DNA from: Erythrobacter donghaensis
GTDB lineage: Bacteria > Pseudomonadota > Alphaproteobacteria > Sphingomonadales > Sphingomonadaceae
Reading direction: 5' to 3'
Length of the DNA stretch: 64,000 bases
Assembly: GCF_002155425.1 (NCBI RefSeq)
Contig: NZ_MUYG01000010.1
Coordinates: 434,001-498,000, forward strand
A program made the translations under genes and the position numbers. The notes beneath the pieces were generated by a model that ran no database searches, was not told where the DNA came from, and saw nothing but the letters and a program-made list of their open reading frames with translations. This document shows positions 1 through 64,000 of the stretch, one piece after another (the stretch's first letter is position 1; each line of letters opens with the position of its first letter).

Positions 1-1673
1 TCGGTGGTCGTGTCGTGCAGCCCGGCGACGAACAGCGTATCCTCGGCAACCTCTACGCCGCGTGCGGCCAGACCGGCGCGGGTTTCGGGGTCGTTGAGCA
101 GGATCGCCAGCAAGCGAGCGGAGACCTCGCCGGTGTAGCCCCCGCAGGCGCCGCAGTGATAGGCGCTTTCGTGCGGGTTGTTGGTGACGTTCCCGCCATG
201 GCCGAGCAGCAGCACGATTGCGCCGTGGCCCTTGGTGAGGCTCATCGCCTTGAGCACCGCCGCGCCGGTATCGGCCTTGGCCTCGGCGCTCATGCCGCCG
301 ATCACTTCCGGGGCGGGCTCGGCCTTGGGCTTGCTGGCCAGCCCCAGCGCCGACTTCACCAGCTTGACTGCATAGACCGGCCCCATCGCTTCGACAAAGG
401 CGAAGGAGGAGACGGCGGCTTGCCGGAACCGGCCCCAGGCGCGCGCGGTGCGGGCGGCGATGCGGCTGGCCTGATCGCGCGCCGGATCGCCCGCGCTCGA
501 GGTGTGGACCGCCGGGTAGAGCAGCACCGGCAGGCGCGCTTCGAGCGTGTCCGAACCATGTGCGTGGTGGGCCAGCGGCAGGCCGAAGAAGCCGGCAAAG
601 CCGATGGTTGCGATCGCGGGATCGATGCTCTCCAGCGCACGGCGGAACACTTCCGAGCGCACGTCGATGCAGAAGGCGGCTTGAAGGAAGGGGCGGGTGA
701 CCTCCGGCGCGGCATTGCCTTCGAGCGCGGCGGCAAGGCGGCGCTGGTGGCCGCGATCGGCGGCGTCCTGCAGGATCGCCAGCGCGACCTCGTCGGGTGA
801 AGGAGCGAGCGGCGCTGCGTGGGCGGCGACGGTTTCGGCCCATTGTGCGGCGATGGCGGGGGTCTGCACCAGCAGCGCTTCGTCCCAGATCATGCGGATC
901 GCGATGAGATCGACCAGCGTGCGGTCGGTGTCGCCCCGCAATTCGGCTTGCCACAGCAGCCAGCGCGCGTGCTGGGCCCAGCCGCCGAGGCTCATGGCGA
1001 GCCGGTGCAGCGCAGTCGGCGCGGCGGCGTCGGTGAGGCCGAGGGTTTCGGCCGCCGAAAGGATCGCGCGCTCGGTGGTGTCGGGCGCGCAGGCGACATG
1101 AGCGCAAAACTCGTCGAGCCCGGCGATTTCCGGGGTGAGGTCATGCATCGCCCAGGCGCGCCAGGCGGCGAAGGCCTCGGCGCCGGGGGCGGGCGACCAC
1201 AGCGCCTGCCCGCGGTCGAAGTGACCGGCGGCCCACAGGCCGATGCACTTGTCGATCAGCGCGGGCCAGTCGATCCCGGTCGCTTCGGCGGCGAGATCGG
1301 CGACAGTCGGCAGCGCGCGCGGATCGGGGCCAGCGCCCAGCGTTTCGGCCACTTCCCGCAGCGCCGTGACATTGGCGGGCTTGAGCGGCGAGGGCGAGGC
1401 GGCGAGCGCTTCGGCGAGGTCATCCGCGCTGATCGTCCCTTGCGCGATGGCGGCGACATAGTCCGCGCCGGTCTGGGTGACGCGCACCCCGGCGACCCGC
1501 GCCAGCCGCGCGGCGGTGGCGGCGAGATCCTCTCCGGTCTGTCCGAGGAAGGGGTTCACCGCGACGGTCGCATCCAGCGGAAAGGCGGGCGGAATGGCGC
1601 GGGCGGCGGCCTCGGCCGCGTCGAGCACCGCGGAGAAGCGGGCCGGGGCGATGTCGGCGTGAGTCATCAGCAT
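1..1673 (-). CDS. dabA: DabA-type inorganic carbon transporter subunit (DUF2309), 3' end outside window
   Basis: DabA is the cytoplasmic, beta-carbonic-anhydrase-like partner of the membrane protein DabB. Together they use ion flux to drive CO2 to bicarbonate conversion, giving vectorial accumulation of inorganic carbon. The frame is open from an ATG at 1673 to the window edge (557 codons, no stop seen). An AGGAGA ribosome site lies 7 nt upstream. The N-terminus carries the family's VAVNPF motif. All expected zinc ligands are present: Cys335 and Asp337 in FCIDVRSE, His492 in GHGG, and Cys507 in HCGACGG. The His-Cys spacing of 15 is as in the characterised Halothiobacillus protein. The gene starts 25 nt after dabB, in one transcription unit. 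Family assignment is firm; transport activity in this organism is inferred. Confidence 0.93.
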   Translation of the reverse strand, partial: MLMTHADIAPARFSAVLDAAEAAARAIPPAFPLDATVAVNPFLGQTGEDLAATAARLARVAGVRVTQTGADYVAAIAQGTISADDLAEALAASPSPLKPANVTALREVAETLGAGPDPRALPTVADLAAEATGIDWPALIDKCIGLWAAGHFDRGQALWSPAPGAEAFAAWRAWAMHDLTPEIAGLDEFCAHVACAPDTTERAILSAAETLGLTDAAAPTALHRLAMSLGGWAQHARWLLWQAELRGDTDRTLVDLIAIRMIWDEALLVQTPAIAAQWAETVAAHAAPLAPSPDEVALAILQDAADRGHQRRLAAALEGNAAPEVTRPFLQAAFCIDVRSEVFRRALESIDPAIATIGFAGFFGLPLAHHAHGSDTLEARLPVLLYPAVHTSSAGDPARDQASRIAARTARAWGRFRQAAVSSFAFVEAMGPVYAVKLVKSALGLASKPKAEPAPEVIGGMSAEAKADTGAAVLKAMSLTKGHGAIVLLLGHGGNVTNNPHESAYHCGACGGYTGEVSARLLAILLNDPETRAGLAARGVEVAEDTLFVAGLHDTTT

Positions 1674-1698
1674 GGCAGGTCTCCTTGGAAGGCTCGGG

Positions 1699-3270
1699 TC
1701 AGCTCTCGCCCGCGGTGCGGGTGGCGGTGCGGAAGCCGCCGAGCGCGCGGTCGAGCAGGGCGTTGAGATAGAGGCCGTTGGCGAGGTGGACGCGCAGGCC
1801 GGCGGTGGCCGGGTGGTGTGCCCACAGCGGGAACAGCGCCTGAGCGAAGGCGACGAGGCCGAAGCTCGCGACTGCGATCACCAGCATCGCCCATTCCAGA
1901 TCGGTCGGCGCCGGAGCCGTCGGCAGCAGCGCCCCCCAGATCGCCTGCGCGATGCTCTGAAAGCTGAAGTAACCGACGGCAGCGGCCAAAGCAGCGGCGA
2001 CGGTGCGCTTGGTCAGGGCCACCGGCGCGCGGTCGGCAAGGCCCTGCGCGACAAGGTAGGCAACCCCGAAGATCAGGATCGCGCCCAGCGCCAGCGCTTG
2101 CGGCGACTTAGGGCCGAATGCGGCGGTGAAGATCGCGGCGATGGCGGCGAAGATGGCGAGCGCCAGCGCGAAGCTCTTGAGCACAGCAGCCACGCTCGGC
2201 GCGGCGACCGGGCCAGGGCGGCGGATGCTCGCGACCTCGGCTACAGCGCCTCCCGAGGAGAGGAAGGCGTGCGCCTTGTAGAGCGAGTGGGCGACGATGT
2301 GGAGCAGCGCCAGCGTCCACAGGCCGAGCCCGCATTGCAGCAGCATGAAGCCCATTTGCGAGATCGTCGACCAAGCGAGCGCGGTCTTGATCGCGCTCTG
2401 GGTGAGCATCACGGCTGCCCCGAACAGCGCGGTCAATCCGCCGATCAGTACCAGCGCGGCCATCGCGCCGGGGCTCGTCTGCACAAGCGGAGCAAGCGTG
2501 ATCAGCAGCACGCCGCCCGCGTTGATGATCCCGGCGTGGAGCAGCGCGGAGACGGGGGTGGGGGCCTCCATCACTTCGGTCAGCCAGCCGTGCAGCGGGA
2601 AGGCTGCGGTCTTGAGCGCGGCGGCGATGACAATGGCGGCGACCGCGAGGGTTCCGGCAAGCCCGAGGCCCTCGGCGGCGAGTGCGACAGGCAACGCGGC
2701 AACATCGAGCGTGCCGAAGCGGGCGAAGAGCAGCGCCGCCGCACACACCAGCATCGCATCGCCGATGTGCCAGACGACCGCAAACTTGGTCGCCGCGCGC
2801 TGGGCCTCGGGCCGATCGGGGTAGAACAGCAGCAGCCGTTTGAGGGTCAGGCCGACGGCGATCGCGGCAAGGATCATGGTCGGCAGCGTGCCCGCCTGTA
2901 CGAACACCAGCACCGCCATGAGCGTTGCGAGCATCAGCCCATGAAAGGCCCCCTCGCGCGCCTCGCCATCAAGGTAGGTGCGGCTGTAGCGCATCACGAT
3001 CCAGCCGATGAAGCCGACCAGTGTGGCGACGCTTGCGCTGACGAGGTCGGCGCGCAGGGCGAGGGTGAAGGGGCCGGCGGGCAGGGCTGCGCCGGTGGCA
3101 GCTCCCATCGCAGTCTGGACAAGGCCGCCCAGCGCCAGCGCCAGCGCTGCCAGCGCGGCAGTCTCGGACAAGCGCGGCAGGGCGCCCGGGCGCTGGCCGG
3201 GGCGGACGATGGCGAGCAGGATCACCGGCAGCAGGGCCAGCGGGGCGAGCATGGTGAGGGCGATCGGCAT
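1699..3270 (-). CDS. dabB: DabB: NuoL/MrpA-like membrane subunit of the DabAB carbon transporter
   Basis: This 523-residue polytopic inner-membrane protein of the proton-conducting NuoL/NuoM/Mrp family is expected to couple ion movement to the DabA carbonic anhydrase. Its sequence is a near-continuous series of hydrophobic helices. It includes the family region MEAPTPVSALLHAGIINAGG and the following SQMGFMLLQCGLG segment, with conserved lysines and histidines within helices. I chose the ATG at 3270 because the longer reading frame to 3375 adds a charged, non-homologous leader that runs over the probable operator. The gene lies just upstream of dabA and is divergent from a LysR gene. The isolated pairing with DUF2309, with no other nuo genes nearby, separates it from Complex I. 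Confidence 0.9.
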   Translation of the reverse strand: MPIALTMLAPLALLPVILLAIVRPGQRPGALPRLSETAALAALALALGGLVQTAMGAATGAALPAGPFTLALRADLVSASVATLVGFIGWIVMRYSRTYLDGEAREGAFHGLMLATLMAVLVFVQAGTLPTMILAAIAVGLTLKRLLLFYPDRPEAQRAATKFAVVWHIGDAMLVCAAALLFARFGTLDVAALPVALAAEGLGLAGTLAVAAIVIAAALKTAAFPLHGWLTEVMEAPTPVSALLHAGIINAGGVLLITLAPLVQTSPGAMAALVLIGGLTALFGAAVMLTQSAIKTALAWSTISQMGFMLLQCGLGLWTLALLHIVAHSLYKAHAFLSSGGAVAEVASIRRPGPVAAPSVAAVLKSFALALAIFAAIAAIFTAAFGPKSPQALALGAILIFGVAYLVAQGLADRAPVALTKRTVAAALAAAVGYFSFQSIAQAIWGALLPTAPAPTDLEWAMLVIAVASFGLVAFAQALFPLWAHHPATAGLRVHLANGLYLNALLDRALGGFRTATRTAGES

Positions 3271-3328
3271 CGGGACACTCCGGCAGCGATTGGGCTGCCG
3301 GACGGATAGAGTCTGGACGAAATTAAAG

Positions 3329-3342
3329 AAAATACATATTTT
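3329..3342. promoter_or_regulatory. AT-rich inverted repeat in the dabB/lysR divergent region
   Basis: The 119-nt gap between the divergent dabB and LysR starts contains AAAATA-CA-TATTTT, a perfect 6-bp inverted repeat, inside an AT-rich patch that stands out from the GC-rich surroundings. LysR-type regulators usually bind T-N11-A palindromes between themselves and a divergent target, so this is a candidate operator. Binding is inferred. Confidence 0.5.
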
Positions 3343-3389
3343 GCGGGCAAACGTTCGTCTCAACAGAACAATCAAGCCGCAGGAGCCCC

Positions 3390-4307
3390 ATGGCGACTCT
3401 CAATCTGCACCACCTGCGCCTGTTCCGCGCCACCGCGCGCGAAGGCACCCTGACCGCCGCCGCGCGCGCGCTCAACATCTCGCAAAGCGCGGTCTCGACT
3501 CAGATCAAGGCACTCGAGGCCGATCTCGGGCACGACCTGTTCGAACGGCGCGGGCGCAATCTGGTGCTGACCGAGGCGGGGCGGATCGCGCTGGACTATG
3601 CCGAGCAGATCTTTCGTGCTTCCGAACAGCTCACCGCCACCTTCCGCGCGGTTGGCGAGCAGCGCAAGGTGCTGCGCGTCGGCGCGCTGGCGACACTGTC
3701 GCGTAATTTCCAGATGCAGTTCCTTGCGCCCTTGCTGGGCCGGGACGATGTCGAGGTGGTGCTGCGATCGGGCACGCAAGCCTCGCTGCTTCGCGCGCTC
3801 GAGGCGATGAGCATCGACGTGCTGCTGACCAACCAGGTCCCGGCGCGCGATGCAGCGAGTCCCTATCTGGTGCGCCGGATCGACGAGCAACCGGTCAGTC
3901 TCGTCGGTACCCGCAGCCGACTGGCGCTGGCCGCGCAGGGCCTGCCGCGTCTGCTCGCCCATGCGCCGCTGATCCTGCCGACGCCCGAGACCGCGCTGCG
4001 GGCCGGGTTTGACGCGATGATCGAACAGATGGGCATTGTCCCGCGCATCGCTGCCGAAGCCGACGACATGGCGATGCTGCGCCTGCTTGCGCGCGCGGAT
4101 GCAGGCGTTGCGGTGATTCCGCCGATTGTGGTGCGCGACGAGCTGGCCGCGGGCCTGCTCTACGAGTTGTTCCAGCTGCCCGCCATCACCGAGGAATTCC
4201 ACGCGGTCACCATCGCCCGCACCTTCCCCAATCCGCTGCTGCGCGATGTGCTGGAACCCGATCCTGGCGCGGTGGCAGGGGTTGCAGCCGGGCAGGGCGG
4301 ACAGTAA
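3390..4307 (+). CDS. LysR-type transcriptional regulator divergent from dabBA
   Basis: The 305-residue protein has an N-terminal winged helix-turn-helix (residues about 4-63: LHHLRLFRATAREG, then ALNISQSAVSTQIKALE) and a C-terminal periplasmic-binding-like effector domain (about 93-290). The ATG at 3390 has a CAGGAG site 6 nt upstream. The ERRGRNLVLTEAG segment after the HTH resembles NhaR-like LysR proteins. It lies head-to-head with dabBA, the usual arrangement for a LysR activator of the divergent operon, so it probably regulates carbon accumulation. The effector is unknown. It ends 12 nt before the KAS III-like gene, which may be co-transcribed. Confidence 0.88.
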   Translation: MATLNLHHLRLFRATAREGTLTAAARALNISQSAVSTQIKALEADLGHDLFERRGRNLVLTEAGRIALDYAEQIFRASEQLTATFRAVGEQRKVLRVGALATLSRNFQMQFLAPLLGRDDVEVVLRSGTQASLLRALEAMSIDVLLTNQVPARDAASPYLVRRIDEQPVSLVGTRSRLALAAQGLPRLLAHAPLILPTPETALRAGFDAMIEQMGIVPRIAAEADDMAMLRLLARADAGVAVIPPIVVRDELAAGLLYELFQLPAITEEFHAVTIARTFPNPLLRDVLEPDPGAVAGVAAGQGGQ

Positions 4308-4319
4308 GGCGCAGCCCCC

Positions 4320-5447
4320 ATGCAGGAAACGCAAGTCATGCTGACCGGTCGACCCGTCATCTCCGCCACCGGGCTGTTCACCCCGCCCGAGAGCATCACC
4401 AACGAAGAGCTGGTCGCCAGCTTCAACGCCTATGTTGATCGCCACAATGCGGCGCATCCCGAGGCTGAGCCGCTGGCCTATTCCTCGGTCGAATTCATCG
4501 AGAAGGCGAGCGGGATCAAGGCGCGCCACGTGATGAGCAAAGCGCCGATCCTCGATCCCGACACCATGTGCCCGCGCCTGCCCGAGCGGCCCAATGACGA
4601 ATTGTCGGTCATGGCCGAGATCGGCGTGGCGGCGGCCCGGCAGGCGCTCGAGCGCGCGGGCCGCAAGCCCGAGGACGTGGACGCGGTGCTGTGCGCGGCT
4701 TCGAACATGCAGCGCGCCTATCCGGCGATGGCGATCGAGATCCAGCAGGCGCTGGGGATTGAGGGCTTCGGCTTCGATATGAATGTCGCCTGCTCCTCGG
4801 CCACCTTCGGCATCCAGACCGCCGCCGACTATGTGCGCGCGGGCAATGCGAAAAGCGTGCTGGTGGTCAGCCCCGAAATCACGTCCGGCCACCTCAACTG
4901 GCGCGACCGCGACAGCCACTTCATTTTCGGCGATGTCGCCACCGCGGTGCTGGTGGAGGATGCCGCGATTGCCCCGGCGCAGCATTGGGACATCCTCGGT
5001 ACCCGGCTGAAGACGGTATTCTCGAACAACATCCGCAACAATTTCGGCTTTCTCAACCGCGCCGCGCCCGAAGGCGAGGGCACGCCCGACAAGCTGTTCG
5101 TGCAGGAGGGGCGCAAGGTCTTCAAGGAAGTCGTTCCGATGGTGGCGCAGATGATCCTCGAAGAGGCCGATCGGCTGGGGATCGACCCAGCGGCCCTGCG
5201 GCGACTGTGGCTGCATCAGGCCAATGCGGGCATGAACCGACTGATTTCGCACAAGGTTCTGGGCCATGAGGCAAGCGAGGACGAAAGCCCGACTGTGCTG
5301 GATACCTATGGCAATACTTCGAGCGCGGGGTCGATCATCGCCTTCCACCAGCATTCGGACGACCTGGCACTGGGCGACACCGGGCTGATCTGCTCCTTTG
5401 GCGCGGGCTATTCGGCGGGCACCGTCTTTGTGCGCAAGGTCGCGTGA
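4320..5447 (+). CDS. beta-ketoacyl-ACP synthase III (FabH-like)
   Basis: This is a thiolase-fold condensing enzyme of 375 residues. KAS III enzymes condense an acyl-CoA with malonyl-ACP. The catalytic triad is complete: Cys158 in NVACSSATFG, His299 in LWLHQANAGMN and Asn332 in YGNTSSAGS. It is longer than E. coli FabH (317 residues), with an insertion around residues 40-95, so it may act on unusual substrates rather than start bulk fatty-acid synthesis. Two starts are possible: ATG 4320, or ATG 4338, which has AGGAAACG 8 nt upstream. It stands alone, without other fab genes, between the LysR gene and psd. I therefore give no gene symbol. Confidence 0.88.
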   Translation: MQETQVMLTGRPVISATGLFTPPESITNEELVASFNAYVDRHNAAHPEAEPLAYSSVEFIEKASGIKARHVMSKAPILDPDTMCPRLPERPNDELSVMAEIGVAAARQALERAGRKPEDVDAVLCAASNMQRAYPAMAIEIQQALGIEGFGFDMNVACSSATFGIQTAADYVRAGNAKSVLVVSPEITSGHLNWRDRDSHFIFGDVATAVLVEDAAIAPAQHWDILGTRLKTVFSNNIRNNFGFLNRAAPEGEGTPDKLFVQEGRKVFKEVVPMVAQMILEEADRLGIDPAALRRLWLHQANAGMNRLISHKVLGHEASEDESPTVLDTYGNTSSAGSIIAFHQHSDDLALGDTGLICSFGAGYSAGTVFVRKVA

Positions 5448-5485
5448 GGTTGCGGCCTTGCGCCGCACCCCCTAGAAGCTGAGCG

Positions 5486-6238
5486 ATGGCAGGCGAAATC
5501 CTCGACAACAAGGGACGCGGCGAGGCTGGCTGGGACTGGCCCGCGATCCACCCCGAAGGCCGCAAGTTCGGGCTGATCGCGGCGGCGGTGGGCCTGTTCT
5601 TCCTCTGGCCGGTGGGCTGGGGTCTGATCGGCTGGCCGGTGCTGCTGCTGAGCGCGGGGATCTTTGCCTTCTTCCGCGATCCCGAACGCGTGGTGCCGCA
5701 AAGCGAGAACGCGATCATTTCGCCCGCCGATGGCTTGGTTACGCTGATCACCGAGGCCGCGCCGCCGCTGGAATTGCAGATCGACGACGGATCGGGACTT
5801 GCCGGGCTGGCGGCGGGGCCGGTCACGCGGGTGTCGATCTTCATGAGCGTGTTCGATGTCCACATCAACCGCACGCCGGTGGGGGGCACGGTGCGGCGGG
5901 TGGTCTATGTGCCGGGCCGCTTCATGAACGCCGATCTCGACAAGGCGAGCGAGGAAAACGAGCGCCAGCATATCCTGATCGAGCGCAGCGACGGGCTGAA
6001 GCTGGGCTTCACCCAGATTGCCGGGCTGGTGGCGCGGAGGATCGTGCCTTTCGTGAAGCCCGGTGATATCGTCGCCAAGGGACAGCGCGTCGGCCTGATC
6101 CGCTTCGGAAGCCGGGTCGATGTCTATCTGCCGGCGGGGACCGATCCCAAGGTGATGATCGGCCAGACCGTGATTGCAGGCGAGACGGTGATTGCCGAAA
6201 TCGGCCAGCGTGGATTGATTGAAGGTATTGCCCAATGA
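5486..6238 (+). CDS. psd: phosphatidylserine decarboxylase
   Basis: Converts phosphatidylserine to phosphatidylethanolamine at the inner membrane. The 250-residue protein has two N-terminal hydrophobic segments (residues 27-63) and the family motifs FFRDPER, SPADG (Asp82) and VHINR (His126). The pyruvoyl-forming self-cleavage site is Gly208-Ser209 in RFGSR; processing should give a large beta chain and a C-terminal alpha chain of about 42 residues. This is the short form of the enzyme common in alphaproteobacteria. It sits directly upstream of pssA, so the two successive steps are made from one transcript. Confidence 0.95.
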
Positions 6239-6248
6239 GCCGCCACGC

Positions 6249-7148
6249 ATGAGCCGTCCGCCCCGCAAGCGCGGCGCGCGCGCGATCCCCGGTGCGCGGT
6301 TCCTGACCGCACGGCTTGGCCCCAAGGCGGCCGAGGACGAGGATGACGAAGGCCCGATCAAGGATCCGCGCGCCGGCGGGCTGACCTTGCGGGCGATGCT
6401 GCCCAACGCGATCACCGCTGCCGCGCTGTGTTCGGGCCTTACCGGCATCCGCTTTGCCACTGAAGGGCAATGGGCCTTCGCCATCGGACTAGTGGTTCTC
6501 GCTGGCGTGCTCGACGGGATCGACGGGCGTGTTGCGCGGTTGCTCAACGCACAATCGCGCTTCGGTGCCGAGCTCGATAGCCTCGCCGACTCGATCTCTT
6601 TCGGAGTTGCGCCCGCGCTGATCCTGTTCATGTGGTCATTGCAGGACTGGCCGCGCTTCGGCTGGTTCGCCGCGCTGGCCTTCGCGATTTGCTGCGCGCT
6701 GCGCCTCGCAAGGTTCAATGCGCGGATCGACATGGACGATCAGCCGCACAAGTCTGCCGGGTTCCTGACCGGCGTTCCGGCTCCCGTCGGTGCGGGGCTG
6801 GCCTTCACGCCGTTCTACCTGTGGCACGAGACCGGCATCACGCTGTTTCGCGATCCGGTGCTGATGACCGGGTGGCTGACGGTGATCGCGATCCTGATGA
6901 TTTCCAACATGGCGACACTCAGCTGGGCTTCGCTGCGCCCGCGCCGTTCGATCCGGCTGCCGCTGATTGCGTTTACCGGCCTCGCCTTTGCCGCCCTGCT
7001 GCTGGAGCCGTGGTGGACGCTGGCGGCGATCTGCATCGCCTATCTGGCGCTGATGCCTTACGGGCTCGTCAAATATGGCGCGATCAAGCGGCGGCGCGGG
7101 CTGGAAGCGGCGCCATCGCCAGACGTGCCGGGCGACGCAGCGGCGTAA
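6249..7148 (+). CDS. pssA: CDP-diacylglycerol--serine O-phosphatidyltransferase
   Basis: Makes phosphatidylserine from CDP-diacylglycerol and serine, the step before Psd. The CDP-alcohol phosphotransferase signature D-G-x2-A-R-x8-G-x3-D-x3-D is present as DGRVARLLNAQSRFGAELD followed by SLAD. About eight hydrophobic helices follow a basic, disordered N-terminus of some 40 residues. I use ATG 6249, 10 nt after the psd stop; an in-frame ATG at 6219 would overlap psd by 20 nt. No strong ribosome site is visible, so translation may be coupled to psd. The last 65 nt overlap, tail to tail, the small membrane protein on the other strand. Confidence 0.93.
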   Translation: MSRPPRKRGARAIPGARFLTARLGPKAAEDEDDEGPIKDPRAGGLTLRAMLPNAITAAALCSGLTGIRFATEGQWAFAIGLVVLAGVLDGIDGRVARLLNAQSRFGAELDSLADSISFGVAPALILFMWSLQDWPRFGWFAALAFAICCALRLARFNARIDMDDQPHKSAGFLTGVPAPVGAGLAFTPFYLWHETGITLFRDPVLMTGWLTVIAILMISNMATLSWASLRPRRSIRLPLIAFTGLAFAALLLEPWWTLAAICIAYLALMPYGLVKYGAIKRRRGLEAAPSPDVPGDAAA

Positions 7149-7359
7149 CCGCCGCCGCCGCCGGCCGCGCCGGGCGCAGCCGCAGCTCTGCCGCTGCCGC
7201 CTGCGCCACAAGCCCGGCTCGCAGCGCCTCGCCTTCCGCCATCAGCCGCCGATAGGCGACGCGCGCCTGCATGAGGCTGTCCGTAATCACGGCCAGAGAA
7301 ACGAGTCCGGAGAAGGTGAACAGCGCAACAAGCGCGAAAGTGAGGGCAGGCGAGAGCAT
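7084..7359 (-). CDS. small single-pass membrane protein under SOS-type control
   Basis: I do not recognise the family. The 91-residue protein has one hydrophobic helix at residues about 4-28 ([20 protein letters not shown]), then an amphipathic helix ([21 protein letters not shown]) and a tail rich in Ala, Arg and Pro. The start at 7359 is favoured by CAGGAG 8 nt upstream; the open frame continues to 7422, but that would place coding sequence across the promoter. Upstream are a perfect TTGACA -35 and two GTTC-N7-GTTC LexA boxes. Size, topology and SOS control recall the Caulobacter division inhibitors SidA/DidA, but no sequence similarity is claimed and the function is unproven. Confidence 0.75.
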
Positions 7360-7380
7360 ATCGGTTACTCCTGACGAACT

Positions 7381-7430
7381 GTTCGATCTTTGTTCCGCTG
7401 CTTTGTTCTCCACCTGTTCCAATCTGTCAA
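7381..7430 (-). promoter_or_regulatory. two alphaproteobacterial LexA (SOS) boxes over a sigma70 promoter
   Basis: GTTC-N7-GTTC occurs at 7381-7395 and again at 7405-7419, matching the direct-repeat LexA site known from Caulobacter, Rhizobium and Rhodobacter. On the minus strand a perfect TTGACA (-35) lies at 7430-7425. With a 17-nt spacer, a weak -10 (AACAAA) lies at 7407-7402. One box sits in the spacer and over part of the -10; the other covers the transcript start. This is standard repressor geometry for the small gene starting at 7359. The boxes lie over 220 nt from rpsB, so control of rpsB is unlikely. Confidence 0.78.
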
Positions 7431-7649
7431 GCGGCTTGTTGTCGTCGCGGAAGCAATTTTCTGCCGCAGCAAGACATCGGGGCTGGATTTTGTTCCGGAG
7501 GGCCGCTAGAGGCGCGCACGCTCCGGGCGAGGCATGAGGCCTTGGCGCGGGGCAAATTCACATGGAAGGCGCTCATACCGGTGCCGCTCGCGGGAACTCC
7601 GCAAGCGCGGTTCCAGCCTTCCAGAGGAACAACCGGAAAGGAATTACCT

Positions 7650-8444
7650 ATGGCGGCACCCGTCGTCACCATGCAGCAATTGATCGAGGCCGGCGCTCAC
7701 TTCGGCCACCAGACCCACCGCTGGAACCCGCGCATGAAGCCGTACATCTTCGGCGCGCGCAACGGTGTTCACATCATCGACCTGTCGCAGACCGTGCCGC
7801 TGTTCGCGCGTGCGCTGGACTTCGTCGAATCGACCGTGCGTTCGGGCGGCAAGGTGCTGTTCGTCGGCACCAAGCGTCAGGCGCAGGAGCCGATCGCGGA
7901 AGCTGCGCGCATGTCGGGCCAGCACTTCGTCAACCACCGCTGGCTGGGCGGCATGCTCACCAACTGGAAGACCATCTCGGGTTCGATCCGCCGTCTCAAG
8001 AGCCTCGAAGAGCAGCTCTCGGGTGACACCAGCGGTCTGACCAAGAAGGAAGTTCTCAACCTCACCCGTGAGCGCGAGAAGCTCGAGATGTCGCTCGGCG
8101 GCATCCGCGACATGGGCGGCATTCCGGACGTGATGTTCGTGATCGACGCCAACAAGGAAGACCTGGCGATCAAGGAAGCCAATGTGCTTGGCATTCCGGT
8201 GATCGGCATCCTCGACACCAACGTCGACCCCAACGGCATCGCCTTTCCGGTTCCGGGCAACGACGATGCGAGCCGCGCTGTGCGCCTCTATTGCCAGGCG
8301 ATCGGCGAAGCCGCGCTGGCGGGCAAGGGCAAGTTCCAGCAGGACGTGTCGAGCGATTTCGGCGCGATGGCTGAGCCCCCGGCTGAAGCCCCCGCTCCGG
8401 TCGAAGCCGCTGACGAACCGGCTGCGGAAGACGCCGAAGCCTGA
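7650..8444 (+). CDS. rpsB: 30S ribosomal protein S2
   Basis: Ribosomal protein of the small subunit, 264 residues. The N-terminus [20 protein letters not shown] and the internal GTKRQAQ and [11 protein letters not shown] motifs are diagnostic. ATG 7650 is preceded by AAAGGAA at good spacing; an in-frame ATG at 7542 would add 36 residues with no similarity to S2. The C-terminus carries an Ala/Glu/Pro-rich extension after residue 235, common in alphaproteobacteria. It is followed by tsf, the usual pair. Confidence 0.98.
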
Positions 8445-8452
8445 TCTTTTGC

Positions 8453-8485
8453 ACGGGTGATGGGCGCCGGTCGTCAATCACCCGT
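8453..8485 (+). other. intercistronic hairpin between rpsB and tsf
   Basis: ACGGGTGAT (8453-8461) and ATCACCCGT (8477-8485) form a perfect 9-bp stem around a 15-nt loop. No U-tract follows, so it is more likely a processing or attenuation element than a full terminator. It could allow S2 and EF-Ts to be made in different amounts. Confidence 0.5.
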
Positions 8486-8573
8486 CACATTCCCCCTCTA
8501 GCGCGCCCGGCATTGCCCCCCTTCCCGGGACGGCAGGGCCGGGCGCCCGAACACACACGAAAAGGAATTTCTC

Positions 8574-9500
8574 ATGGCCGATTTTTCCGTCGCCGACGTG
8601 AAGAAGCTGCGCGAGCGCACCGGCGCTGGCATGATGGACGCCAAGAAGGCGCTGACCGAAGCGGGCGGCGACATCGAAGCCGCGGTTGACGCGCTGCGCG
8701 CCAAGGGCCTCGCCACTGCCCAGAAGAAGTCGAGCCGCACCGCGGCCGAAGGTCTCGTCGGCGTTGCCGTTTCGGGTACCAAGGGCGTGGCTGTCGAAGT
8801 GAACTCGGAAACCGATTTCGTCGCCAAGAACGACCAGTTCCAGGGCTTTGTCCGCAACGTGACCGCGGTCGCGCTCGAGCTTGGCACTGAAGACGTCGAA
8901 GCGCTCAAGGCGGCTGAATACCCGACCGGCGGCACCGTGGCCGACAAGCTCACCGACAACGTCGCCACCATCGGCGAAAACCAGCAGATCCGCCGCATCA
9001 AGACCGTCTCGGTCGAGAAGGGCGCGGTCGTGTCCTACATGCACACCGCTGCTGCGGAAGGCCTCGGCAAGATCGGCGTGCTGATCGGTCTGGAAAGCGA
9101 AGCGGGCGCGGACGTGCTCGAACCGCTCGGCAAGCAGCTGGCGATGCACGCAGCGGCGGCCTTCCCGATGGCGCTCGATGCCGACAGCCTTGATCCCGAA
9201 GTGCTCGAGCGTGAGCGCAAGGTCGCGGCCGAAAAGGCAGCCGAAAGCGGCAAGCCCGAAGACGTGCAAGCCAAGATGGTCGATGGCGCGGTGAAGAAGT
9301 TCGCCAAGGAAAACGCGCTGCTCAGCCAGATCTTCGTGATGGACAACAAGACCGTGATCGCCGATCTGGTCGCCCAGGCCGGCAAGGCTGCGGGCACCCC
9401 GATCGTGCTCAAGGACTATGCCCGCTTCCAGCTCGGCGAAGGCATCGAGAAGGAAGAGGTCGACTTCGCAGCCGAAGTCGCCGCGACGCTCAAGGGCTGA
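8574..9500 (+). CDS. tsf: translation elongation factor Ts
   Basis: Guanine-nucleotide exchange factor for EF-Tu, 308 residues. The N-terminal UBA-like domain ([20 protein letters not shown]) and the exchange-core motif [11 protein letters not shown] are both present. AAAAGGAA lies 7 nt before the ATG. It lies downstream of rpsB and is closed by a strong terminator. Confidence 0.98.
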
Positions 9501-9523
9501 TCTTCCCTTCCATCGGCATTGAG

Positions 9524-9559
9524 ACGGCCGCCGCAGCTTAGCGCTGCGGCGGCCGTTTT
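9524..9559 (+). terminator. rho-independent terminator after tsf
   Basis: A perfect 14-bp GC-rich stem, ACGGCCGCCGCAGC (9524-9537) with its complement at 9543-9556, has a 5-nt TTAGC loop and is followed by a short T run. It ends the rpsB-tsf transcript. Confidence 0.88.
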
Positions 9560-9658
9560 GCTTGTTTACCCGTTGGTTGCCAATCGGCCCTATGTCCCTC
9601 CGGCATGGTGTTCGGGGCTTGACGCCCCGCGCACAACCGCCAGCCGGAGCCGAACGGG

Positions 9659-9970
9659 ATGAATGACCAAAGCTGGATCAAGGGCGTCTCTGCCGAGGAC
9701 GCGAGGCGCGTCCTGTCCTACAAGGGTCTCGACTGGTTCCTGTCCGAGCATGGCTTCGAGCAGCGCTGGAAAATCTGCGTGCGCAATCTCGAAGCGGCGG
9801 GCGATCACGATTTCGCCAGCGCCTTGCAGGCGGCGGGCGAGATTTACGACCGATGGGAAGCAATCCGCACCTCGCGCGACGAAGGCGAGCTGACTCAGGA
9901 AGAGACCAACGCCTATTTCGCCGAGCTTCGCCCTTCAGAGCAACGCATCAAGGCGATCCTGAAGGGCTGA
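9659..9970 (+). CDS. conserved-looking small acidic protein, function unknown
   Basis: A 103-residue soluble protein with no signal peptide or membrane segment and no motif I recognise. It is predicted mostly helical, with several Trp and aromatic residues (SWIKG, GLDWFLSEHGFEQRWK) and many acidic residues. The pattern is that of a folded domain rather than a chance frame. It has its own terminator (10031-10062). A small hairpin (CGGGGC/GCCCCG, 9613-9629) lies in the leader. Function cannot be assigned. Confidence 0.7.
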   Translation: MNDQSWIKGVSAEDARRVLSYKGLDWFLSEHGFEQRWKICVRNLEAAGDHDFASALQAAGEIYDRWEAIRTSRDEGELTQEETNAYFAELRPSEQRIKAILKG

Positions 9971-10030
9971 TTCCTCGCTCCATCGCTACGCTCAAGCGCA
10001 GATCCTTCCCCCGATTATCGGAAAAATGGC

Positions 10031-10062
10031 ACGGGCCGGATGGTATCGACCATCCGGCCCGT
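10031..10062 (+). terminator. hairpin terminator
   Basis: ACGGGCCGGATGG (10031-10043) and its exact complement (10050-10062) form a 13-bp stem with loop TATCGA, followed by a weak T-rich tail (TGCGTTTG). It closes the 9659-9970 gene. Confidence 0.75.
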
Positions 10063-10117
10063 TGCGTTTGCGCGGTTCCGCAAGGCATCCGCCGCTCGTC
10101 AATATACGGGGCATATC

Positions 10118-11050
10118 ATGCGATTTTTCAGGGGCGCGCTGATCGGCGGAGCGCTGCTATCGGCCTGTTCGGCCGTACCTTTCAGCGAGGCGGCATCATC
10201 GGCGGCTCCAGTGCAACGCGGGGAAGGGCAGGCCTACGAACTGCTCGGCACGCAGGTGTTCGATGTGCCCGATCCGGCGAGCGGTATCGCCTATCAGGTC
10301 TTCGTGAGCCTCCCGGCCAGCTACGCCGAGCAAACGCAACGCCGCTACCCGGTCGTCTATGTGACAGATGCTGACTATGCCTTTCCCGTGCTGCGCGCCA
10401 TCGGCCGGCGGATGAACGGGGCTGGTCCGCGCCTCGAAGAGTTCATCCTCGTCGGCCTGTCCTATGGCAAGGGCGAGGACCCGATGGCGAGCCGTCGGCG
10501 CGATTATACTCCGACCGCCAAGGGTGCTTCGGACGCCCCGGCGGGAGCGGTCCATGGACAGTCGCTGCGCTATCGCGATTATCTGCGCGATGCGGTGCTG
10601 CCTTTCATCGAGACGCGGTTCCGGACCATGCCTGATCGGAGGGTCTATGTCGGGCATTCTTACGGCGGCCTGCTGGGCGCGCAGATCCTGATGACGCAGC
10701 CCGAAATGTTCAGCGGCTATGTGCTCGGCAGTCCGTCATTCTGGTACGACCGGAAACACCTGCTGCGTGAGGCACCGGGATTGCTCGGCACGCTCGATGC
10801 GATCGACGCTGACGTCTATCTGTACGTCGGAGAGTTCGAGGCGCAGCGGATCGGCGATGCGCGTTACCAGCAGGAGGTTGACATGGTCGCCGACAATGCC
10901 GCCTTCGCCGCGCTGCTGCGTGGGCGCGAATTTGCGGGGCTGCGGCTCAAGTCGGATGTTCTGGCTGACGAAGATCACCTCTCGGTCGCGCCACGCGGTT
11001 TCACCAAGGGTCTGTTGCACACGCTGGCAGAAGCTGCAGCCGCGGATTGA
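10118..11050 (+). CDS. lipoprotein alpha/beta hydrolase (esterase family, COG2819-like)
   Basis: A 310-residue alpha/beta hydrolase resembling the Fes/IroE/esterase-D group. The nucleophile elbow is GHSYGG with Ser181. A probable catalytic His lies near the C-terminus in DEDHLS. The N-terminus (MRFFRGALIGGALLSAC) is a lipoprotein signal with lipobox LSAC, so lipidation at Cys17 and an outer-membrane or periplasmic location are expected. I use ATG 10118 because the longer frame from 10040 would run through the preceding terminator. Related enzymes hydrolyse siderophore esters or short acyl esters; no siderophore gene is nearby, so the substrate is unknown. Confidence 0.82.
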   Translation: MRFFRGALIGGALLSACSAVPFSEAASSAAPVQRGEGQAYELLGTQVFDVPDPASGIAYQVFVSLPASYAEQTQRRYPVVYVTDADYAFPVLRAIGRRMNGAGPRLEEFILVGLSYGKGEDPMASRRRDYTPTAKGASDAPAGAVHGQSLRYRDYLRDAVLPFIETRFRTMPDRRVYVGHSYGGLLGAQILMTQPEMFSGYVLGSPSFWYDRKHLLREAPGLLGTLDAIDADVYLYVGEFEAQRIGDARYQQEVDMVADNAAFAALLRGREFAGLRLKSDVLADEDHLSVAPRGFTKGLLHTLAEAAAAD

Positions 11051-11063
11051 CCGGGCGTCAACT

Positions 11064-11906
11064 TCAGCGCTTGGCTGGCCGTATTTCGATCAGCCACACT
11101 TCGGGGTGCGTAAACATGCGCAAGGGCAGCAGGCTGGTGCCGAGGCCGGCGCTGGTCACCAGCACCTTGCCGTGCTGGCGCGTGACTCCGCAGGCATAGA
11201 GGTTGCCATAGTCCGACATCGTCGCAGGCGCGCCGCCCCAGGGCCAGGCGATCTGCCCGCAATGGGTGTGCCCGGCGAGCACCGCGTCGACATCGACGGG
11301 AACCTGCGGAAAGATGTCGGGCGAGTGAGACAGCACGATCCGCGCGCCCGCGCCGCGCGGCATCGCCGCCATGGTGGCAGGCACATCGGCGCGGCCAGTG
11401 AAGTCGTCATCCACCCCGCCGATCACCAGCGGCCCGCGCGCTATCGCCTGATTGCGCAGCACGGTAATCTGCGGATGGCGTGCCAGCTCTGCCGAGATTG
11501 CCTCCCAGCCCGACCAGTGATCGTGATTGCCTGGCACCACCACCACTCCCAGCGGCGCGGACAGCTTGCCGAGCGGGGCGACGACCTCGGCGGCGGTGTA
11601 GATATGCGTGGCGGTGCGCTTTTCGCTGATCAGATCGCCCGCGATGACGATAAGGTCAGGCTTCAGCGCGTTCACCTGCGCCACGATCCGGGCGAGCCGT
11701 TCGGGCGGCATGTCGGGCCCGGCGACGTGGATATCGGCCAGCAGCGCGATCCGCACAGGCGGCGTGGCGCGGGGCAGGGCGGAGCTCTCGATCACCAGCC
11801 GCTCCACCACCGGCGCGCGCATCGTGTCGTGCCACGCCTTGGCGCACATCGCGACCACCACCGCCAGCACCAGCAGGGCGAGGCGGCGAATGCTTGTCTT
11901 GCCCAT
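11064..11906 (-). CDS. membrane-anchored metallophosphoesterase (YkuE-like)
   Basis: A calcineurin-type dimetal phosphoesterase of 280 residues with an N-terminal anchor helix ([19 protein letters not shown]), which places the catalytic domain in the periplasm. The motif series is complete: ADIH, AGD, GNHDH, a later SHSPD and GHTHCGQ. YkuE-type enzymes act on membrane or envelope phosphoesters; the substrate here is unknown. It is convergent with the esterase gene, with a 13-nt gap, and divergent from pyrH. Confidence 0.85.
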
Positions 11907-11989
11907 TATCCCCGCTATCCTCTTGGCAGCACGGTGACACCCCGATAAAGGCCCCCGCTAGCCAACTCCCGCCAGAAAGCCAGCCCGAT

Positions 11990-12709
11990 ATGTCCCTGCC
12001 TAGCATCAAGCGCGTTCTCCTGAAGCTTTCGGGTGAGGTGCTGATGGGCGGGCAGCAGTTTGGGATCGATCCTGAGTTCGTCTCGGAACTCGCCAAGGAA
12101 GTGAAGGCGGCGAAGGAGACGGGGCTCGAGATTTGCCTCGTGATCGGCGGCGGCAACATCTTCCGCGGGATGGCGGGCGCGGCCAAGGGGATGGACCGCG
12201 CGCAGGCCGATTACATGGGGATGCTGGCGACCGTGATGAACGCGCTCGCCATGCAGAACGCGCTCGAGCAACTGGGCGTCCAAACCCGCGTGCAATCCGC
12301 GATCGAGATGGACAAGGTTTGCGAGCCGGTGATCCGCCGCCGCGCCGAACGGCACCTCGAAAAGGGCCGCGTCGTGATCTTCGCCGCGGGCGTCGGCGCT
12401 CCCTATTTCACCACCGACAGCGGCGCGGCGCTGCGCGCGGCGGAGATGCGCTGTGACGCGCTGCTGAAGGGCACCAGCGTCGACGGGGTGTATGACAGCG
12501 ATCCCAAATACAACCCTGCTGCCACCCGCTTCGATACCGTCACCTATGACAAGGTGCTGGCCGACAATCTCAAGGTGATGGACGCCTCTGCCGTCGCGCT
12601 GTGCCGCGACAACAAGATCCCGATCGTGGTCTTCTCGATCCGCGAGAAGGGCAACCTTGCCCGCGTGCTGGCGGGCGAGGGTGTGCAGACCATCGTGCAA
12701 GACAGCTAA
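11990..12709 (+). CDS. pyrH: UMP kinase
   Basis: Phosphorylates UMP to UDP, 239 residues. It belongs to the amino-acid-kinase fold: [14 protein letters not shown] at the N-terminus, [10 protein letters not shown], and the uridylate-binding [13 protein letters not shown] region. ATG 11990 is used because the frame from 11894 adds non-homologous residues. It opens the envelope cluster and lies 23 nt before frr, the near-universal bacterial pairing. Confidence 0.97.
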
Positions 12710-12732
12710 GACAATCAGAAGGAACCCCAGCC

Positions 12733-13290
12733 ATGCCGCAATTTGACAAGGCCGATGTCGAGCGCCGGATGAAGGGCGCGGTGGAATCCTTGAAGAGCGA
12801 TCTTCAGGGGCTGCGCACCGGCCGCGCCAACACCACGCTGCTCGATCCGGTGCAGGTCGAAGTCTATGGTTCGATGATGCCGCTTCAGCAGGTCGCGACC
12901 GTCTCCGCGCCGGAGCCGCGGATGCTCTCCGTGCAGGTGTGGGACAAGTCGAACCTCCATGCGGTCGAAAAGGCGATTGCCTATGCCAACCTCGGTTTGA
13001 ACCCGATCATCGATGGCCAGACCCTGCGCCTGCCGATCCCCGACCTGACGCAGGAGCGCCGCAAGGAGCTGGCAAAGCTCGCCGGGCAATATGCGGAGAA
13101 GGCGAAGATCGCGATCCGCAACGTGCGCCGCGATGCGATGGAAAGCCTCAAGACCGACGAGAAGAAGAAAGAAATCTCCGAGGACGATCGCAAACGCTCC
13201 GAAGAGCAGGTCCAGAAGCTGACCGACCAGTATGTCAAGGAAACGGACGAAGCGGCGGCCAAGAAGGAACAGGAAATCCTGACGCAGTAA
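12733..13290 (+). CDS. frr: ribosome recycling factor
   Basis: Splits post-termination ribosomes together with EF-G, 185 residues. The N-terminus (DKADVERRMKGAVESLKSDL), the RTGRAN motif and the NLGLNP-x-DGQ region are characteristic. An AGAAGGA ribosome site precedes the ATG at 12733. It is translated from the pyrH transcript. Confidence 0.97.
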   Translation: MPQFDKADVERRMKGAVESLKSDLQGLRTGRANTTLLDPVQVEVYGSMMPLQQVATVSAPEPRMLSVQVWDKSNLHAVEKAIAYANLGLNPIIDGQTLRLPIPDLTQERRKELAKLAGQYAEKAKIAIRNVRRDAMESLKTDEKKKEISEDDRKRSEEQVQKLTDQYVKETDEAAAKKEQEILTQ

Positions 13291-13299
13291 GCGTCACGG

Positions 13300-13992
13300 A
13301 TGATGGGGAACGGATTGGACCAGTCGCGCGCCAGACATGTCGCCATCATCATGGATGGCAATGGCCGCTGGGCCAAGAAACGTGCGCTCCCGCGCGCGGT
13401 GGGGCATCAGCGCGGCGTTGAGGCGGTGCGGCGGCTGGTGCGCTCGCTTGAGGGCACCGGGCTGGAATGCCTGACGCTCTACGCCTTTTCCTCGGAAAAC
13501 TGGAAGCGGTCGGAGGACGAGGTCGACGATTTGATGAACCTCATGCGCCGGTTCATCAAATCCGACCTGCCGGAATTCGTCGCCAACAATGTGAAGCTGA
13601 AGATCATCGGCGACTGGCAGAGCCTCGCGCCCGATATTGTCGCGATGCTCGAAGATGCGCTGGCGCAGACCGCGAATGGCAAGCAGACGCTGGCGGTGGC
13701 GCTCAATTACGGCGGGCAGCACGAAATCGCCCGCGCGGCGGCGAAGGCGGCGAGCACCGGTGAAGTGACGATCGATACCATCGCCGCCGCGCTCGACACC
13801 GCCGACCTGCCGCCGCTCGACCTGCTGATTCGTACCAGCGGGGAAATCCGGCTGTCGAATTTCCTGCTGTGGCAGGCGGCCTATGCTGAGATGCTGTTCG
13901 TCGATACGCTGTGGCCTGACTTTGAACCGGCGCACCTCGCCCGTGCGCTCGATGATTTTGCCCGAAGGGAACGGCGCTATGGCGGACGGTGA
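13300..13992 (+). CDS. uppS: isoprenyl transferase (undecaprenyl diphosphate synthase)
   Basis: Cis-prenyltransferase that makes the undecaprenyl diphosphate carrier for peptidoglycan, 230 residues. The active-site motif MDGNGRWA contains the catalytic Asp. Further family motifs are GHQRG, the TLYAFSSENW segment and RTSGEIRLSNFLLWQ. An adjacent ATG at 13303 is an equally good start. The 3' end overlaps cdsA by 14 nt. Confidence 0.97.
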   Translation: MMGNGLDQSRARHVAIIMDGNGRWAKKRALPRAVGHQRGVEAVRRLVRSLEGTGLECLTLYAFSSENWKRSEDEVDDLMNLMRRFIKSDLPEFVANNVKLKIIGDWQSLAPDIVAMLEDALAQTANGKQTLAVALNYGGQHEIARAAAKAASTGEVTIDTIAAALDTADLPPLDLLIRTSGEIRLSNFLLWQAAYAEMLFVDTLWPDFEPAHLARALDDFARRERRYGGR

Positions 13993-14743
13993 AGTGCGGG
14001 TGCGCGATCCGCGCGCCGGGGTGAGCGATCTGCCGGTGCGGCTGGCGAGCGCAATCGTCATGCTGGTGCTGGCGAGCGGGGCGCTGTGGTTGGGCAGCTG
14101 GTTCTGGATCGGTTTCGTCGCGCTGCTGGCGGGCGGGGTGATCTGGGAATGGAACAAGCTGATCGAGCGCTTCGGCCTGTCCGGGCTGGGCGAGACGCTG
14201 TGGTTCTTTGCCGGCGTGGTCTATGTCGGCAGCGCGGCGCTGGCGATGGTGATCGTGCGGGCTGGGCTGGTCGATCTGTTTCCGGATTCGCCGGTGCGGG
14301 GCTATGCGCCGATTGAGGTGCTGATCGTCTTCATCCTGCCGGTGATCGCGGTCGATGTCGGGGCCTATTTCGCCGGGCGCGCCATCGGCGGCCCCAAGAT
14401 CGCTCCCAAGATCAGCCCATCCAAGACCTGGGCAGGCCTCGCGGGCGGCGCGACGCTCGCGGCGCTGGTGGGCGTGGCGGTGGAACTCATCTATTTCGCC
14501 CCCACCGCCGCCCCCGGCTATGGCGGGATGCGGATCCTCTTCGCGGTGATCGGCGGCATCCTCATCGCGGTGCTCGCACAATCGGGCGATTTCTTCGAAA
14601 GCTGGATGAAGCGGCGCGCGGGCGTGAAGGATTCCGGCAGCCTCATTCCGGGACATGGCGGATTGTTTGACCGGCTCGACGGCTTTCTTGCGGTGTTCTT
14701 CGTGCTGTTTGTGATTGCCACGCTGCCCACTTTGCTGGGATGA
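13979..14743 (+). CDS. cdsA: phosphatidate cytidylyltransferase
   Basis: Makes CDP-diacylglycerol, the precursor used by PssA and PgsA elsewhere in this window. The 254-residue protein has multiple membrane helices. The C-terminal signature is present as KRRAGVKDSG followed by PGHGGLFDRLD. ATG 13979 lies inside the end of uppS with AAGGGA upstream, so the two are translationally coupled; the frame from 13883 adds non-homologous sequence. Confidence 0.96.
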   Translation: MADGEVRVRDPRAGVSDLPVRLASAIVMLVLASGALWLGSWFWIGFVALLAGGVIWEWNKLIERFGLSGLGETLWFFAGVVYVGSAALAMVIVRAGLVDLFPDSPVRGYAPIEVLIVFILPVIAVDVGAYFAGRAIGGPKIAPKISPSKTWAGLAGGATLAALVGVAVELIYFAPTAAPGYGGMRILFAVIGGILIAVLAQSGDFFESWMKRRAGVKDSGSLIPGHGGLFDRLDGFLAVFFVLFVIATLPTLLG

Positions 14744-15918
14744 TGCAGGGCATGAGGCGTTCCCTTACCCTGCTCGGCGCGACCGGATCGATTGGCGCTT
14801 CGACGCTCGATCTGGTGCGGCGCAATCGCGATGCCTGGGCTGTCGAGGCGCTGACCGCGCAATGTAGCGCGGCGGAACTGGCGGCGCTCGCGATCGAATT
14901 CGATGCCAAGCTGGCGGTGGTGGGTGACGAGACCTGCCTGCCCGAATTGCGCGCGGCGCTCGGCACTAGCGGGATTGAGGCCGCAGGCGGGCGGCAGGCG
15001 CTGATCGAGGCGGCGGCGCGGCCCGTGGACATGACAGTGGCGGCGATCGTCGGCTGCGCAGGGCTCGCCCCGGTGATGGCGGCGGTGGAGCGCGGCGGCA
15101 CCATCGCGCTCGCCAACAAGGAAGCGCTGGTCTCGGCAGGCGAGGTGCTGATGGAGGCGGTCGCCCGGCATGGCGCGACGCTTCTGCCTACGGACAGCGA
15201 GCACAATGCGATCTTCCAGTGCCTCTCCGGAAACCGGATCGAGGATGTCGCCAAGATCACCCTCACGGCCAGCGGCGGCCCCTTGCGCACGTGGACGCAG
15301 GCCCAGCTCGACGCCGCGACCCCAGCGCAGGCGGTGGCGCATCCCAATTGGTCGATGGGGGCCAAGATCAGCGTCGATTCCGCGACGATGATGAACAAGG
15401 GGCTCGAATATATCGAGGCCTATCACCTCTTCCCGGTCGGGCTCGAACGGCTGGGCATCGTCGTCCACCCGCAAAGCGTGATCCACTCGATGGTCGAATT
15501 CCGCGACCGCTCTACGCTGGCGCAGCTGGGCCCGTCGGACATGCGGGTGCCGATCGCCTCGTGCCTCGCCTGGCCGCAGCGGATGGAAACGCCGCTCAGC
15601 CCGCTCGACCTGGCAGCGATTGGCGAGCTGACTTTCCACGCCCCTGACGAAACGCGCTTCCCCGCCACGCGGCTGGCGCGCGAGGCGATTGCGGCGGGCG
15701 GATCGGCCCCTGCGATCCTCAACGCCGCCAACGAAGTCGCGGTTGCCGCCTTCCTTGCTGGTCAGATCAGGTTCACGCGGATTGCGGCATTGGTCGAAGA
15801 GGTACTCGCGCGCAGCAATGATGCGCCGCGCCCGGCCAGCCTCGAGGAAGTGCTCGCCGTCGATCATTCCGCCCGGTTGCAGGCGCAGTCCCTGCTGGAG
15901 ACCCAAGCCCTTGTTTGA
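14740..15918 (+). CDS. dxr: 1-deoxy-D-xylulose 5-phosphate reductoisomerase
   Basis: Second step of the non-mevalonate isoprenoid pathway, feeding UppS. The 392-residue enzyme shows the NADPH-binding LLGATGSIGAST motif, LANKEALV, and metal and substrate motifs PTDSEHNAIFQ and MNKGLE. The start overlaps the cdsA stop (ATGATG at 14740); ATG 14752 is an alternative closer to the conserved region. It is coupled to rseP downstream by an 8-nt overlap. Confidence 0.97.
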   Translation: MMQGMRRSLTLLGATGSIGASTLDLVRRNRDAWAVEALTAQCSAAELAALAIEFDAKLAVVGDETCLPELRAALGTSGIEAAGGRQALIEAAARPVDMTVAAIVGCAGLAPVMAAVERGGTIALANKEALVSAGEVLMEAVARHGATLLPTDSEHNAIFQCLSGNRIEDVAKITLTASGGPLRTWTQAQLDAATPAQAVAHPNWSMGAKISVDSATMMNKGLEYIEAYHLFPVGLERLGIVVHPQSVIHSMVEFRDRSTLAQLGPSDMRVPIASCLAWPQRMETPLSPLDLAAIGELTFHAPDETRFPATRLAREAIAAGGSAPAILNAANEVAVAAFLAGQIRFTRIAALVEEVLARSNDAPRPASLEEVLAVDHSARLQAQSLLETQALV

Positions 15919-17032
15919 ATCGCCCCCTTTCTGGATGTACGTGATCGGCTTCGCGCTGCTGCTCGGGCCGCTGGTGACCTTGCATGAGCTCGGCCACTAT
16001 CTGGTCGGCCGGTGGTTCGGCGTGAAGGCCGAGGCCTTCTCGGTCGGCTTCGGCAAGGAACTGGCAGGCTTCACTGACCGCCACGGCACCCGCTGGAAGC
16101 TCTCAGCGCTGCCCCTGGGCGGCTATGTGCAGTTCAAGGGCGACATGAACCCCGCGAGCGTGCCCGATCCCGATGCACCCGCAGAGCCGGGCTCGTTCCA
16201 GAACGCCGCGCTGTGGAAGCGCGCGCTGATCGTGGCGGCGGGGCCGGTGACCAATCTGTTGCTCGCGATCGGCATCTTTGCGGCCTTCTTCGCGATCATC
16301 GGCAAGCCGGTCATCGTGGACGAGGAAGATTCGCGCACCATCGGCGCCTTCTCCGAAGGCAGCGTGGCCGAGGCGGCGGGGATGCAAGCGGGCGATATCG
16401 TCGTCGCGATCGACGGTCTACCGATCCGCGATTTCACCGATATGAAGACCAAGGTCGCGCTCCATCCGGGCAAGCAGATGGTCTTTACGCTCGAACGCGA
16501 AGGGCGCCCGGTCGAGATCACGCTGACCACCGCGCGGGTGGAGCGCACCGACTCTTTCGGCAATCCCAGCACCGAAGGCCTGATCGGCGTTGCGCCGGCG
16601 GGCGGCAAGTACGAGCTTGAAGAGGTTGGCGTTCTCGAGGCGATCCCGCTCGGCGTGAAGCAGAGCTGGGACTTCACCGGCATGATGATCACCGGCATCC
16701 AGCAGATCGTCACCGGCGAGCGTTCGGTCAAGGAGCTGGGCGGGCCGCTCAAGATCGCCAAGTTCTCGGGCGAGCAGATGAGCCTGGGGGCCGCGGCCTT
16801 CATTCATTTCGCCGCGCTGATCTCGCTTAATTTGGCATTCATCAACTTCTTGCCAATCCCCGCACTCGATGGCGGGCACCTGATGTTCTACGCGGCCGAG
16901 GCGATCCGCCGAAAGCCGGTGGGGCCGCAGGCGACCGAGTGGGCCTATCGCACCGGCATCGCGCTGGTGCTCATGCTGATGGTGGTGGTGACGGTGAATG
17001 ACATAATCTCCCTGCCCATCTTTGGAAGCTGA
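15911..17032 (+). CDS. rseP: RIP metalloprotease (site-2 protease, RseP)
   Basis: Inner-membrane zinc protease that cleaves anti-sigma factors within the membrane. The zinc site HELGH lies near the N-terminus (TLHELGHYL), with the partner LDGGH motif in a C-terminal helix and one PDZ domain between (residues about 120-200). No ATG fits the conserved N-terminus well, so I use TTG at 15911, which has CTGGAG 9-10 nt upstream and overlaps dxr by 8 nt. ATG 15935 would remove 8 residues. It is about 373 residues long. Confidence 0.94.
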   Translation: MFESPPFWMYVIGFALLLGPLVTLHELGHYLVGRWFGVKAEAFSVGFGKELAGFTDRHGTRWKLSALPLGGYVQFKGDMNPASVPDPDAPAEPGSFQNAALWKRALIVAAGPVTNLLLAIGIFAAFFAIIGKPVIVDEEDSRTIGAFSEGSVAEAAGMQAGDIVVAIDGLPIRDFTDMKTKVALHPGKQMVFTLEREGRPVEITLTTARVERTDSFGNPSTEGLIGVAPAGGKYELEEVGVLEAIPLGVKQSWDFTGMMITGIQQIVTGERSVKELGGPLKIAKFSGEQMSLGAAAFIHFAALISLNLAFINFLPIPALDGGHLMFYAAEAIRRKPVGPQATEWAYRTGIALVLMLMVVVTVNDIISLPIFGS

Positions 17033-17228
17033 CCGCCTGGAAGGCGGCAGGGCGGTGGAAACGCGCGAAGGCTGAGGCGCTCGCGGCTTGATTGCAGGGT
17101 ACACATGGGGCACAGGCGTCCACGTCGGCGCAAGGCGGTGCGTGGCGCGGTGTCGGCACGATGGCAGGACGGCAGATCACGGGCGCAAAGCCTGCGGTGC
17201 CGAGGGTTGAGAACGGGATTTTAGCTGA

Positions 17229-19982
17229 ATGAACCGATTGAGCGAGACGGGCGCAGGGCCGGTCACTGGCAAGCCTGCATCCGTGAAGGCCCCGCTGCGG
17301 CTGGCCAGCCTGCTGTGCTGCGGCTCGATCCTTGCCGGGATGCCGGCGATGGTGGCAGCGCAGGATGCGGCGGCGCCCGCGCAGCCCGCCACAGCCCAGC
17401 CTGCCGCGCCCGAGGCACAGGCCCCGCGCAGCAACACCATCCGCACGATCACCGTGGTCGGCGCCGAACGGCTCGAGCCGACAACCATTCTCAGCTACAT
17501 CCGCCTGCGGGTCGGGCAGGAATACACTGCCGTCGCGGCGGACGAGGCGCTCAAGGATCTGAGCGCGACCGAGCTTTTCGCCAATTACGCGATCCGCAAT
17601 GACGGCGGCAATGTCGTCATAACCATCACCGAAAACCCGGTGATCAACCGCATCGTGCTCGAAGGCAACGAGCGGCTGAAGCCCGACAAGATCCTGCCCG
17701 AAATCAAGCTTTCGCCGCGCCAGATCTTCACCCGCTCCAAGGTCCGCGCCGACGTTGCGCGCATCATCGAGCTCTACAAGCGGCAGGGGCGCTTCGCCGC
17801 CAAGGTCGAGCCGAAGCTGGTGCAGCTGCCGCAGAACCGCGTCGATATCGTGTTCGAGATCAGCGAAGGGCCCAAGTCCAAGGTTCGCCAGATCAACATC
17901 CTCGGCAACGAGAAGTTTTCCGACGGCAAGCTGCGCGGCGAGATGGTGACCAAGCAGGCGCGGCTGACCAGCTTCTTCAGCTCCAACACCAGCTACGATC
18001 CCGATCGCCTCGCGTTCGACCAGCAGAAGCTGCGCCAGTTCTACCTGACCGAAGGCTACGCCGATTTCCGCGTTGTCTCCGCCGTGGCCGAGCTGACGCC
18101 CGACCAGAAAGACTTCATCATCACCTATGTGGTTGAGGAAGGCGAGCGCTACACCTTCGGCGACGTCAAGGTGGACAGCCAGCTGCGCGACTTCGACAGT
18201 GAGGTGATGAGCACGCAGCTGCCGATGCAGGATGGCGATTTCTACAACGCCAAGACGGTCGAGGACACGGTCGAGCAGCTGACCGAGCTGGCGGGTCGCT
18301 ATGGCTACGCCTTCGCCGACGTGCAGCCGCGCTTCAACCGCGATGCCGACAACCGCAAGATGAACGTGACCTTCGTATTGCGCGAGGCGCCGCGCGTCTA
18401 TGTCGAGCGGGTCGACATCAACGGCAACACGCTCACGCAGGACAAGGTGATCCGCCGCGAATTCCGTCTGGCCGAGGGCGATGCCTTCAACAGCCTCGGC
18501 GTGCAGCGCACGACGGCGCGCATCAATTCGCTGGGCTATTTCCAGGAGAATTTCGAGGTCACCCAGACCGAAGGCAGTGCGCCTGACCGGATCATCCTCG
18601 AAGCCAATATCGAAGAGCGGCCGACGGGTGAATTGCAGTTTTCGGCGGGCTTCTCGTCGATCGAGCAGTTCATTCTGGCCGGCTCCATCCGCCAGCGCAA
18701 TTTCCGCGGGCGCGGGCAGACCATCGGGCTCAGCGTCAACTATTCGCAGTTCTCGCGCTCGGCCCAGATCAGCTTCTCCGATCCCTATATCTTCGATCGC
18801 AACATCTCGGGCGGGATCGACATCTACCGCCGCGATTTCAACAGCTTCAACTTCACCGGCAACCAGCGCAACACCACTTTCGAGCAGGCCACCACCGGCT
18901 TTTCGATGCGCGCCGGGGTGCCGCTGACCGAATACATGTCGCTGATCGGCAGCTATACCCTGAACTACGAACAGGTGACGCTGGACGAGAACCTGTTCTT
19001 CTCCGACCTTGATGGCGATGGGGTGCGCGAGTGCGATCCGCTGCGTGCCGGGCGCTTCCTGTGCGATGCGATCGGCACGCGTCTGAGCTCGATCGTCGGG
19101 CTCAGCCTCAACTACAACTCGCTCAATTCGCGCATCCGGCCGACGCGAGGCAGGACCGTCTCGCTCAGCAGCGAGTTTGCCGGGCTGGGCGGGGATCAAC
19201 GCTACATCCGCCTGCGCGGGCGCGCGCAGCAGTTCTGGAATGTGGGCAATTCGGGCTTCATCTTCTCGGTGCTGGCCGAAGGCGGCACCATCGTCCCCTT
19301 GCAGGAGCGTCCGGGCGCAGGGGTGGACGACATCCTGCTGACCGACCGCTTCTTCCTCGGCGAACCGCAGTTCCGCGGCTATGCGATCCGCGGGGTCGGG
19401 CCGCGTGTCCTCAGGCAGTTCTCGCAGCTCGACCAGTTCAATCGCCCGGTCGTCGATGCGGATGGCAACGTCCAGTTCCTGACCGCCCGCAATCAGGTGC
19501 AGGACGATGCGATCGGCGGTCGCAACTACTACCTCGGCCGCGCCGAGCTCGAGATTCCGCTCGGCAGCGGCGCGCGCGAGCTGGGCCTCAGGCCGTCGAT
19601 CTGGGCCGATGTCGGCGCGTTGTGGGGCGTTGAGACCCCGGTACTCACCGTCAACCCGGCCGGTACGCAGCTGACCAACGATGCCGGCGAGCTGCTCTAC
19701 AGCACGCCGCCCGCCGGCGGATCGTGCGGCTCGCTCAACCGCACGCAGACCACCAGTCCGACTCTGCCTGACGGCACTCCCAACTGCCGTGAGATTCAGG
19801 GCGGCACCAATATCCGCGAGCTGTTCCTCGGCAACACCCCCAGCCCGCGCATCACCGCCGGGATCGGGGTCAACTGGAACTCGCCCTTCGGACCTTTCCG
19901 TATCGATTTCGCTCAGTCCATTCGCAGTGTCGAAGGCGATGACGAGCGGCGCTTCACCTTCAACGTAGGAACCCAATTCTGA
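17229..19982 (+). CDS. bamA: outer membrane protein assembly factor BamA
   Basis: Omp85-family insertase for outer-membrane beta-barrels, 917 residues. After a signal peptide ending near AMVAAQ come five POTRA domains (about residues 70-425), then the 16-strand barrel. The C-terminus ends in phenylalanine (NVGTQF), as usual for barrel proteins. The linker before POTRA1 is rich in Ala and Pro. It follows rseP by 196 nt, a gap that could hold its own promoter, and its stop codon overlaps the skp start. Confidence 0.97.
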   Translation: MNRLSETGAGPVTGKPASVKAPLRLASLLCCGSILAGMPAMVAAQDAAAPAQPATAQPAAPEAQAPRSNTIRTITVVGAERLEPTTILSYIRLRVGQEYTAVAADEALKDLSATELFANYAIRNDGGNVVITITENPVINRIVLEGNERLKPDKILPEIKLSPRQIFTRSKVRADVARIIELYKRQGRFAAKVEPKLVQLPQNRVDIVFEISEGPKSKVRQINILGNEKFSDGKLRGEMVTKQARLTSFFSSNTSYDPDRLAFDQQKLRQFYLTEGYADFRVVSAVAELTPDQKDFIITYVVEEGERYTFGDVKVDSQLRDFDSEVMSTQLPMQDGDFYNAKTVEDTVEQLTELAGRYGYAFADVQPRFNRDADNRKMNVTFVLREAPRVYVERVDINGNTLTQDKVIRREFRLAEGDAFNSLGVQRTTARINSLGYFQENFEVTQTEGSAPDRIILEANIEERPTGELQFSAGFSSIEQFILAGSIRQRNFRGRGQTIGLSVNYSQFSRSAQISFSDPYIFDRNISGGIDIYRRDFNSFNFTGNQRNTTFEQATTGFSMRAGVPLTEYMSLIGSYTLNYEQVTLDENLFFSDLDGDGVRECDPLRAGRFLCDAIGTRLSSIVGLSLNYNSLNSRIRPTRGRTVSLSSEFAGLGGDQRYIRLRGRAQQFWNVGNSGFIFSVLAEGGTIVPLQERPGAGVDDILLTDRFFLGEPQFRGYAIRGVGPRVLRQFSQLDQFNRPVVDADGNVQFLTARNQVQDDAIGGRNYYLGRAELEIPLGSGARELGLRPSIWADVGALWGVETPVLTVNPAGTQLTNDAGELLYSTPPAGGSCGSLNRTQTTSPTLPDGTPNCREIQGGTNIRELFLGNTPSPRITAGIGVNWNSPFGPFRIDFAQSIRSVEGDDERRFTFNVGTQF

Positions 19983-20668
19983 TGACACGTCTTGCCAAGC
20001 TGCTCGCGCCTGCGGGCCTCATCCTCGCTGCCACTGCCGCGCTGCCGGCCCAGGCCCAGGTCGATGGCCGCATGGCCACGGTCGATGTCTCGCGCACCGT
20101 GATCGGCACCACCGCCTTCCAGACCGCCTATGAGCAGGTCAACACCACCTATGCCTCGCAGAACGATCTCCGCCGCGCCAAGGCGCAGGAGCGCCAGACC
20201 CTGCTCACCAAGTTCGACAAGAACGGCGACAAGCAGGTCGACGATACCGAGCTCGCCGCGATGCAGAAGTCGCCCGACTATGCCAAGATCCAGACGCTGG
20301 AGCAGGAAATCGCCGGGCTGACAAACCAGATCGACGGTGCGCGGGTTTTTGCGGTCGAACAGATCATCATGCAGTATGCTGCAGCCCTGAAGGACGTCAC
20401 CGATGCCGATCAGATCAAGCTGGTGATCGATCCGGGCTCGCTGCTGTTCGCCCCGCCCGAGGCCGACATCACCCAGAAGGTGACCGCCGCGCTCAACGCC
20501 CGCGTGCCCGCCGTCGGCGTGGTGCCGCCCTCCGGCTGGCAGCCGAGCCGCGAAGGTGTGCAGGTGTTTCAGGAGATCCAGCAGCGTCTCGCGCTGGCGG
20601 CGCAGTTCCAGCAGCAGCAGGCCGCCGCTGGCCAGCAGGCCAACCCGGACGCCCCGGCGGGCCGCTGA
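19982..20668 (+). CDS. skp: OmpH/Skp-family periplasmic chaperone with an EF-hand-like loop
   Basis: Periplasmic holdase that carries outer-membrane proteins to BamA, which lies directly upstream (TGATG overlap). The 228-residue protein has a signal peptide ending at PAQAQ. At 228 residues it is well above the roughly 160 of E. coli Skp. The extra sequence includes a 12-residue segment, DKNGDKQVDDTE (residues 79-90), which matches the EF-hand calcium loop at positions 1, 3, 5, 8, 9 and 12, lacking only the glycine at position 6. The C-terminus is Gln/Ala-rich. Family placement is good; calcium binding is inferred. Confidence 0.88.
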   Translation: MTRLAKLLAPAGLILAATAALPAQAQVDGRMATVDVSRTVIGTTAFQTAYEQVNTTYASQNDLRRAKAQERQTLLTKFDKNGDKQVDDTELAAMQKSPDYAKIQTLEQEIAGLTNQIDGARVFAVEQIIMQYAAALKDVTDADQIKLVIDPGSLLFAPPEADITQKVTAALNARVPAVGVVPPSGWQPSREGVQVFQEIQQRLALAAQFQQQQAAAGQQANPDAPAGR

Positions 20669-20689
20669 TCGACACGCGGAGCACAGCAC

Positions 20690-21163
20690 ATGAGCGAGCC
20701 GGATAGCGCGGGCACGGCCCCGCTGGATTACGACATCGTCAAGATCCTCAATGCCTTGCCGCACCGCTATCCGCTGCTGCTGGTCGACCGGGTGAAGGCG
20801 ATCCAGCTGGGTGAACGCATTCACGCGGTCAAGGCCGTGAGCATGAACGAGCAGTTCTTCCAGGGTCACTTCCCCGGCGCCCCGATCATGCCCGGCGTGC
20901 TCCAGATCGAGGCGCTGGCGCAGGCCGCCGGCATCCTCGGGATCGAGACGATGGAGCTGGCCGGGACGGGCAAGCTGGTGATCTTCATGGGGATCGAGAA
21001 CGCCAAGTTCCGCGCCCCCGTGACGCCCGGGTGCCTGCTCGACCTGCATGTTGAATTCACCCAGAAGCGCAGCCGCGTCTACAAGTTCAAGGGCGTGGCG
21101 AGCGTGGAGGGCAAGACCACCTGCGAGGTCGAGTTTACCGCGATGATGGTGGATAAGGTCTGA
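20690..21163 (+). CDS. fabZ: 3-hydroxyacyl-ACP dehydratase FabZ
   Basis: Hot-dog-fold dehydratase of fatty-acid elongation, 157 residues. The active-site segment [16 protein letters not shown] includes the catalytic His, and the Glu follows in the same helix. [11 protein letters not shown] near the N-terminus is also diagnostic. It ends the envelope cluster, just before a hairpin terminator. Confidence 0.97.
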
Positions 21164-21170
21164 TGGGTGT

Positions 21171-21192
21171 GCACCCGCGTTTGCGGGTGCTT
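21171..21192 (+). terminator. terminator after fabZ
   Basis: GCACCCGC (21171-21178), loop GTTT, GCGGGTGC (21183-21190), then TT. A compact 8-bp stem 8 nt after the fabZ stop ends the envelope cluster. Confidence 0.72.
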
Positions 21193-21204
21193 GTCCTCGC
21201 TCAT

Positions 21205-21244
21205 GCGACCTGAAGGTCGCGTCGCTGCGGGCGGGCGGTCGCCC
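21205..21244. repeat. tandem short inverted repeats between fabZ and rpmE
   Basis: GCGACC-TGAA-GGTCGC (21205-21220) is followed by GGGCG-GT-CGCCC (21233-21244), with a further GCGGTCGC-like unit after it. This is the only notable content of the fabZ-rpmE gap. It resembles dispersed palindromic repeats, but I see no second copy in the window. Confidence 0.4.
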
Positions 21245-21378
21245 TTGCGGTCGCTGCGCAACCGATATCGGCGCGAATATCCGAGGTTGCATTGGGTCGC
21301 GTTCGCCACTAAGGCGCGCGCTTCCCATTCATAGCAGTGCCGGTCGGAACCGGTGCCACGCTCCAAAGGAATTGCATC

Positions 21379-21606
21379 ATGAAGGCCGAAGGGCACCCCG
21401 ACTACCACCTGATCACGGTCAAGATGACCGATGGCACCGAATTCCAGACCCGTTCGACCTGGGGCAAGGAAGGCGACGTGCTCGCGCTCGAAATCGATCC
21501 GCTGAGCCACCCCGCCTGGACCGGCGGTCGTCAGCAGGTGCAGGAAGGCGGCCGTGTGGCGCAGTTCAACAAGCGTTTCGGCGGGCTCAGCCTCAAGAAC
21601 AAGTAA
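21379..21606 (+). CDS. rpmE: 50S ribosomal protein L31
   Basis: Large-subunit protein of 75 residues. The start [20 protein letters not shown] matches the L31 pattern. No CxxC zinc pairs are present, so it is the zinc-independent (C-minus) form. AAAGGAA lies 8 nt before ATG 21379; the frame from 21337 adds an unrelated leader. Confidence 0.94.
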
Positions 21607-21668
21607 GACCAGATCAGGGGTGGCCGCGCGCTGCCCCGACCGGTTCGTGGGCTTCGGCCTGCGTTAGA

Positions 21669-21694
21669 AGGGCGGCCCGACGGGGTCGCCCTTT
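21669..21694 (+). terminator. terminator after rpmE
   Basis: AGGGCGGCCC pairs with GGGTCGCCCT (one mismatch) around a short loop and runs into TTTT. It ends rpmE. Confidence 0.75.
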
Positions 21695-21738
21695 TGCGTT
21701 GGTTCAAGTGGCGACCCGTTTGCGCGAAATCGCGCCCG

Positions 21739-22056
21739 TCAGGCCGCGCACTTGATGCAGGTCGTGGCGATGGGTCGCGCCTCAAGCCGCGCGCGCGGAA
21801 TCGCTTCGCCGCATTTGGCGCAGGTGCCATAGGTGCCGTTGGCGATCCGGGTCAGCGCCGCGCGAACCTGCGCTGCTTCGGCCCGCAGCACATCATCGAC
21901 CCCTTCGAGCGCCTCGTCATCCGCCAGATCGACTGCCTGTTCGGAAAAATCGGCATCGAGCGGTTGGCGCAAATCGTCCTCGATCGTGTTGGCCCTCGCG
22001 GTCAATTCGGCAAGCCGTGCTTCAAGCCGCGCGGCAATGTCTGCAAAATCGTCCAT
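21739..22056 (-). CDS. TraR/DksA-type zinc-finger protein
   Basis: A 105-residue protein with an N-terminal helical pair (IAARLEARLAELTARANTIE) and a C-terminal four-cysteine zinc finger (CAKCGE, then CIKC 17 residues later). That is the layout of short DksA/TraR/YbiI-type proteins, which bind the RNA polymerase secondary channel. The acidic coiled-coil tip has VDLADDEALEG. ATG 22056 (or 22059) overlaps the stop codon of the upstream hydroxylase gene, with GGAGG inside that gene's last codons, so the two are translationally coupled. Confidence 0.83.
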   Translation of the reverse strand: MDDFADIAARLEARLAELTARANTIEDDLRQPLDADFSEQAVDLADDEALEGVDDVLRAEAAQVRAALTRIANGTYGTCAKCGEAIPRARLEARPIATTCIKCAA

Positions 22057-22709
22057 CATCCCCTCCATGGGTTTTCGCGATACCACTTGGTGATCACGTA
22101 TTTGACGCCCTTTCTCACCTTCATCCCGTGATGCAGCGTGGCATGGTTGACGCTTCCCGCTTCGCCATTGGGGCCATCGGGCAAGCGGTTGTTCCAGCAC
22201 AGCAATTTGCCCGCCTCGGGTTGGAAGGTCTTGTCGAGCAGCTTGAACCGTGTAGCTCCGCCGGCGGTGACGTCATTGAGATAGATCATGAAGGTCCATG
22301 TGCGGTTGCCCGAAAGGGCGCAGAACCTCTGGTAGTCCCGGCCATCGGGCGCGAAGTAATCGGTGTGTGCCTTGAACTCCTGCCCCTCGGCATAGCGCTG
22401 TCCTTGCAGCGGCTCGCCATAGGCCGGGTCGATCCCCGCAAGCGCGGTGATCAGCGCCTCGATCCGCTGCACGGAGGGGTGATCGGCGGGGAGGTCGCAG
22501 GTCTCGCTGGTGCGGAACACCGGATCGCCATTGTCGTCGGCGATGGTCGAGGGGCGGCGATCCCGGTCGATCAGCGCGATCAGCTCGGCGGCCAGATCGG
22601 CGGGCGCGAATCGCTTGGCCTGGAACACGGCGGCCTTGGGGGTCGGGACGCGCTGAACGCCGGGCTGGGCGGCAAGGCGCGCGGCGACAGAATCGGCAAG
22701 GGTCGTCAT
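22056..22709 (-). CDS. 2-oxoglutarate/Fe(II)-dependent prolyl-4-hydroxylase-type oxygenase
   Basis: A 217-residue enzyme of the P4Hc family. The iron ligands appear as the HxD in KAHTDYF and the distal His in the VNHATLHHG region; the 2-oxoglutarate-binding basic residue is in KYVITKWY. The TFMIYLND-x-TAGGATRF segment is typical. The start is placed at ATG 22709, beginning MTTLADSV; the frame to 22895 would overlap the tRNA-His promoter region. No clear ribosome site is seen. Substrate unknown. It is coupled to the DksA-like gene. Confidence 0.82.
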   Translation of the reverse strand: MTTLADSVAARLAAQPGVQRVPTPKAAVFQAKRFAPADLAAELIALIDRDRRPSTIADDNGDPVFRTSETCDLPADHPSVQRIEALITALAGIDPAYGEPLQGQRYAEGQEFKAHTDYFAPDGRDYQRFCALSGNRTWTFMIYLNDVTAGGATRFKLLDKTFQPEAGKLLCWNNRLPDGPNGEAGSVNHATLHHGMKVRKGVKYVITKWYRENPWRG

Positions 22710-22853
22710 GGTGCTAAAGGATAGAATGGGCCGAGGCCGAGGCAACGCTTTTGCGGCGCGCGCAACAATCTTGCGCGTCGCTGCCGCCAGCGCAGTTTTC
22801 GCTTCCCTTGGGCAAGGCTTTGTGCAAGAGGCGCGCCGCTCCTGACAGCGCAC

Positions 22854-22881
22854 TTGACGGTGTGTTTGCCTTCCGTAATGC
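22854..22881 (+). promoter_or_regulatory. candidate promoter of tRNA-His
   Basis: TTGACG (22854-22859), 16 nt, then TAATGC. The -35 is good and the -10 weak. The position, 60 nt before the tRNA, fits a stable-RNA promoter. Confidence 0.35.
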
Positions 22882-22940
22882 CGCCTGTCTCGCACGGGCT
22901 TGGCACCAACCGGAAGGGTGGTATGCCAGCAGGGGTGTGT

Positions 22941-23018
22941 GGCGATCGTAGCTCAGTTGGTTAGAGCGCCGGTTTGTGGTACCGGAGGTCGGGGGTTCGA
23001 GACCCCTCGATCGCCCCA
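22941..23018 (+). tRNA. tRNA-His (GTG)
   Basis: A full cloverleaf with anticodon GTG in loop TTGTGGT. The 7-bp acceptor stem GCGATCG/CGATCGC starts at 22942, followed by T8 and A9. G at 22941 pairs with C73 (23015), giving the encoded extra G-1 that identifies histidine tRNA. CCA is encoded (23016-23018). Confidence 0.97.
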
Positions 23019-23065
23019 TTTCTCCCCTGCTGCTGTCATGGTCCGCGCCCCACAGGGGAGACGAC

Positions 23066-24133
23066 ATGACCGCATTCTGGGCCGAGCCCGATTTCGACGC
23101 GCATGAGCAGGTGACGCTGGTTCACGATCGGGCCAGCGGGCTGACGGCGATCATCGCGGTGCATTCGACCCATCTTGGCCCTGCGGCGGGCGGCACGCGT
23201 TTCTGGCACTACAACGAACCGGCGGCTGCGATGCGCGACGTGCTGCGCCTGTCGCGCGGGATGAGCTACAAGAACGCCATGGCGGGCCTGCCGATGGGCG
23301 GTGGCAAGGCGGTGATCCTCGCCGATGAACAGCGCATCAAGACCCCCGAACTGCTAGCCGCTTTCGGCGACGCGGTCGAAGGGCTGGGCGGGCGCTACGT
23401 CACCGCAGAAGATGTCGGCATCACCGAGGCCGACATGGTCGCGGTCTCGCAGCGCACCGCGCATGTCTCGGGTCTGCCCGTGGCGGGCGCGGGAAGCGCG
23501 GGCGGCGATCCGGGGCCGTTCACGGCCTATGGCATCTATCTCGGCATCAAGGCGGCGGTGGCCCACAAGCTGGGCAAGGACAGCCTCGCGGGCGTCCATG
23601 TGGCTGTGCAAGGCACCGGCTCGGTCGGCGGCGGCGTGGCCCGCCTGCTGGCGAAGGATGGCGCGAAGCTGACGCTCGCCGACATCAACGAAGCCCGCGC
23701 GGCGGCGCTGGCGAGCGAGCTGGGCGGCGTGGCGGTCGGCACTGACCAGATCATGAGCACGCCCTGCGATGTCTTCAGCCCCAATGCGCTGGGCGCGATT
23801 CTCGATGATGCAGGGATCGCCAATTTGGATTGCGCGATCGTCGCGGGCGGGGCGAACAACCAGCTCGCCCGGCCCGAACACGGCGCGGTGCTGGCGGGGC
23901 GCGATATTCTCTACGCGCCCGATTACGTCATCAACGCGGGCGGTATCATCTCGGTCGCGACGGAGTACCTCGCCCGGCGCGAAGGCCGCAGCGGCGATGT
24001 CGCGGAGGTGAATGCGCTGGTCGAACAGATCCCCGGACGGCTCGCAAGCATCTGGCAGGAAAGCGCGGCGAGCGGTGTTTCGTCCGACGTGGTCGCCGAC
24101 CGGATGGCCCAGAAACTGATTGGCCGCGGCTGA
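23066..24133 (+). CDS. Glu/Leu/Phe/Val family amino-acid dehydrogenase
   Basis: An NAD(P)-dependent oxidative deaminase of 355 residues, closest in length and motifs to leucine/valine dehydrogenases. The substrate lysines are Lys69 in MSYKNAMAGLP and catalytic Lys81 in GGGKAVI. A Rossmann fold follows (VAVQGTGSVGGGVA). An AGGGGAGA ribosome site precedes ATG 23066. It probably feeds branched-chain amino acids into catabolism. Which amino acid is used cannot be settled from sequence. It is a single gene between tRNA-His and the ccm operon. Confidence 0.87.
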   Translation: MTAFWAEPDFDAHEQVTLVHDRASGLTAIIAVHSTHLGPAAGGTRFWHYNEPAAAMRDVLRLSRGMSYKNAMAGLPMGGGKAVILADEQRIKTPELLAAFGDAVEGLGGRYVTAEDVGITEADMVAVSQRTAHVSGLPVAGAGSAGGDPGPFTAYGIYLGIKAAVAHKLGKDSLAGVHVAVQGTGSVGGGVARLLAKDGAKLTLADINEARAAALASELGGVAVGTDQIMSTPCDVFSPNALGAILDDAGIANLDCAIVAGGANNQLARPEHGAVLAGRDILYAPDYVINAGGIISVATEYLARREGRSGDVAEVNALVEQIPGRLASIWQESAASGVSSDVVADRMAQKLIGRG

Positions 24134-24243
24134 TCGGACGGGGCTGAGACGGCGGCGCGGCGGGAACGAAACGCCTTGCCCGTGATTTGCTCTCTTGTCG
24201 GGAACGGGTGTAAGGCTACAAGCCCGGCCTGACACGACACATC

Positions 24244-25002
24244 ATGCACATCTACGCCAACCCCACCCGATTCCTGAGCCTCGCCAAATGGCTTATGCCG
24301 CTTCTGTTCTGGAGCGGTCTGGTGCTGTCTGCGGGGGCGGTGGCCTGGGGCCTGTTCATGGTCCCGCCCGACCGGCTGATGGGCGAGACGGTGCGCATCC
24401 TCTTCATCCACGTCCCTGCCGCATGGCTCGGCATGGGGGGCTGGGCAGGGATCGCGATTTCCTCGGCTGCGCTGCTGATCTGGAAGCATCCGCTCGCCGC
24501 GTTGTCTGCGCGCGCTATTGCGGTGCCGGGCATGGTGTTCTGCGCGATCTGCCTTGCCACCGGCTCGATCTGGGGGCGCCCGACATGGGGCACCTGGTGG
24601 GAGTGGGACGGGCGGCTCACCTCGATGCTGGTGCTGCTGTTCCTTTACGCCGGTTACATCGCGCTGACCGAGGCGGCCGAGAAGGAAGGCTCTTCCAGCA
24701 AGATCGCGGCGATTTTCGGGATGGTGGGCGCGGTCAATGTGCCGATCATCAACCGCTCCGTGGTGTGGTGGAACTCGCTCCACCAGCCGCCGAGCATCAC
24801 TGCGGGCAAGAGCGCGATCCAGGCGACGTTCCTCGTGCCGCTGCTGGTGGCGGTGGCGGGCTTCTCGCTCCTGTTCGGCGCGATCGTGCTGATGCGGATG
24901 CGCGCGCTGATCGCCGAGGCACAGGTCGAAGCGCGCCTGCGCCGCCGCGCGCTCGACGATGATGCCCCCGCGACTGCAGCCCCGGCGATGGAGCAGGCGT
25001 GA
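24244..25002 (+). CDS. ccmC: heme exporter permease CcmC
   Basis: Presents heme to CcmE in cytochrome c maturation, 252 residues with six membrane helices. The tryptophan-rich heme-handling motif TWGTWWEWDGRLT is intact, and flanking histidines (FIHVPAA and SLHQPPS) are the expected axial ligands. The ccmA/ccmB genes are not adjacent. Its stop overlaps the ccmD start (TGATG). Confidence 0.95.
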   Translation: MHIYANPTRFLSLAKWLMPLLFWSGLVLSAGAVAWGLFMVPPDRLMGETVRILFIHVPAAWLGMGGWAGIAISSAALLIWKHPLAALSARAIAVPGMVFCAICLATGSIWGRPTWGTWWEWDGRLTSMLVLLFLYAGYIALTEAAEKEGSSSKIAAIFGMVGAVNVPIINRSVVWWNSLHQPPSITAGKSAIQATFLVPLLVAVAGFSLLFGAIVLMRMRALIAEAQVEARLRRRALDDDAPATAAPAMEQA

Positions 25003-25142
25003 TGCGTGAACAATTGAACCAGTGGGATTTCGTCCTGATGGCCTATGGCGTCGGGGTCGTCGCTCTGGCATTGCTGATCGCGTGGGCATGGCGCTCCATG
25101 ACGCGCGCCGAAGCCCGGCGCGACGCGGCGCGGCGGCGCTGA
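25002..25142 (+). CDS. ccmD: heme exporter protein CcmD
   Basis: A 46-residue single-helix protein (MREQLNQWDFVLMAYGVG, then a hydrophobic stretch and an Arg-rich tail). CcmD helps release holo-CcmE from the CcmABC complex. Its small size, one helix followed by basic residues, and position between ccmC and ccmE fit the family. Its ATG overlaps the ccmC stop. Confidence 0.88.
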   Translation: MREQLNQWDFVLMAYGVGVVALALLIAWAWRSMTRAEARRDAARRR

Positions 25143-25156
25143 ACGGGAAGCGAACA

Positions 25157-25621
25157 ATGAAAGCCAAGCATCAACGTCTGATCCTCGTGATCATCGCCCT
25201 CTTGGCAATCGTCGGCGCGGGGCTGCTGGCGGCGTGGTCCTTGCGCAATCAGGCGAACTATTTCTACTTGCCCGAGCAGATGGCCTCCGACCCGCCGGAA
25301 GTGGGTCAGGCGGTTCGGCTGGGCGGGATGGTGAAGGCCGGGTCGATCAAGACCATGCCCGACGGGGTGACGGTCGACTTCATGGTCACAGGCAACACCG
25401 CCGATGCCATCCCCGTGCGTTACAGCGGCATTCTGCCCGATCTTTTCGTCGAGAATTCCGGCGTCGTTGCTGAGGGCAGCCTCGGGCCGGACGGCGTCTT
25501 CGTGGCGACCAACCTCCTCGCCAAGCATGACGAGAATTACGTGCCCAAGGAGCTTGAAGGCATGGGCACCGAACAAGCGGCCAAGATGGCGTCCGAGACC
25601 ACGGTGGGCCTCAAGCCATGA
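25157..25621 (+). CDS. ccmE: cytochrome c maturation heme chaperone CcmE
   Basis: Periplasmic heme chaperone of 154 residues, anchored by an N-terminal helix. The heme-binding histidine is in LAKHDENYVP, the family's signature followed by Tyr. The OB-fold segment starts at YFYLPEQM. ATG 25157 follows ccmD by 14 nt; the ORF's upstream extension overlaps ccmD. The stop overlaps the ccmF start (ATGA). Confidence 0.95.
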   Translation: MKAKHQRLILVIIALLAIVGAGLLAAWSLRNQANYFYLPEQMASDPPEVGQAVRLGGMVKAGSIKTMPDGVTVDFMVTGNTADAIPVRYSGILPDLFVENSGVVAEGSLGPDGVFVATNLLAKHDENYVPKELEGMGTEQAAKMASETTVGLKP

Positions 25622-27606
25622 TCGCAGAGATCGGGCTTGCCGCGCTGTGGCTCGCCGCCGCGCTGGCGGTGTTGCAGATGGTCTCGGGCGTCTTCGCGCT
25701 AAGGGCTGCCGAGGGCGAGATCAATCCGCTGGCGATCTACGCCCGCCCCGCCGCGGTTGTGCAGGCCGCGCTCGCAGTGCTGGCCTTCGTGATGCTGCTC
25801 TATGCCTTCGCCGTCACCGACCTGTCGATCAAGCTGGTGGCAAGCAATTCGCACTCGATGAAGCCCTTCATCTACAAGATCACCGGCACCTGGGGCAACC
25901 ACGAGGGCTCGATGCTGCTGTGGGTTGGCGTGCTGGCGCTGTCGGGCGGGATGCTCGCCGCGTTCGAGCGCCGCCTGCCCGAGCGCACGATGGGGGCGAC
26001 GCTGGCGGTCCAGGGCTTCGTGGCGCTGGGCTTCTATGCCTTCCTGCTGCTCTCCTCCAACCCGTTCGAGCGCCTGCCGGTGCCCGCGGCTGAGGGCTCC
26101 GGCCTCAACCCGCTGCTGCAGGATATCGGCCTCGCGATCCATCCGCCGACGCTTTATGCGGGCTATGTCGGGCTGTCGGTCGCCTTCAGCCTCGCGATGG
26201 GCGCGCTGCTGACGCGCGAGGTGAACCCCGCCTTTGCCCGCGTGATGCGCCCCTGGGTGCTGGGCGCGTGGGTGCTGCTGACCTTCGGGATCACGGCGGG
26301 CTCCTACTGGGCCTATTACGAGCTCGGCTGGGGCGGCTGGTGGTTCTGGGACCCGGTCGAGAACGCCTCGCTCATGCCGTGGCTCGCTGCGACCGCGCTG
26401 ATGCACTCGGTCAGCGTGCTGGCCGCGCGCGATGCGCTCAGGACGTGGACGATCATGCTCGGTGTGCTTGCCTTCTCGATGTCGATGCTGGGCACCTTCC
26501 TCGTGCGTTCGGGCGTGCTGACCAGCGTCCATGCCTTTGCCGTGGATCCTGAGCGCGGGGCCTTCATCCTCGGGCTTCTGGGGCTCTACATCGGCGGAGC
26601 CTTCACGATCTTCGCCCTGCGCGCGGGCGCGGTGGCTGAGGGCAAGCGCTTTGCGGTGACGAGCCGCGAAGGCGCGCTGGTGTTCAACAATGTAATGCTC
26701 TCCGCGATCCTCGCGATCGTGCTGCTGGGTACGCTCTACCCGCTGCTGACCGAGGCCTTCGATGTGCGCGTCAGCGTCGGTCCGCCCTATTTCAACCCGG
26801 CGGCGGCGATTTTCGCGATCCCGATGTTCCTGGTGATGGCGGTCGGCCCGCTGCTGCGCTGGCGATCGGACAAGCCCGCGCGCATCCAGTTCGAGATGCT
26901 GCTGATCGCCGCGCTGGTGATCGGCGTGATCGCGCTGGTCAGCTTCTTCGGCAGCTATCCCTTCCTGCCGCTGCTGGGCCTCGGGCTTGCCGCAGCGCTC
27001 GGCGTCGCGGCGTTCCTGCCCCTGCGCGGACGCAAGCTGACGCGCGTGCCGGTGGCGACATGGGGCATGGTCTTCGCCCATTTCGGGGTCGCGGTCGCGC
27101 TGTTCGGGATGGCCTGTGAGGGCGCTTTCTCGCAAGAGCGCCTCGCTGCGGTCGCGCCGGGCGGCACCGAGCAGATCGGCGATTTCGCGGTAACGCTCGA
27201 AAGCGTTGCGCCCGTGGCCGGGCCGAACTGGACCGCGATCGAGGCGCGCCTCGCGGTGCGGCAGGATGGCGGGGAACCGGTGATGCTCAACCCGCAGGCG
27301 CGCAGTTTCTGGTCGCCGCCGCAATCGACCTCCGAAAGCGCGCTGCTGACGAAGTGGAACGGCCAGCTCTACGCCGTGATCGGCAATCAGGCCGAGGACG
27401 GGCGCTGGCAGATACGGCTGTGGTGGAAGCCCTTCGTCACCTTCATCTGGTACGGCGGATTGCTGATCGCGCTGGGCGGGATCTTGGCGATTGCGGGCCG
27501 AGTGCGGGTCGATCTCAAGCGCCGCGTGGCGGTCGAAAAGGGCGCGCAGCGCCGCGCCGATCTCGATGGGCTCGGCGGCGTCCCCGCTCCGGTTCCGGCG
27601 GAGTAG
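25618..27606 (+). CDS. ccmF: heme lyase CcmF
   Basis: The catalytic heme ligase subunit, 662 residues with about 15 membrane helices. The WWD-type motif GGWWFWDPVENASLMPW is present, as are the conserved histidines in the flanking loops (AIHPPTLY, LMHSVSVLA). It is translationally coupled to ccmE and lies 6 nt before ccmG. Confidence 0.96.
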   Translation: MIAEIGLAALWLAAALAVLQMVSGVFALRAAEGEINPLAIYARPAAVVQAALAVLAFVMLLYAFAVTDLSIKLVASNSHSMKPFIYKITGTWGNHEGSMLLWVGVLALSGGMLAAFERRLPERTMGATLAVQGFVALGFYAFLLLSSNPFERLPVPAAEGSGLNPLLQDIGLAIHPPTLYAGYVGLSVAFSLAMGALLTREVNPAFARVMRPWVLGAWVLLTFGITAGSYWAYYELGWGGWWFWDPVENASLMPWLAATALMHSVSVLAARDALRTWTIMLGVLAFSMSMLGTFLVRSGVLTSVHAFAVDPERGAFILGLLGLYIGGAFTIFALRAGAVAEGKRFAVTSREGALVFNNVMLSAILAIVLLGTLYPLLTEAFDVRVSVGPPYFNPAAAIFAIPMFLVMAVGPLLRWRSDKPARIQFEMLLIAALVIGVIALVSFFGSYPFLPLLGLGLAAALGVAAFLPLRGRKLTRVPVATWGMVFAHFGVAVALFGMACEGAFSQERLAAVAPGGTEQIGDFAVTLESVAPVAGPNWTAIEARLAVRQDGGEPVMLNPQARSFWSPPQSTSESALLTKWNGQLYAVIGNQAEDGRWQIRLWWKPFVTFIWYGGLLIALGGILAIAGRVRVDLKRRVAVEKGAQRRADLDGLGGVPAPVPAE

Positions 27607-27612
27607 CGCCCC

Positions 27613-28140
27613 ATGCGTTCCCGGCTGATCCTGTGGGTGCCGCTCGCCCTGTTCGCCTTCTTTGCGGGGCTGGCGGGCTATATGCTGACGCAGGACAAGG
27701 ATCAGTTTGTCGAAAGCACGATGATCGGCCGCCCGCTGCCCGACTTCGCGCTCGACCCCGCCTTCGAGGGCCTGCCGGGCGCCGCCAAGGCGGATTTCGG
27801 CGGCGAGCCCAAGCTGCTCAATATCTGGGCAAGCTGGTGCACCCCTTGCATCGCCGAGGCCCCCCAGCTCGACGCCCTGAAGGCCCAAGGTGCCCAAATC
27901 ATAGGCATCGCCATTCGCGACCGGCCCGAGGATGTCGCGCGCTTCCTCGCTCGTTACGGCAACCCCTATACCCGCATTGGCAGCGATCCGATTTCCGAGG
28001 TGCAGCTCGGCATCGGCTCCTCGGGCGTGCCCGAAACCTTCGTGATCGATGGCAAGGGCGTGATCCGTTACCAGCACATCGGCGACATCCGCCCCGACGA
28101 CGTGCCAATGCTGCTCGCCGAACTGGAGAAGGCGCGATGA
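27613..28140 (+). CDS. ccmG: thiol:disulfide interchange protein DsbE/CcmG
   Basis: Membrane-anchored periplasmic thioredoxin that reduces apocytochrome c cysteines, 175 residues. The active site is WCTPC in NIWASWCTPC, preceded by an N-terminal anchor helix. The cis-proline segment GVPETFVID follows. Its stop overlaps the ccmH start (ATGA). Confidence 0.94.
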   Translation: MRSRLILWVPLALFAFFAGLAGYMLTQDKDQFVESTMIGRPLPDFALDPAFEGLPGAAKADFGGEPKLLNIWASWCTPCIAEAPQLDALKAQGAQIIGIAIRDRPEDVARFLARYGNPYTRIGSDPISEVQLGIGSSGVPETFVIDGKGVIRYQHIGDIRPDDVPMLLAELEKAR

Positions 28141-28565
28141 TCCGGGCCCTTGCCGCGCTGCTGATCGCATTGCTGGCGCTGCCTGCGCTGGCGCAGGACA
28201 CCATGCCGCCTGCACCCTATGCCTATAACCAACTAGACGACCCCCGGCTCGAGGCCGAGGCGAGCGCGCTGATGCACACCTTGCGCTGCCTCAAGTGCCA
28301 GTCGCAGAGCATCGCTGATTCCGACGCGCCGATGGCGGGCGATATGCGCCATCAGGTGCGCGCGCGCATTCTCGCGGGCGAAAGCCCCGATCAGATCCGC
28401 AGCTGGCTGATCGAGCGTTACGGTGATTATGTCAGCTACGAGCCCGAGGTGAGCAGCACCACCTGGCCGCTGTTCGCGGTGCCGGTGCTGGTGATCCTCG
28501 TCGTCGGCGGGGTGCTTGCGCGGCGGCTCGGCAAGCGGCGCGACGATGTGGGAGAGCGGGCATGA
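28137..28565 (+). CDS. ccmH: cytochrome c-type biogenesis protein CcmH (CycL)
   Basis: A 142-residue periplasmic protein with a signal peptide (ALAQ) and a C-terminal membrane helix. The redox motif LRCLKCQSQSI (LRCxxCQ) acts on apocytochrome. This is the short, CycL-type CcmH; the TPR part is a separate gene downstream. Start and stop both overlap neighbours by 4 nt. Confidence 0.94.
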   Translation: MIRALAALLIALLALPALAQDTMPPAPYAYNQLDDPRLEAEASALMHTLRCLKCQSQSIADSDAPMAGDMRHQVRARILAGESPDQIRSWLIERYGDYVSYEPEVSSTTWPLFAVPVLVILVVGGVLARRLGKRRDDVGERA

Positions 28566-29209
28566 TCGGCGGATGGCTTGCAGTGGCTGCGCTCGCGATG
28601 GCGGCCTTCGCGCTCGCGGTGCTGGTGCTGCGGCTCCCGCGCGAAGGGATGACGCTGTTCGGCGCGGTACTGGTGTTCGGCCTTGCGGGCTATGCCTGGC
28701 AGGGCTCCCCCGGCCAGCCTGCCGCGCCCAAAGCCGAAGCGCTCAAGGCCAGCCAGCAGGGCGAGGCGATGGTCGAGGGCCGCGCTGCGCTGTTCGACCG
28801 CACGCTGCCTCCGCCCGCCTACCTTCTGACCTCGGACGCCTTTGCGCGGCAGGGCCAGTTCGCGGATGCGGCCGGGCTACTGCAACAGGGCCTGCGCGAC
28901 AATCCGCGCGACATGGAAAGCTGGCTAGCGCTGGGCATGGCGCTGGTGGGTCATGCCGATGGCTTCGTCACGCCGGCGGCGGTGCAGGCCTTCGGTCGCG
29001 CCCGCGCGATCGACCCGGAGCATCCGGGCGCGGACTACTTCCTCGGCTTTGCCTATCTCCAGAGCGGCGAGATCATTGCCGCGCGCAATGTCTGGCAGGG
29101 GCTGATCGAACGCTCGCCCCCCGACGCACCTTGGCGCGAGGGTCTGGCCGCCGAAGTCGCGCGGCTGGACGACATGATCGCCCGCGCACCGATGCTGCAG
29201 GGCCGTTGA
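28562..29209 (+). CDS. CcmI/CycH-like TPR protein
   Basis: A 215-residue protein with two N-terminal hydrophobic helices and TPR-like repeats from about residue 90 (QGQFADAAGLLQQGLRDNPRD, then ARAIDPEHPGADYFLGFAYL). In other bacteria CcmI chaperones the apocytochrome C-terminus for CcmFH. Position and topology support that role, but it is shorter than typical CcmI. Confidence 0.82.
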   Translation: MIGGWLAVAALAMAAFALAVLVLRLPREGMTLFGAVLVFGLAGYAWQGSPGQPAAPKAEALKASQQGEAMVEGRAALFDRTLPPPAYLLTSDAFARQGQFADAAGLLQQGLRDNPRDMESWLALGMALVGHADGFVTPAAVQAFGRARAIDPEHPGADYFLGFAYLQSGEIIAARNVWQGLIERSPPDAPWREGLAAEVARLDDMIARAPMLQGR

Positions 29210-29221
29210 TGCGCGTTTGTC

Positions 29222-29242
29222 CCCCGCGTGTCATGCGCGGGG
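29222..29242 (+). terminator. hairpin after the ccm operon
   Basis: CCCCGCG (29222-29228), loop TGTCATG, CGCGGGG (29236-29242), then a partly T-rich tail. It lies 12 nt after the last stop of the ccm operon. Confidence 0.55.
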
Positions 29243-29349
29243 ATGTTGTTGCAGGTGCGAAAGGACGGTGCTAGGCGCGCCGCCTTGCCGGACACGAGTC
29301 TCGTGGGCCGGATGGGCAGTACCGGGGGGATACGGGAAATCCGATTGAC

Positions 29350-31299
29350 ATGAGCACGTCCGCCTCCACCTCGCCCGATCCTGCCGCCGTGCCGGTCGAA
29401 AACAGCCATGGACATGGCGCCTCAACCCTGACGCTCGCCGTCGGGGCAGTGGGCGTGGTGTTCGGCGACATCGGCACCAGCCCGCTCTACGCTTTCCGCG
29501 AAACCTTCGCCTCGCACCACGGCGCGCCCGGCATCTCACCGGACTCGGCGCACATCCACGGAGTGCTGAGCCTCGTGTTCTGGTCGATGATGATGGTGGT
29601 GACGGTCAAATACGTCCTCACCATCACCCGCGCCGACAACAAGGGCGAGGGCGGCAGCCTGGCCCTGTTGGCGCTGATCCGCCGGGGCTCCGACAGTGCC
29701 GGGTGGACCGCGCCGCTGGTGCTGCTGGGGGTGTTCGCCACGGCGCTGTTTTATGGCGACTCGATGATCACCCCCGCGATCTCGGTGCTCTCGGCAACCG
29801 AGGGTCTCCAATATATCGTCCCCGGCTTCAAACCGTGGATCGTGCCCACCGCGATCGCGATTCTCGTCTGCCTGTTCGCCCTGCAATCGCGCGGGACGGA
29901 GCGGGTCGGCAAGCTGTTCGGCCCCGTCATGCTGACCTATTTCGCGATGCTGGCGACGCTCGGTGTCATGCATCTCAGCGCCAATCCGGCGATCATCCTC
30001 GAGACGATCAATCCGCTCAACGCGCTCAATTTCTTCAGGACCGACGGCTTTACCGCCTTCATCGCGCTGGGCAGCGTGGTGCTGGCGGTGACCGGGGCCG
30101 AGGCGCTCTATGCCGATATGGGCCATTTCGGGCGCAAGCCGATCGGGATTTCGTGGATCACCTTTGTGTTTCCGGCGCTGATGCTCAACTACATGGGGCA
30201 GGGCGCGCTGGTGCTGTCGCAGACCTCGCCGGCGGCGACTGCGGCGCTCATTGAGGATCCCTTCTTCCTGATGATCCCCGACATGGTGCGCGTGCCGGTG
30301 ATCATCCTTGCGCTGCTGGCGACGATCATTGCTAGTCAGGCGGTGATCTCGGGCGCGTTCAGCCTGACCCAGCAGGCGATCCAGCTCGGCTTCATTCCGC
30401 GCATGGAAATCCACCACACCAGCGCCACAGCGGCGGGACAGATCTACATCCCGGCGATCAACTGGGGCCTGATGGTGATGGTGATCCTGCTGGTATTGTT
30501 CTTCCAGTCGTCGAGCAACCTTGCCGCCGCCTACGGGATCGCGGTGACGGGGGCGATGTTCATCGACACCTTGCTGCTCGCCGCGGTGCTGACCGCGCTG
30601 TGGCGCTGGCCGCTGTGGAAGGCGCTGCCGTTGATCGCGGTGTTCCTGATCGTCGACATCGCCTATTTCGGCGCGAACCTCATCAAGGTGCCGCAGGGCG
30701 GCTGGGTGCCGCTCGCCATCGGCTTCCTGATCTTCACGCTGCTCACCACCTGGGCGCGCGGGCGCAAGCTGATGCGCGAGCGGATGAGCGAAAGCGCGCT
30801 GCCGCTGGAGATCTTCGCCAAGTCGGCCAAGAATTCCGCGTTGCGCGTGCCCGGCACGGCGATCTTCATGGCCTCGAGCACCGCCGGGGTGCCGAGTGCG
30901 CTGCTCCACAACATCAAGCACAACAAGGTGCTGCACGAGCGCGTGGTGATCCTCACCATCGGCATTGCCGACGTGCCTTTCGTCGACCCCGCGACCCGCT
31001 GCGAGATGACCGATCTGGGCGGCGGCTTCTACCGCGCGGTGCTGCATTACGGCTTCATGGAGGAGACAGACGTGCCGCTCGGCCTCAAGTCGATGGAGCG
31101 CTGCGGGGGCGAGTTCGACATGATGCACACCAGCTTCTTCCTGTCGCGCCAGACGCTTCTGCCTTCGGAGAAGCCTGCGATGCCGCTGTGGCGTGAGAAG
31201 ATTTTCGCGTGGCTGCTGCGCAATTCGGCGAGCGCGATGGATTTCTTCAAGCTGCCCACCAACCGGGTGGTGGAGCTGGGGAGTCAGGTGGAGATCTGA
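29350..31299 (+). CDS. kup: Kup-family potassium uptake transporter
   Basis: Low-affinity K+/H+ symporter, 649 residues with about 12 membrane helices and a cytoplasmic C-terminal domain. The N-terminal motif [16 protein letters not shown] is diagnostic; [15 protein letters not shown] and the later [14 protein letters not shown] follow. It is a monocistronic gene between the ccm operon and a convergent small gene. Confidence 0.96.
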
Positions 31300-31309
31300 T
31301 CTGCCTGCG

Positions 31310-31609
31310 TCAGGGCGCAGCGCTGGGCGTTCGGTTCACGAATGCCGTCATCAGCTGGTAGGCTTCGTCAATCATCGTCATTTTCGCGTCCTTGCGTTCG
31401 GAAAGCCGCGCAGCCTGTTCCCGAAGCTGTGCTGCCATGCGTGCCTCTTGCGAATTCGGCTCTATCCCATGATGCGTCAGATCCTCGATCCTGTCTTCGA
31501 TGTCGCGAATCCGGTCGCGGATGGCCTTGATCTCGTCGGCGCGCCATTTGCGCAGGACGTTGTGCAGAATGCGGCGGGTGTCATCGTCAGAGGGGGTGGG
31601 CATTGCCAT
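31310..31609 (-). CDS. small charged helical protein, function unknown
   Basis: I do not recognise this 99-residue protein. It is almost entirely helical and highly charged, with a coiled-coil-like stretch (EIKAIRDRIRDIEDRIEDL) and a second helix (RMAAQLREQAARLSERKD). It has no cysteines and no membrane segment. ATG 31609 has AGGAGAAAGCC directly upstream. A good sigma70 promoter about 140 nt upstream, with an inverted repeat over its -10, indicates a regulated gene with a long 5' leader. It is convergent with kup, with a 10-nt gap. Confidence 0.7.
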   Translation of the reverse strand: MAMPTPSDDDTRRILHNVLRKWRADEIKAIRDRIRDIEDRIEDLTHHGIEPNSQEARMAAQLREQAARLSERKDAKMTMIDEAYQLMTAFVNRTPSAAP

Positions 31610-31738
31610 GGCTTTCTCCTGTCCGTCTGGTGCACGCGCACGACAAATAGCGGAGGAGGCAATGCCTTCCACCACCAGTAAAATGTCGTGTTTGCAGAAC
31701 AATACGGCGAGACTGGCGATTCGAGACGCTCAGCTTCC

Positions 31739-31777
31739 GTATTAGCTGAATAATACAGTAAACGCCCGATGTGTCAA
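31739..31777 (-). promoter_or_regulatory. sigma70 promoter with overlapping inverted repeat
   Basis: On the minus strand: TTGACA (31777-31772), 16-nt spacer, TATTAT (31755-31750). The inverted repeat GTATTA-N6-TAATAC (31739-31756) covers the -10, a likely operator. It drives the small helical protein gene and leaves a leader of about 130 nt that could hold further regulation. Confidence 0.65.
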
Positions 31778-31781
31778 ATCG

Positions 31782-32429
31782 TCACCCCGTCGGCGGCTCG
31801 TCCTTGAAGGGCTCGGCCTTGTCCTCGAAGCTCAGGCCGTGCTTCAGCAGCATCGGGATCTGGCTGAAGGTGAACAGGAAGGTCAGCGGCAGGAACACCC
31901 ACAGCTTGGCCCACAGCCAGCTTTCGAAGGAGAGCTGAGCGCGCATCACTTCATTGAGCACGGCGAGGAACAGGAAGAACACGCCCCAGTTGCGCGACAG
32001 CTTCAGCCAACCCGCGTCCGACAATCCCTCGAAGGCGGCTTCGAGCAGGATCTTGAGCATCGCGCGGCCCATGAAAAACCCGCCGAGCAGCACGACCCCG
32101 AAGCTCGCATAGATGATCGTCGGTTTCAGCTGCACGAAGGTCGGATCGCCGAAGAAGATCGTCAGGCTCCCGAAGCCGACGATCAGCGCGGTCGAGAACC
32201 ACAGCATCGGCGAAACCTTGCCGAGCCGCCACTTCGAAACCAGCAGCGCGATCACGGCGGCGACCATGAAGGCCCCCGTGCCGAAGGTGATGGCGATCAG
32301 TTCGCCCGCGGCGCTCGTCTCTTCGGGCGACATCCACTTGTAGACGCCGAGAAACACCAGCAGCGGCCCGTAATCGACCGCTACGTTGAGCCAGCTGGAG
32401 GCGGCCTTTTTGCCTTCGCCGTCGGCCAT
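31782..32429 (-). CDS. YciB-type inner membrane protein (septation protein A family)
   Basis: A polytopic inner-membrane protein of about 215 residues (five helices) in the YciB/IspZ family, linked to septation and envelope integrity. The family pattern appears in NVAVDYGPLLVFLGVY, PTFVQLKPTIIYASFG and NWGVFFLFLAVLNE. The ATG overlaps the ftsY stop (TGATG); a GTG one codon earlier is possible. It is the last gene of a minus-strand run dapF-mtaB-ftsY-yciB. Confidence 0.9.
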   Translation of the reverse strand: MADGEGKKAASSWLNVAVDYGPLLVFLGVYKWMSPEETSAAGELIAITFGTGAFMVAAVIALLVSKWRLGKVSPMLWFSTALIVGFGSLTIFFGDPTFVQLKPTIIYASFGVVLLGGFFMGRAMLKILLEAAFEGLSDAGWLKLSRNWGVFFLFLAVLNEVMRAQLSFESWLWAKLWVFLPLTFLFTFSQIPMLLKHGLSFEDKAEPFKDEPPTG

Positions 32430-33355
32430 CACGCCACCCCGGCAATCACGCGGGCGACCAGATCGGGGTCGAAGGGGCGCAGGTCTTCGATCTTTTCGCC
32501 CACCCCGATGGCGTGGATCGGGAGGCCATATTGCTCCGCCGCCGCGACCAGCACGCCGCCGCGCGCGGTGCCATCGAGCTTGGTCATGATGAGGCCAGTA
32601 ACGCCCGCGACTTCCTTGAAAACGTCGATCTGCGCGAGCGCGTTCTGGCCGTTGGTGGCATCGAGCACCAGCACAACGTCGTGCGGCGCTTCGGGGTTGA
32701 GACGACCGAGGACGCGGCGAATCTTCGCCAGTTCCTCCATCAGCTCCTTCTTGTTCTGGAGCCGTCCGGCGGTGTCGACGATCAGGGCGTCGATCCCGGT
32801 GTCGGTGGCTTGGCGGACGGCATCGAACACGATCGCCGCCGGATCGCCGCCTTCGGGCCCGCGCACCAGATCGACCCCGATACGCCCCGCCCAGGTCGCC
32901 AGCTGGCCGATCGCGGCAGCGCGGAAGGTATCGCCCGCGGCCAGCAACACGCCGTAATCGTCTTCCTGAAACAGATGCGCGAGCTTGGCGATGGTGGTGG
33001 TCTTGCCCGAGCCGTTGACCCCGATCACGAGGATCACCTGCGGGCGCGGGAAGGCGGTGATTTCGAGGGGTTTGGCGACCGGGCGCAGGATCGCGGCGAT
33101 TTCCTCGGCGACCGCTTCCTTCAATTCGCGCGTGGTGATCTCCAGCCCGAAGCGCTTGTCCGACAGCCGCGCCCGGATGCGGGCGGCGGCCGAGGGGCCG
33201 AGGTCGGAGAGGATCAGCGCATCCTCGACCTCGTCCAGCGTCGCATCGTCGAGCTTCGCCGTCGCGCCGCCGCTGATGGGCAGGTTGGCGGAGAGCCGCT
33301 CCGATGTCTTGGCGAACCCGCCGAACAGGCGCTGGGTCCAGCTGCTTTCACTCAT
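32429..33355 (-). CDS. ftsY: signal recognition particle receptor FtsY
   Basis: GTPase receptor for the signal recognition particle, about 308 residues. The NG domain is complete: P-loop GVNGSGKTTTIAKLA, AAGDTFRAAAIGQL, DTAGR, and TKLDGTARGG. The acidic A domain of E. coli is nearly absent, as in many alphaproteobacteria. ATG 33355 overlaps the mtaB stop (ATGA) and has GGAGGG upstream; the longer frame is the 3' end of mtaB in another frame. Confidence 0.96.
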   Translation of the reverse strand: MSESSWTQRLFGGFAKTSERLSANLPISGGATAKLDDATLDEVEDALILSDLGPSAAARIRARLSDKRFGLEITTRELKEAVAEEIAAILRPVAKPLEITAFPRPQVILVIGVNGSGKTTTIAKLAHLFQEDDYGVLLAAGDTFRAAAIGQLATWAGRIGVDLVRGPEGGDPAAIVFDAVRQATDTGIDALIVDTAGRLQNKKELMEELAKIRRVLGRLNPEAPHDVVLVLDATNGQNALAQIDVFKEVAGVTGLIMTKLDGTARGGVLVAAAEQYGLPIHAIGVGEKIEDLRPFDPDLVARVIAGVA

Positions 33356-34539
33356 GCGAGCAGGCCCTCCCTGAGGCCGCTTGGGGTCACGTCGATAATA
33401 GTGCCGGGGATGCTGCCCTGCGGCAGCGCGACCGGTGCGTAATTGGGGGCATAGCCCGTGCCGCCGTGTTCGGCGAGGACGGGCAGCGTTTCGCCCACAA
33501 GTGTGCCGAGCCACGCCGCGCGTCGGGCGGCGGCGCGGGCGCGCAGATCGGCGGCGCGGGCCTTGACCACGTCGCGCGCCACCTGCGGCATCCGCGCGGC
33601 GGGCGTGCCGGGGCGGGGCGAATAGGGAAAGATATGCGCGTGGACGATGTCGAGCTCGTCGATGATCGCGAGGTTTTCGGCGTGGTGGGCCGCGTCCTCG
33701 GTCGGGAAACCGGCGATGAGGTCGGCGCCCACCGCGATTTCGGGCCGCAGCGCCTTCAAGCGCGATACCAGTTTCACCGCATCGGCGCGCGAATGGCGGC
33801 GCTTCATCCGCTTGAGGATCAGGTCGGCCCCGTGCTGGAGCGAGAGGTGCAGGTGCGGCATCACGCGCGGCTCCTGCGCCAGCAGCTCGAACAGCAGCGG
33901 GTCGATCTCGATCCCGTCCATCGAGGACAGGCGCAGGCGGGGAAGGCGCGGATATGCTTCGAGGATCGCCTGCACCAGCGTGCCGAGCCGCGGTGCATCG
34001 GGCAGGTCATGCCCCCAGCTGGTCAGATCGACGCCGGTCAGCACAACTTCCTGCGCCCCGGCGGCGAGATGCTGGCCGACTTCGCCCAGCACCTCCGCGA
34101 TGGCCAGCGAGCGGCTTGCCCCGCGGCCCTGCGGGATCACGCAAAAGGTGCAGGCGTGGTCGCAGCCGTTTTGCACCGCGATGAAGGCGCGGGTGCGTGC
34201 CAAAGTCTCTTGGCGCGCCAGCGGGGGCGCGTCGCCCGAGACGTTCCAGCTGCGCGGATCAAGCTTGGCGGCGTTGGCGACCAGCCCGTCGACCTCGTCC
34301 ATCGCGCCGATCTGCGCGCGGTCGATCTCGGCCGCGCAGCCCGTCACCACCAGCCGCGCCTGCGGATGGTCGCGCCGCGCGCGGCGGATCGCCTGCCGGG
34401 TCTGGCGCAGCGCTTCGCCCGTAACCGCGCAGGAATTGACGACGACGAGGTCACGCTCCCCCGCCAGTATCGCGCGCATCCGCTCGCTCTCGGCGATGTT
34501 CATCCGGCAGCCGAGCGAAATGATCGCGGGTGCGCTCAA
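33352..34539 (-). CDS. mtaB: tRNA (t6A37) methylthiotransferase MtaB
   Basis: Radical-SAM enzyme that adds the 2-methylthio group to t6A37 of tRNA, 395 residues. The radical-SAM cluster cysteines are in GCDHACTFC. The N-terminal cluster domain includes SLGCRMN and NSCAVT. I use TTG 34539, which overlaps the dapF stop (TTGA), because any later ATG would delete the essential N-terminal cysteine. A frame to 34941 exists but runs over dapF. Confidence 0.94.
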   Translation of the reverse strand: MSAPAIISLGCRMNIAESERMRAILAGERDLVVVNSCAVTGEALRQTRQAIRRARRDHPQARLVVTGCAAEIDRAQIGAMDEVDGLVANAAKLDPRSWNVSGDAPPLARQETLARTRAFIAVQNGCDHACTFCVIPQGRGASRSLAIAEVLGEVGQHLAAGAQEVVLTGVDLTSWGHDLPDAPRLGTLVQAILEAYPRLPRLRLSSMDGIEIDPLLFELLAQEPRVMPHLHLSLQHGADLILKRMKRRHSRADAVKLVSRLKALRPEIAVGADLIAGFPTEDAAHHAENLAIIDELDIVHAHIFPYSPRPGTPAARMPQVARDVVKARAADLRARAAARRAAWLGTLVGETLPVLAEHGGTGYAPNYAPVALPQGSIPGTIIDVTPSGLREGLLA

Positions 34540-35351
34540 GCGTAGTCGTCCCAATCGAAGGTGCCGCGGAAGCTTTCCGTCGCCGGGCCGCTCATCAGGA
34601 TCGTGCCGCCCGGCTGCCATGCGATCACGAGATCGCCGCCGGGCAGGGTGACGCGCACCGGGCTGCTGACCAACCCCTTGCGGATTGCGGCAACGGCGGT
34701 GGCGCAGGCTCCGGTGCCGCAAGCGCGGGTCAGACCCGCGCCGCGCTCCCAAACGCGCAGCTTGAGGTGATCGGGCCCGGCAAGATGCGCGACATTGACG
34801 TTCACCCGCTCGGGGAACAGCGGGTCGTTCTCGATCAACGGGCCGAGCCGGTCGAGCGCAACCGCGTCGGCATCCTCGACGAAGAAGATCGCGTGCGGAT
34901 TGCCGACATTGACCGCCATCGGGCTCTCGAGGTTCTCCCACCCTACCGGCATCGCGAAGGTGTCCATCGGATAGGCGAGGGGGATCGCGTCCCAGTCGAA
35001 CCGGGGCTGCCCCATATCGACCTCAGCGCCGCCATCCATCGGCTGCAAGGCGATCGGCCCGCCGCCGGTGGCGATGGTGACGGGTTCTCCATGCAGCAGG
35101 GCGACCGCGCGCGCGGCATTGCCGCAGGCCTCGACCTCGCTGCCGTCGCTGTTGAAGATCCGCATGCGGAACGCGTGTTCCGCATCGGGCTCGAGCAGAA
35201 CCAATTGATCAAAGCCGATCCCGGTGCGGCGGTCGCCCAGCGCGCGCGCGATCGGCGGCGTCACCTTCGGAAGCGCAGCCTCGCGCGCGTCGAGCACGAC
35301 GAAATCATTGCCGAGCCCGTGCATCTTGATGAAGGGGACATGCTGCGTCAC
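34536..35351 (-). CDS. dapF: diaminopimelate epimerase
   Basis: Converts LL- to meso-diaminopimelate for lysine and peptidoglycan, about 271 residues. Both catalytic cysteines are present, in EACGNAARA and in RACGTGACA. The N-terminal FIKMHGLGNDFVVLD is diagnostic. No ATG is in place; GTG 35351 fits the homologous start best and GTG 35369 is the alternative. It heads the dapF-mtaB-ftsY-yciB run, in which every gene overlaps the next. Confidence 0.95.
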   Translation of the reverse strand: MTQHVPFIKMHGLGNDFVVLDAREAALPKVTPPIARALGDRRTGIGFDQLVLLEPDAEHAFRMRIFNSDGSEVEACGNAARAVALLHGEPVTIATGGGPIALQPMDGGAEVDMGQPRFDWDAIPLAYPMDTFAMPVGWENLESPMAVNVGNPHAIFFVEDADAVALDRLGPLIENDPLFPERVNVNVAHLAGPDHLKLRVWERGAGLTRACGTGACATAVAAIRKGLVSSPVRVTLPGGDLVIAWQPGGTILMSGPATESFRGTFDWDDYA

Positions 35352-35429
35352 GCCGCCGCATCTATGCACCGCAGGGCCCCGCGTCCAGCCCCGCGCACAC
35401 GGCGGGTTGCGCGCCGATTGGTGAAGGGG

Positions 35430-37091
35430 TCAGCCCTGTGCGGCGCGATGGGGCGGCAGAGGGGCCTTGGCCGCAGGGCGCGTGGTCACGCCCGGTTCGG
35501 TGCGCGGCGTGATCAGCTTGCCGGCCGCCGCCAACCGGGCGCGTACGCCCTCGGCATCCTCGGGAAGGCCATAGAGATAGCCCTGCGCCTTCAGACGGCC
35601 CATGGTTTTCAGCGCCTTGAGGATTTCCTCGTCCTCCACCCCTTCTGCGGTGAGCGGCAGATCGAGCCCGCGTCCGAGCGAGACGATCGCCTCCACCAGC
35701 CGCGAGCGCTGGCCGGGCTCCTTCAATTCGCTGACGAAGCTGCGGTCGATCTTGATGCGATCGAAGGGCAGATTGCGCAGCTGTTCGAAGCTCGAATAGC
35801 CGGTGCCAAAATCGTCGAGGCTGATCTGCACGCCCTGATTGCGCAGGGACATGATCATCGAGCGCACAAGGCCGACATTTTCGTGCAGGCAGCTTTCGGT
35901 GATCTCGATTTCCAGCCGCTGCGGCGGGAAACCGGCCGCGACCAGCCGCTTGAGCAGGCGCTGAGCGAACCAGGGATCGCGCAGCTGCACCGGCGAGATG
36001 TTGATCGACAGCGTCAGGCTTTCGTCCCATTCGCGGGCATCGCGGAAGGCCTGTTCCATCAGGCGTTCGGACAATTCGTTGATAAGGCCGATTTCTTCGG
36101 CGATGGGCACAAAGATGTCGGGGCCGATCAGGCCCAGCTGCGGCGAGCGCCAGCGCGCCAGCATCTCGAAGCCGACCAGAGTGCCGCTTTCAACATCGAC
36201 CTGCTGTTCGTAGAAGGGCACGAATTCACCGCGCGCCAGACCCCGGCGGATCCCGGTTTCGAGCTGGTTGCGGAACCGGAGTTCGTTTTCCATCGAGGGT
36301 TCGAACCAGAAATAGCGGTTCCGGCCCTGCTTCTTGGCGTGATAGAGCGCCATATCCGCACGGTGCATCAGCGCGTTACCATCCACCTCGGCGCCGGTCG
36401 CGCGGTCGATGTCATGGTCGCAGGCAAGGCCGATCGACACAGTCAGTTCGACCGTCAGTTCGGGCATGCGAAGGGGCTGGGCGAGGCTTTCGTAAATCCG
36501 CACCACCAGATCGTCGACACGCTCGGGATGTCCGGTCGGGAACGTGGTGACGAAGGCGAATTCATCGCCACCCAGCCGCGCCAGCTGAGCTTCGCGCGGC
36601 AGCAGCGCGCGCACCCGGTCGCACACCATCACCAGCACCGCATCACCGGCGGCATGACCATGCATGTCGTTGATCTGCTTGAAATTGTCGAGGTCGATCA
36701 TGCAATAGGCAATCGCCTCGCCGCGGGTTTCGGCCAGCTTGCGCAGTGCTTCGGTCGCCTCGATCATGCTGCGGCGGTTGAGGCAGCGGGTGAGCGGATC
36801 GGTCGCTGCGAGCAGCTGCGCGCGCGCTTCGGCCCGGCGGCGTTCGGCGATTTCGCGGGTCAGCTCGCGGTACCGGCGCCAGCCGAAGATGATCAGCGCG
36901 ATATTAAGCAGCAGAGCGTTGACGAGGATCACGTTGGGCTTGCCCCCGTCGCCTAGCAAAGCGGCGATGGCTTCTGGCAGGACAGATCCGCCGGTGCCGA
37001 CCAGCATGATGATGGCGGCCACGGCGATGCCCAGCGCAACGATGTCGCGTTCGGCTGCCACCAGCGGATTTTCGGGCTCGTGATCCGTCAA
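35430..37091 (-). CDS. membrane GGDEF-EAL protein (c-di-GMP turnover)
   Basis: A 553-residue protein with two N-terminal membrane helices (residues about 18-70), a GGDEF domain (about 95-265) and an EAL domain (about 275-525). The cyclase active site is intact (LGGDEFAF). The phosphodiesterase motif reads EML in GFEMLARW but keeps the catalytic Glu. The other EAL residues are present too: Asn in NISPVQL, Glu in EIEITES, the Asp pair in DDFGTGYSS, and Lys in IKIDRSF. Either or both activities are possible. No dedicated sensory domain is visible. Confidence 0.92.
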   Translation of the reverse strand: MTDHEPENPLVAAERDIVALGIAVAAIIMLVGTGGSVLPEAIAALLGDGGKPNVILVNALLLNIALIIFGWRRYRELTREIAERRRAEARAQLLAATDPLTRCLNRRSMIEATEALRKLAETRGEAIAYCMIDLDNFKQINDMHGHAAGDAVLVMVCDRVRALLPREAQLARLGGDEFAFVTTFPTGHPERVDDLVVRIYESLAQPLRMPELTVELTVSIGLACDHDIDRATGAEVDGNALMHRADMALYHAKKQGRNRYFWFEPSMENELRFRNQLETGIRRGLARGEFVPFYEQQVDVESGTLVGFEMLARWRSPQLGLIGPDIFVPIAEEIGLINELSERLMEQAFRDAREWDESLTLSINISPVQLRDPWFAQRLLKRLVAAGFPPQRLEIEITESCLHENVGLVRSMIMSLRNQGVQISLDDFGTGYSSFEQLRNLPFDRIKIDRSFVSELKEPGQRSRLVEAIVSLGRGLDLPLTAEGVEDEEILKALKTMGRLKAQGYLYGLPEDAEGVRARLAAAGKLITPRTEPGVTTRPAAKAPLPPHRAAQG

Positions 37092-37274
37092 AATCGTTGC
37101 CTCTTGTCTGGGGCCGCAACAGACGCGCGGCCCACCCCCTTACCGTCACCTTTCCAGTGCTCTGGCAGATCGCACTAAATATCGGGTTAATAGGCAATCT
37201 GCGGGCAGGGGCTTGGCGCGGCGGGCGGGGTCGGTCTATCGGGGCGGGGAACTTGCGAAGGAGTGCTGCGTCCC

Positions 37275-37682
37275 ATGGCCTATTGGCTGATGAAGTCCGA
37301 ACCGTTCAAATACAGCTGGGACGACCTTGTCGCCGAAGGGGAGGGCACCTGGGACGGGGTGCGCAACTACCTCGCGCGCAACAACCTCATGGCAATGGAG
37401 GTGGGAGACGAGGCGTTCTTCTACCATTCGCGCGAGGGGCTTGAGATCGTCGGCGTTGCCGAGATTACCGTCAGCGGGATCGGCGATCCCACCGATGAGA
37501 CCGGCAAGTGGGCGGCGGTGAAGCTGAAAGCGAAGCGGAAATTCGCAACACCCGTGACGCTCGCGGCGATCAAGGCCGAACCGCGCCTTGCCGAGATGCA
37601 GCTCGTCCGCCTGTCGCGCCTGTCGGTGAGCGCGGTCACGCCCGAGGAATGGGCCGTGGTCTGCGAGATGGCCGGCGAGTAG
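37275..37682 (+). CDS. EVE domain-containing protein
   Basis: A 135-residue single-domain EVE/PUA-like protein (YWLMKSEPFKYSWDDL at the N-terminus, DGVRNYLARNNLMAMEVGD, FFYHS). EVE domains bind modified bases in nucleic acids. The ATG lies 13 nt after GAAGGA. It is convergent with no near neighbour. The role in this organism is not evident. Confidence 0.9.
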   Translation: MAYWLMKSEPFKYSWDDLVAEGEGTWDGVRNYLARNNLMAMEVGDEAFFYHSREGLEIVGVAEITVSGIGDPTDETGKWAAVKLKAKRKFATPVTLAAIKAEPRLAEMQLVRLSRLSVSAVTPEEWAVVCEMAGE

Positions 37683-37855
37683 TTCGGCTCCGCGAGAAAA
37701 ATCAAGTGCTTGGTTGCCCAGTGCGTGGCTCGTCGCGCGTCCGCGTCGGTTTGTCCCGCCATGGTTGGCCCTGCGGAACATTGCCGCATGGCCGCTCTTA
37801 TCCCTGTCGAAGCGTCGCAATTCCCCGCCGACGCAAACACACAGAGGAGCTAACC

Positions 37856-38026
37856 ATGGGTAAGCTGACCGAGAATATCAAAGGCACCGCCAACGAACTC
37901 GCGGGCAAGGCCAAGCAGCAGTCGAACGATCCGGAAACCCGCGCCGAAGGCGCGGCGCAGGAGCTGAAGGGCAAGGCCCAGAAGGTCAAGGGCGACATCG
38001 AAGGCGCCATGGGCGACAAGATCTGA
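37856..38026 (+). CDS. CsbD-family stress protein
   Basis: A 56-residue hydrophilic helical protein with the CsbD pattern of Gly-Lys/Glu-rich repeats (GKLTENIKGTANELAGKAKQ, ELKGKAQKVKGDIEGAMGD). These are abundant, stress-induced proteins of unknown mechanism. It has an AGAGGAG ribosome site 7 nt before the ATG and its own terminator. Confidence 0.9.
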   Translation: MGKLTENIKGTANELAGKAKQQSNDPETRAEGAAQELKGKAQKVKGDIEGAMGDKI

Positions 38027-38054
38027 TCGTCTCTGCCCCCTGACGATCAACGCG

Positions 38055-38088
38055 AAGGCCGCCTCTCCCCCCCGGAGGCGGCCTTTTT
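38055..38088 (+). terminator. terminator after the CsbD gene
   Basis: AAGGCCGCCTC (38055-38065) pairs perfectly with GAGGCGGCCTT (38075-38085), 9-nt loop, followed by TTT. It also lies just past the stop of the convergent thiamine-diphosphate enzyme and may insulate both. Confidence 0.88.
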
Positions 38089-38092
38089 CGTG

Positions 38093-39781
38093 TCAGCTGC
38101 GTGCGCGGGCGCGCAAGCCGCTGATTGTCGCGCCGCTGGCGGCGATGCGCTCGAGATCGGTGAGGGCATGGATCAGGCGGATGCCGCTCCGGCCTTGCGC
38201 TTCGGCGAGCGCGGCGATGAATTCCCCGGTGGTTTCTACCCGCGCGCTCCAGCCGCCAAAGGCCGCGCCAAGCATCGCGAAATCGGGGTTGGCGAGCTGC
38301 GTGGCGGAGACCCGGCCGGGATATTCGCGCTCCTGATGCATGCGGATGGTGCCGTAGGCGCCGTTGTCGATCACGATCACGATCAAGTTCGCGCCATATT
38401 GCGCGGCGGTGGCGAGTTCCTGCCCATTCATCAGAAAATCGCCGTCCCCCGCCACGGCGACCACCGTCCGCTCGGGGAAGCGCAGCGCGGCAGCGACCGC
38501 GGCGGGCACGCCATAGCCCATTGCGCCGCAAGTCGGGGCGAGCTGGCCGGGAAAAGCTTCATAGCGCCAGTAGCGGTGCCACCAGCCTGCGAAATTGCCC
38601 GCACCGTTGCAGATCATCGTATCGGCAGGCAGCGCCTCGCGCATCGCGGCAACGCAGGCGGCCAGATCCATCGCCGCGTCGGACGGCTGGGGGGTGGACC
38701 ACGCCAGCCATTCCGCATGCGCTTCGGCCCCGGCATCGAAGGGGATGATCGCCTCGTCCTCCCACAGCGCCGCGCACTCCGCGAATTCGTCCATCGCGCA
38801 GCACAGGGCGAGATCGGTGCGATAGACCCGGCCCAGTTCTTCGGGATCGGGATGGATGTGCACCAGCGTCTGGCCGGGGTGTTCGAGGGTCGGCACCTCG
38901 TAACCATCGGTGGTCGCCTCACCCAGCCGCGCGCCGACCGCGATGATGAGATCGGCGTTTTTCACCCGCTCGACCAGTTGCGGGTTCGGGCCATAGCCGA
39001 GGTTACCGGCATAGACCGGCGATGTCGGCGCGATCGCGTCCTGACGGCGGAAGGCGGTGGCGACCGGCAGGCCGATCCGTTCGGCGAATTGCTGGAAATA
39101 TGCGCGCGCCTTGGCGTTCCACCCCGCGCCGCCGATGATCGCGATGGGGCTGGCGGCATCGGCGATCATGTCGAACAGCGTGGCAAGAGCATCCGGGCAC
39201 ACCGCCTGCGCCGGGCGCAGCACCTGCGGGCGCGGGGCGAGGCTGGCGGGCACCTGTTCCACCAGCATATCCTCGGGCAGGGCGAGCACCACCGGGCCGG
39301 GCCGCCCGCTGATCGCCACAGCATAGGCACGCGCGATATATTCGGGGATGCGCGCCGGATCGTCGATCCGCGCGGCCCACTTGCAGATGGGCGCGAAGAA
39401 GGCGGGGAAATCGACTTCCTGAAACCCCTCGCGCCCCTGCGCGCCGCGCGCAACATCGCCGACGAACAGGATCATCGGCTGCGAATCCTGATGCGCTACG
39501 TGCACGCCGATGCTGGCATTGGTCGCACCAGGGCCGCGGGTGACGAAAGCGATTCCCGGCCGCCCGGTCATGGTGCCATCGGCGCAGGCCATGAAGGTGA
39601 CGCCGCCCTCCTGACGGCAGGTGACGACATCGATTTGCGGCCGGTCGGGCAGGGCATCGAGCACCGCGAGGAAGCTTTCGCCCGGCACGGTGAAGATCCG
39701 CGTCGCGCCCTGCATGGCAAGGCAATCGACCAGCAGCGCAGCTGCTGTTCTGGTGCCCTCGGGGCGGGTGGAATCGGTCAT
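38093..39781 (-). CDS. thiamine-diphosphate enzyme, acetolactate-synthase-like
   Basis: A 562-residue enzyme with the three-domain layout of the acetolactate synthase/benzoylformate decarboxylase family. The catalytic Glu is in VPGESF. The cofactor motif GDGDFLMN...DNGAYG follows near residue 440. It is a single gene without ilvN or biosynthetic neighbours, so catabolic or decarboxylating activity is as likely as branched-chain synthesis. Start at ATG 39781, with GGGAGAG upstream. Confidence 0.85.
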   Translation of the reverse strand: MTDSTRPEGTRTAAALLVDCLAMQGATRIFTVPGESFLAVLDALPDRPQIDVVTCRQEGGVTFMACADGTMTGRPGIAFVTRGPGATNASIGVHVAHQDSQPMILFVGDVARGAQGREGFQEVDFPAFFAPICKWAARIDDPARIPEYIARAYAVAISGRPGPVVLALPEDMLVEQVPASLAPRPQVLRPAQAVCPDALATLFDMIADAASPIAIIGGAGWNAKARAYFQQFAERIGLPVATAFRRQDAIAPTSPVYAGNLGYGPNPQLVERVKNADLIIAVGARLGEATTDGYEVPTLEHPGQTLVHIHPDPEELGRVYRTDLALCCAMDEFAECAALWEDEAIIPFDAGAEAHAEWLAWSTPQPSDAAMDLAACVAAMREALPADTMICNGAGNFAGWWHRYWRYEAFPGQLAPTCGAMGYGVPAAVAAALRFPERTVVAVAGDGDFLMNGQELATAAQYGANLIVIVIDNGAYGTIRMHQEREYPGRVSATQLANPDFAMLGAAFGGWSARVETTGEFIAALAEAQGRSGIRLIHALTDLERIAASGATISGLRARARS

Positions 39782-39939
39782 CACATTACTCTCCCGTCGT
39801 CTTGCCGTGCGCCTCTACCGCCGCCTGCGCGGCCGCGCAAACTCGGGTTGTCCCATGCTGCGACAGGCTCGCCGCAAAGCGTTTTCAATCGTTAAAAAAG
39901 TCTTAATGCTGGCAGGGCCTGACAACGGAGAAAAAAAGA

Positions 39940-40131
39940 ATGCGTCGCAGCCTGGTCCTCACTGACGAGACCGCCCGCCACTGGTTCCGGGCGAGCCTGC
40001 CGCCACATGTGAAGCGCGACCTGTTCGACATTCCGGCTGAGGGCCTGTGGCGGCTGACGATGGCCGACGTGCGCGGCGTTGCCAGCACCTATGTCGCGGT
40101 GACGCTCGCCGTCTTCGCCTTCATTATCTAG
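39940..40131 (+). CDS. small membrane protein, function unknown
   Basis: A 63-residue protein: a polar N-terminus (LTDETARHWFRASLPPHVKRDLFD) then a C-terminal hydrophobic helix (STYVAVTLAVFAFII). GGAG lies 9 nt before the ATG. Its stop codon shares the palindrome CTAG with the stop of the convergent MFS gene. I do not recognise the family. Confidence 0.62.
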   Translation: MRRSLVLTDETARHWFRASLPPHVKRDLFDIPAEGLWRLTMADVRGVASTYVAVTLAVFAFII

Positions 40132-41444
40132 AGCGCGCCGGGCTCCCGCAACGCTTCGGTCGCGTGAAGCTTGCGCGCGAGGCTGGCTGAGAAGAAGCAC
40201 AGCACCAGGCTCAGCAGCAGTTGCTCCTGCAACGGGATGCCGAGCGGACCGAGCGCCCCGGCAATCCCGGCCCCCACCACCATGAACACCGACGAGATGA
40301 AGTTGTTGGCCGCGACCGAGCGCGAGGCTTCGGACGGGTCCACCCGCGTCGTCAGGAAGGCATAGAGCGGCACCACGAACATTCCGCCAGCGATCGCGAT
40401 GAAGAGCAGGTTGGCGGTCAGCGCCAGCGCGAGCGGCTGGGCGAGGAATTCCCACACGGTGAACAGCTCGCCCTGCGGCGTGAGGTTCCACATCCGGCAC
40501 AGCGCGTAGAAGACCACCAGCAGCGCCGCTAGCACCATGACCGAGCGCGCCGAATAGCGCGCCGAGATATCGCCCTTGAGCAGCGCGTTGATCGAGACCG
40601 AACCGATCGCGATTCCGGCCGAAAAGGCCACCAGCAGCACCGCGGCCACCTGCTTGTCGGCCAGCAGCACATTCTTGGCCAGCGGAATGAACTGCACCGA
40701 AAGGATCGCCGCAATCGCCCAGAAATAGCTGATCGCCAGCACGGAATAGCGCAGCTCGAGATTGCCCATCGAAAAGGCGATCAGGTCTTTGGACGCGCGG
40801 ACCGGGTTCCAGTCGACCTTGGTATCCTCGCATTGTGTGGGGGCAGGGGGCACGAAGCGGCAGGTGGCATAGCCGATCAGCGCGATCACGATCACGCCGA
40901 TAATGCTCCACATGATCGGCATGGCCCCGCCCAGCATCATCCCGACGAGGATCGCGACATAGGTACCTGCCTCTACCAGACCCGTGCCCGCCAGCACTTC
41001 ATCCTTCTGGAGATGCTGCGGCAGGATGGCGTATTTGATCGGGCCGAAGAAGGTCGAATGCACCCCCATCGCGAACAGCGCGGTGAACATCAGGGGGAGC
41101 GCGAGGCTCTCGATCTGCATCCCGCGCGAGGCCAGCAACAGGCCGGTCGCGCCGACGCTCATGATCAGAATCTCGGCAAACTTGATCCAGCGGATGATCT
41201 TGGTCTTGTCGCGCATGTCGGCAAGCTGGCCCGCCGTGGCGGAAAATAGCACGAAGGGCAGCACGAACAGCGCCGTGGCGACGCCGCTGATCAGCGTCTC
41301 CATCTCGGGCGAATCGTAGACCTGATAGACCACGAACAGCACCATCGCGTTCTTGTAGAGATTGTCGTTGAGCGCGTTGAGCAGCTGGGTCAGGAACAGC
41401 GGCAGAAACCGCCGCTGGCGCATGAGATGGGTGGAGGTTGTCAT
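40128..41444 (-). CDS. MFS transporter, LplT-like (lysophospholipid) family
   Basis: A 438-residue transporter with about 12 membrane helices, starting RFLPLFLTQLLNALNDNLYKNAM, the pattern of LplT and of the transporter part of acyltransferase fusions. LplT flips lysophospholipids inward for re-acylation. Here the gene stands alone, without the Aas acyltransferase/acyl-ACP synthetase domains. The substrate is inferred. Confidence 0.82.
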   Translation of the reverse strand: MTTSTHLMRQRRFLPLFLTQLLNALNDNLYKNAMVLFVVYQVYDSPEMETLISGVATALFVLPFVLFSATAGQLADMRDKTKIIRWIKFAEILIMSVGATGLLLASRGMQIESLALPLMFTALFAMGVHSTFFGPIKYAILPQHLQKDEVLAGTGLVEAGTYVAILVGMMLGGAMPIMWSIIGVIVIALIGYATCRFVPPAPTQCEDTKVDWNPVRASKDLIAFSMGNLELRYSVLAISYFWAIAAILSVQFIPLAKNVLLADKQVAAVLLVAFSAGIAIGSVSINALLKGDISARYSARSVMVLAALLVVFYALCRMWNLTPQGELFTVWEFLAQPLALALTANLLFIAIAGGMFVVPLYAFLTTRVDPSEASRSVAANNFISSVFMVVGAGIAGALGPLGIPLQEQLLLSLVLCFFSASLARKLHATEALREPGAL

Positions 41445-41609
41445 GCGGCTGTGTCGCGGGCGCTTCCCTGTGAGTTACCCGCGACATAGCGGGGCTGCAC
41501 GCTTTCACAAGAGCGCAGTCCGCAAGGCCGGGCTGCTGCATGATTGTCGGGGATGCCCCAATGCGGGGGTTTTGCGCGCCCGTTTCCGGCGCTAGACGGG
41601 TGCGCAACC

Positions 41610-42218
41610 ATGTCGAGCTTGCCCAATATCCTCACCTGTTCGCGCATCTTTGCCGTGCCGCTGCTGGCGTTCTTCCTGTGGTGGCCGGAATGGCGGCTGG
41701 GCTACCTGATCGGCTTCGTGCTCTATTGCATCATCGCGATCACCGATTTCTTCGACGGCTATCTGGCGCGCGCGCAAGGGACGGTGTCGAAGCTGGGCAT
41801 CTTCCTTGATCCGATCGCCGACAAGATCATGGTCGCCGCGGTGATCCTGGTGCTGACCGCTCAGGGCTATCTGCGCGGGCCCTATGCGGGCGACGTGCAT
41901 GTGATCGCGGGCCTCATCATCCTGGTTCGCGAAATCGCCGTGAGCGGCCTGCGCGAATTTCTGGGCGGATTGCAGGTCTCGGTCCCGGTCTCGGCGCTGG
42001 CGAAGTGGAAGACCACCTTCCAGCTGGTCGCTCTGGGCGCGCTGATCCTTGGCGGGGCGGTGCACGGGGCGCCGTGCCAGTCGGTGTTCGAGGGGTGCGG
42101 TTCGATCGCGAACAGCTGGGTCCATGTGGTCGGCCTCGTCAGCCTGTGGACGGCGGCGGTGCTGACCCTGATCACCGGATGGGACTATCTGCGCGTCGGC
42201 CTCAAGCACATGGATTGA
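41610..42218 (+). CDS. pgsA: CDP-diacylglycerol--glycerol-3-phosphate 3-phosphatidyltransferase
   Basis: First committed step of phosphatidylglycerol synthesis, 202 residues with four or more helices. The CDP-alcohol phosphotransferase motif is intact: DGYLARAQGTVSKLG followed by FLDPIADK. The start MSSLPNILTCSRI is at ATG 41610; the upstream extension is unrelated. It completes the phospholipid set of this window with pssA, psd and cdsA. Confidence 0.95.
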   Translation: MSSLPNILTCSRIFAVPLLAFFLWWPEWRLGYLIGFVLYCIIAITDFFDGYLARAQGTVSKLGIFLDPIADKIMVAAVILVLTAQGYLRGPYAGDVHVIAGLIILVREIAVSGLREFLGGLQVSVPVSALAKWKTTFQLVALGALILGGAVHGAPCQSVFEGCGSIANSWVHVVGLVSLWTAAVLTLITGWDYLRVGLKHMD

Positions 42219-42259
42219 GGGCTGGCAAAGGGCGCCGACTTCGGGTTACAACATATCCC

Positions 42260-42583
42260 ATGGGATCTGAGACTTCGGGCGAACCGGGCGTATTTGTCGG
42301 CCGGTTGGCGAATCAGGCGCGCAAGCTTCAGCACGAGGCGAAGGCTGCCATCGCGCAGGGTGACTACGCGCGCGCCTCGGCGCTGATCGGCGATGCCGAA
42401 CTGCTGGCCGAGGATGTGCACGGCCTCGTAGATGATATCGAGCACCGCCAGACTGACCGGCTGATGGGCCACGCCGCCGCCGAAGCCGAAGCCCGCCGCC
42501 CGCGCCGCCATGCCCGGGGGAGCCGCCTACGCCTCGCATTTGGCGCGACCCTCGCGATGAGCCTTGCGCTGGTGGAGTGCTGA
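42260..42583 (+). CDS. hypothetical protein with C-terminal membrane helix
   Basis: A 107-residue protein with a helical, Ala-rich N-terminal region (LANQARKLQHEAKAAIAQGDYARASALI), a basic segment (RRPRRHARGSRLR) and a short hydrophobic C-terminus (LAFGATLAMSLALVEC). No strong ribosome site is visible. It follows pgsA by 41 nt and may be co-transcribed. Support is moderate: frame, helix pattern and position only. Confidence 0.5.
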   Translation: MGSETSGEPGVFVGRLANQARKLQHEAKAAIAQGDYARASALIGDAELLAEDVHGLVDDIEHRQTDRLMGHAAAEAEARRPRRHARGSRLRLAFGATLAMSLALVEC

Positions 42584-42595
42584 GCGGGGCGCTCA
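42581..42595. terminator. shared hairpin spanning both stop codons of convergent genes
   Basis: TGAGCG-GGG-CGCTCA. The two arms are the stop codons (plus flanks) of the 42260 gene and of oxyR. There is no T-tract, so it is only a possible bidirectional terminator. Confidence 0.4.
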
Positions 42596-43489
42596 ACCCG
42601 CCCGCAATTCGTCCGCCAGCAGCAGGAAATCGGCCTCGCGCGGGGAGTTCTTGCGCCAGGCGAGCACGATCTCGCGCTTGGCGGTGGGGCTGTCGACCGG
42701 CCGGGCGACCACGTTGGTCCCGTTCAGGATCCCGGCCATCAGCGCCATTTCGGGGAGCATGGTGAGGCCCAGGTCGTTGTCGACCAGTTGTACCAGCGTG
42801 TGCAGGCTGGTGCCGATCATTGCTGCACTCGCGCGCAGTTCCGAACGCGAGCAGGCGGCGAGCGCATGGTCGCGCAGGCAGTGGCCGTCCTCAAGCAGCA
42901 GCAGCCGGCCCTGATCGATCATCTCGGGCTTTATGCTCGCGGGCGGATCGCGCGGGTCGTCCTTCGGGAAGGCGATAAACAGGCGATCGTCCGCAATATG
43001 CGCGATCGCCGCGTCGCCGGTGTCGAAGGGCAGGGCAAGCAGCACGCAATCGACCCGCCCGTGCGACAGCGATTCGAGCGCATCGTGGCTGGTCTCCTCG
43101 CGCAGCATCAGCTTGAGGTCAGGGCGCTCGCGCTTCAGCCGCGGCAGGATGCGCGGCAGCAGGAAGGGCGCGATGGTGGGGATGACGCTCATGCGCAGTT
43201 CGCCCGACAGCGGTTTGCCCGAGGCCTGGACGAGATCGGCCAGCTCCTCGGCCTCGCGCAGCAGGCGATTGGCCTTGGCCACCACCTGCTCGCCCAGCGC
43301 AGTGAAGCGCACCACCCGGCGCGAACGTTCGACCAGCGTCACGCCCAGCAGCGATTCGAGCTCGCGAATCCCCGCCGACAGCGTCGATTGCGAGACGAAG
43401 CTGGCATCTGCCGCCTTGCCGAAATGGCCATGTTCGTGGAGCGCCACGAGATATTGCAGCTGCTTGATGGTGGGGAGGTAGGTGCTCAC
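42593..43489 (-). CDS. oxyR: hydrogen peroxide-sensing LysR regulator OxyR
   Basis: A LysR-family activator of peroxide defence, 298 residues from GTG 43489. The N-terminal HTH reads YLVALHEHGHFGKAADASFVSQSTLSAGIRELE. The redox cysteines are Cys204 (GHC) and Cys213 (AAC), nine residues apart as in E. coli OxyR (Cys199/Cys208). The frame reaches 43576, but that part overlaps rnd. It lies 10 nt behind rnd, probably on the same transcript; no catalase or peroxidase gene is adjacent. Confidence 0.9.
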   Translation of the reverse strand: MSTYLPTIKQLQYLVALHEHGHFGKAADASFVSQSTLSAGIRELESLLGVTLVERSRRVVRFTALGEQVVAKANRLLREAEELADLVQASGKPLSGELRMSVIPTIAPFLLPRILPRLKRERPDLKLMLREETSHDALESLSHGRVDCVLLALPFDTGDAAIAHIADDRLFIAFPKDDPRDPPASIKPEMIDQGRLLLLEDGHCLRDHALAACSRSELRASAAMIGTSLHTLVQLVDNDLGLTMLPEMALMAGILNGTNVVARPVDSPTAKREIVLAWRKNSPREADFLLLADELRAG

Positions 43490-43499
43490 AGCCCGCGCG

Positions 43500-44738
43500 C
43501 TATTCCGCCGCCAGCGGATCGGGTTCGGCTTCAGTCCCGGCCTCCGCTTCAGGCTCGGCCTCTGGCGCAACGACATCGTCGATATGCGTCATCTTGAGCC
43601 GCCCCTTCTCGACCGCGAAGGCCAGTTTGCCCTCAACCAGATCGAGCGCGTCCTTGCCGAACACCTCGTAGCGCCAGCCTTCTAACACCGGCAGCTTGCG
43701 AACGCCTGCCGCGAGCGCTTCCATCTCGTCGGCGCGGGTGAGGAGCCGCGGGGCGACGTCGATCTCGCGGGCGCGGATCTTCAGCAGCAGCTTCAGCAGA
43801 TCGGCGACCAGCGCGCCTTCCTTGCCGAGCGGCGCGCCCTGCTTGATCTTCTCGGGCATCTCGGACTTCGGCAGCGGCTCGGCCTCGGAGAGCACCTTCA
43901 TCAGCCGCTTGCCGATGTCGTTGTCCTTCCACGCAGGGCTGAGGCCGCGCACCTTGGCGAGATCGGCCTGCCCCTTGGGCGGGTGGCTGGCGATGTCGGC
44001 GAGGGTCTCGTCGCGCATGATCCGCCCGCGCGGGATGTTCTTGTGCTGCGCCTCGCTCTCGCGCCACGCGGCAAGCGCCTTCATCCGCCCGAGCACCTGC
44101 GGATTGCGCCCCGACTGGCGGATGCGCTTCCACGCAACGCCGGGATCGGTGAGGTAATTCGACGGATCGGCAAGCTTTTCCATCTCGGCATTAAGCCACA
44201 ACCCACGCCCGGTCTTGATCAGCTTTTTCAGGATCTTGGGGAAGATGCCTGCCAGATAGGTGACATCGCCGATGGCATATTCGATCTGCCGATCGGTCAG
44301 CGGTCGGCGGCTCCAGTCGGTAAAGCGCGCGCCTTTGTCGATGGTGACGCCCACCCACGTCTCGACCAGATTGGCATAGCCGATCTGTTCGGACTGGCTG
44401 ATCGCCATCATCGCGATCTGGGTGTCGAAGATCGGGTGCGGGGTCTTGCCGGTGAGGTTGACGATGATCTCGACATCCTGCCCGCCGGCGTGGAAGACCT
44501 TGAGCACATCCTCGTTCTCGCACATCAGGTCGAGCAGGGGAGTGAGGTCGATCCCCGGCGCCATCGGATCGATCGCGGCGGCTTCCTCCGTATTGGCGAT
44601 CTGCACCAGGCAGAGTTCGGGCCAATAGGTGTTCTCGCGCATGAATTCGGTGTCGACCGCGACGAAATCGGACTTCGCAAGACGGTCACAGAGGTCGGAG
44701 AGGGCCTCGGTCGTGGTGATCAGCGGATGGATTTTCAT
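43500..44738 (-). CDS. rnd: ribonuclease D
   Basis: A DEDD-type 3'-5' exoribonuclease for tRNA maturation, 412 residues. Exo motif I is VAVDTEFMRE, motif II lies in KVFHAGGQDVEI, and motif III in the ...YAIGDVTYL region. An HRDC domain follows (about residues 210-290). The C-terminal tail is acidic and Ala/Glu-rich. Start at ATG 44738. Confidence 0.94.
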   Translation of the reverse strand: MKIHPLITTTEALSDLCDRLAKSDFVAVDTEFMRENTYWPELCLVQIANTEEAAAIDPMAPGIDLTPLLDLMCENEDVLKVFHAGGQDVEIIVNLTGKTPHPIFDTQIAMMAISQSEQIGYANLVETWVGVTIDKGARFTDWSRRPLTDRQIEYAIGDVTYLAGIFPKILKKLIKTGRGLWLNAEMEKLADPSNYLTDPGVAWKRIRQSGRNPQVLGRMKALAAWRESEAQHKNIPRGRIMRDETLADIASHPPKGQADLAKVRGLSPAWKDNDIGKRLMKVLSEAEPLPKSEMPEKIKQGAPLGKEGALVADLLKLLLKIRAREIDVAPRLLTRADEMEALAAGVRKLPVLEGWRYEVFGKDALDLVEGKLAFAVEKGRLKMTHIDDVVAPEAEPEAEAGTEAEPDPLAAE

Positions 44739-44818
44739 GTTGTCTTTTCGTGTCTAGCAGGCGGAGTGCCGCCCTCGGGATCGTTCCCAGTATGCCCGGC
44801 CCCCTTGCCATGCGTGGC

Positions 44819-44847
44819 TTGACAAAGTGCCGGGCTTGCCCTGTTAG
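44819..44847 (+). promoter_or_regulatory. candidate promoter of aspS
   Basis: A perfect TTGACA (44819-44824), 17-nt spacer, then TGTTAG, 78 nt before the aspS ATG. The -35 is strong and the -10 weak. No other gene in this direction is available. Confidence 0.5.
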
Positions 44848-44924
44848 CGCGCCGACGGCGGAGCAAGGCTCCGAATGCGCCCGCGCGCCCTAGCGTTATA
44901 GCTGCCAACAGGACAAGAGTTTAG

Positions 44925-46715
44925 ATGCACCCCTACCGCACGCATACTTGCGCACAGCTTTCTTCGGATCACGTGGGCGAGACCGTCCGCCTGTCGGGCT
45001 GGATCCATCGCAAGCGCGACCATGGCGGCGTGCTGTTCATCGACCTGCGCGATCATTACGGCATCACCCAGATTGTCGCGGACACCGACAGCCCGGCGCT
45101 GCCGGTGTTCGAAGGTCTGCGCGTAGAGAGCGTCGTGACGATCGAAGGCACCGTGAAGGCGCGCGCCGCGGGGACCGCCAATGCGAACCTCGCCACAGGC
45201 GAAATCGAGGTCTTTGCGCGCGGCGTGACCGTGCAGAGCGCGGCCGAAGAGCTGCCGATGCCGGTCGCCGACGAGCAGCCTTACCCCGAGGACATTCGCC
45301 TCAAGTACCGCTTCCTCGATCTGCGGCGCGAGACGCTTCACAAGAACATCATGACCCGCGTGGCGGTGATCGCCGAGATGCGCCAGCGGATGAACGCTGT
45401 GGGTTTCAACGAGTTCTCGACGCCCATTCTGACGGCTTCCAGCCCCGAGGGCGCGCGCGACTTCCTCGTGCCGAGCCGCATCCACGCGGGCAAGTTCTAC
45501 GCGCTCCCGCAGGCGCCGCAGCAGTACAAGCAGCTGCTGATGGTGGCGGGCTTTGACCGCTATTTCCAGATCGCCCCCTGCTTCCGCGACGAGGATCCGC
45601 GTGCTGACCGCCTGCCGGGCGAGTTCTACCAGCTCGACCTCGAAATGAGCTTCGTGACGCAGGAAGAAGTGTGGGAGACGATGGAGCCCGTCATCCAGGG
45701 CACTTTTGCGGCGTTTGCTGGCGAGAAGTCCGTCACTCCAGCCGGCGAATTCCCGCGCATCCCCTATGACGAGGCGATGCTGAAGTATGGCTCGGACAAG
45801 CCCGACCTGCGCAATCCGCTGATCATTTCGGACGTGTCCTCGCACTTCACGCAGTCGGGCTTCGGCCTGTTCGAGAAGATCGTCGGCAGTGGCGGCGTGG
45901 TGCGTGTCATTCCCGCGCCTGCGACCCACGAGAAGAGTCGCAAGTTCTTCGACGACATGAACGACTGGGCGCGCAAGGAAGGCTATGCGGGTCTCGGCTA
46001 CGTCACCCGCAAGGGCGGCGAATTCGGCGGGCCGATCGCCAAGAACCACGGCGCTGAACGCATGGCAGAGCTTTATGCCGAGCTTGGCCTTGGCGAAAAC
46101 GACGGGCTGTTCTTCGCCGCAGGCAAGGAAGCCGATGCCGCCAAGCTGGCAGGCGCCGCGCGCATTCGCGTGGGCGAGGAGCTTGGCCTGATCGACGAGA
46201 GCCGCTTCGAATTGTGCTGGATTGTCGATTTCCCGTTCTACGAATGGAACGAGGACGAGAAGAAGGTCGATTTCAGCCACAACCCCTTCTCCATGCCGCA
46301 GGGCGGGATCGAGGCGCTTGAAGGGCAGGACCCGCTCACCATCAAGGCCTATCAATACGACCTCGTCTGCAATGGCTTCGAAATCGCGAGTGGTTCGATC
46401 CGCAATCACAAGCCCGAAACGATGGTGAAGGCGTTCGAGATTACCGGGCTGACGCAAGCTGATGTGGAAGAACGCTTCGGCGGGATGTATCGCGCGTTCC
46501 AGTACGGCGCGCCGCCGCACGGGGGGATGGCTGCGGGCGTCGACCGGATCATCATGCTGCTGTGCGGCGCGAAGAACCTGCGTGAAATCTCGCTCTTCCC
46601 GATGAACCAGCGCGCCGAAGACCTGCTGATGGGCGCGCCGAGCCCGGCCGAGCCGCGCTCCTTGCGCGAATTGCATCTGCGCGTCGTCGAGCCGCCGAAG
46701 AAGGACGGCGCCTGA
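44925..46715 (+). CDS. aspS: aspartyl-tRNA synthetase
   Basis: Class II aminoacyl-tRNA synthetase, 596 residues. An N-terminal OB-fold ([21 protein letters not shown]), class II motif 2 ([10 protein letters not shown]) and motif 3 ([16 protein letters not shown]) are present, along with the bacterial GAD insertion domain (about residues 290-420). Whether it also charges tRNA-Asn (non-discriminating type) cannot be decided here. Confidence 0.97.
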
Positions 46716-46840
46716 TCATTAATCGGGCGCGCGGCGCGTCAGCCCCTTGTGGGCAGCGCACTGCAAGCCCACTTGCGCTTGCCCCCAGCGTTCATTAGGG
46801 CGGGAGCGACCATTTTAACCCCAGTTCAAGAGGGAATGAC

Positions 46841-47077
46841 ATGAGCGATATTGCCGACCGGGTGGCCAAGATTGTCGTCGAGAATCTCGGCGTCGAAGCC
46901 GATAAGGTCACTCAGGATGCAAGCTTCATCGATGATCTGGGCGCAGACAGCCTCGACATCGTCGAGCTGGTGATGGCTTTCGAAGAGGAATTCGGCGTCG
47001 AAATCCCCGACGATGCGGCCGAGAAGATCGCCACCGTCGGCGATGCGACCAAGTATATCGAAGAGCACAAGGGCTGA
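46841..47077 (+). CDS. acpP: acyl carrier protein
   Basis: Small acidic carrier of growing fatty acids, 78 residues. The phosphopantetheine serine is in [15 protein letters not shown]. It precedes fabF, the common pairing. An AAGAGGGAAT ribosome site precedes the ATG. A dispersed palindrome sits between it and fabF. Confidence 0.97.
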
Positions 47078-47099
47078 TTGCCCACGCCTCCCGTCTGCC

Positions 47100-47172
47100 C
47101 TGAGCTTGTCTGGGGGCCGTTCTTCCTGCTCGCCTAGCGCTTGAAGAAACCACGGGACTTCGACAGGCTCAG
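47100..47172. repeat. REP-like inverted repeat between acpP and fabF
   Basis: CTGAGCTTGTC (47100-47110) and GACAGGCTCAG (47162-47172) form an imperfect inverted repeat. The right half extends CTTCGACAGGCTCAGCCCGA. The CTGAGC-TGTCGAAG core is, from general knowledge, a common dispersed repeat in sphingomonad genomes. It lies in the acpP-fabF gap and could form a large hairpin that tunes fabF relative to acpP. Confidence 0.5.
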
Positions 47173-47212
47173 CCCGAACGGGTTGGGCCTGTTGTGCGTT
47201 TTGGAGAAGAAT

Positions 47213-48472
47213 ATGCGCCGTGTGGTTGTAACCGGGCTTGGCCTCGTCACCCCGCTGGGAGCCGATGTCGAAACGACGTGGGCCAATCTGATCGCAGGGG
47301 AAAGCGGGGCGGGGCAGATCACCCGTTTCGATGCCTCGAACCAGAAATGCACCATCGCCTGCGAGGTGAAGCCCAAGGATCACCCCTGGGGTTTCGACGC
47401 CGACAAGCGGGTCGATTTCAAGGTGCAGCGTCAGGTCGATCCCTTCATCGTCTACGGCATCGATGCGGCCGGGCAGGCGCTGGAAGATGCGGGCCTGACC
47501 GACATGACCGAGGCCGAGAAGGAGCGCACCGGCTGCTCGATCGGTTCGGGGATCGGCGGCCTTCCGGGAATCGAGATCGAGAGCGTCAACCTCCACGAAC
47601 GCGGTCCGGGCCGGGTCTCCCCGCACTTTGTCCACGGACGGCTGATCAACCTCATCACCGGGCAGGTGCAGATCAAGTACGGCTTCATGGGCCCGAACCA
47701 CGCGGTCGTCACCGCTTGCTCCACGGGCGCGCACTCGATCGGCGATGCCGCGCGCATGATCGCCATGGACGATGCCGACGTGATGCTGGCGGGCGGGGCG
47801 GAAAGCACCATCAACCCGCTCGGCATCGCCGGTTTCGCACAGGCGCGCGCGCTCAACATGAGCATGAACGACCGCCCGACCGAGGCGAGCCGTCCCTACG
47901 ACAAGAACCGTGACGGCTTCGTCATGGGCGAGGGCGCGGGCGTGGTGGTGCTCGAGGAGTACGAGCGGGCCAAGGCGCGCGGCGCGAAGATTTACGCCGA
48001 AGTCACCGGCTATGGCCTCTCGGGCGATGCCTATCACGTCACCGCTCCGCATCCCGAAGGGCGCGGTGCTGAACTGGCGATGCGCATGGCGCTCAAGAAG
48101 GCCGGCCTCGGCCCTGGCGATATCGACTACATCAACGCCCACGGCACCTCGACCATGGCCGACACCATTGAACTCGCCGCGATCAAGCGGGTGCTGGGTG
48201 ACGATCTTGGCGGCGCGTCGATGTCCTCCACCAAGAGCGCGATCGGCCACCTGCTGGGCGGCGCGGGCGCGGTCGAGGCGATCTTCTGCATCCTCGCGAT
48301 GCGCGACGGAATCGTCCCGCCGACGCTCAACCTCCACGATCCCGACGAGGGCACCGAGGGTATCGACTTGGTGCCGCTGGTGGCGAAGAAGCGCGAAGTG
48401 CGCGCCGTGCTGAACAACTCCTTCGGCTTCGGCGGCACCAACGCCTCGATCATCATGCAGAAGGTCGACTAA
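47213..48472 (+). CDS. fabF: beta-ketoacyl-ACP synthase II
   Basis: Elongating condensing enzyme, 419 residues. Cysteine in TACSTGAHSIG, the His pair in NAHGTSTMADTIE and SAIGHLLGGAGA, and FGFGGTNAS at the C-terminus form the KAS II active site. ATG 47213 has TTGGAGAA upstream. The frame from 47141 would start in the repeat. Confidence 0.97.
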   Translation: MRRVVVTGLGLVTPLGADVETTWANLIAGESGAGQITRFDASNQKCTIACEVKPKDHPWGFDADKRVDFKVQRQVDPFIVYGIDAAGQALEDAGLTDMTEAEKERTGCSIGSGIGGLPGIEIESVNLHERGPGRVSPHFVHGRLINLITGQVQIKYGFMGPNHAVVTACSTGAHSIGDAARMIAMDDADVMLAGGAESTINPLGIAGFAQARALNMSMNDRPTEASRPYDKNRDGFVMGEGAGVVVLEEYERAKARGAKIYAEVTGYGLSGDAYHVTAPHPEGRGAELAMRMALKKAGLGPGDIDYINAHGTSTMADTIELAAIKRVLGDDLGGASMSSTKSAIGHLLGGAGAVEAIFCILAMRDGIVPPTLNLHDPDEGTEGIDLVPLVAKKREVRAVLNNSFGFGGTNASIIMQKVD

Positions 48473-48477
48473 GATCC

Positions 48478-49440
48478 ATGCGACCCGCCCGGTGGCTGCT
48501 GGCGCTTGTCGGTCTGGCGGCAGCCGGGTTGGTGCTGGCGTGGACTTTCCTTGGCTCGGCAACGATCGCCAAGGACACGCCCTTCACGATCCCCGCCGGT
48601 GCCTCGGTCGCCAGCGTGGCTGAAAAGCTCGAGGCCGAGGGGCTGATCTCCTCGGCCTCCGGCTTCGTGCTGCAGGCCCGCGTGTTCGGCAGCGATACCC
48701 CGATTCAGGCGGGCGAGTTCCTGCTCACTCCCGACATGGACCAAGGCGATATCCTCGCCGCCTTCCAGTCGGGCGACGTGATCCGCCGCTTCGTCACCAT
48801 TCCTGAGGGCATGCCCTCGATCCTCGTGTGGGAGCGCCTGATGGGCGAGGAGCTGCTGACGGGTGAGGTCGACGTGCCGCCCGAAGGCTCGATCCTGCCC
48901 GACACCTACAGCTTCGAACGCGGCCAGTCCCGCAAGAGCATCGTCGAGCAGATGCAGGCCGCGATGGATAAGGCACTGGCCGAGGAATGGGCAAAGCGCG
49001 CGCCCGGCATCGCGGTCGATACGATGCGCGATGCGCTGATCCTCGCCTCGGTGGTGGAAAAGGAAACCGGCAAGCCCGAGGAGCGCCGCATGGTGGCCGG
49101 GCTCTACTCAAACCGCGTGCGCATCGGCATGAAGCTGCAGGCCGATCCGACGATCATTTACCCGATCACCAAGGGCAAGCCGCTCGGCCGCCGGATCAAG
49201 CAGTCCGAGATCGCCGCGGTCAACGGCTACAACACCTACACCCGCATCGGGCTTCCCGAAGGGCCGATCACCAATCCGGGCCGTGCCAGCATCGCGGCGG
49301 TGATGAACCCGGAGACGACCAGCGCGCTGTTCATGGTCGCCGACGGCACCGGCGGGCACTGGTTCGCCGACACGCTCGAACAGCACGACGCCAACGTCGC
49401 GAAGTGGTACGCGATCCGCCGCGAACGGGGCGAGATGTAG
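48478..49440 (+). CDS. mltG: endolytic murein transglycosylase MltG
   Basis: Inner-membrane lytic transglycosylase that terminates glycan strands, 320 residues. An N-terminal membrane helix is followed by the YceG fold; the catalytic Glu is in SVVEKETGKPEERRMVAGLYSN-type sequence. The C-terminus has the family segment NPGRASI. It starts 5 nt after fabF; the fabF-mltG pairing is widespread. Confidence 0.95.
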   Translation: MRPARWLLALVGLAAAGLVLAWTFLGSATIAKDTPFTIPAGASVASVAEKLEAEGLISSASGFVLQARVFGSDTPIQAGEFLLTPDMDQGDILAAFQSGDVIRRFVTIPEGMPSILVWERLMGEELLTGEVDVPPEGSILPDTYSFERGQSRKSIVEQMQAAMDKALAEEWAKRAPGIAVDTMRDALILASVVEKETGKPEERRMVAGLYSNRVRIGMKLQADPTIIYPITKGKPLGRRIKQSEIAAVNGYNTYTRIGLPEGPITNPGRASIAAVMNPETTSALFMVADGTGGHWFADTLEQHDANVAKWYAIRRERGEM

Positions 49441-49482
49441 GGGGCGGAGCGCGGTTCGCCTGCGCGACCATACATCAACGTC

Positions 49483-49503
49483 ATCCCGGACTTGATCCGG
49501 GAT
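49483..49503. repeat. palindromic repeat (ATCCCGG/CCGGGAT) after mltG
   Basis: ATCCCGG-ACTTGAT-CCGGGAT, with flanks CGTC and C. The motif is, from general knowledge, a frequent intergenic palindrome in alphaproteobacteria. It lies in the 86-nt gap after mltG and may act as a terminator. Confidence 0.5.
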
Positions 49504-49526
49504 CGCTCTGTGCCCAAACCCCGCTG

Positions 49527-50057
49527 GTGCCCAACCCCTTCATCCTCACCGCCGCGCTGCCGCCCGATCTGGCGGGCTTTGCCGAAGGCCTGCGCCGCGC
49601 GCATTTCCCGCCCGAGCGCAATTTCCTGCGCGCTCACGTCACCCTCTTCCACGCCTTCGCGCCCTCGCTGCTCGAAGAACTGCGCGATGTGCTGCCGCGC
49701 CTCGCGCGCGAATTCGCTGCGCCCGAAGGGGCGGTGAAGGGGGTGATGGATCTGGGCAAGGGCACCGCGATCGCGCTCGAAGCGCCATCCCTGCTCGCGC
49801 TGAGGGCGATGATCGCCGAGCATTTCCACGGCAGCCTGACCGCGCAGGATCTTCACGAGCCGCGCCCGCATATCACCATCCAGAACAAGGTAACGAAGGA
49901 GGAGGCACGGGCGCTGCAGGCCAGCCTCGCGCCCGTGCTGGCACCGTGGATCGCCAAGCCGCGCTTCCGCTTCCCGGCGCTGGAGCTGTGGCGCTACTGC
50001 GGCGGCCCGTGGGAGCACCTCAAAACCAGCGCTTTCCGGGGGCGCGAGCGGCTCTAG
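49527..50057 (+). CDS. 2'-5' RNA ligase / 2H phosphoesterase family protein
   Basis: A 176-residue protein with both HxT motifs of the 2H superfamily: HVTLFH (about residue 40) and HITIQN (about 113). These act on 2',3'-cyclic phosphates or nucleotide cyclic diesters. The start is GTG 49527 in the conserved N-terminus (NPFILTAALPPD); no ATG is present. It lies just upstream of tRNA-Met. Confidence 0.78.
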   Translation: MPNPFILTAALPPDLAGFAEGLRRAHFPPERNFLRAHVTLFHAFAPSLLEELRDVLPRLAREFAAPEGAVKGVMDLGKGTAIALEAPSLLALRAMIAEHFHGSLTAQDLHEPRPHITIQNKVTKEEARALQASLAPVLAPWIAKPRFRFPALELWRYCGGPWEHLKTSAFRGRERL

Positions 50058-50078
50058 CCGTTGGCTTGCAACGAGGGC

Positions 50079-50107
50079 TTGACCGAGCGCCCCCTGCGCC
50101 CTAAGTG
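50079..50107 (+). promoter_or_regulatory. candidate promoter of tRNA-Met
   Basis: TTGACC (50079-50084), 17 nt, TAAGTG, 65 nt before the tRNA. A GC-rich spacer is common for stable-RNA promoters. Moderate -35, weak -10. Confidence 0.35.
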
Positions 50108-50171
50108 CGCGCCTCGCCCGGGCCGACACCCGGTGCCGAATCCGGCCGCGAGACCTGCCGGATGCCCATGG

Positions 50172-50248
50172 GGCGGAGTAGCTCAGCCGGTTAGAGCAGC
50201 GGAATCATAATCCGCGTGTCGGGGGTTCGAGTCCCTCCTCCGCTACCA
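50172..50248 (+). tRNA. tRNA-Met (CAT)
   Basis: A complete 77-nt cloverleaf: acceptor GGCGGAG with U8A9, anticodon loop ATCATAA giving CAT, T-loop TTCGAGT, CCA encoded. Elongator methionine type by sequence similarity; a lysidine-modified Ile2 tRNA would look alike, so identity rests on overall pattern. Its 3' half is duplicated at 55306-55344, so it is the presumed attachment site of an inserted segment. Confidence 0.95.
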
Positions 50249-50360
50249 CTTTTTCCCGATTGATAGATAAGGCGCTCCCGCCACTGGCATGGGATGTGGC
50301 AGCCGTTTCCGTGCAAGCTCATCGGTCTGGACGAAGATGATCCGCGGCGAGAACGTGCGA

Positions 50361-51737
50361 TCAGTCGGCCTCGATCCTGATTACAGCAGGAAGTGAAAAC
50401 GATCCGCCAGCAAAGCTCGCACGGGGCCGATAAGCGCGGAACACGAGCAGAAAATGTCCCGGCGGGGCGGGAAGCCAGGTGGTTTGATCGCTCGGCTCTT
50501 CGTGTGAGATATCAACGACAATGGCTGCGTCGGGCGATGTCTTGATATTATTCGTCAAACTGGTGACGGAGTAACGGTCGATGGGGCTCTGGTACAGGAA
50601 CCAGCGACCAGTGCCATCGCTCTCGTAGAGGGTCAGCGACCAGAAGGCATCGACCGGAACGTCGCCGGGTATCACCAGCCGATAGCGCGATGAGCCGACA
50701 AGGGGGACGCCATCGGAGTCTTCGGACGTCAGCGGGTTGATGGCCTCCGACACCGGAAGCGCGGCGAGCCCTCCCAGAGCAATCGCGCTGCGATAGGCGT
50801 CGTCGGATCCGAATGCGGCGATGTTGGGTTGCGGATATCGCCACCCATTGCGCAGCACCCCGGATTTCGCCAGAGCTTGGCTCGTCTCGTCGTAGAGCCG
50901 TGACAGATGGCGATCGAATACCGCTCCCATCGCTGGATCTATCCGCGGCGCGGCGGAGGTGGTGGCCTCCCAGCCTAGCGCAAGGGCAAGGCAATCAAAC
51001 CGCTCTGCGAGCCCCTGCGGAATTGGCCCACGTGCCAGCGCTGCATTGACGGTCGCCACAAACTGGCTGCCATCGGGACGTGCGGGGATCGGCGCCTCAA
51101 CCTCGGCGGTGTCGCCGCCGTCTGCGCCGTTGCCCCCCGAAAGGCGGTAAGAGGCCTGTAAACGCTGCGCCTTCGGCAGGTCGCCTGTTCCCGCCACAAA
51201 GGTGCGGGCCACCAGCCAGACGTCCCTTGTTGGCGAGCGGATGACGGTTTCCTGCGGCCCCGTATTGCCGTTCCAGTCGGGCCCCACGATCAGAAAGTCT
51301 CGCGCATCCCGCTGCTCTTCGTTGCGAAGGATCGCAAAGGCATCCGAGAACGGGTGCATCAATTCGACGCTATGATAGCGCGATCCCATCGCCGGGATCG
51401 TCAGGCGAAGGGGGCCGCCCGCCAGATCGAGCCACGCGGTCGAATACAGCGTGTCGGTATTCGGCATGGTGATAGACCGGTCGCGCGGTTGCGAAAGGGT
51501 GGTGCGGTGCAGCAGGTAATTGGTCCGCGTGCCGGGTCGCGATAGCATCTGCTGGCGCGTGCGCCAGACTTCATAGAGCGGGAGTGTAAGGCGGTAGACG
51601 CGCTCGGCAGCCTCGGCCTCCGGCAAGGTGCCGGGCCGGCAATCGGGATGCGCCTGCTTCGGATCGCTCTCGCCCGCGTTTGCCATCGACCCTGCGAACA
51701 ATCCCGAGATCGCCATAACCAAGCAGAACCTCATCAT
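50361..51737 (-). CDS. secreted DUF1254/DUF1214 protein, function unknown
   Basis: A 458-residue exported protein with signal peptide (MMRFCLVMAISGLFAGSMANAG). A DUF1254 domain fills residues about 65-190 (NTDTLYSTAWLDLAGGPLRLTIPA) and a DUF1214 domain residues about 340-455 (DAFWSLTLYESDGTGRWF). Structures exist for such proteins but no biochemical function is established. The gene is divergent from the Crp/Fnr regulator. Its promoter shares operator and spacing with that of the TonB-dependent receptor, so it is probably co-activated with uptake. It could handle the substrate of the receptor in the periplasm. Confidence 0.85.
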   Translation of the reverse strand: MMRFCLVMAISGLFAGSMANAGESDPKQAHPDCRPGTLPEAEAAERVYRLTLPLYEVWRTRQQMLSRPGTRTNYLLHRTTLSQPRDRSITMPNTDTLYSTAWLDLAGGPLRLTIPAMGSRYHSVELMHPFSDAFAILRNEEQRDARDFLIVGPDWNGNTGPQETVIRSPTRDVWLVARTFVAGTGDLPKAQRLQASYRLSGGNGADGGDTAEVEAPIPARPDGSQFVATVNAALARGPIPQGLAERFDCLALALGWEATTSAAPRIDPAMGAVFDRHLSRLYDETSQALAKSGVLRNGWRYPQPNIAAFGSDDAYRSAIALGGLAALPVSEAINPLTSEDSDGVPLVGSSRYRLVIPGDVPVDAFWSLTLYESDGTGRWFLYQSPIDRYSVTSLTNNIKTSPDAAIVVDISHEEPSDQTTWLPAPPGHFLLVFRAYRPRASFAGGSFSLPAVIRIEAD

Positions 51738-51809
51738 CGCTGATCTTCCGTTTGCGCATCTGCAAAAAAGTGATGCGACCGGGCACGCCGCAGCGTGCGG
51801 ATTTTGATG

Positions 51810-51854
51810 AGCCTAACAGGATGGCTTGGAAGTAAATGTCGAAAATGCAACATT
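51810..51854 (-). promoter_or_regulatory. Crp/Fnr-type operator and promoter for the DUF1254 gene; overlaps regulator start
   Basis: The palindromic element at 51854-51835 (minus strand AATGTTGCATTTTCGACATT) is followed by exactly 15 nt and then CTGTTAGGCT. The same arrangement occurs upstream of the receptor gene (52582-52626). If the element centre is at -41.5, a -10-like hexamer (TAGGCT) falls at -12 to -7, the class II activator position. On the plus strand the element covers the regulator's ATG 51836, which would give autorepression. Confidence 0.72.
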
Positions 51855-52540
51855 GTGCACCGATGGATCTTTTCCGCTTCCGTCCGCAGCCGTTTCTGAG
51901 CTTCCTCTCCGACGATCAGATCGCGCGGCTGAAAGCCGCTGGTCAGCGTCGCAAGCTGTCGGACGGCCAATATATTCACAGTCGCGGCGATACCGATCCG
52001 GGCCTCTCGATTATCGAAAGCGGCGCGGCGCGGGCCGGGATCTACGGCGCGGATGGAGAATTCATCCTCACCTCTTTTCTGGGTGCGGGGCATTCCTTTG
52101 GGGAATTCACCGTGTTTACCGAGCTGCCGCTCAGCCACGACATTTCCGCCGTCGGGCCGACGACTGTGATCCGCATCCCGTCGCGCACCTTTCTGGAACT
52201 CGGTGCGGCGGAACCGGACTATCTCGGCGCCCTGATGCGCGCCACGCTGATGCGTTCGCACATCCTGCTGGAAATGCTCCATGCGATCCGCATCCTGCCG
52301 CTGGTGCCGCGCGTGGCCAAGTTCCTGCTGATCCTTACGCCGCCACCACCGGCCAAACCGAGGGTGCGCTTCAAGCAGGCCGATCTTGCCGCGACCATCG
52401 GCCTGTCGCGCGCCTCCATGAACCGCGCGCTGACCGAGCTTGAGAACCTGCGAATCATCAAGCGCAACTATGGCGCGATCGAAATGTGCGATCTCGATAT
52501 GCTGATGGCTTGGCTGAAGCGTGAGACCGGCGAATACTGA
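51836..52540 (+). CDS. Crp/Fnr-family transcriptional regulator
   Basis: A 234-residue regulator: cyclic-nucleotide-binding-like beta-barrel (residues about 18-130), dimerisation helix (about 130-160) and a C-terminal winged HTH with recognition helix LSRASMNRALTELENLRII. No Fnr-type N-terminal cysteine cluster is present, so it does not look like an Fe-S oxygen sensor, and the barrel lacks the usual full cAMP pocket sequence. Three starts are possible: ATG 51836, 51845 and 51863. The first two lie in the operator. It sits between its two probable targets. Confidence 0.88.
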   Translation: MSKMQHCAPMDLFRFRPQPFLSFLSDDQIARLKAAGQRRKLSDGQYIHSRGDTDPGLSIIESGAARAGIYGADGEFILTSFLGAGHSFGEFTVFTELPLSHDISAVGPTTVIRIPSRTFLELGAAEPDYLGALMRATLMRSHILLEMLHAIRILPLVPRVAKFLLILTPPPPAKPRVRFKQADLAATIGLSRASMNRALTELENLRIIKRNYGAIEMCDLDMLMAWLKRETGEY

Positions 52541-52581
52541 TCCCTTATAGCGACTTGCAGGGCAGGACGCGCGGCAACTGA

Positions 52582-52626
52582 AATGTCGCAAATAAGACAT
52601 TCCTTGCCGGGCCCCACTGTTAGATT
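52582..52626 (+). promoter_or_regulatory. Crp/Fnr-type operator and class II-like promoter of the receptor gene
   Basis: AATGTC-GCAAATAA-GACATT (52582-52601) is a perfect 6-bp inverted repeat. After exactly 15 nt comes CTGTTAGATT. With the repeat centred at -41.5, the -10 would be TAGATT (52621-52626), as expected for an activator touching polymerase. It shares 15 of 20 operator bases and the same 15-nt spacing with the DUF1254 promoter. Confidence 0.75.
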
Positions 52627-52711
52627 CTCGACATGACACCAATCCCGGCTCTGTTTCGGGATAGGGCCGCGAGGCAAAAAGCCTCGGGTGATGTGGAGAG
52701 GAACCAGGCGC

Positions 52712-55270
52712 ATGCACATCAAGAATCAATCGGCCCGCTTGCTGTTCGCGGGGGCATCGGCGCTGACGCTGGCTGCCTCGCCCGCGCTCGCCAAGGCGCA
52801 GGAGCAAGCCGGTCCGGAGGATGCGGAAGAGGCTGACGGACAGCTTCCGACGATCATCGTCAGCGCCACCCGGCGCGCCAATAATGTGCAGGACGTGCCG
52901 ATCGCGGTTACTGCGATCAGCGCTCAGGTCCTCGACCGCGCGGGGGTGGCGGACATCACCACGCTCGATGCGGTGGTTCCGAGCTTCAACCTCAATGCCT
53001 CCGGCACCACCACGGGGGGCATCACACTGCGCATCCGCGGCATCGGCACCACCGGCAATAATGCCGGGCTTGAAAGCGCGGTCGGCGTGTATCTCGACGG
53101 GGTCTATCTCTCGCGGCCGGGTGTTGCGCTTGGCGACCTGCTCGATATCGAGCGGGTCGAGGTATTGCGCGGGCCCCAGGGCACCCTTTTTGGCCGCAAT
53201 ACCTCTGCCGGTGCGCTCGACATCCGCACCCGCAAGCCCGAACTCGACCGGGTCGATGGCTTCGCCAACGCCACCTACGGCAATTTCGACCTCGTTAACC
53301 TTCAGGCCGGCATCAACCTTCCGCTGGTGACCGACAAGATCGGGCTTCGCCTCGCAGGGGCGGTGCGTGACCGTGATGGCTACATCACCGGCCCGACCGG
53401 GGTGCAGAGCAACTCGATCGAGCGTCTGGTGCTGCGCGGGCAGGTGCTGTTCGATTTCGGATCAGCGGGCGATCTGCGGATCATCGGCGACTACACCGAA
53501 GGCGATGACAGCTGCTGCCATGCGATCTGGGTGCGTGACGGGACGAGCGTCAACTTCCCTGCTTTCGGCCTGCCCGCAGACGGCGGCGCGCCGAATGTCG
53601 GCGATACGGCGCTAGACGGCCGCAGGTCCAACGACGGCCAGTTCGATACCCCGTTCGAAACCTGGGGCATCTCGGCCGAATACAATGTCGATACCCCGCT
53701 GGGCGCGCTGACCTATGTGGGGTCCTACCGCGATTTCGAATTCCGCACCTCGCTGGAAACCGACTACACCCAGCTGCGCCTGTTCACTGCGGGTGCCTCG
53801 GATCAGGCGCGCGCGCTCGGTGGCCAGAATTTCGAGCCGCGCAACAATCCCACGCGGATCAAGACCACCACGCATGAGCTGCGGTTGCAGGGCGACGCCT
53901 TCGAAGGCCGGCTCGACTGGCTGATCGGCGGCTACTATTCGTGGGAACGGATCAGCCAGCAGCTTTCGTTGACCCTGCTCGACCAGTTTCAGGCCGGGGT
54001 CAGCGGCGGTCTGCTTGGCGCTGTGCCGCTCCAGCCCAATCCGCTGTTTCTGACCGCTGGCGGGGTCGATGCGACCGGTGATTTCGCTATCAACCGTTAT
54101 GACCAGACCGGGGATTCCTTTTCGATCTTCACGCACAACGTTGTTGCGATCACCGACAATCTCGATTTCACGATCGGCCTGCGTTATGTCGAGGAAACCA
54201 AGGGCGGTTCCTACACCCAACTGGACGGCGAACATGATGCCTGCCTCGGCACGCTGGGCGCAGGGGCGGGCAATTTCCTCGGCGTTGCCGGGGTGGGTCT
54301 GAACTGCTTCGTTTTCGCTGCACCCAGCCTTGGAAGGCTAGGCCAGATCAATCCGGCGCTTGCGGCAAATCCACTGGCGCAGGCGCTGTTGCCGCGCGAA
54401 TTCGACCAGACCTTCAAGGACGACGAACTGGTCTATACTCTCAACGCTACCTACCGACCGACCGACGCGATCACGCTCTACGGCAGCTTTACCCACGGGT
54501 TCAAATCCGGCGGTTTCAATCTTGATGCCTCGGCTGCGGTCGGCGGCAGGGACCCGCGCTTTGGTTCCGAAAAGGTCGATGCCTACGAAATCGGGCTCAA
54601 GGCCGATTTGTTCGATCGCCGGGCACGGGTCAACGTGGCGCTGTTCGACCAGCACCTGAGCGGTTTTCAGGTGCTCGACTTCACCGGCATCCAGTTCACC
54701 ACCTTCAATGTCGACAAGGCGCGCAGCACCGGCTTCGAGATCGAGAGCGAGGCGCAGGTGTCCGATCACCTGTCGGCCAATCTTGCCGTCACCTATACCG
54801 ATGCGCGCTATCCGAATGATTGTGCCGAGCTCGATCCCACTGCGCCGGGCTTCCTGCCAAACGTTGCGACGCTGTGTGGTGCCTCACTTACCAATGCGCC
54901 CGACTGGACGATCGTGTTCGGCGGGGCTTACGAACGGCCCGTTTCCGACCGGCTCGATGTCTTCCTGACGGGCAATGCACGCTATGAAAGTGCGCGGCGC
55001 ACATCGACGCTTCCCACCGAAGTCCTGCGGCCGGATCTGCCATTGCCGGGCGATATTCAGGAGGCCAATATCAGGGTCAATCTGCGCGCCGGCATCAACA
55101 TCGATAACGGACGCTGGGCGCTGGAGATCTGGGGCAACAACATCTTCGATGAGCGTATCCGCAACGGCACCTTCACGGTCCCGCTGCGCGGCGCGCTGGG
55201 CAATCGTGCGCGGGCGTCGTTCATCAGTGACCCGGCAACCTATGGGGTGACGGTGAGAACGCGTTTCTGA
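52712..55270 (+). CDS. TonB-dependent outer membrane receptor
   Basis: An 852-residue receptor: signal peptide ending near ALAKAQ, plug domain (about residues 45-165: PTIIVSATRRANNVQDVPIAV; LLDIERVEVLRGPQGTLFGRN) and a 22-strand barrel ending in Phe (VTVRTRF). Start ATG 52712 has GGAGAGGA upstream. No N-terminal transducer domain for an ECF sigma/anti-sigma pair is present, in keeping with control by the adjacent Crp/Fnr regulator. The ligand is unknown. Two Cys (SCCHA) occur in an extracellular loop region. Confidence 0.9.
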   Translation: MHIKNQSARLLFAGASALTLAASPALAKAQEQAGPEDAEEADGQLPTIIVSATRRANNVQDVPIAVTAISAQVLDRAGVADITTLDAVVPSFNLNASGTTTGGITLRIRGIGTTGNNAGLESAVGVYLDGVYLSRPGVALGDLLDIERVEVLRGPQGTLFGRNTSAGALDIRTRKPELDRVDGFANATYGNFDLVNLQAGINLPLVTDKIGLRLAGAVRDRDGYITGPTGVQSNSIERLVLRGQVLFDFGSAGDLRIIGDYTEGDDSCCHAIWVRDGTSVNFPAFGLPADGGAPNVGDTALDGRRSNDGQFDTPFETWGISAEYNVDTPLGALTYVGSYRDFEFRTSLETDYTQLRLFTAGASDQARALGGQNFEPRNNPTRIKTTTHELRLQGDAFEGRLDWLIGGYYSWERISQQLSLTLLDQFQAGVSGGLLGAVPLQPNPLFLTAGGVDATGDFAINRYDQTGDSFSIFTHNVVAITDNLDFTIGLRYVEETKGGSYTQLDGEHDACLGTLGAGAGNFLGVAGVGLNCFVFAAPSLGRLGQINPALAANPLAQALLPREFDQTFKDDELVYTLNATYRPTDAITLYGSFTHGFKSGGFNLDASAAVGGRDPRFGSEKVDAYEIGLKADLFDRRARVNVALFDQHLSGFQVLDFTGIQFTTFNVDKARSTGFEIESEAQVSDHLSANLAVTYTDARYPNDCAELDPTAPGFLPNVATLCGASLTNAPDWTIVFGGAYERPVSDRLDVFLTGNARYESARRTSTLPTEVLRPDLPLPGDIQEANIRVNLRAGINIDNGRWALEIWGNNIFDERIRNGTFTVPLRGALGNRARASFISDPATYGVTVRTRF

Positions 55271-55305
55271 GGTCGGTTCAAATCCCACCAATGACGCGAC
55301 AGCGT

Positions 55306-55344
55306 GATCCGCGTGTCGGGCGTTCGAGTCCCTCCTCGGCCACC
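55306..55344 (+). mobile_element. degenerate copy of the tRNA-Met 3' end (candidate attachment site)
   Basis: This 39-bp stretch matches the tRNA-Met gene (50210-50248) at 35 positions, including an unbroken 11 bp and the whole T-loop; differences are at 55320 and in the acceptor/CCA end. The 5' part of the tRNA is absent. A duplicated tRNA 3' end bounding accessory genes is the usual scar of integrase-mediated insertion. No integrase gene is visible in the 5.1-kb segment between the copies. A second T-arm-like sequence (GTCGGTTCAAATCCCAC) lies at 55271-55287. Confidence 0.7.
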
Positions 55345-55470
55345 GCTAAAATTGATAACCGAAAATAAATCGAATAGTTCAGCGAGTGGCACTCGAGCGA
55401 GACCTCTTCTCCAGTTTTGCGTCTTCAGCCGCGATCGCTGCCACGCTTTTCAGCATCTCTCGGGGGCTCT

Positions 55471-57783
55471 CTAGGGACGAGAAACGTTGAACTCGACGGG
55501 GACGCTGGCGTTCGCGCCGGATGATGGAGCGATCCACAAACGGAACGCGCCGGGCTCCCATCCAAACGAACCATCCGCGCGGGTGAAGGCGAGGTCGGCA
55601 GGCGTCAGGGTGAACGACACCGTGCGGCTCTCCCCCGGTTCAAGCGCGAACTTCTCGAACCCGCGCAATTCCTGAACGGGACGCGTCGTGGATCCGACAA
55701 GGTCACGCACGTAGAGTTGAGCAACGGTTTCGCCTGCGCGCCTACCCGTGTTGGTGATCGTCGCGCTGGCGGTCAGCGTGTCGTTCGGTCCGATCTGCTC
55801 CGCGCTCAGCGCGACCGCGGAATATGCGAACTCGGTGTAACTGAGGCCATAGCCGAACGGGTAGAGCGGCGAATTGGGCGTATCGAGATAGCGCGAAACA
55901 TATTTCGTGCCGGGTTCGCCAAGCTCGATCGGGCGACCGGTATTCTTCATATCATAGTGGATCGGCACCTGTCCGACATTGCGCGGAAAGGTCATCGGCA
56001 ATCGGCCGGACGGGTTGTAATCGCCCAGCAAGACGTCGGCGACCGCATGCCCCCCCATCGTTCCCGGATACCAGGCGTGAAGGATGGCCGACACGTTCGC
56101 ATCGGCCCATTCGATCGAATTGGGCCGCCCGCTCATCATCACAAGCACCACCGGCTTACCCGTCGCTACGAGCCGTTCGAGCAGTGCCTGCTGATTGCCT
56201 GGCAGATCTAGCGACGTCCGGCTTGCGGCCTCGCCTGTCATGTCCCATCGCTCGCCCATCACGGCGACAATTACGTCCGCATCGCGCGCGACCGCCAGAG
56301 CCTCATCGAAGCCGTCGGTGCTTCCCGCTGCGTTGAAATCGTAGTCGGCGCCGCGGGCATAGGAGATCGTGGCCGAATTGCCGAGGCGGGCCTTCAGACC
56401 TTCAAGCACCGTCACCGGACGGGTCTCGCGATCGCCCGCAGCGGCCCAGCTGCCGATCATGTCGGCCTTGCTGTCGGCAAGGGGGCCGACGACAGCAATG
56501 GATCGCCCGTTGCCAACAAGTGGCAACACATCGCCCTCGTTCTTGAGCAGAACCATCGAACGCCGTGCCATGTCGCGCGCGGCTTCGAGAAAATCGTCGC
56601 GATAGACAGTCGCCTTCTCGCGCGCGCTGTCGGAATAGCGATAGGGGTCGTCGAACAGGCCGAGGCGGTATTTCGCCTCGAGGACTCGGCGGACCGCGCG
56701 GTCGATAGTGGCTTCATCGACATGACCATCGTCAACAGCCTGCTGCAGATGCTCCATGAATGCTGCGCCCTGCATGTCGAGGTCGACGCCGGCATTCACC
56801 GCCTGTTCGGCAGCCTGCTGCAGGTCGCGCGCATAGCCATGCGGCACCATTTCATTGATCGAGGTGTAATCGGTCACGACAAAGCCGTCGAAACCCCACT
56901 CGCCGCGCAGGATGTCTGACAGGAGATATTGGCTGCCGGTCGCGGGCACCCCGTCGACCTCGTTGAAGGCGGTCATGAAACTTGCGACGCCCGAGTCAAC
57001 CGCTGCGCGAAATGGCGGCAGATAGACGTCGCGCAAGGTGCGGTCGGACATGTCGACGGTATGATAGTCGCGTCCGGCCTGCGCCGCGCCATAGGCGGCA
57101 AAATGCTTTGCCGTCGCCAGGACGGTATCGACAGCGCGCAGGTCTTCGCCCTGATAGCCCTCCACCCGGGCGCGGGCTATCGCATTCCCCAGAAAGGTGT
57201 CTTCGCCGGCTCCTTCGGACACACGCCCCCAGCGCGCATCGCGGCCGATGTCCACCATGGGCGAGAAGGTCCAGTGGATGCCTTCCGCAGCCGCCTCGGT
57301 CGCCGAAATGCGTGCGGCTTTGCGGATCGCGTCAATATCCCAGCTCGCCGCTTCGCCCAGCGAGATCGGGAAGATCGTCCGATGGCCGTGAATGACGTCG
57401 TACCCGAACAGGAGCGGGATCTTGAGACGCGTATTCTCGACCGCCAGCTTCTGAAGTTCGCGGGTGTAATCTGCCGTATAGGCGTTGAAGATCGCACCGA
57501 TCCGGCCGGCGCGTATGTCTTCTACATAATTCGGGCGAATGCTGGGGCCGGTCGAATCCCAGTCGCTGGTGAGCACGGTCATCTGCCCGATCTTCTCGGT
57601 CAGCGTCATCCGCGACATCAGGTCGTCGAGATAGCGGTCCATCTCCGGATCGCTCTTCGCCCAATCCGGCTGCGCCGGCACGATCTCGACCGCTGCTGAA
57701 TCATCGTGCGCAACAGGCTGAGCCGCAACGCCTGTCGCAAGAATGATGGCGCTCGCGCAAAGGATTGCCTTGATGGTTCGCAC
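55471..57783 (-). CDS. bglX: GH3 family beta-glucosidase (BglX-like)
   Basis: An exported glycoside hydrolase of 770 residues, from GTG 57783 with strong GGGGAGG site. A signal peptide (VRTIKAILCASAIILATGVAAQ) is followed by the GH3 barrel, with nucleophile Asp in GFVVTDYTSI. The second domain holds the acid/base Glu in GEAASRTSLDLPGNQ. A fibronectin-III-like domain ends the protein. It is divergent from the receptor, with a LacI-type palindrome between them. It probably releases glucose from oligosaccharides made by the neighbouring glucoamylase-fold enzyme. Confidence 0.92.
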   Translation of the reverse strand: MRTIKAILCASAIILATGVAAQPVAHDDSAAVEIVPAQPDWAKSDPEMDRYLDDLMSRMTLTEKIGQMTVLTSDWDSTGPSIRPNYVEDIRAGRIGAIFNAYTADYTRELQKLAVENTRLKIPLLFGYDVIHGHRTIFPISLGEAASWDIDAIRKAARISATEAAAEGIHWTFSPMVDIGRDARWGRVSEGAGEDTFLGNAIARARVEGYQGEDLRAVDTVLATAKHFAAYGAAQAGRDYHTVDMSDRTLRDVYLPPFRAAVDSGVASFMTAFNEVDGVPATGSQYLLSDILRGEWGFDGFVVTDYTSINEMVPHGYARDLQQAAEQAVNAGVDLDMQGAAFMEHLQQAVDDGHVDEATIDRAVRRVLEAKYRLGLFDDPYRYSDSAREKATVYRDDFLEAARDMARRSMVLLKNEGDVLPLVGNGRSIAVVGPLADSKADMIGSWAAAGDRETRPVTVLEGLKARLGNSATISYARGADYDFNAAGSTDGFDEALAVARDADVIVAVMGERWDMTGEAASRTSLDLPGNQQALLERLVATGKPVVLVMMSGRPNSIEWADANVSAILHAWYPGTMGGHAVADVLLGDYNPSGRLPMTFPRNVGQVPIHYDMKNTGRPIELGEPGTKYVSRYLDTPNSPLYPFGYGLSYTEFAYSAVALSAEQIGPNDTLTASATITNTGRRAGETVAQLYVRDLVGSTTRPVQELRGFEKFALEPGESRTVSFTLTPADLAFTRADGSFGWEPGAFRLWIAPSSGANASVPVEFNVSRP

Positions 57784-57859
57784 GTTTCCCTCCCCGAGTG
57801 CCGCCTGATTGCCAGGCGGGCAACGGTGCACGCATGGGCTCGGCGGTCCGACTCGTCCA

Positions 57860-57889
57860 GCTATACAAGGCCATTGTAACCGGTTACAA
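57860..57889 (-). promoter_or_regulatory. LacI-type operator over the bglX promoter
   Basis: TTGTAACCGGTTACAA (57874-57889) is a perfect 16-bp palindrome with the central CG typical of LacI-family sites. On the minus strand, TTGTAA (57889-57884), 18 nt, and TATAGC (57865-57860) form a plausible promoter for bglX, so repressor binding would block the -35. It also lies 72 nt before the receptor start and may control both directions. Confidence 0.7.
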
Positions 57890-57960
57890 GCTCTTTCCGA
57901 AGGGCATTCGAATCGCACGGATCAAGCAATGATCCGGCAATTCCGGGGAGGAAAATCAAC

Positions 57961-60895
57961 ATGTTCGATCTTCAGAATATCCGTGGTCGTCCGCTTCGCG
58001 ACCTCGCGGCTGCATTGGCCTTCGGCGTGGCAGGATGCGCACTCGCGACAGGATTGGCGGCGCCAGTGCATGCCCAGGAAACAAGCGCCTCGCTTCGCGG
58101 CACGATCTCAGGAGAAGGCGTGACTTCGGTTACCGCCGTCGAGACCACGACCGGCGTCCGGCGCACCGTGAGCGTCAATCCCGACGGCACCTATGCCTTC
58201 ACCTCCCTTCGACCGGGAACGTACCGTCTCGAGTTGCAGACCGCCGAGGGGGTGACGAGCACGGACGAGATCACCCTTCTGGTGGCGCAGGATACGGTTC
58301 TCGATTTCGACGCTGCCGAAGCCAGCGTCGCAGGCCAGAGCGAAGACCCTTCGGATACGACGAGCGTGATCATCGTCACATCCGGTCGCATCCGCGAGGC
58401 CAAGGGAGGCGAGGTCGCCACAAACATCACCCGCGAGCAGATCGAAAACCTCCCGCAGACGGATCGCAACTTTCTCGCCTTTGCCGCGCTGGCGCCGGGC
58501 GTCACATATCTTGACGGGGAATCCGATCGCGGCATCCAGGCGGGTGCGTCCACGCGAAGCCAGGTCAACGTGTTCATTGACGGGGTAAGCCTCAAGAACA
58601 AACTGCGTGAGGGCGGTATCGCGGGGCAGCAGAACAGCCGCGGCAATCCCTTCGGCCAGACGGCCGTGCAGGAATTCCGCGTCCTGACCCAGAACTACAA
58701 GGCGGAATACGAGCAAGCTGGCTCGGCCATCATCACCGCCGTGACCCGTTCGGGCACGAACGAGTTCCACGGTGAGATCTTTGGCCAATACACCGACGAC
58801 AGCCTGACCCAGATCGATGCGATCAACGCGCGCTTCGGAATTCCCAAGCCGGACTTCAAGCGGGTTCAGTACGGAGGCGCACTAGGTGGGCCGATCATCA
58901 AGGACAAGCTGTTTCTTCGGCTCTTACGAGGGCAACGATCAGGATCGCGCGTCCAATGTGATCGCCGGAGGTTCTCCCGCCCTGCGCGAGGCAGTCGAGG
59001 AAAGCTCCGGCCGCAGCATCAGCGAACTCGAGGGCAGTTTCGTCAGTCCGTTCCGTGGGGATTTCTACTTCGGCAAGCTGACCTTCGTTCCCGATAGCCG
59101 CAGCGTGATCGACCTCTCGTTCAACCGCCGCGAGGAAACCGATATCCAAAATTTTGGCGGGACCACTTCGTTCGAGGCCGCCGAAGACAAGCAGAACCGT
59201 GTCGACAGCGCGCTTTTGAACTGGACGTATAATGGCGACAGCTTCGTCAACGAATTCCGCGCCAGCTATCTCAACTATGTCTTCAATCCGACGTCACTGA
59301 ATCCGGATTTGCCGCAATTCGAGTATCTCGGCATCATCACGTTCGGGGGCAAGGATTCGACCCGCCGAGAACAGCAGCGCGGCTTTACGATCCGCAACGA
59401 TTTCACCTACAACGGCCTCGACGATCACACCTTCAAGGTGGGCGGAAGCCTCGAGATCCTCAATGTCGAGTTCGACAACCGGTCTTTCGTTCAGCCCCGC
59501 TATACCTTCTTCGTCGACGCAGCGAACGATCTCGATTTCCGATTTCCGGCCGAAGCGCGACTGGGGCTCGGCAACTCGCTGATCGAAACCTCCAACACCA
59601 TCATCGGCCTTTACGTGCAGGATGACTGGCAGGTGACCGACCGGCTTGAGCTCAATCTGGGTCTGCGCTGGGACTACGAAACGAATGGTTTCAACAACGA
59701 TTATGTGACGCCGGACAGCGCGGCGGCGGCGCTGCGCGCACTGCCGACGACGTTCTATTTCGATCCGGAAGACTACATCTCGGACGGGAGCGAGCGCAAA
59801 CCGTTTCTGGGTGCCTTTGCGCCGCGTTTCGGCTTTTCGTGGGACATTACCGGTGATCGCAGCTGGGTGCTGTTCGGGGGCGCGGGCCGCTATTACGATC
59901 GCAACACGTTCAGCAATACCGTGGACGAGATCTCGCGCTTGCGGAATCCCATCGGCGTCTTTCGCTTTTCCGAAGACGGAAGCCCGCGCAACGGGCTGCC
60001 GACAGTGGCGTGGGACCCGCGCTATCTCACCCGCGAGGGCCTGATCGAGCTCAGGAACACGTCGACTTCGGGGCTGCCCGAACTGTTCGCAGTGCCTGAA
60101 AACGCACGCCCGCCGGTCAACGATCAGATCACGCTGGGTGTCCGGCACACGTTTGGCGACTGGACCGCGACGGTCACCGGTGCCTATCAGAACGGACGCA
60201 ACGGCTACACCAACCTGTTTGCCACACGCCGGGACGGGGGCCTCGGCAATTGTTGTGATACGTCGCCGGTGGTTCCCTTTGGCTATTCGAACGTGCTGAT
60301 CGGCAACGATGGGCTGAGGACGAATTACCGTGCGCTCTACGTCACGCTCGACAAGCCATACAAGGAAAAGGACGGCTACGGAGTGAACGTGGCCTATACG
60401 TTCGGCCGGGGTGCGCAGAACGGCAACGACCTGTTCAGTCTGGACGGGACGGTGCCGGATTCATACGGATTCCGGGCAAGGCCGGGTGACGAGCGCCACC
60501 GCCTCGTACTGTCGGGGATCGTCGACCTTCTTTGGGGCCTGCGGTTCTCGACCTTGTCTACCTTCGGCAGCGGACGCGCCTATCAGGTGGTCGATGCGAC
60601 AGACGGGTTCGACAATGGGGCTCTGCGGATTACCTCCGCCTATCCGGAGAAGACCTGCATCGATGGCATCTTCCAGTTCTGCGAAGTCAATGTCACGCTG
60701 GCAAAGACGTTCAAGCTGGGCGGCAGTCACCAGATGGAACTGGCGCTGGATGTGTTCAACGTCTTCGACAACGCCAATTACGGCGGCTTCGATGGCTTCA
60801 CCAGCGCGACCGATCCGCTGGATCCGGGCATCGAAGGCTTCTTTGTGCAGACCCTGCCGCGCCGCTTGCAAGTCCGAGCCAGATACCAGTTCTGA
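57961..60895 (+). pseudogene. TonB-dependent receptor with carboxypeptidase-regulatory-like domain, interrupted by a frameshift
   Basis: Two overlapping frames read as one receptor of about 977 residues. Frame 1 (57961-58915) gives the signal peptide, an N-terminal carboxypeptidase D regulatory-like domain (about residues 38-110), the plug, and GGPIIKDKLF. Frame 2, shifted +1, resumes with FFGSYEGND and runs to a C-terminal Phe (RARYQF). The break lies in CTGTTTCTTCGG (58909-58920): one extra T or two missing bases. Frame 1 alone stops at 59097. It could be a true mutation, a sequencing error in a T run, or programmed frameshifting; the rest of the barrel is undamaged. Such receptors import oligosaccharides. 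Confidence 0.82.
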
Positions 60896-60911
60896 CGGAT
60901 CGGCACGCGTC

Positions 60912-62486
60912 GTGACGATCAACGCGGGGTCGCTCTTGCGCAAGGCGGTGGTGGTGGCAGCGATTATCGCTGTCGGCATCACCCCTGCCTGCGCGCCGCT
61001 TGCGACACCGGCTATGACGCCGGCGGTCCACGCGACGCAGCTAGAAACGGAGGCTTTCAGCGAGGAACTTACCGAGCGAACCTTCCGCTATTTCTGGGAC
61101 ACGACCGACACCGAACGCTGCCTTGCGCCTGATCGTTGGCCAACCCGCACGTTTTCCTCGATCGCGGCGACGGGCTTTGCCCTGACTGCCTACGGCATCG
61201 GCGCCGAAAGAGGCTACGTCGATCGGGCAGAGGCCGCCCGGCGGACCCGCGACTGCCTGCGCTTTTACTGGAACGCGCCGCAGGGTTCCGCACCACGGGG
61301 CGTGACCGGCTATCGCGGCTTTTTCTACCACTTCCTGCGGCACGAAGACGGCACGCGTTTCGCGCAGACGGAACTCTCCACGATCGATACAACGCTGTTT
61401 TTGGGGGGTGCACTCTTCGCGCAGAGCTATTTCGATCGCGCCAACCCGGTGGAGATGGAAATTCGCGATCTGGCCGAGCGCATCTATCGCCGTGTCGACT
61501 GGGAATGGGCACGGCGTCCCAATACCGGAACGCAGGCGCAGAACCTCCAGAACTCGCAAGGTATCAGCATGGGCTGGCGGCCTGAGCGCGGCTGGGAACC
61601 CTTCGACTGGGTTGGCTATAACGAGGGTATGCTCGTCTACGTTCTGGCATTGGCCTCGCCGACGCACCCCGTTACGCGCGATGCCTGGGACGAGGGGTGG
61701 GCACCGCTTCTGGAGCAACATTGGGGCACGTACTACGGCTACGAGCATCTGCAGTTCGAACCACTTTTCGGCCATCAATACAGCCATGTCTGGATCGACT
61801 TCCGTGGCATCCAGGACGATTTTATGCGCGCAAAAGGCATCGACTATTTCGAGAACAGCCGCCGCGCGACGCTCGCACAGCGCGCCTACGGGATCAATAA
61901 TCCCAATCGATGGAAGGGCTATAGCGCGGACATCTGGGGCTGGACGGCATCAGATGGCCCGAAGGATTCCACCAGAGAGTATCACGTTGGGGGAGAGCTG
62001 CGCAGCTTCTTCGCCTATCGCGCTCGCGGAGTGTCCGCAGAGCGCATCGTCGATGATGGCACCATCGTGCCCACCGCCGCTGGCGGATCGGTGCCCTTCG
62101 CCCCCCGCGAAACCATCCATACCCTGATGGCGATGAAGGCATTCTACGGCGATAAGCTGTATACAGCCTACGGTTTTCGCGATGCCTTCAATCCAAGCTT
62201 CACCTTTGTCGATGCCAATTCGCGTTCGGGTCTCGTCGATCCGCAACTGGGCTGGATCGCCAACGACCACCTCGGCATCGATCAGGGACCGATAATTGCG
62301 ATGATGGAAAACCACCGCAGCGGTCTCGTGTGGGAGGTCATGCGCCGAAATCCCCATATCCGCCGCGGACTGGCTCGGGCCGGATTCAAGGGTGGATGGC
62401 TGGACGCAGAAGGGGATCAGGCGGCTTCGTCTCGTCCAGCCGTCGAGCCCCTTACTGCAAGACGCGGCACGATCACCGTACCGTGA
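60912..62486 (+). CDS. glucoamylase-fold lipoprotein, probable GH144-type beta-glucanase
   Basis: About 524 residues from GTG 60912 (TTG 60936 is an alternative; no ATG fits). The N-terminus is hydrophobic and ends in a Cys (ITPAC), a non-standard lipobox. The rest is an (alpha/alpha)6-barrel of the COG5368 glucoamylase family, with motifs TLFLGGALFAQ, GYNEGMLVYVLALASPTHP and ADIWGWTASDGP. Known family members include GH144 endo-beta-1,2-glucanases. Its place between a sugar receptor, GH3 glucosidase and LacI supports a beta-glucanase role; the linkage is inferred. The last 70 nt overlap lacI tail to tail. Confidence 0.8.
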   Translation: MTINAGSLLRKAVVVAAIIAVGITPACAPLATPAMTPAVHATQLETEAFSEELTERTFRYFWDTTDTERCLAPDRWPTRTFSSIAATGFALTAYGIGAERGYVDRAEAARRTRDCLRFYWNAPQGSAPRGVTGYRGFFYHFLRHEDGTRFAQTELSTIDTTLFLGGALFAQSYFDRANPVEMEIRDLAERIYRRVDWEWARRPNTGTQAQNLQNSQGISMGWRPERGWEPFDWVGYNEGMLVYVLALASPTHPVTRDAWDEGWAPLLEQHWGTYYGYEHLQFEPLFGHQYSHVWIDFRGIQDDFMRAKGIDYFENSRRATLAQRAYGINNPNRWKGYSADIWGWTASDGPKDSTREYHVGGELRSFFAYRARGVSAERIVDDGTIVPTAAGGSVPFAPRETIHTLMAMKAFYGDKLYTAYGFRDAFNPSFTFVDANSRSGLVDPQLGWIANDHLGIDQGPIIAMMENHRSGLVWEVMRRNPHIRRGLARAGFKGGWLDAEGDQAASSRPAVEPLTARRGTITVP

Positions 62487-63424
62487 GACTCTTCGTCGAG
62501 TTCGCCTTTCAGTAATGCGAGCAGCGTACGCGCGGCGGCTTCGCCGAGTTTCGTGATTTCGGACCGTACCGTCGTCAGGCCCGGAGAGACGTAGCGGGCG
62601 AGCGGGATATCGTCGAACCCCGCAACGAGCACCTCCGTGCCGATTGCGTAGCCGGCGTCACGCAGGCTCATCATGGCCTCGACCGCCATCACGTCATTGG
62701 CCGCGAACACGGCATCGAAAGCAATGCCCGAGGTGAGCAGGGCGACAATCGCTTTTTCGCCAGAACCCTCGCAGAAATCGCCCGGGAGAATCACGGGATC
62801 CGCAATGCCGAGTTCCGCTTTCATGATATCGCGGAACGCGGCCGCGCGCTCGATCGCGTCGCGGTTGTTTGCCGGCCCGGAAATATGGACGATCTTTCGC
62901 GCACCGCGTTCGATCAGATGGCGCGTGATCATTTCCGCTCCGGCCCTGCTGTCGATGCTGACGAAGGGCAGGGTGCTGCCTTTGGGCGGGGCGTTGAGCA
63001 TGACGATGGGAAACGCAACGAGCGGTTCGGTGTCGAGCGTCTTGGCAACCGTTTCGGGAGGCATGATGATCAGCCCGTCGACCCGGCCGCGCATCGCCCT
63101 GATGGCTTGCGCCGTCTCCTCCTGCCGTCCGTGCATCGTGCCTAGCAGCAAGGTCTTGCCTTCGGCATGGACGGCCTTGTCGATCCCGCGGATGAGTTCG
63201 GAAAAGAACTCGCCGAAAAGATCTGGAAGAATGACGCCGATCGTATCCGTCTGGCGTTTCGTGAGGCTGCGCGCCCCACTATGCGGAACGTAATTGAGCC
63301 GTGCCGCGACGGCCTCGATCTTCGCCCGTGTCGGCTCGGTGACGTTGGACATGCCGTTGAGCGCGCGTGAAGCGGTCGCAACAGAAACGCCTGCCTCCTT
63401 TGCGACTTCGCGAATGGTTACCAT
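62417..63424 (-). CDS. LacI-family transcriptional repressor
   Basis: A 335-residue regulator with N-terminal LacI HTH and hinge (IREVAKEAGVSVATASRALNG) and a C-terminal periplasmic-binding-like domain (about residues 60-330: IGVILPDLFGEFFSELIRGI). ATG 63424 fits the family start; GTG 63460 would add 12 residues. It probably binds TTGTAACCGGTTACAA at 57874-57889 and is released by a sugar derived from the imported glycan. Confidence 0.9.
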   Translation of the reverse strand: MVTIREVAKEAGVSVATASRALNGMSNVTEPTRAKIEAVAARLNYVPHSGARSLTKRQTDTIGVILPDLFGEFFSELIRGIDKAVHAEGKTLLLGTMHGRQEETAQAIRAMRGRVDGLIIMPPETVAKTLDTEPLVAFPIVMLNAPPKGSTLPFVSIDSRAGAEMITRHLIERGARKIVHISGPANNRDAIERAAAFRDIMKAELGIADPVILPGDFCEGSGEKAIVALLTSGIAFDAVFAANDVMAVEAMMSLRDAGYAIGTEVLVAGFDDIPLARYVSPGLTTVRSEITKLGEAAARTLLALLKGELDEESHGTVIVPRLAVRGSTAGRDEAA

Positions 63425-63805
63425 CAGGTCTGCGTAGCGTGATCGATCCCCATCCGCCACTACGCCACAGGGTTTTGGATTTTCGTGCGCTTGACCGTGC
63501 TATCAGCCATGAAACTTCTTCGAACCATCGATAGGGCAGAGTGGTGTGATTGTCAGAGCGATCCTGAGCGACTGTCGATCTGAAATCTATCGAACGGCAG
63601 CTTCCGGGAATTGCCGGCAACCAGCCACGCGTCTGGTTTTGGGGCGCGTTGCTGCCCACAAACTGCCGGACCTGCGAGTGGCCGAATGTCGGGTATGCCG
63701 ACGTTTCCAATACCGCGCCGGAACGGCGTACGTCGGTCGCTTTCAGCAATTCCGCTTCCGCCGGGAAACCTCTCTAAACTAGCGGACGCGATCCGGATTC
63801 TGCAG
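63425..63805. other. 381-nt gene-poor stretch between lacI and the histidine kinase
   Basis: Short frames exist on both strands (for example 63546-63782 +), but none has a credible start, ribosome site or composition. A small inverted repeat GTCGG-GTATG-CCGAC is near 63690. It should hold the lacI promoter; I cannot place it. Confidence 0.5.
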
Positions 63806-64000
63806 TCATGTCAAAGTAAGCCGAAACCGCGTAGGTCTTGCTCCGACGAGTTCCACCGTCCCGCCGTGAGCGCGGGCGATCTGCCGCGCCAGCGAAAGGC
63901 CAATCCCTGACCCCTCCGGCTTCGTCGTGTGAAACGGCCGGAAGATGTGATCCGCGCTCCCGGGAACGATCCCATTGCCGCTATCGGCAACTTCCAGAGC
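63806..64000 (-). CDS. sensor histidine kinase, C-terminal 64 codons (5' end outside window)
   Basis: The frame is open from the window edge to a TGA at 63808-63806. It encodes the end of a HATPase domain: ADSGNGI (G1 box), FRPFHTTKPEG (F box) and GIGLSLARQIARAHGG (G2 box). It resembles the NtrY/PAS-kinase class. The sensory part and any response regulator lie beyond the window. Confidence 0.85.
   Translation of the reverse strand, partial: ALEVADSGNGIVPGSADHIFRPFHTTKPEGSGIGLSLARQIARAHGGTVELVGARPTRFRLTLT

Follow-up and report, generated by a model that had tools for sequence, protein, structure and literature searches.

The window analyzed here, a 64,000-nt stretch of Erythrobacter donghaensis DNA, carries a 91-codon gene on the minus strand that encodes a predicted small membrane protein. 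The gene lies between two plus-strand frames, one of which (6219 to 7148) we take to be pssA, encoding phosphatidylserine synthase, while the other (7650 to 8444) is presumably rpsB, encoding ribosomal protein S2. It converges on the former and diverges from the latter. The features of the locus are as follows.

7084..7359, minus strand: small membrane-protein gene, 91 codons plus stop (ATG at 7359, stop at 7084-7086)
7425..7430, minus strand: TTGACA, −35 element, seen in the sequence; ends 5 bases ahead of box 1
7405..7419, minus strand: LexA-type box 1, between the −35 element and the ATG, GAACAGGTGGAGAAC (motif scan)
7402..7407, minus strand: possible −10 element, AACAAA, seen in the sequence; 17-bp spacer, weak match
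7381..7395, minus strand: LexA-type box 2, GAACAAAGATCGAAC, 24 bp from box 1, start to start
7368..7372, minus strand: ribosome-binding site AGGAG, seen in the sequence; 8 bases 5' of the ATG
7084..7148, no strand assigned: convergent overlap of 65 bp between the small gene and the 3' end of pssA (frame comparison)
6219..7148, plus strand: pssA frame, convergent neighbor (open reading frame)
7650..8444, plus strand: rpsB frame, divergent neighbor (open reading frame)

An earlier reading of the window from its letters (the sequence-only reading) had placed two GTTC-N7-GTTC boxes at 7381-7395 and 7405-7419, between a TTGACA and the start of the small gene. A motif scan bore out these coordinates, with the TTGACA at 7430-7425 on the minus strand and the ATG at 7359. 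The site form had also been equated with the alphaproteobacterial LexA operator, and it does match the consensus GTTCN7GTTC (PMC12700426, in excerpt). An alternative longer TTG start lies at 7422, just ahead of the boxes, and is not preferred over the ATG at 7359. Between 6800 and 7700, a strict sigma-70 scan returned zero promoters, the −10 AACAAA is poor, and no terminator-like sites were found.

LexA-type boxes in the genome and across the family

A lone box is weak evidence, and it is conservation that carries the case. The window contains three GTTC-N7-GTTC sites where 1.53 are expected, a count reached by 18 of 100 shuffles, and the genome holds 64 copies of the bare motif compared with 70 of a reversed control. 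The bare motif count was therefore ruled out as evidence for LexA control. Among the 64 genome sites, the small-gene promoter is the only spot with two boxes less than 100 bp apart. The arrangement TTGAC-N6-box occurs once in the window and in 0/100 shuffles. With 5 to 7 intervening bases, three such arrangements exist in the genome, namely, before the small gene, before uvrA (with the same TTGAC-N6-box layout as the small gene), and at one further site.

Frames were inspected near 19 of the 64 sites, chosen by eye, and 10 frames were submitted to NCBIfam. Eight of the 10 match repair or SOS-type genes, namely, RecA, LexA, UvrA, a PcrA/UvrD-type helicase, Ada, RmuC, and two radical-SAM repair proteins; the UvrA, helicase, Ada, and RmuC frames score below the curated NCBIfam cutoffs, and the UvrA and helicase frames are truncated at the edge of the stretch. 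Two frames taken to be ImuA-like and MmcB-like gave no NCBIfam match at 1e-20. Within this genome, lexA, recA, and uvrA are all preceded by GTTC-N7-GTTC. A second LexA/S24-like repressor frame, recognized by eye, stands behind a GAACATTTCAGGAAC box in the same genome (L038, C3:699491-699505).

A protein search matched the small protein in 28/61 genomes, the window's own included, all of them in the window's genus. At all 28 of these protein-selected loci, the gene order is psd, pssA, small gene, rpsB, with at least one box between the small gene and rpsB (28/28); tsf follows rpsB except at L012 and L013, where the sequence ends first. Because these loci had been selected by protein match, DNA upstream of rpsB was also taken regardless of the small protein. 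The resulting 118 family loci comprise the 28 protein-selected loci, 83 of 86 family loci found by rpsB, and 7 same-genus loci, the latter being those with rpsB found among 9 same-genus genomes without a protein match.

The sequence-only reading had named conservation of the boxes with the gene as its check, and conservation is what we observed: at 96 of the 101 family loci with pssA at most 1.2 kb from rpsB, a box lies within 420 bp before rpsB, compared with 1.06 expected from dinucleotide shuffles and 1 in a reversed control. Without the 28 protein-selected loci, the count is 68/73. Extending the search to 700 bp raises it to 98/101 by adding L062 and L087, and three loci (3/101; L079, L095, and L159) have no exact box even in 700 bp. 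All 7 same-genus genomes missed by the protein search carry a box. The other-family control consisted of 30 of the 59 genomes with an rpsB match; none has a box before rpsB, a result that says little about the small gene, as none of the 30 has a PssA match there. After pssA in other families, a box was found in 0/4 cases.

In a scan by PssA alignment, the best 80 of at least 589 named loci were considered; these overlap the unnamed set and are thus not independent of it. Named loci include Qipengyuania, Erythrobacter, Porphyrobacter, Altererythrobacter, Novosphingobium, Sphingopyxis, Blastomonas, Sphingomonas, and others, and it is on these names that the term "sphingomonads" is based here. 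Of these 80, a box is present at 77, a convergent hydrophobic ORF at 78, and both at 76, and every one with rpsB adjacent has a box (72/72). The loci without a box are L281, L298, and L272, which has only 245 bp after pssA; those without a hydrophobic ORF are L281 and L288.

The promoter layout is conserved along with the box. TTGAC stands 5 to 7 bases before the box at 85 of the 96 family loci with a box, and about six bases before it at all but one (L093) of the 55 loci displayed. Box-to-box spacing is 24 to 25 bp in 34/57 cases and 33 to 35 bp in 18/57. An A follows the first GAAC in 138/153 boxes, as it does in the box before this genome's recA, GAACAAGTAGGGAAC.

Two further site patterns were observed at these promoters. 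At nine loci of the window's genus (L014, L015, L017, L019, L024, L025, L026, L068, and L171), a third box lies 33 to 34 bp further out, upstream of the TTGAC. Outside that genus, 10 of 60 family loci (L069, L075, L079, L089, L094, L099, L107, L111, L119, and L167; 0.04 expected) have a perfect DnaA box, TTATCCACA, upstream of the small gene, compared with 0/41 loci within it. The DnaA box falls 42 to 75 nt before the small-gene ATG at 9 of its 10 loci, and DnaA is a possible second control of the small gene.

Coding status and predicted topology of the small protein

For codons outside the pssA overlap, pN was below pS in 44/44 pairs with more than 60% identity (means of 0.19 versus 0.52; the pairs share ancestry). 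Judged by this substitution pattern, the small frame is a real coding sequence under purifying selection. A minus-strand ORF of 50 to 140 codons with a strong N-terminal hydrophobic stretch is present at 100/101 loci versus 4/505 shuffles. This shuffle control was used instead of a plus-strand control, which 69/101 loci also pass; the plus-strand passes probably arise from the scanned stretch including the end of pssA, itself encoding a membrane protein. Overall, a small membrane ORF lies beside pssA in 108/118 family genomes (100/101 plus 8/17), in most cases with a LexA-type promoter. The gene is not universal in the family: among the 17 genomes lacking pssA near rpsB, there are 9 in which no candidate next to pssA was accepted as a small membrane gene.

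The small proteins range from 52 to 97 residues, with a long cationic tail averaging a net charge of +6.6. One transmembrane helix is predicted by both hydropathy and AlphaFold2. The description of the 91-residue product as a single-helix protein agrees with the AlphaFold2 model (56 sequences), which gives one helix from residue 4 to 61; confidence is high up to about residue 50 and low in the tail. At 101/101 loci, there is no K or R before the hydrophobic stretch and a mean of 2.6 in the 15 residues after it. By the positive-inside rule, the N terminus is predicted to lie outside and the C terminus, with the cationic tail, inside. This topology prediction is soft, because the stretch is preceded by just 2.5 residues or so and the choice of start favored sites near it.

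The protein had further been said to belong to no recognizable family, and this held in profile searches: none of 7 small proteins has a Pfam or NCBIfam match over the cutoff, and the window protein has no Pfam match up to an E value of 1. Matches below the cutoff were obtained for 2/7 proteins with Pfam and likewise 2/7 with NCBIfam. Among 37 small proteins, Pfam gave one weak match (Bestrophin-like, 4.6e-4; cutoffs not displayed), while two PHROGs families were each matched by 1/56, the best value (0.00068) being that of the window protein. All of these weak matches were dismissed as composition. A PDB sequence search yielded zero matches, and the closest named protein, from Porphyrobacter sp. 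YT40 (89% identity), is annotated "hypothetical protein."

A class-wide search with profile A1 matched 13/289 genomes at an E value of ≤0.01, of which 2 are in the window's genus (strong), 1 is in the family (0.00275), and 10 lie outside the family (3e-4 to 7e-3). None of the outside-family matches was accepted as a relative, and no box was found at the four of their loci that were scanned (L215, L216, L217, and L227). Profile A1 misses at least one family genome with the ORF (G061), and distant relatives may escape it.

The small gene overlaps the end of pssA by at least 4 bp at 97/101 loci, in one phase at 96 of the 97. Of the loci without overlap, three end 6 to 12 bp short of pssA and L095 ends 425 bp short. 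At the 97 overlapping loci, including that of the window (7084-7148), the 3' end of the small gene is complementary to that of the PssA frame, which favors RAAA-like protein endings. Most of the small proteins (87/100) end in AA. A role of this ending as a degradation tag was considered and rejected, with AA in 88/97 overlapping genes versus 0/4 nonoverlapping genes; the ending is a by-product, because the tail is antisense of a basic stretch in PssA.

Target of the boxes and candidate roles

In 17 family genomes, the DNA taken before rpsB does not contain pssA, and the DNA after pssA was examined there. A box precedes rpsB in only one of the 17, L115, which lacks a good ORF; in another, L154, just 26 bp of DNA is available ahead of rpsB. 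After pssA, a box together with a small membrane ORF is present in 7/17. Five of these are informative (L189, L195, L200, L201, and L202); in them, pssA and rpsB are at least 3.3 kb apart or on separate contigs, and the 1.5 kb preceding rpsB contains no box. Less informative are L188, where just 1.5 kb separates pssA and rpsB, and L192, which pairs with the contig end (L154, 26 bp). Beyond the box, L200 to L202 have another gene, which by eye resembles an acyl-CoA ligase; the box might be common to both genes. The small gene is present in L193 with a box in the opposite orientation, while L204 has a box and the small gene was not found. No box follows pssA in L190, L191, L194, or L203, and an 81-residue hydrophobic frame in L190 was not accepted. 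In genus g31 (L196 to L199), a different SOS-type gene, rmuC-like by eye and with its own GTTC-N7-GTTC box, occupies the small gene's spot after pssA. Because box and small gene stay together where rpsB lies elsewhere without a box, the boxes probably act on the small gene and not on rpsB.

Taken together, the comparative sequence data support an undescribed small membrane-type protein behind conserved LexA-type boxes across one large bacterial family. Judged from its promoter, the gene is very likely under LexA control, which would mean repression by LexA and induction by DNA damage. The main reading of its function, to which we assign a probability of roughly 0.45, is that of a LexA-controlled single-helix inner-membrane protein that pauses division via the septal machinery (FtsW/FtsI/FtsN). 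LexA would occupy box 1, across the promoter spacer where polymerase binds, and also box 2, which lies about two helical turns on and would tighten repression. Upon DNA damage, RecA-stimulated cleavage would remove LexA from the boxes and turn the small gene on. The product would insert in the inner membrane with its N terminus outside and its cationic tail inside, and would act inside the membrane on the septal wall machinery, such that division is paused during DNA repair. Given LexA control, division arrest has nearly an even chance of being correct. It is proposed by analogy with small membrane proteins, induced by DNA damage, that block late division in Caulobacter, Bacillus, Staphylococcus, and Mycobacterium (PMC13396833 and PMC4211646); none of the sequence features of the small protein points to the divisome specifically.

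Under the same control, the protein could instead act on the envelope, with its cationic tail altering phospholipid or envelope synthesis or membrane potential under damage. The predicted N-out/C-in orientation and the average tail charge fit such a role, as does the position of the gene next to pssA, a pairing that persists where rpsB lies elsewhere. However, this neighborhood may simply reflect the history of the locus, the small gene sits on the opposite strand and forms no operon with pssA, and the composition of the tail is partly imposed by the overlap. We regard an envelope role as possible but unlikely.

More doubtful is an antisense mechanism, in which the SOS transcript extends into pssA on the opposite strand and reduces phosphatidylserine synthase after damage, with the RNA mattering as much as the protein. 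The overlap at 97/101 loci fits this proposal, and with 6800-7700 yielding no terminator-like site, transcription may run on into pssA. However, the constraint on codons beyond the overlap shows that the protein itself is selected, and the genes that end short of pssA (by 6 to 12 bp at 3/101 loci and by 425 bp at L095) also speak against it.

We consider it improbable that the product is a TisB-like, SOS-induced membrane toxin that depolarizes cells and favors dormancy. Small size, one hydrophobic helix, and an SOS-type promoter would fit, but the gene keeps a fixed core position in most of the genomes examined instead of being patchily present, and its products have 52 to 97 residues with a long tail. 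An Rfam scan of 6200-8500 for an antisense regulatory RNA, as expected of a TisB-like type I toxin, gave no match, although RNAs outside Rfam would escape it. Quite improbable, too, is a combined scheme in which one LexA-controlled transcript yields both an inverted-topology division inhibitor and an antisense RNA into pssA, such that DNA damage brakes septation and membrane-lipid synthesis together in a family-wide checkpoint located at the pssA-rpsB junction. Finally, although the boxes lie about 245 to 270 bp upstream of rpsB, it is highly improbable that they serve rpsB and that the small frame is incidental, given the scarcity of boxes before rpsB where pssA is not nearby (1/17) and in other families (0/30), the joint retention of box and small gene where rpsB is elsewhere, and the selection acting on the frame.

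Comparison with known systems

In the open-access literature on sphingomonad SOS work and on such small proteins, we found no title or abstract describing this gene, nor any explanation of the way in which DNA damage halts division in sphingomonads. RNA-seq of Sphingopyxis granuli TFA has lexA and recA rising sixfold in anoxia (PMC6472365, in excerpt). The small gene is a directly testable candidate for the missing sphingomonad division checkpoint.

SulA of Escherichia coli is SOS induced and has the task postulated here for the small protein. Its target is FtsZ, and it is not known as a membrane protein. The SulA profile (PF03846) exceeded its cutoff in neither this genome (0/1) nor the family (0/99 genomes), where one match fell just under it (22.4 versus 23.1 bits); thus, the SulA slot looks vacant in the family.

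SidA of Caulobacter crescentus is a protein of 29 residues. It is described as a LexA-controlled small transmembrane division inhibitor, within a regulon whose consensus is GTTCN7GTTC (PMC4211646 and PMC12700426). The small protein shares with SidA an alphaproteobacterial host, the GTTC-N7-GTTC operator, and a predicted small transmembrane product; it differs in having 91 residues with a cationic tail and in being encoded beside pssA. The likeness to SidA and DidA put forward in the sequence-only reading stands as an analogy. DidA, also from Caulobacter, has 71 residues and one predicted transmembrane helix, is induced by DriD independently of SOS, and is encoded by a frame that overlaps the end of another annotated frame (PMC4211646, in excerpt). 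Small size, one helix, and a frame overlapping the end of a neighbor are common to DidA and the small protein, whereas the gene studied here has LexA-type boxes and DidA is SOS independent.

Further parallels to the main reading, that of a LexA-controlled protein that pauses division, are YneA (Bacillus), SosA (Staphylococcus; see also PMC6851548), and ChiZ (Mycobacterium). These are small membrane proteins, induced by DNA damage, whose action falls late in division, with YneA binding FtsW through its helix and SosA and ChiZ doing so by low-confidence models only (PMC13396833). Like the members of this functional class, to which SidA also belongs, the protein studied here is small, is predicted to have one transmembrane helix, and has an SOS operator. 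Unlike YneA and ChiZ, the small protein has no LysM domain (no Pfam match up to an E value of 1), and its C terminus is predicted to face inward instead of outward, the reverse of YneA, which carries its LysM domain outside. If the main reading is true, the small gene would lend one more independent case to the view that small membrane proteins directed at late division evolve repeatedly under LexA.
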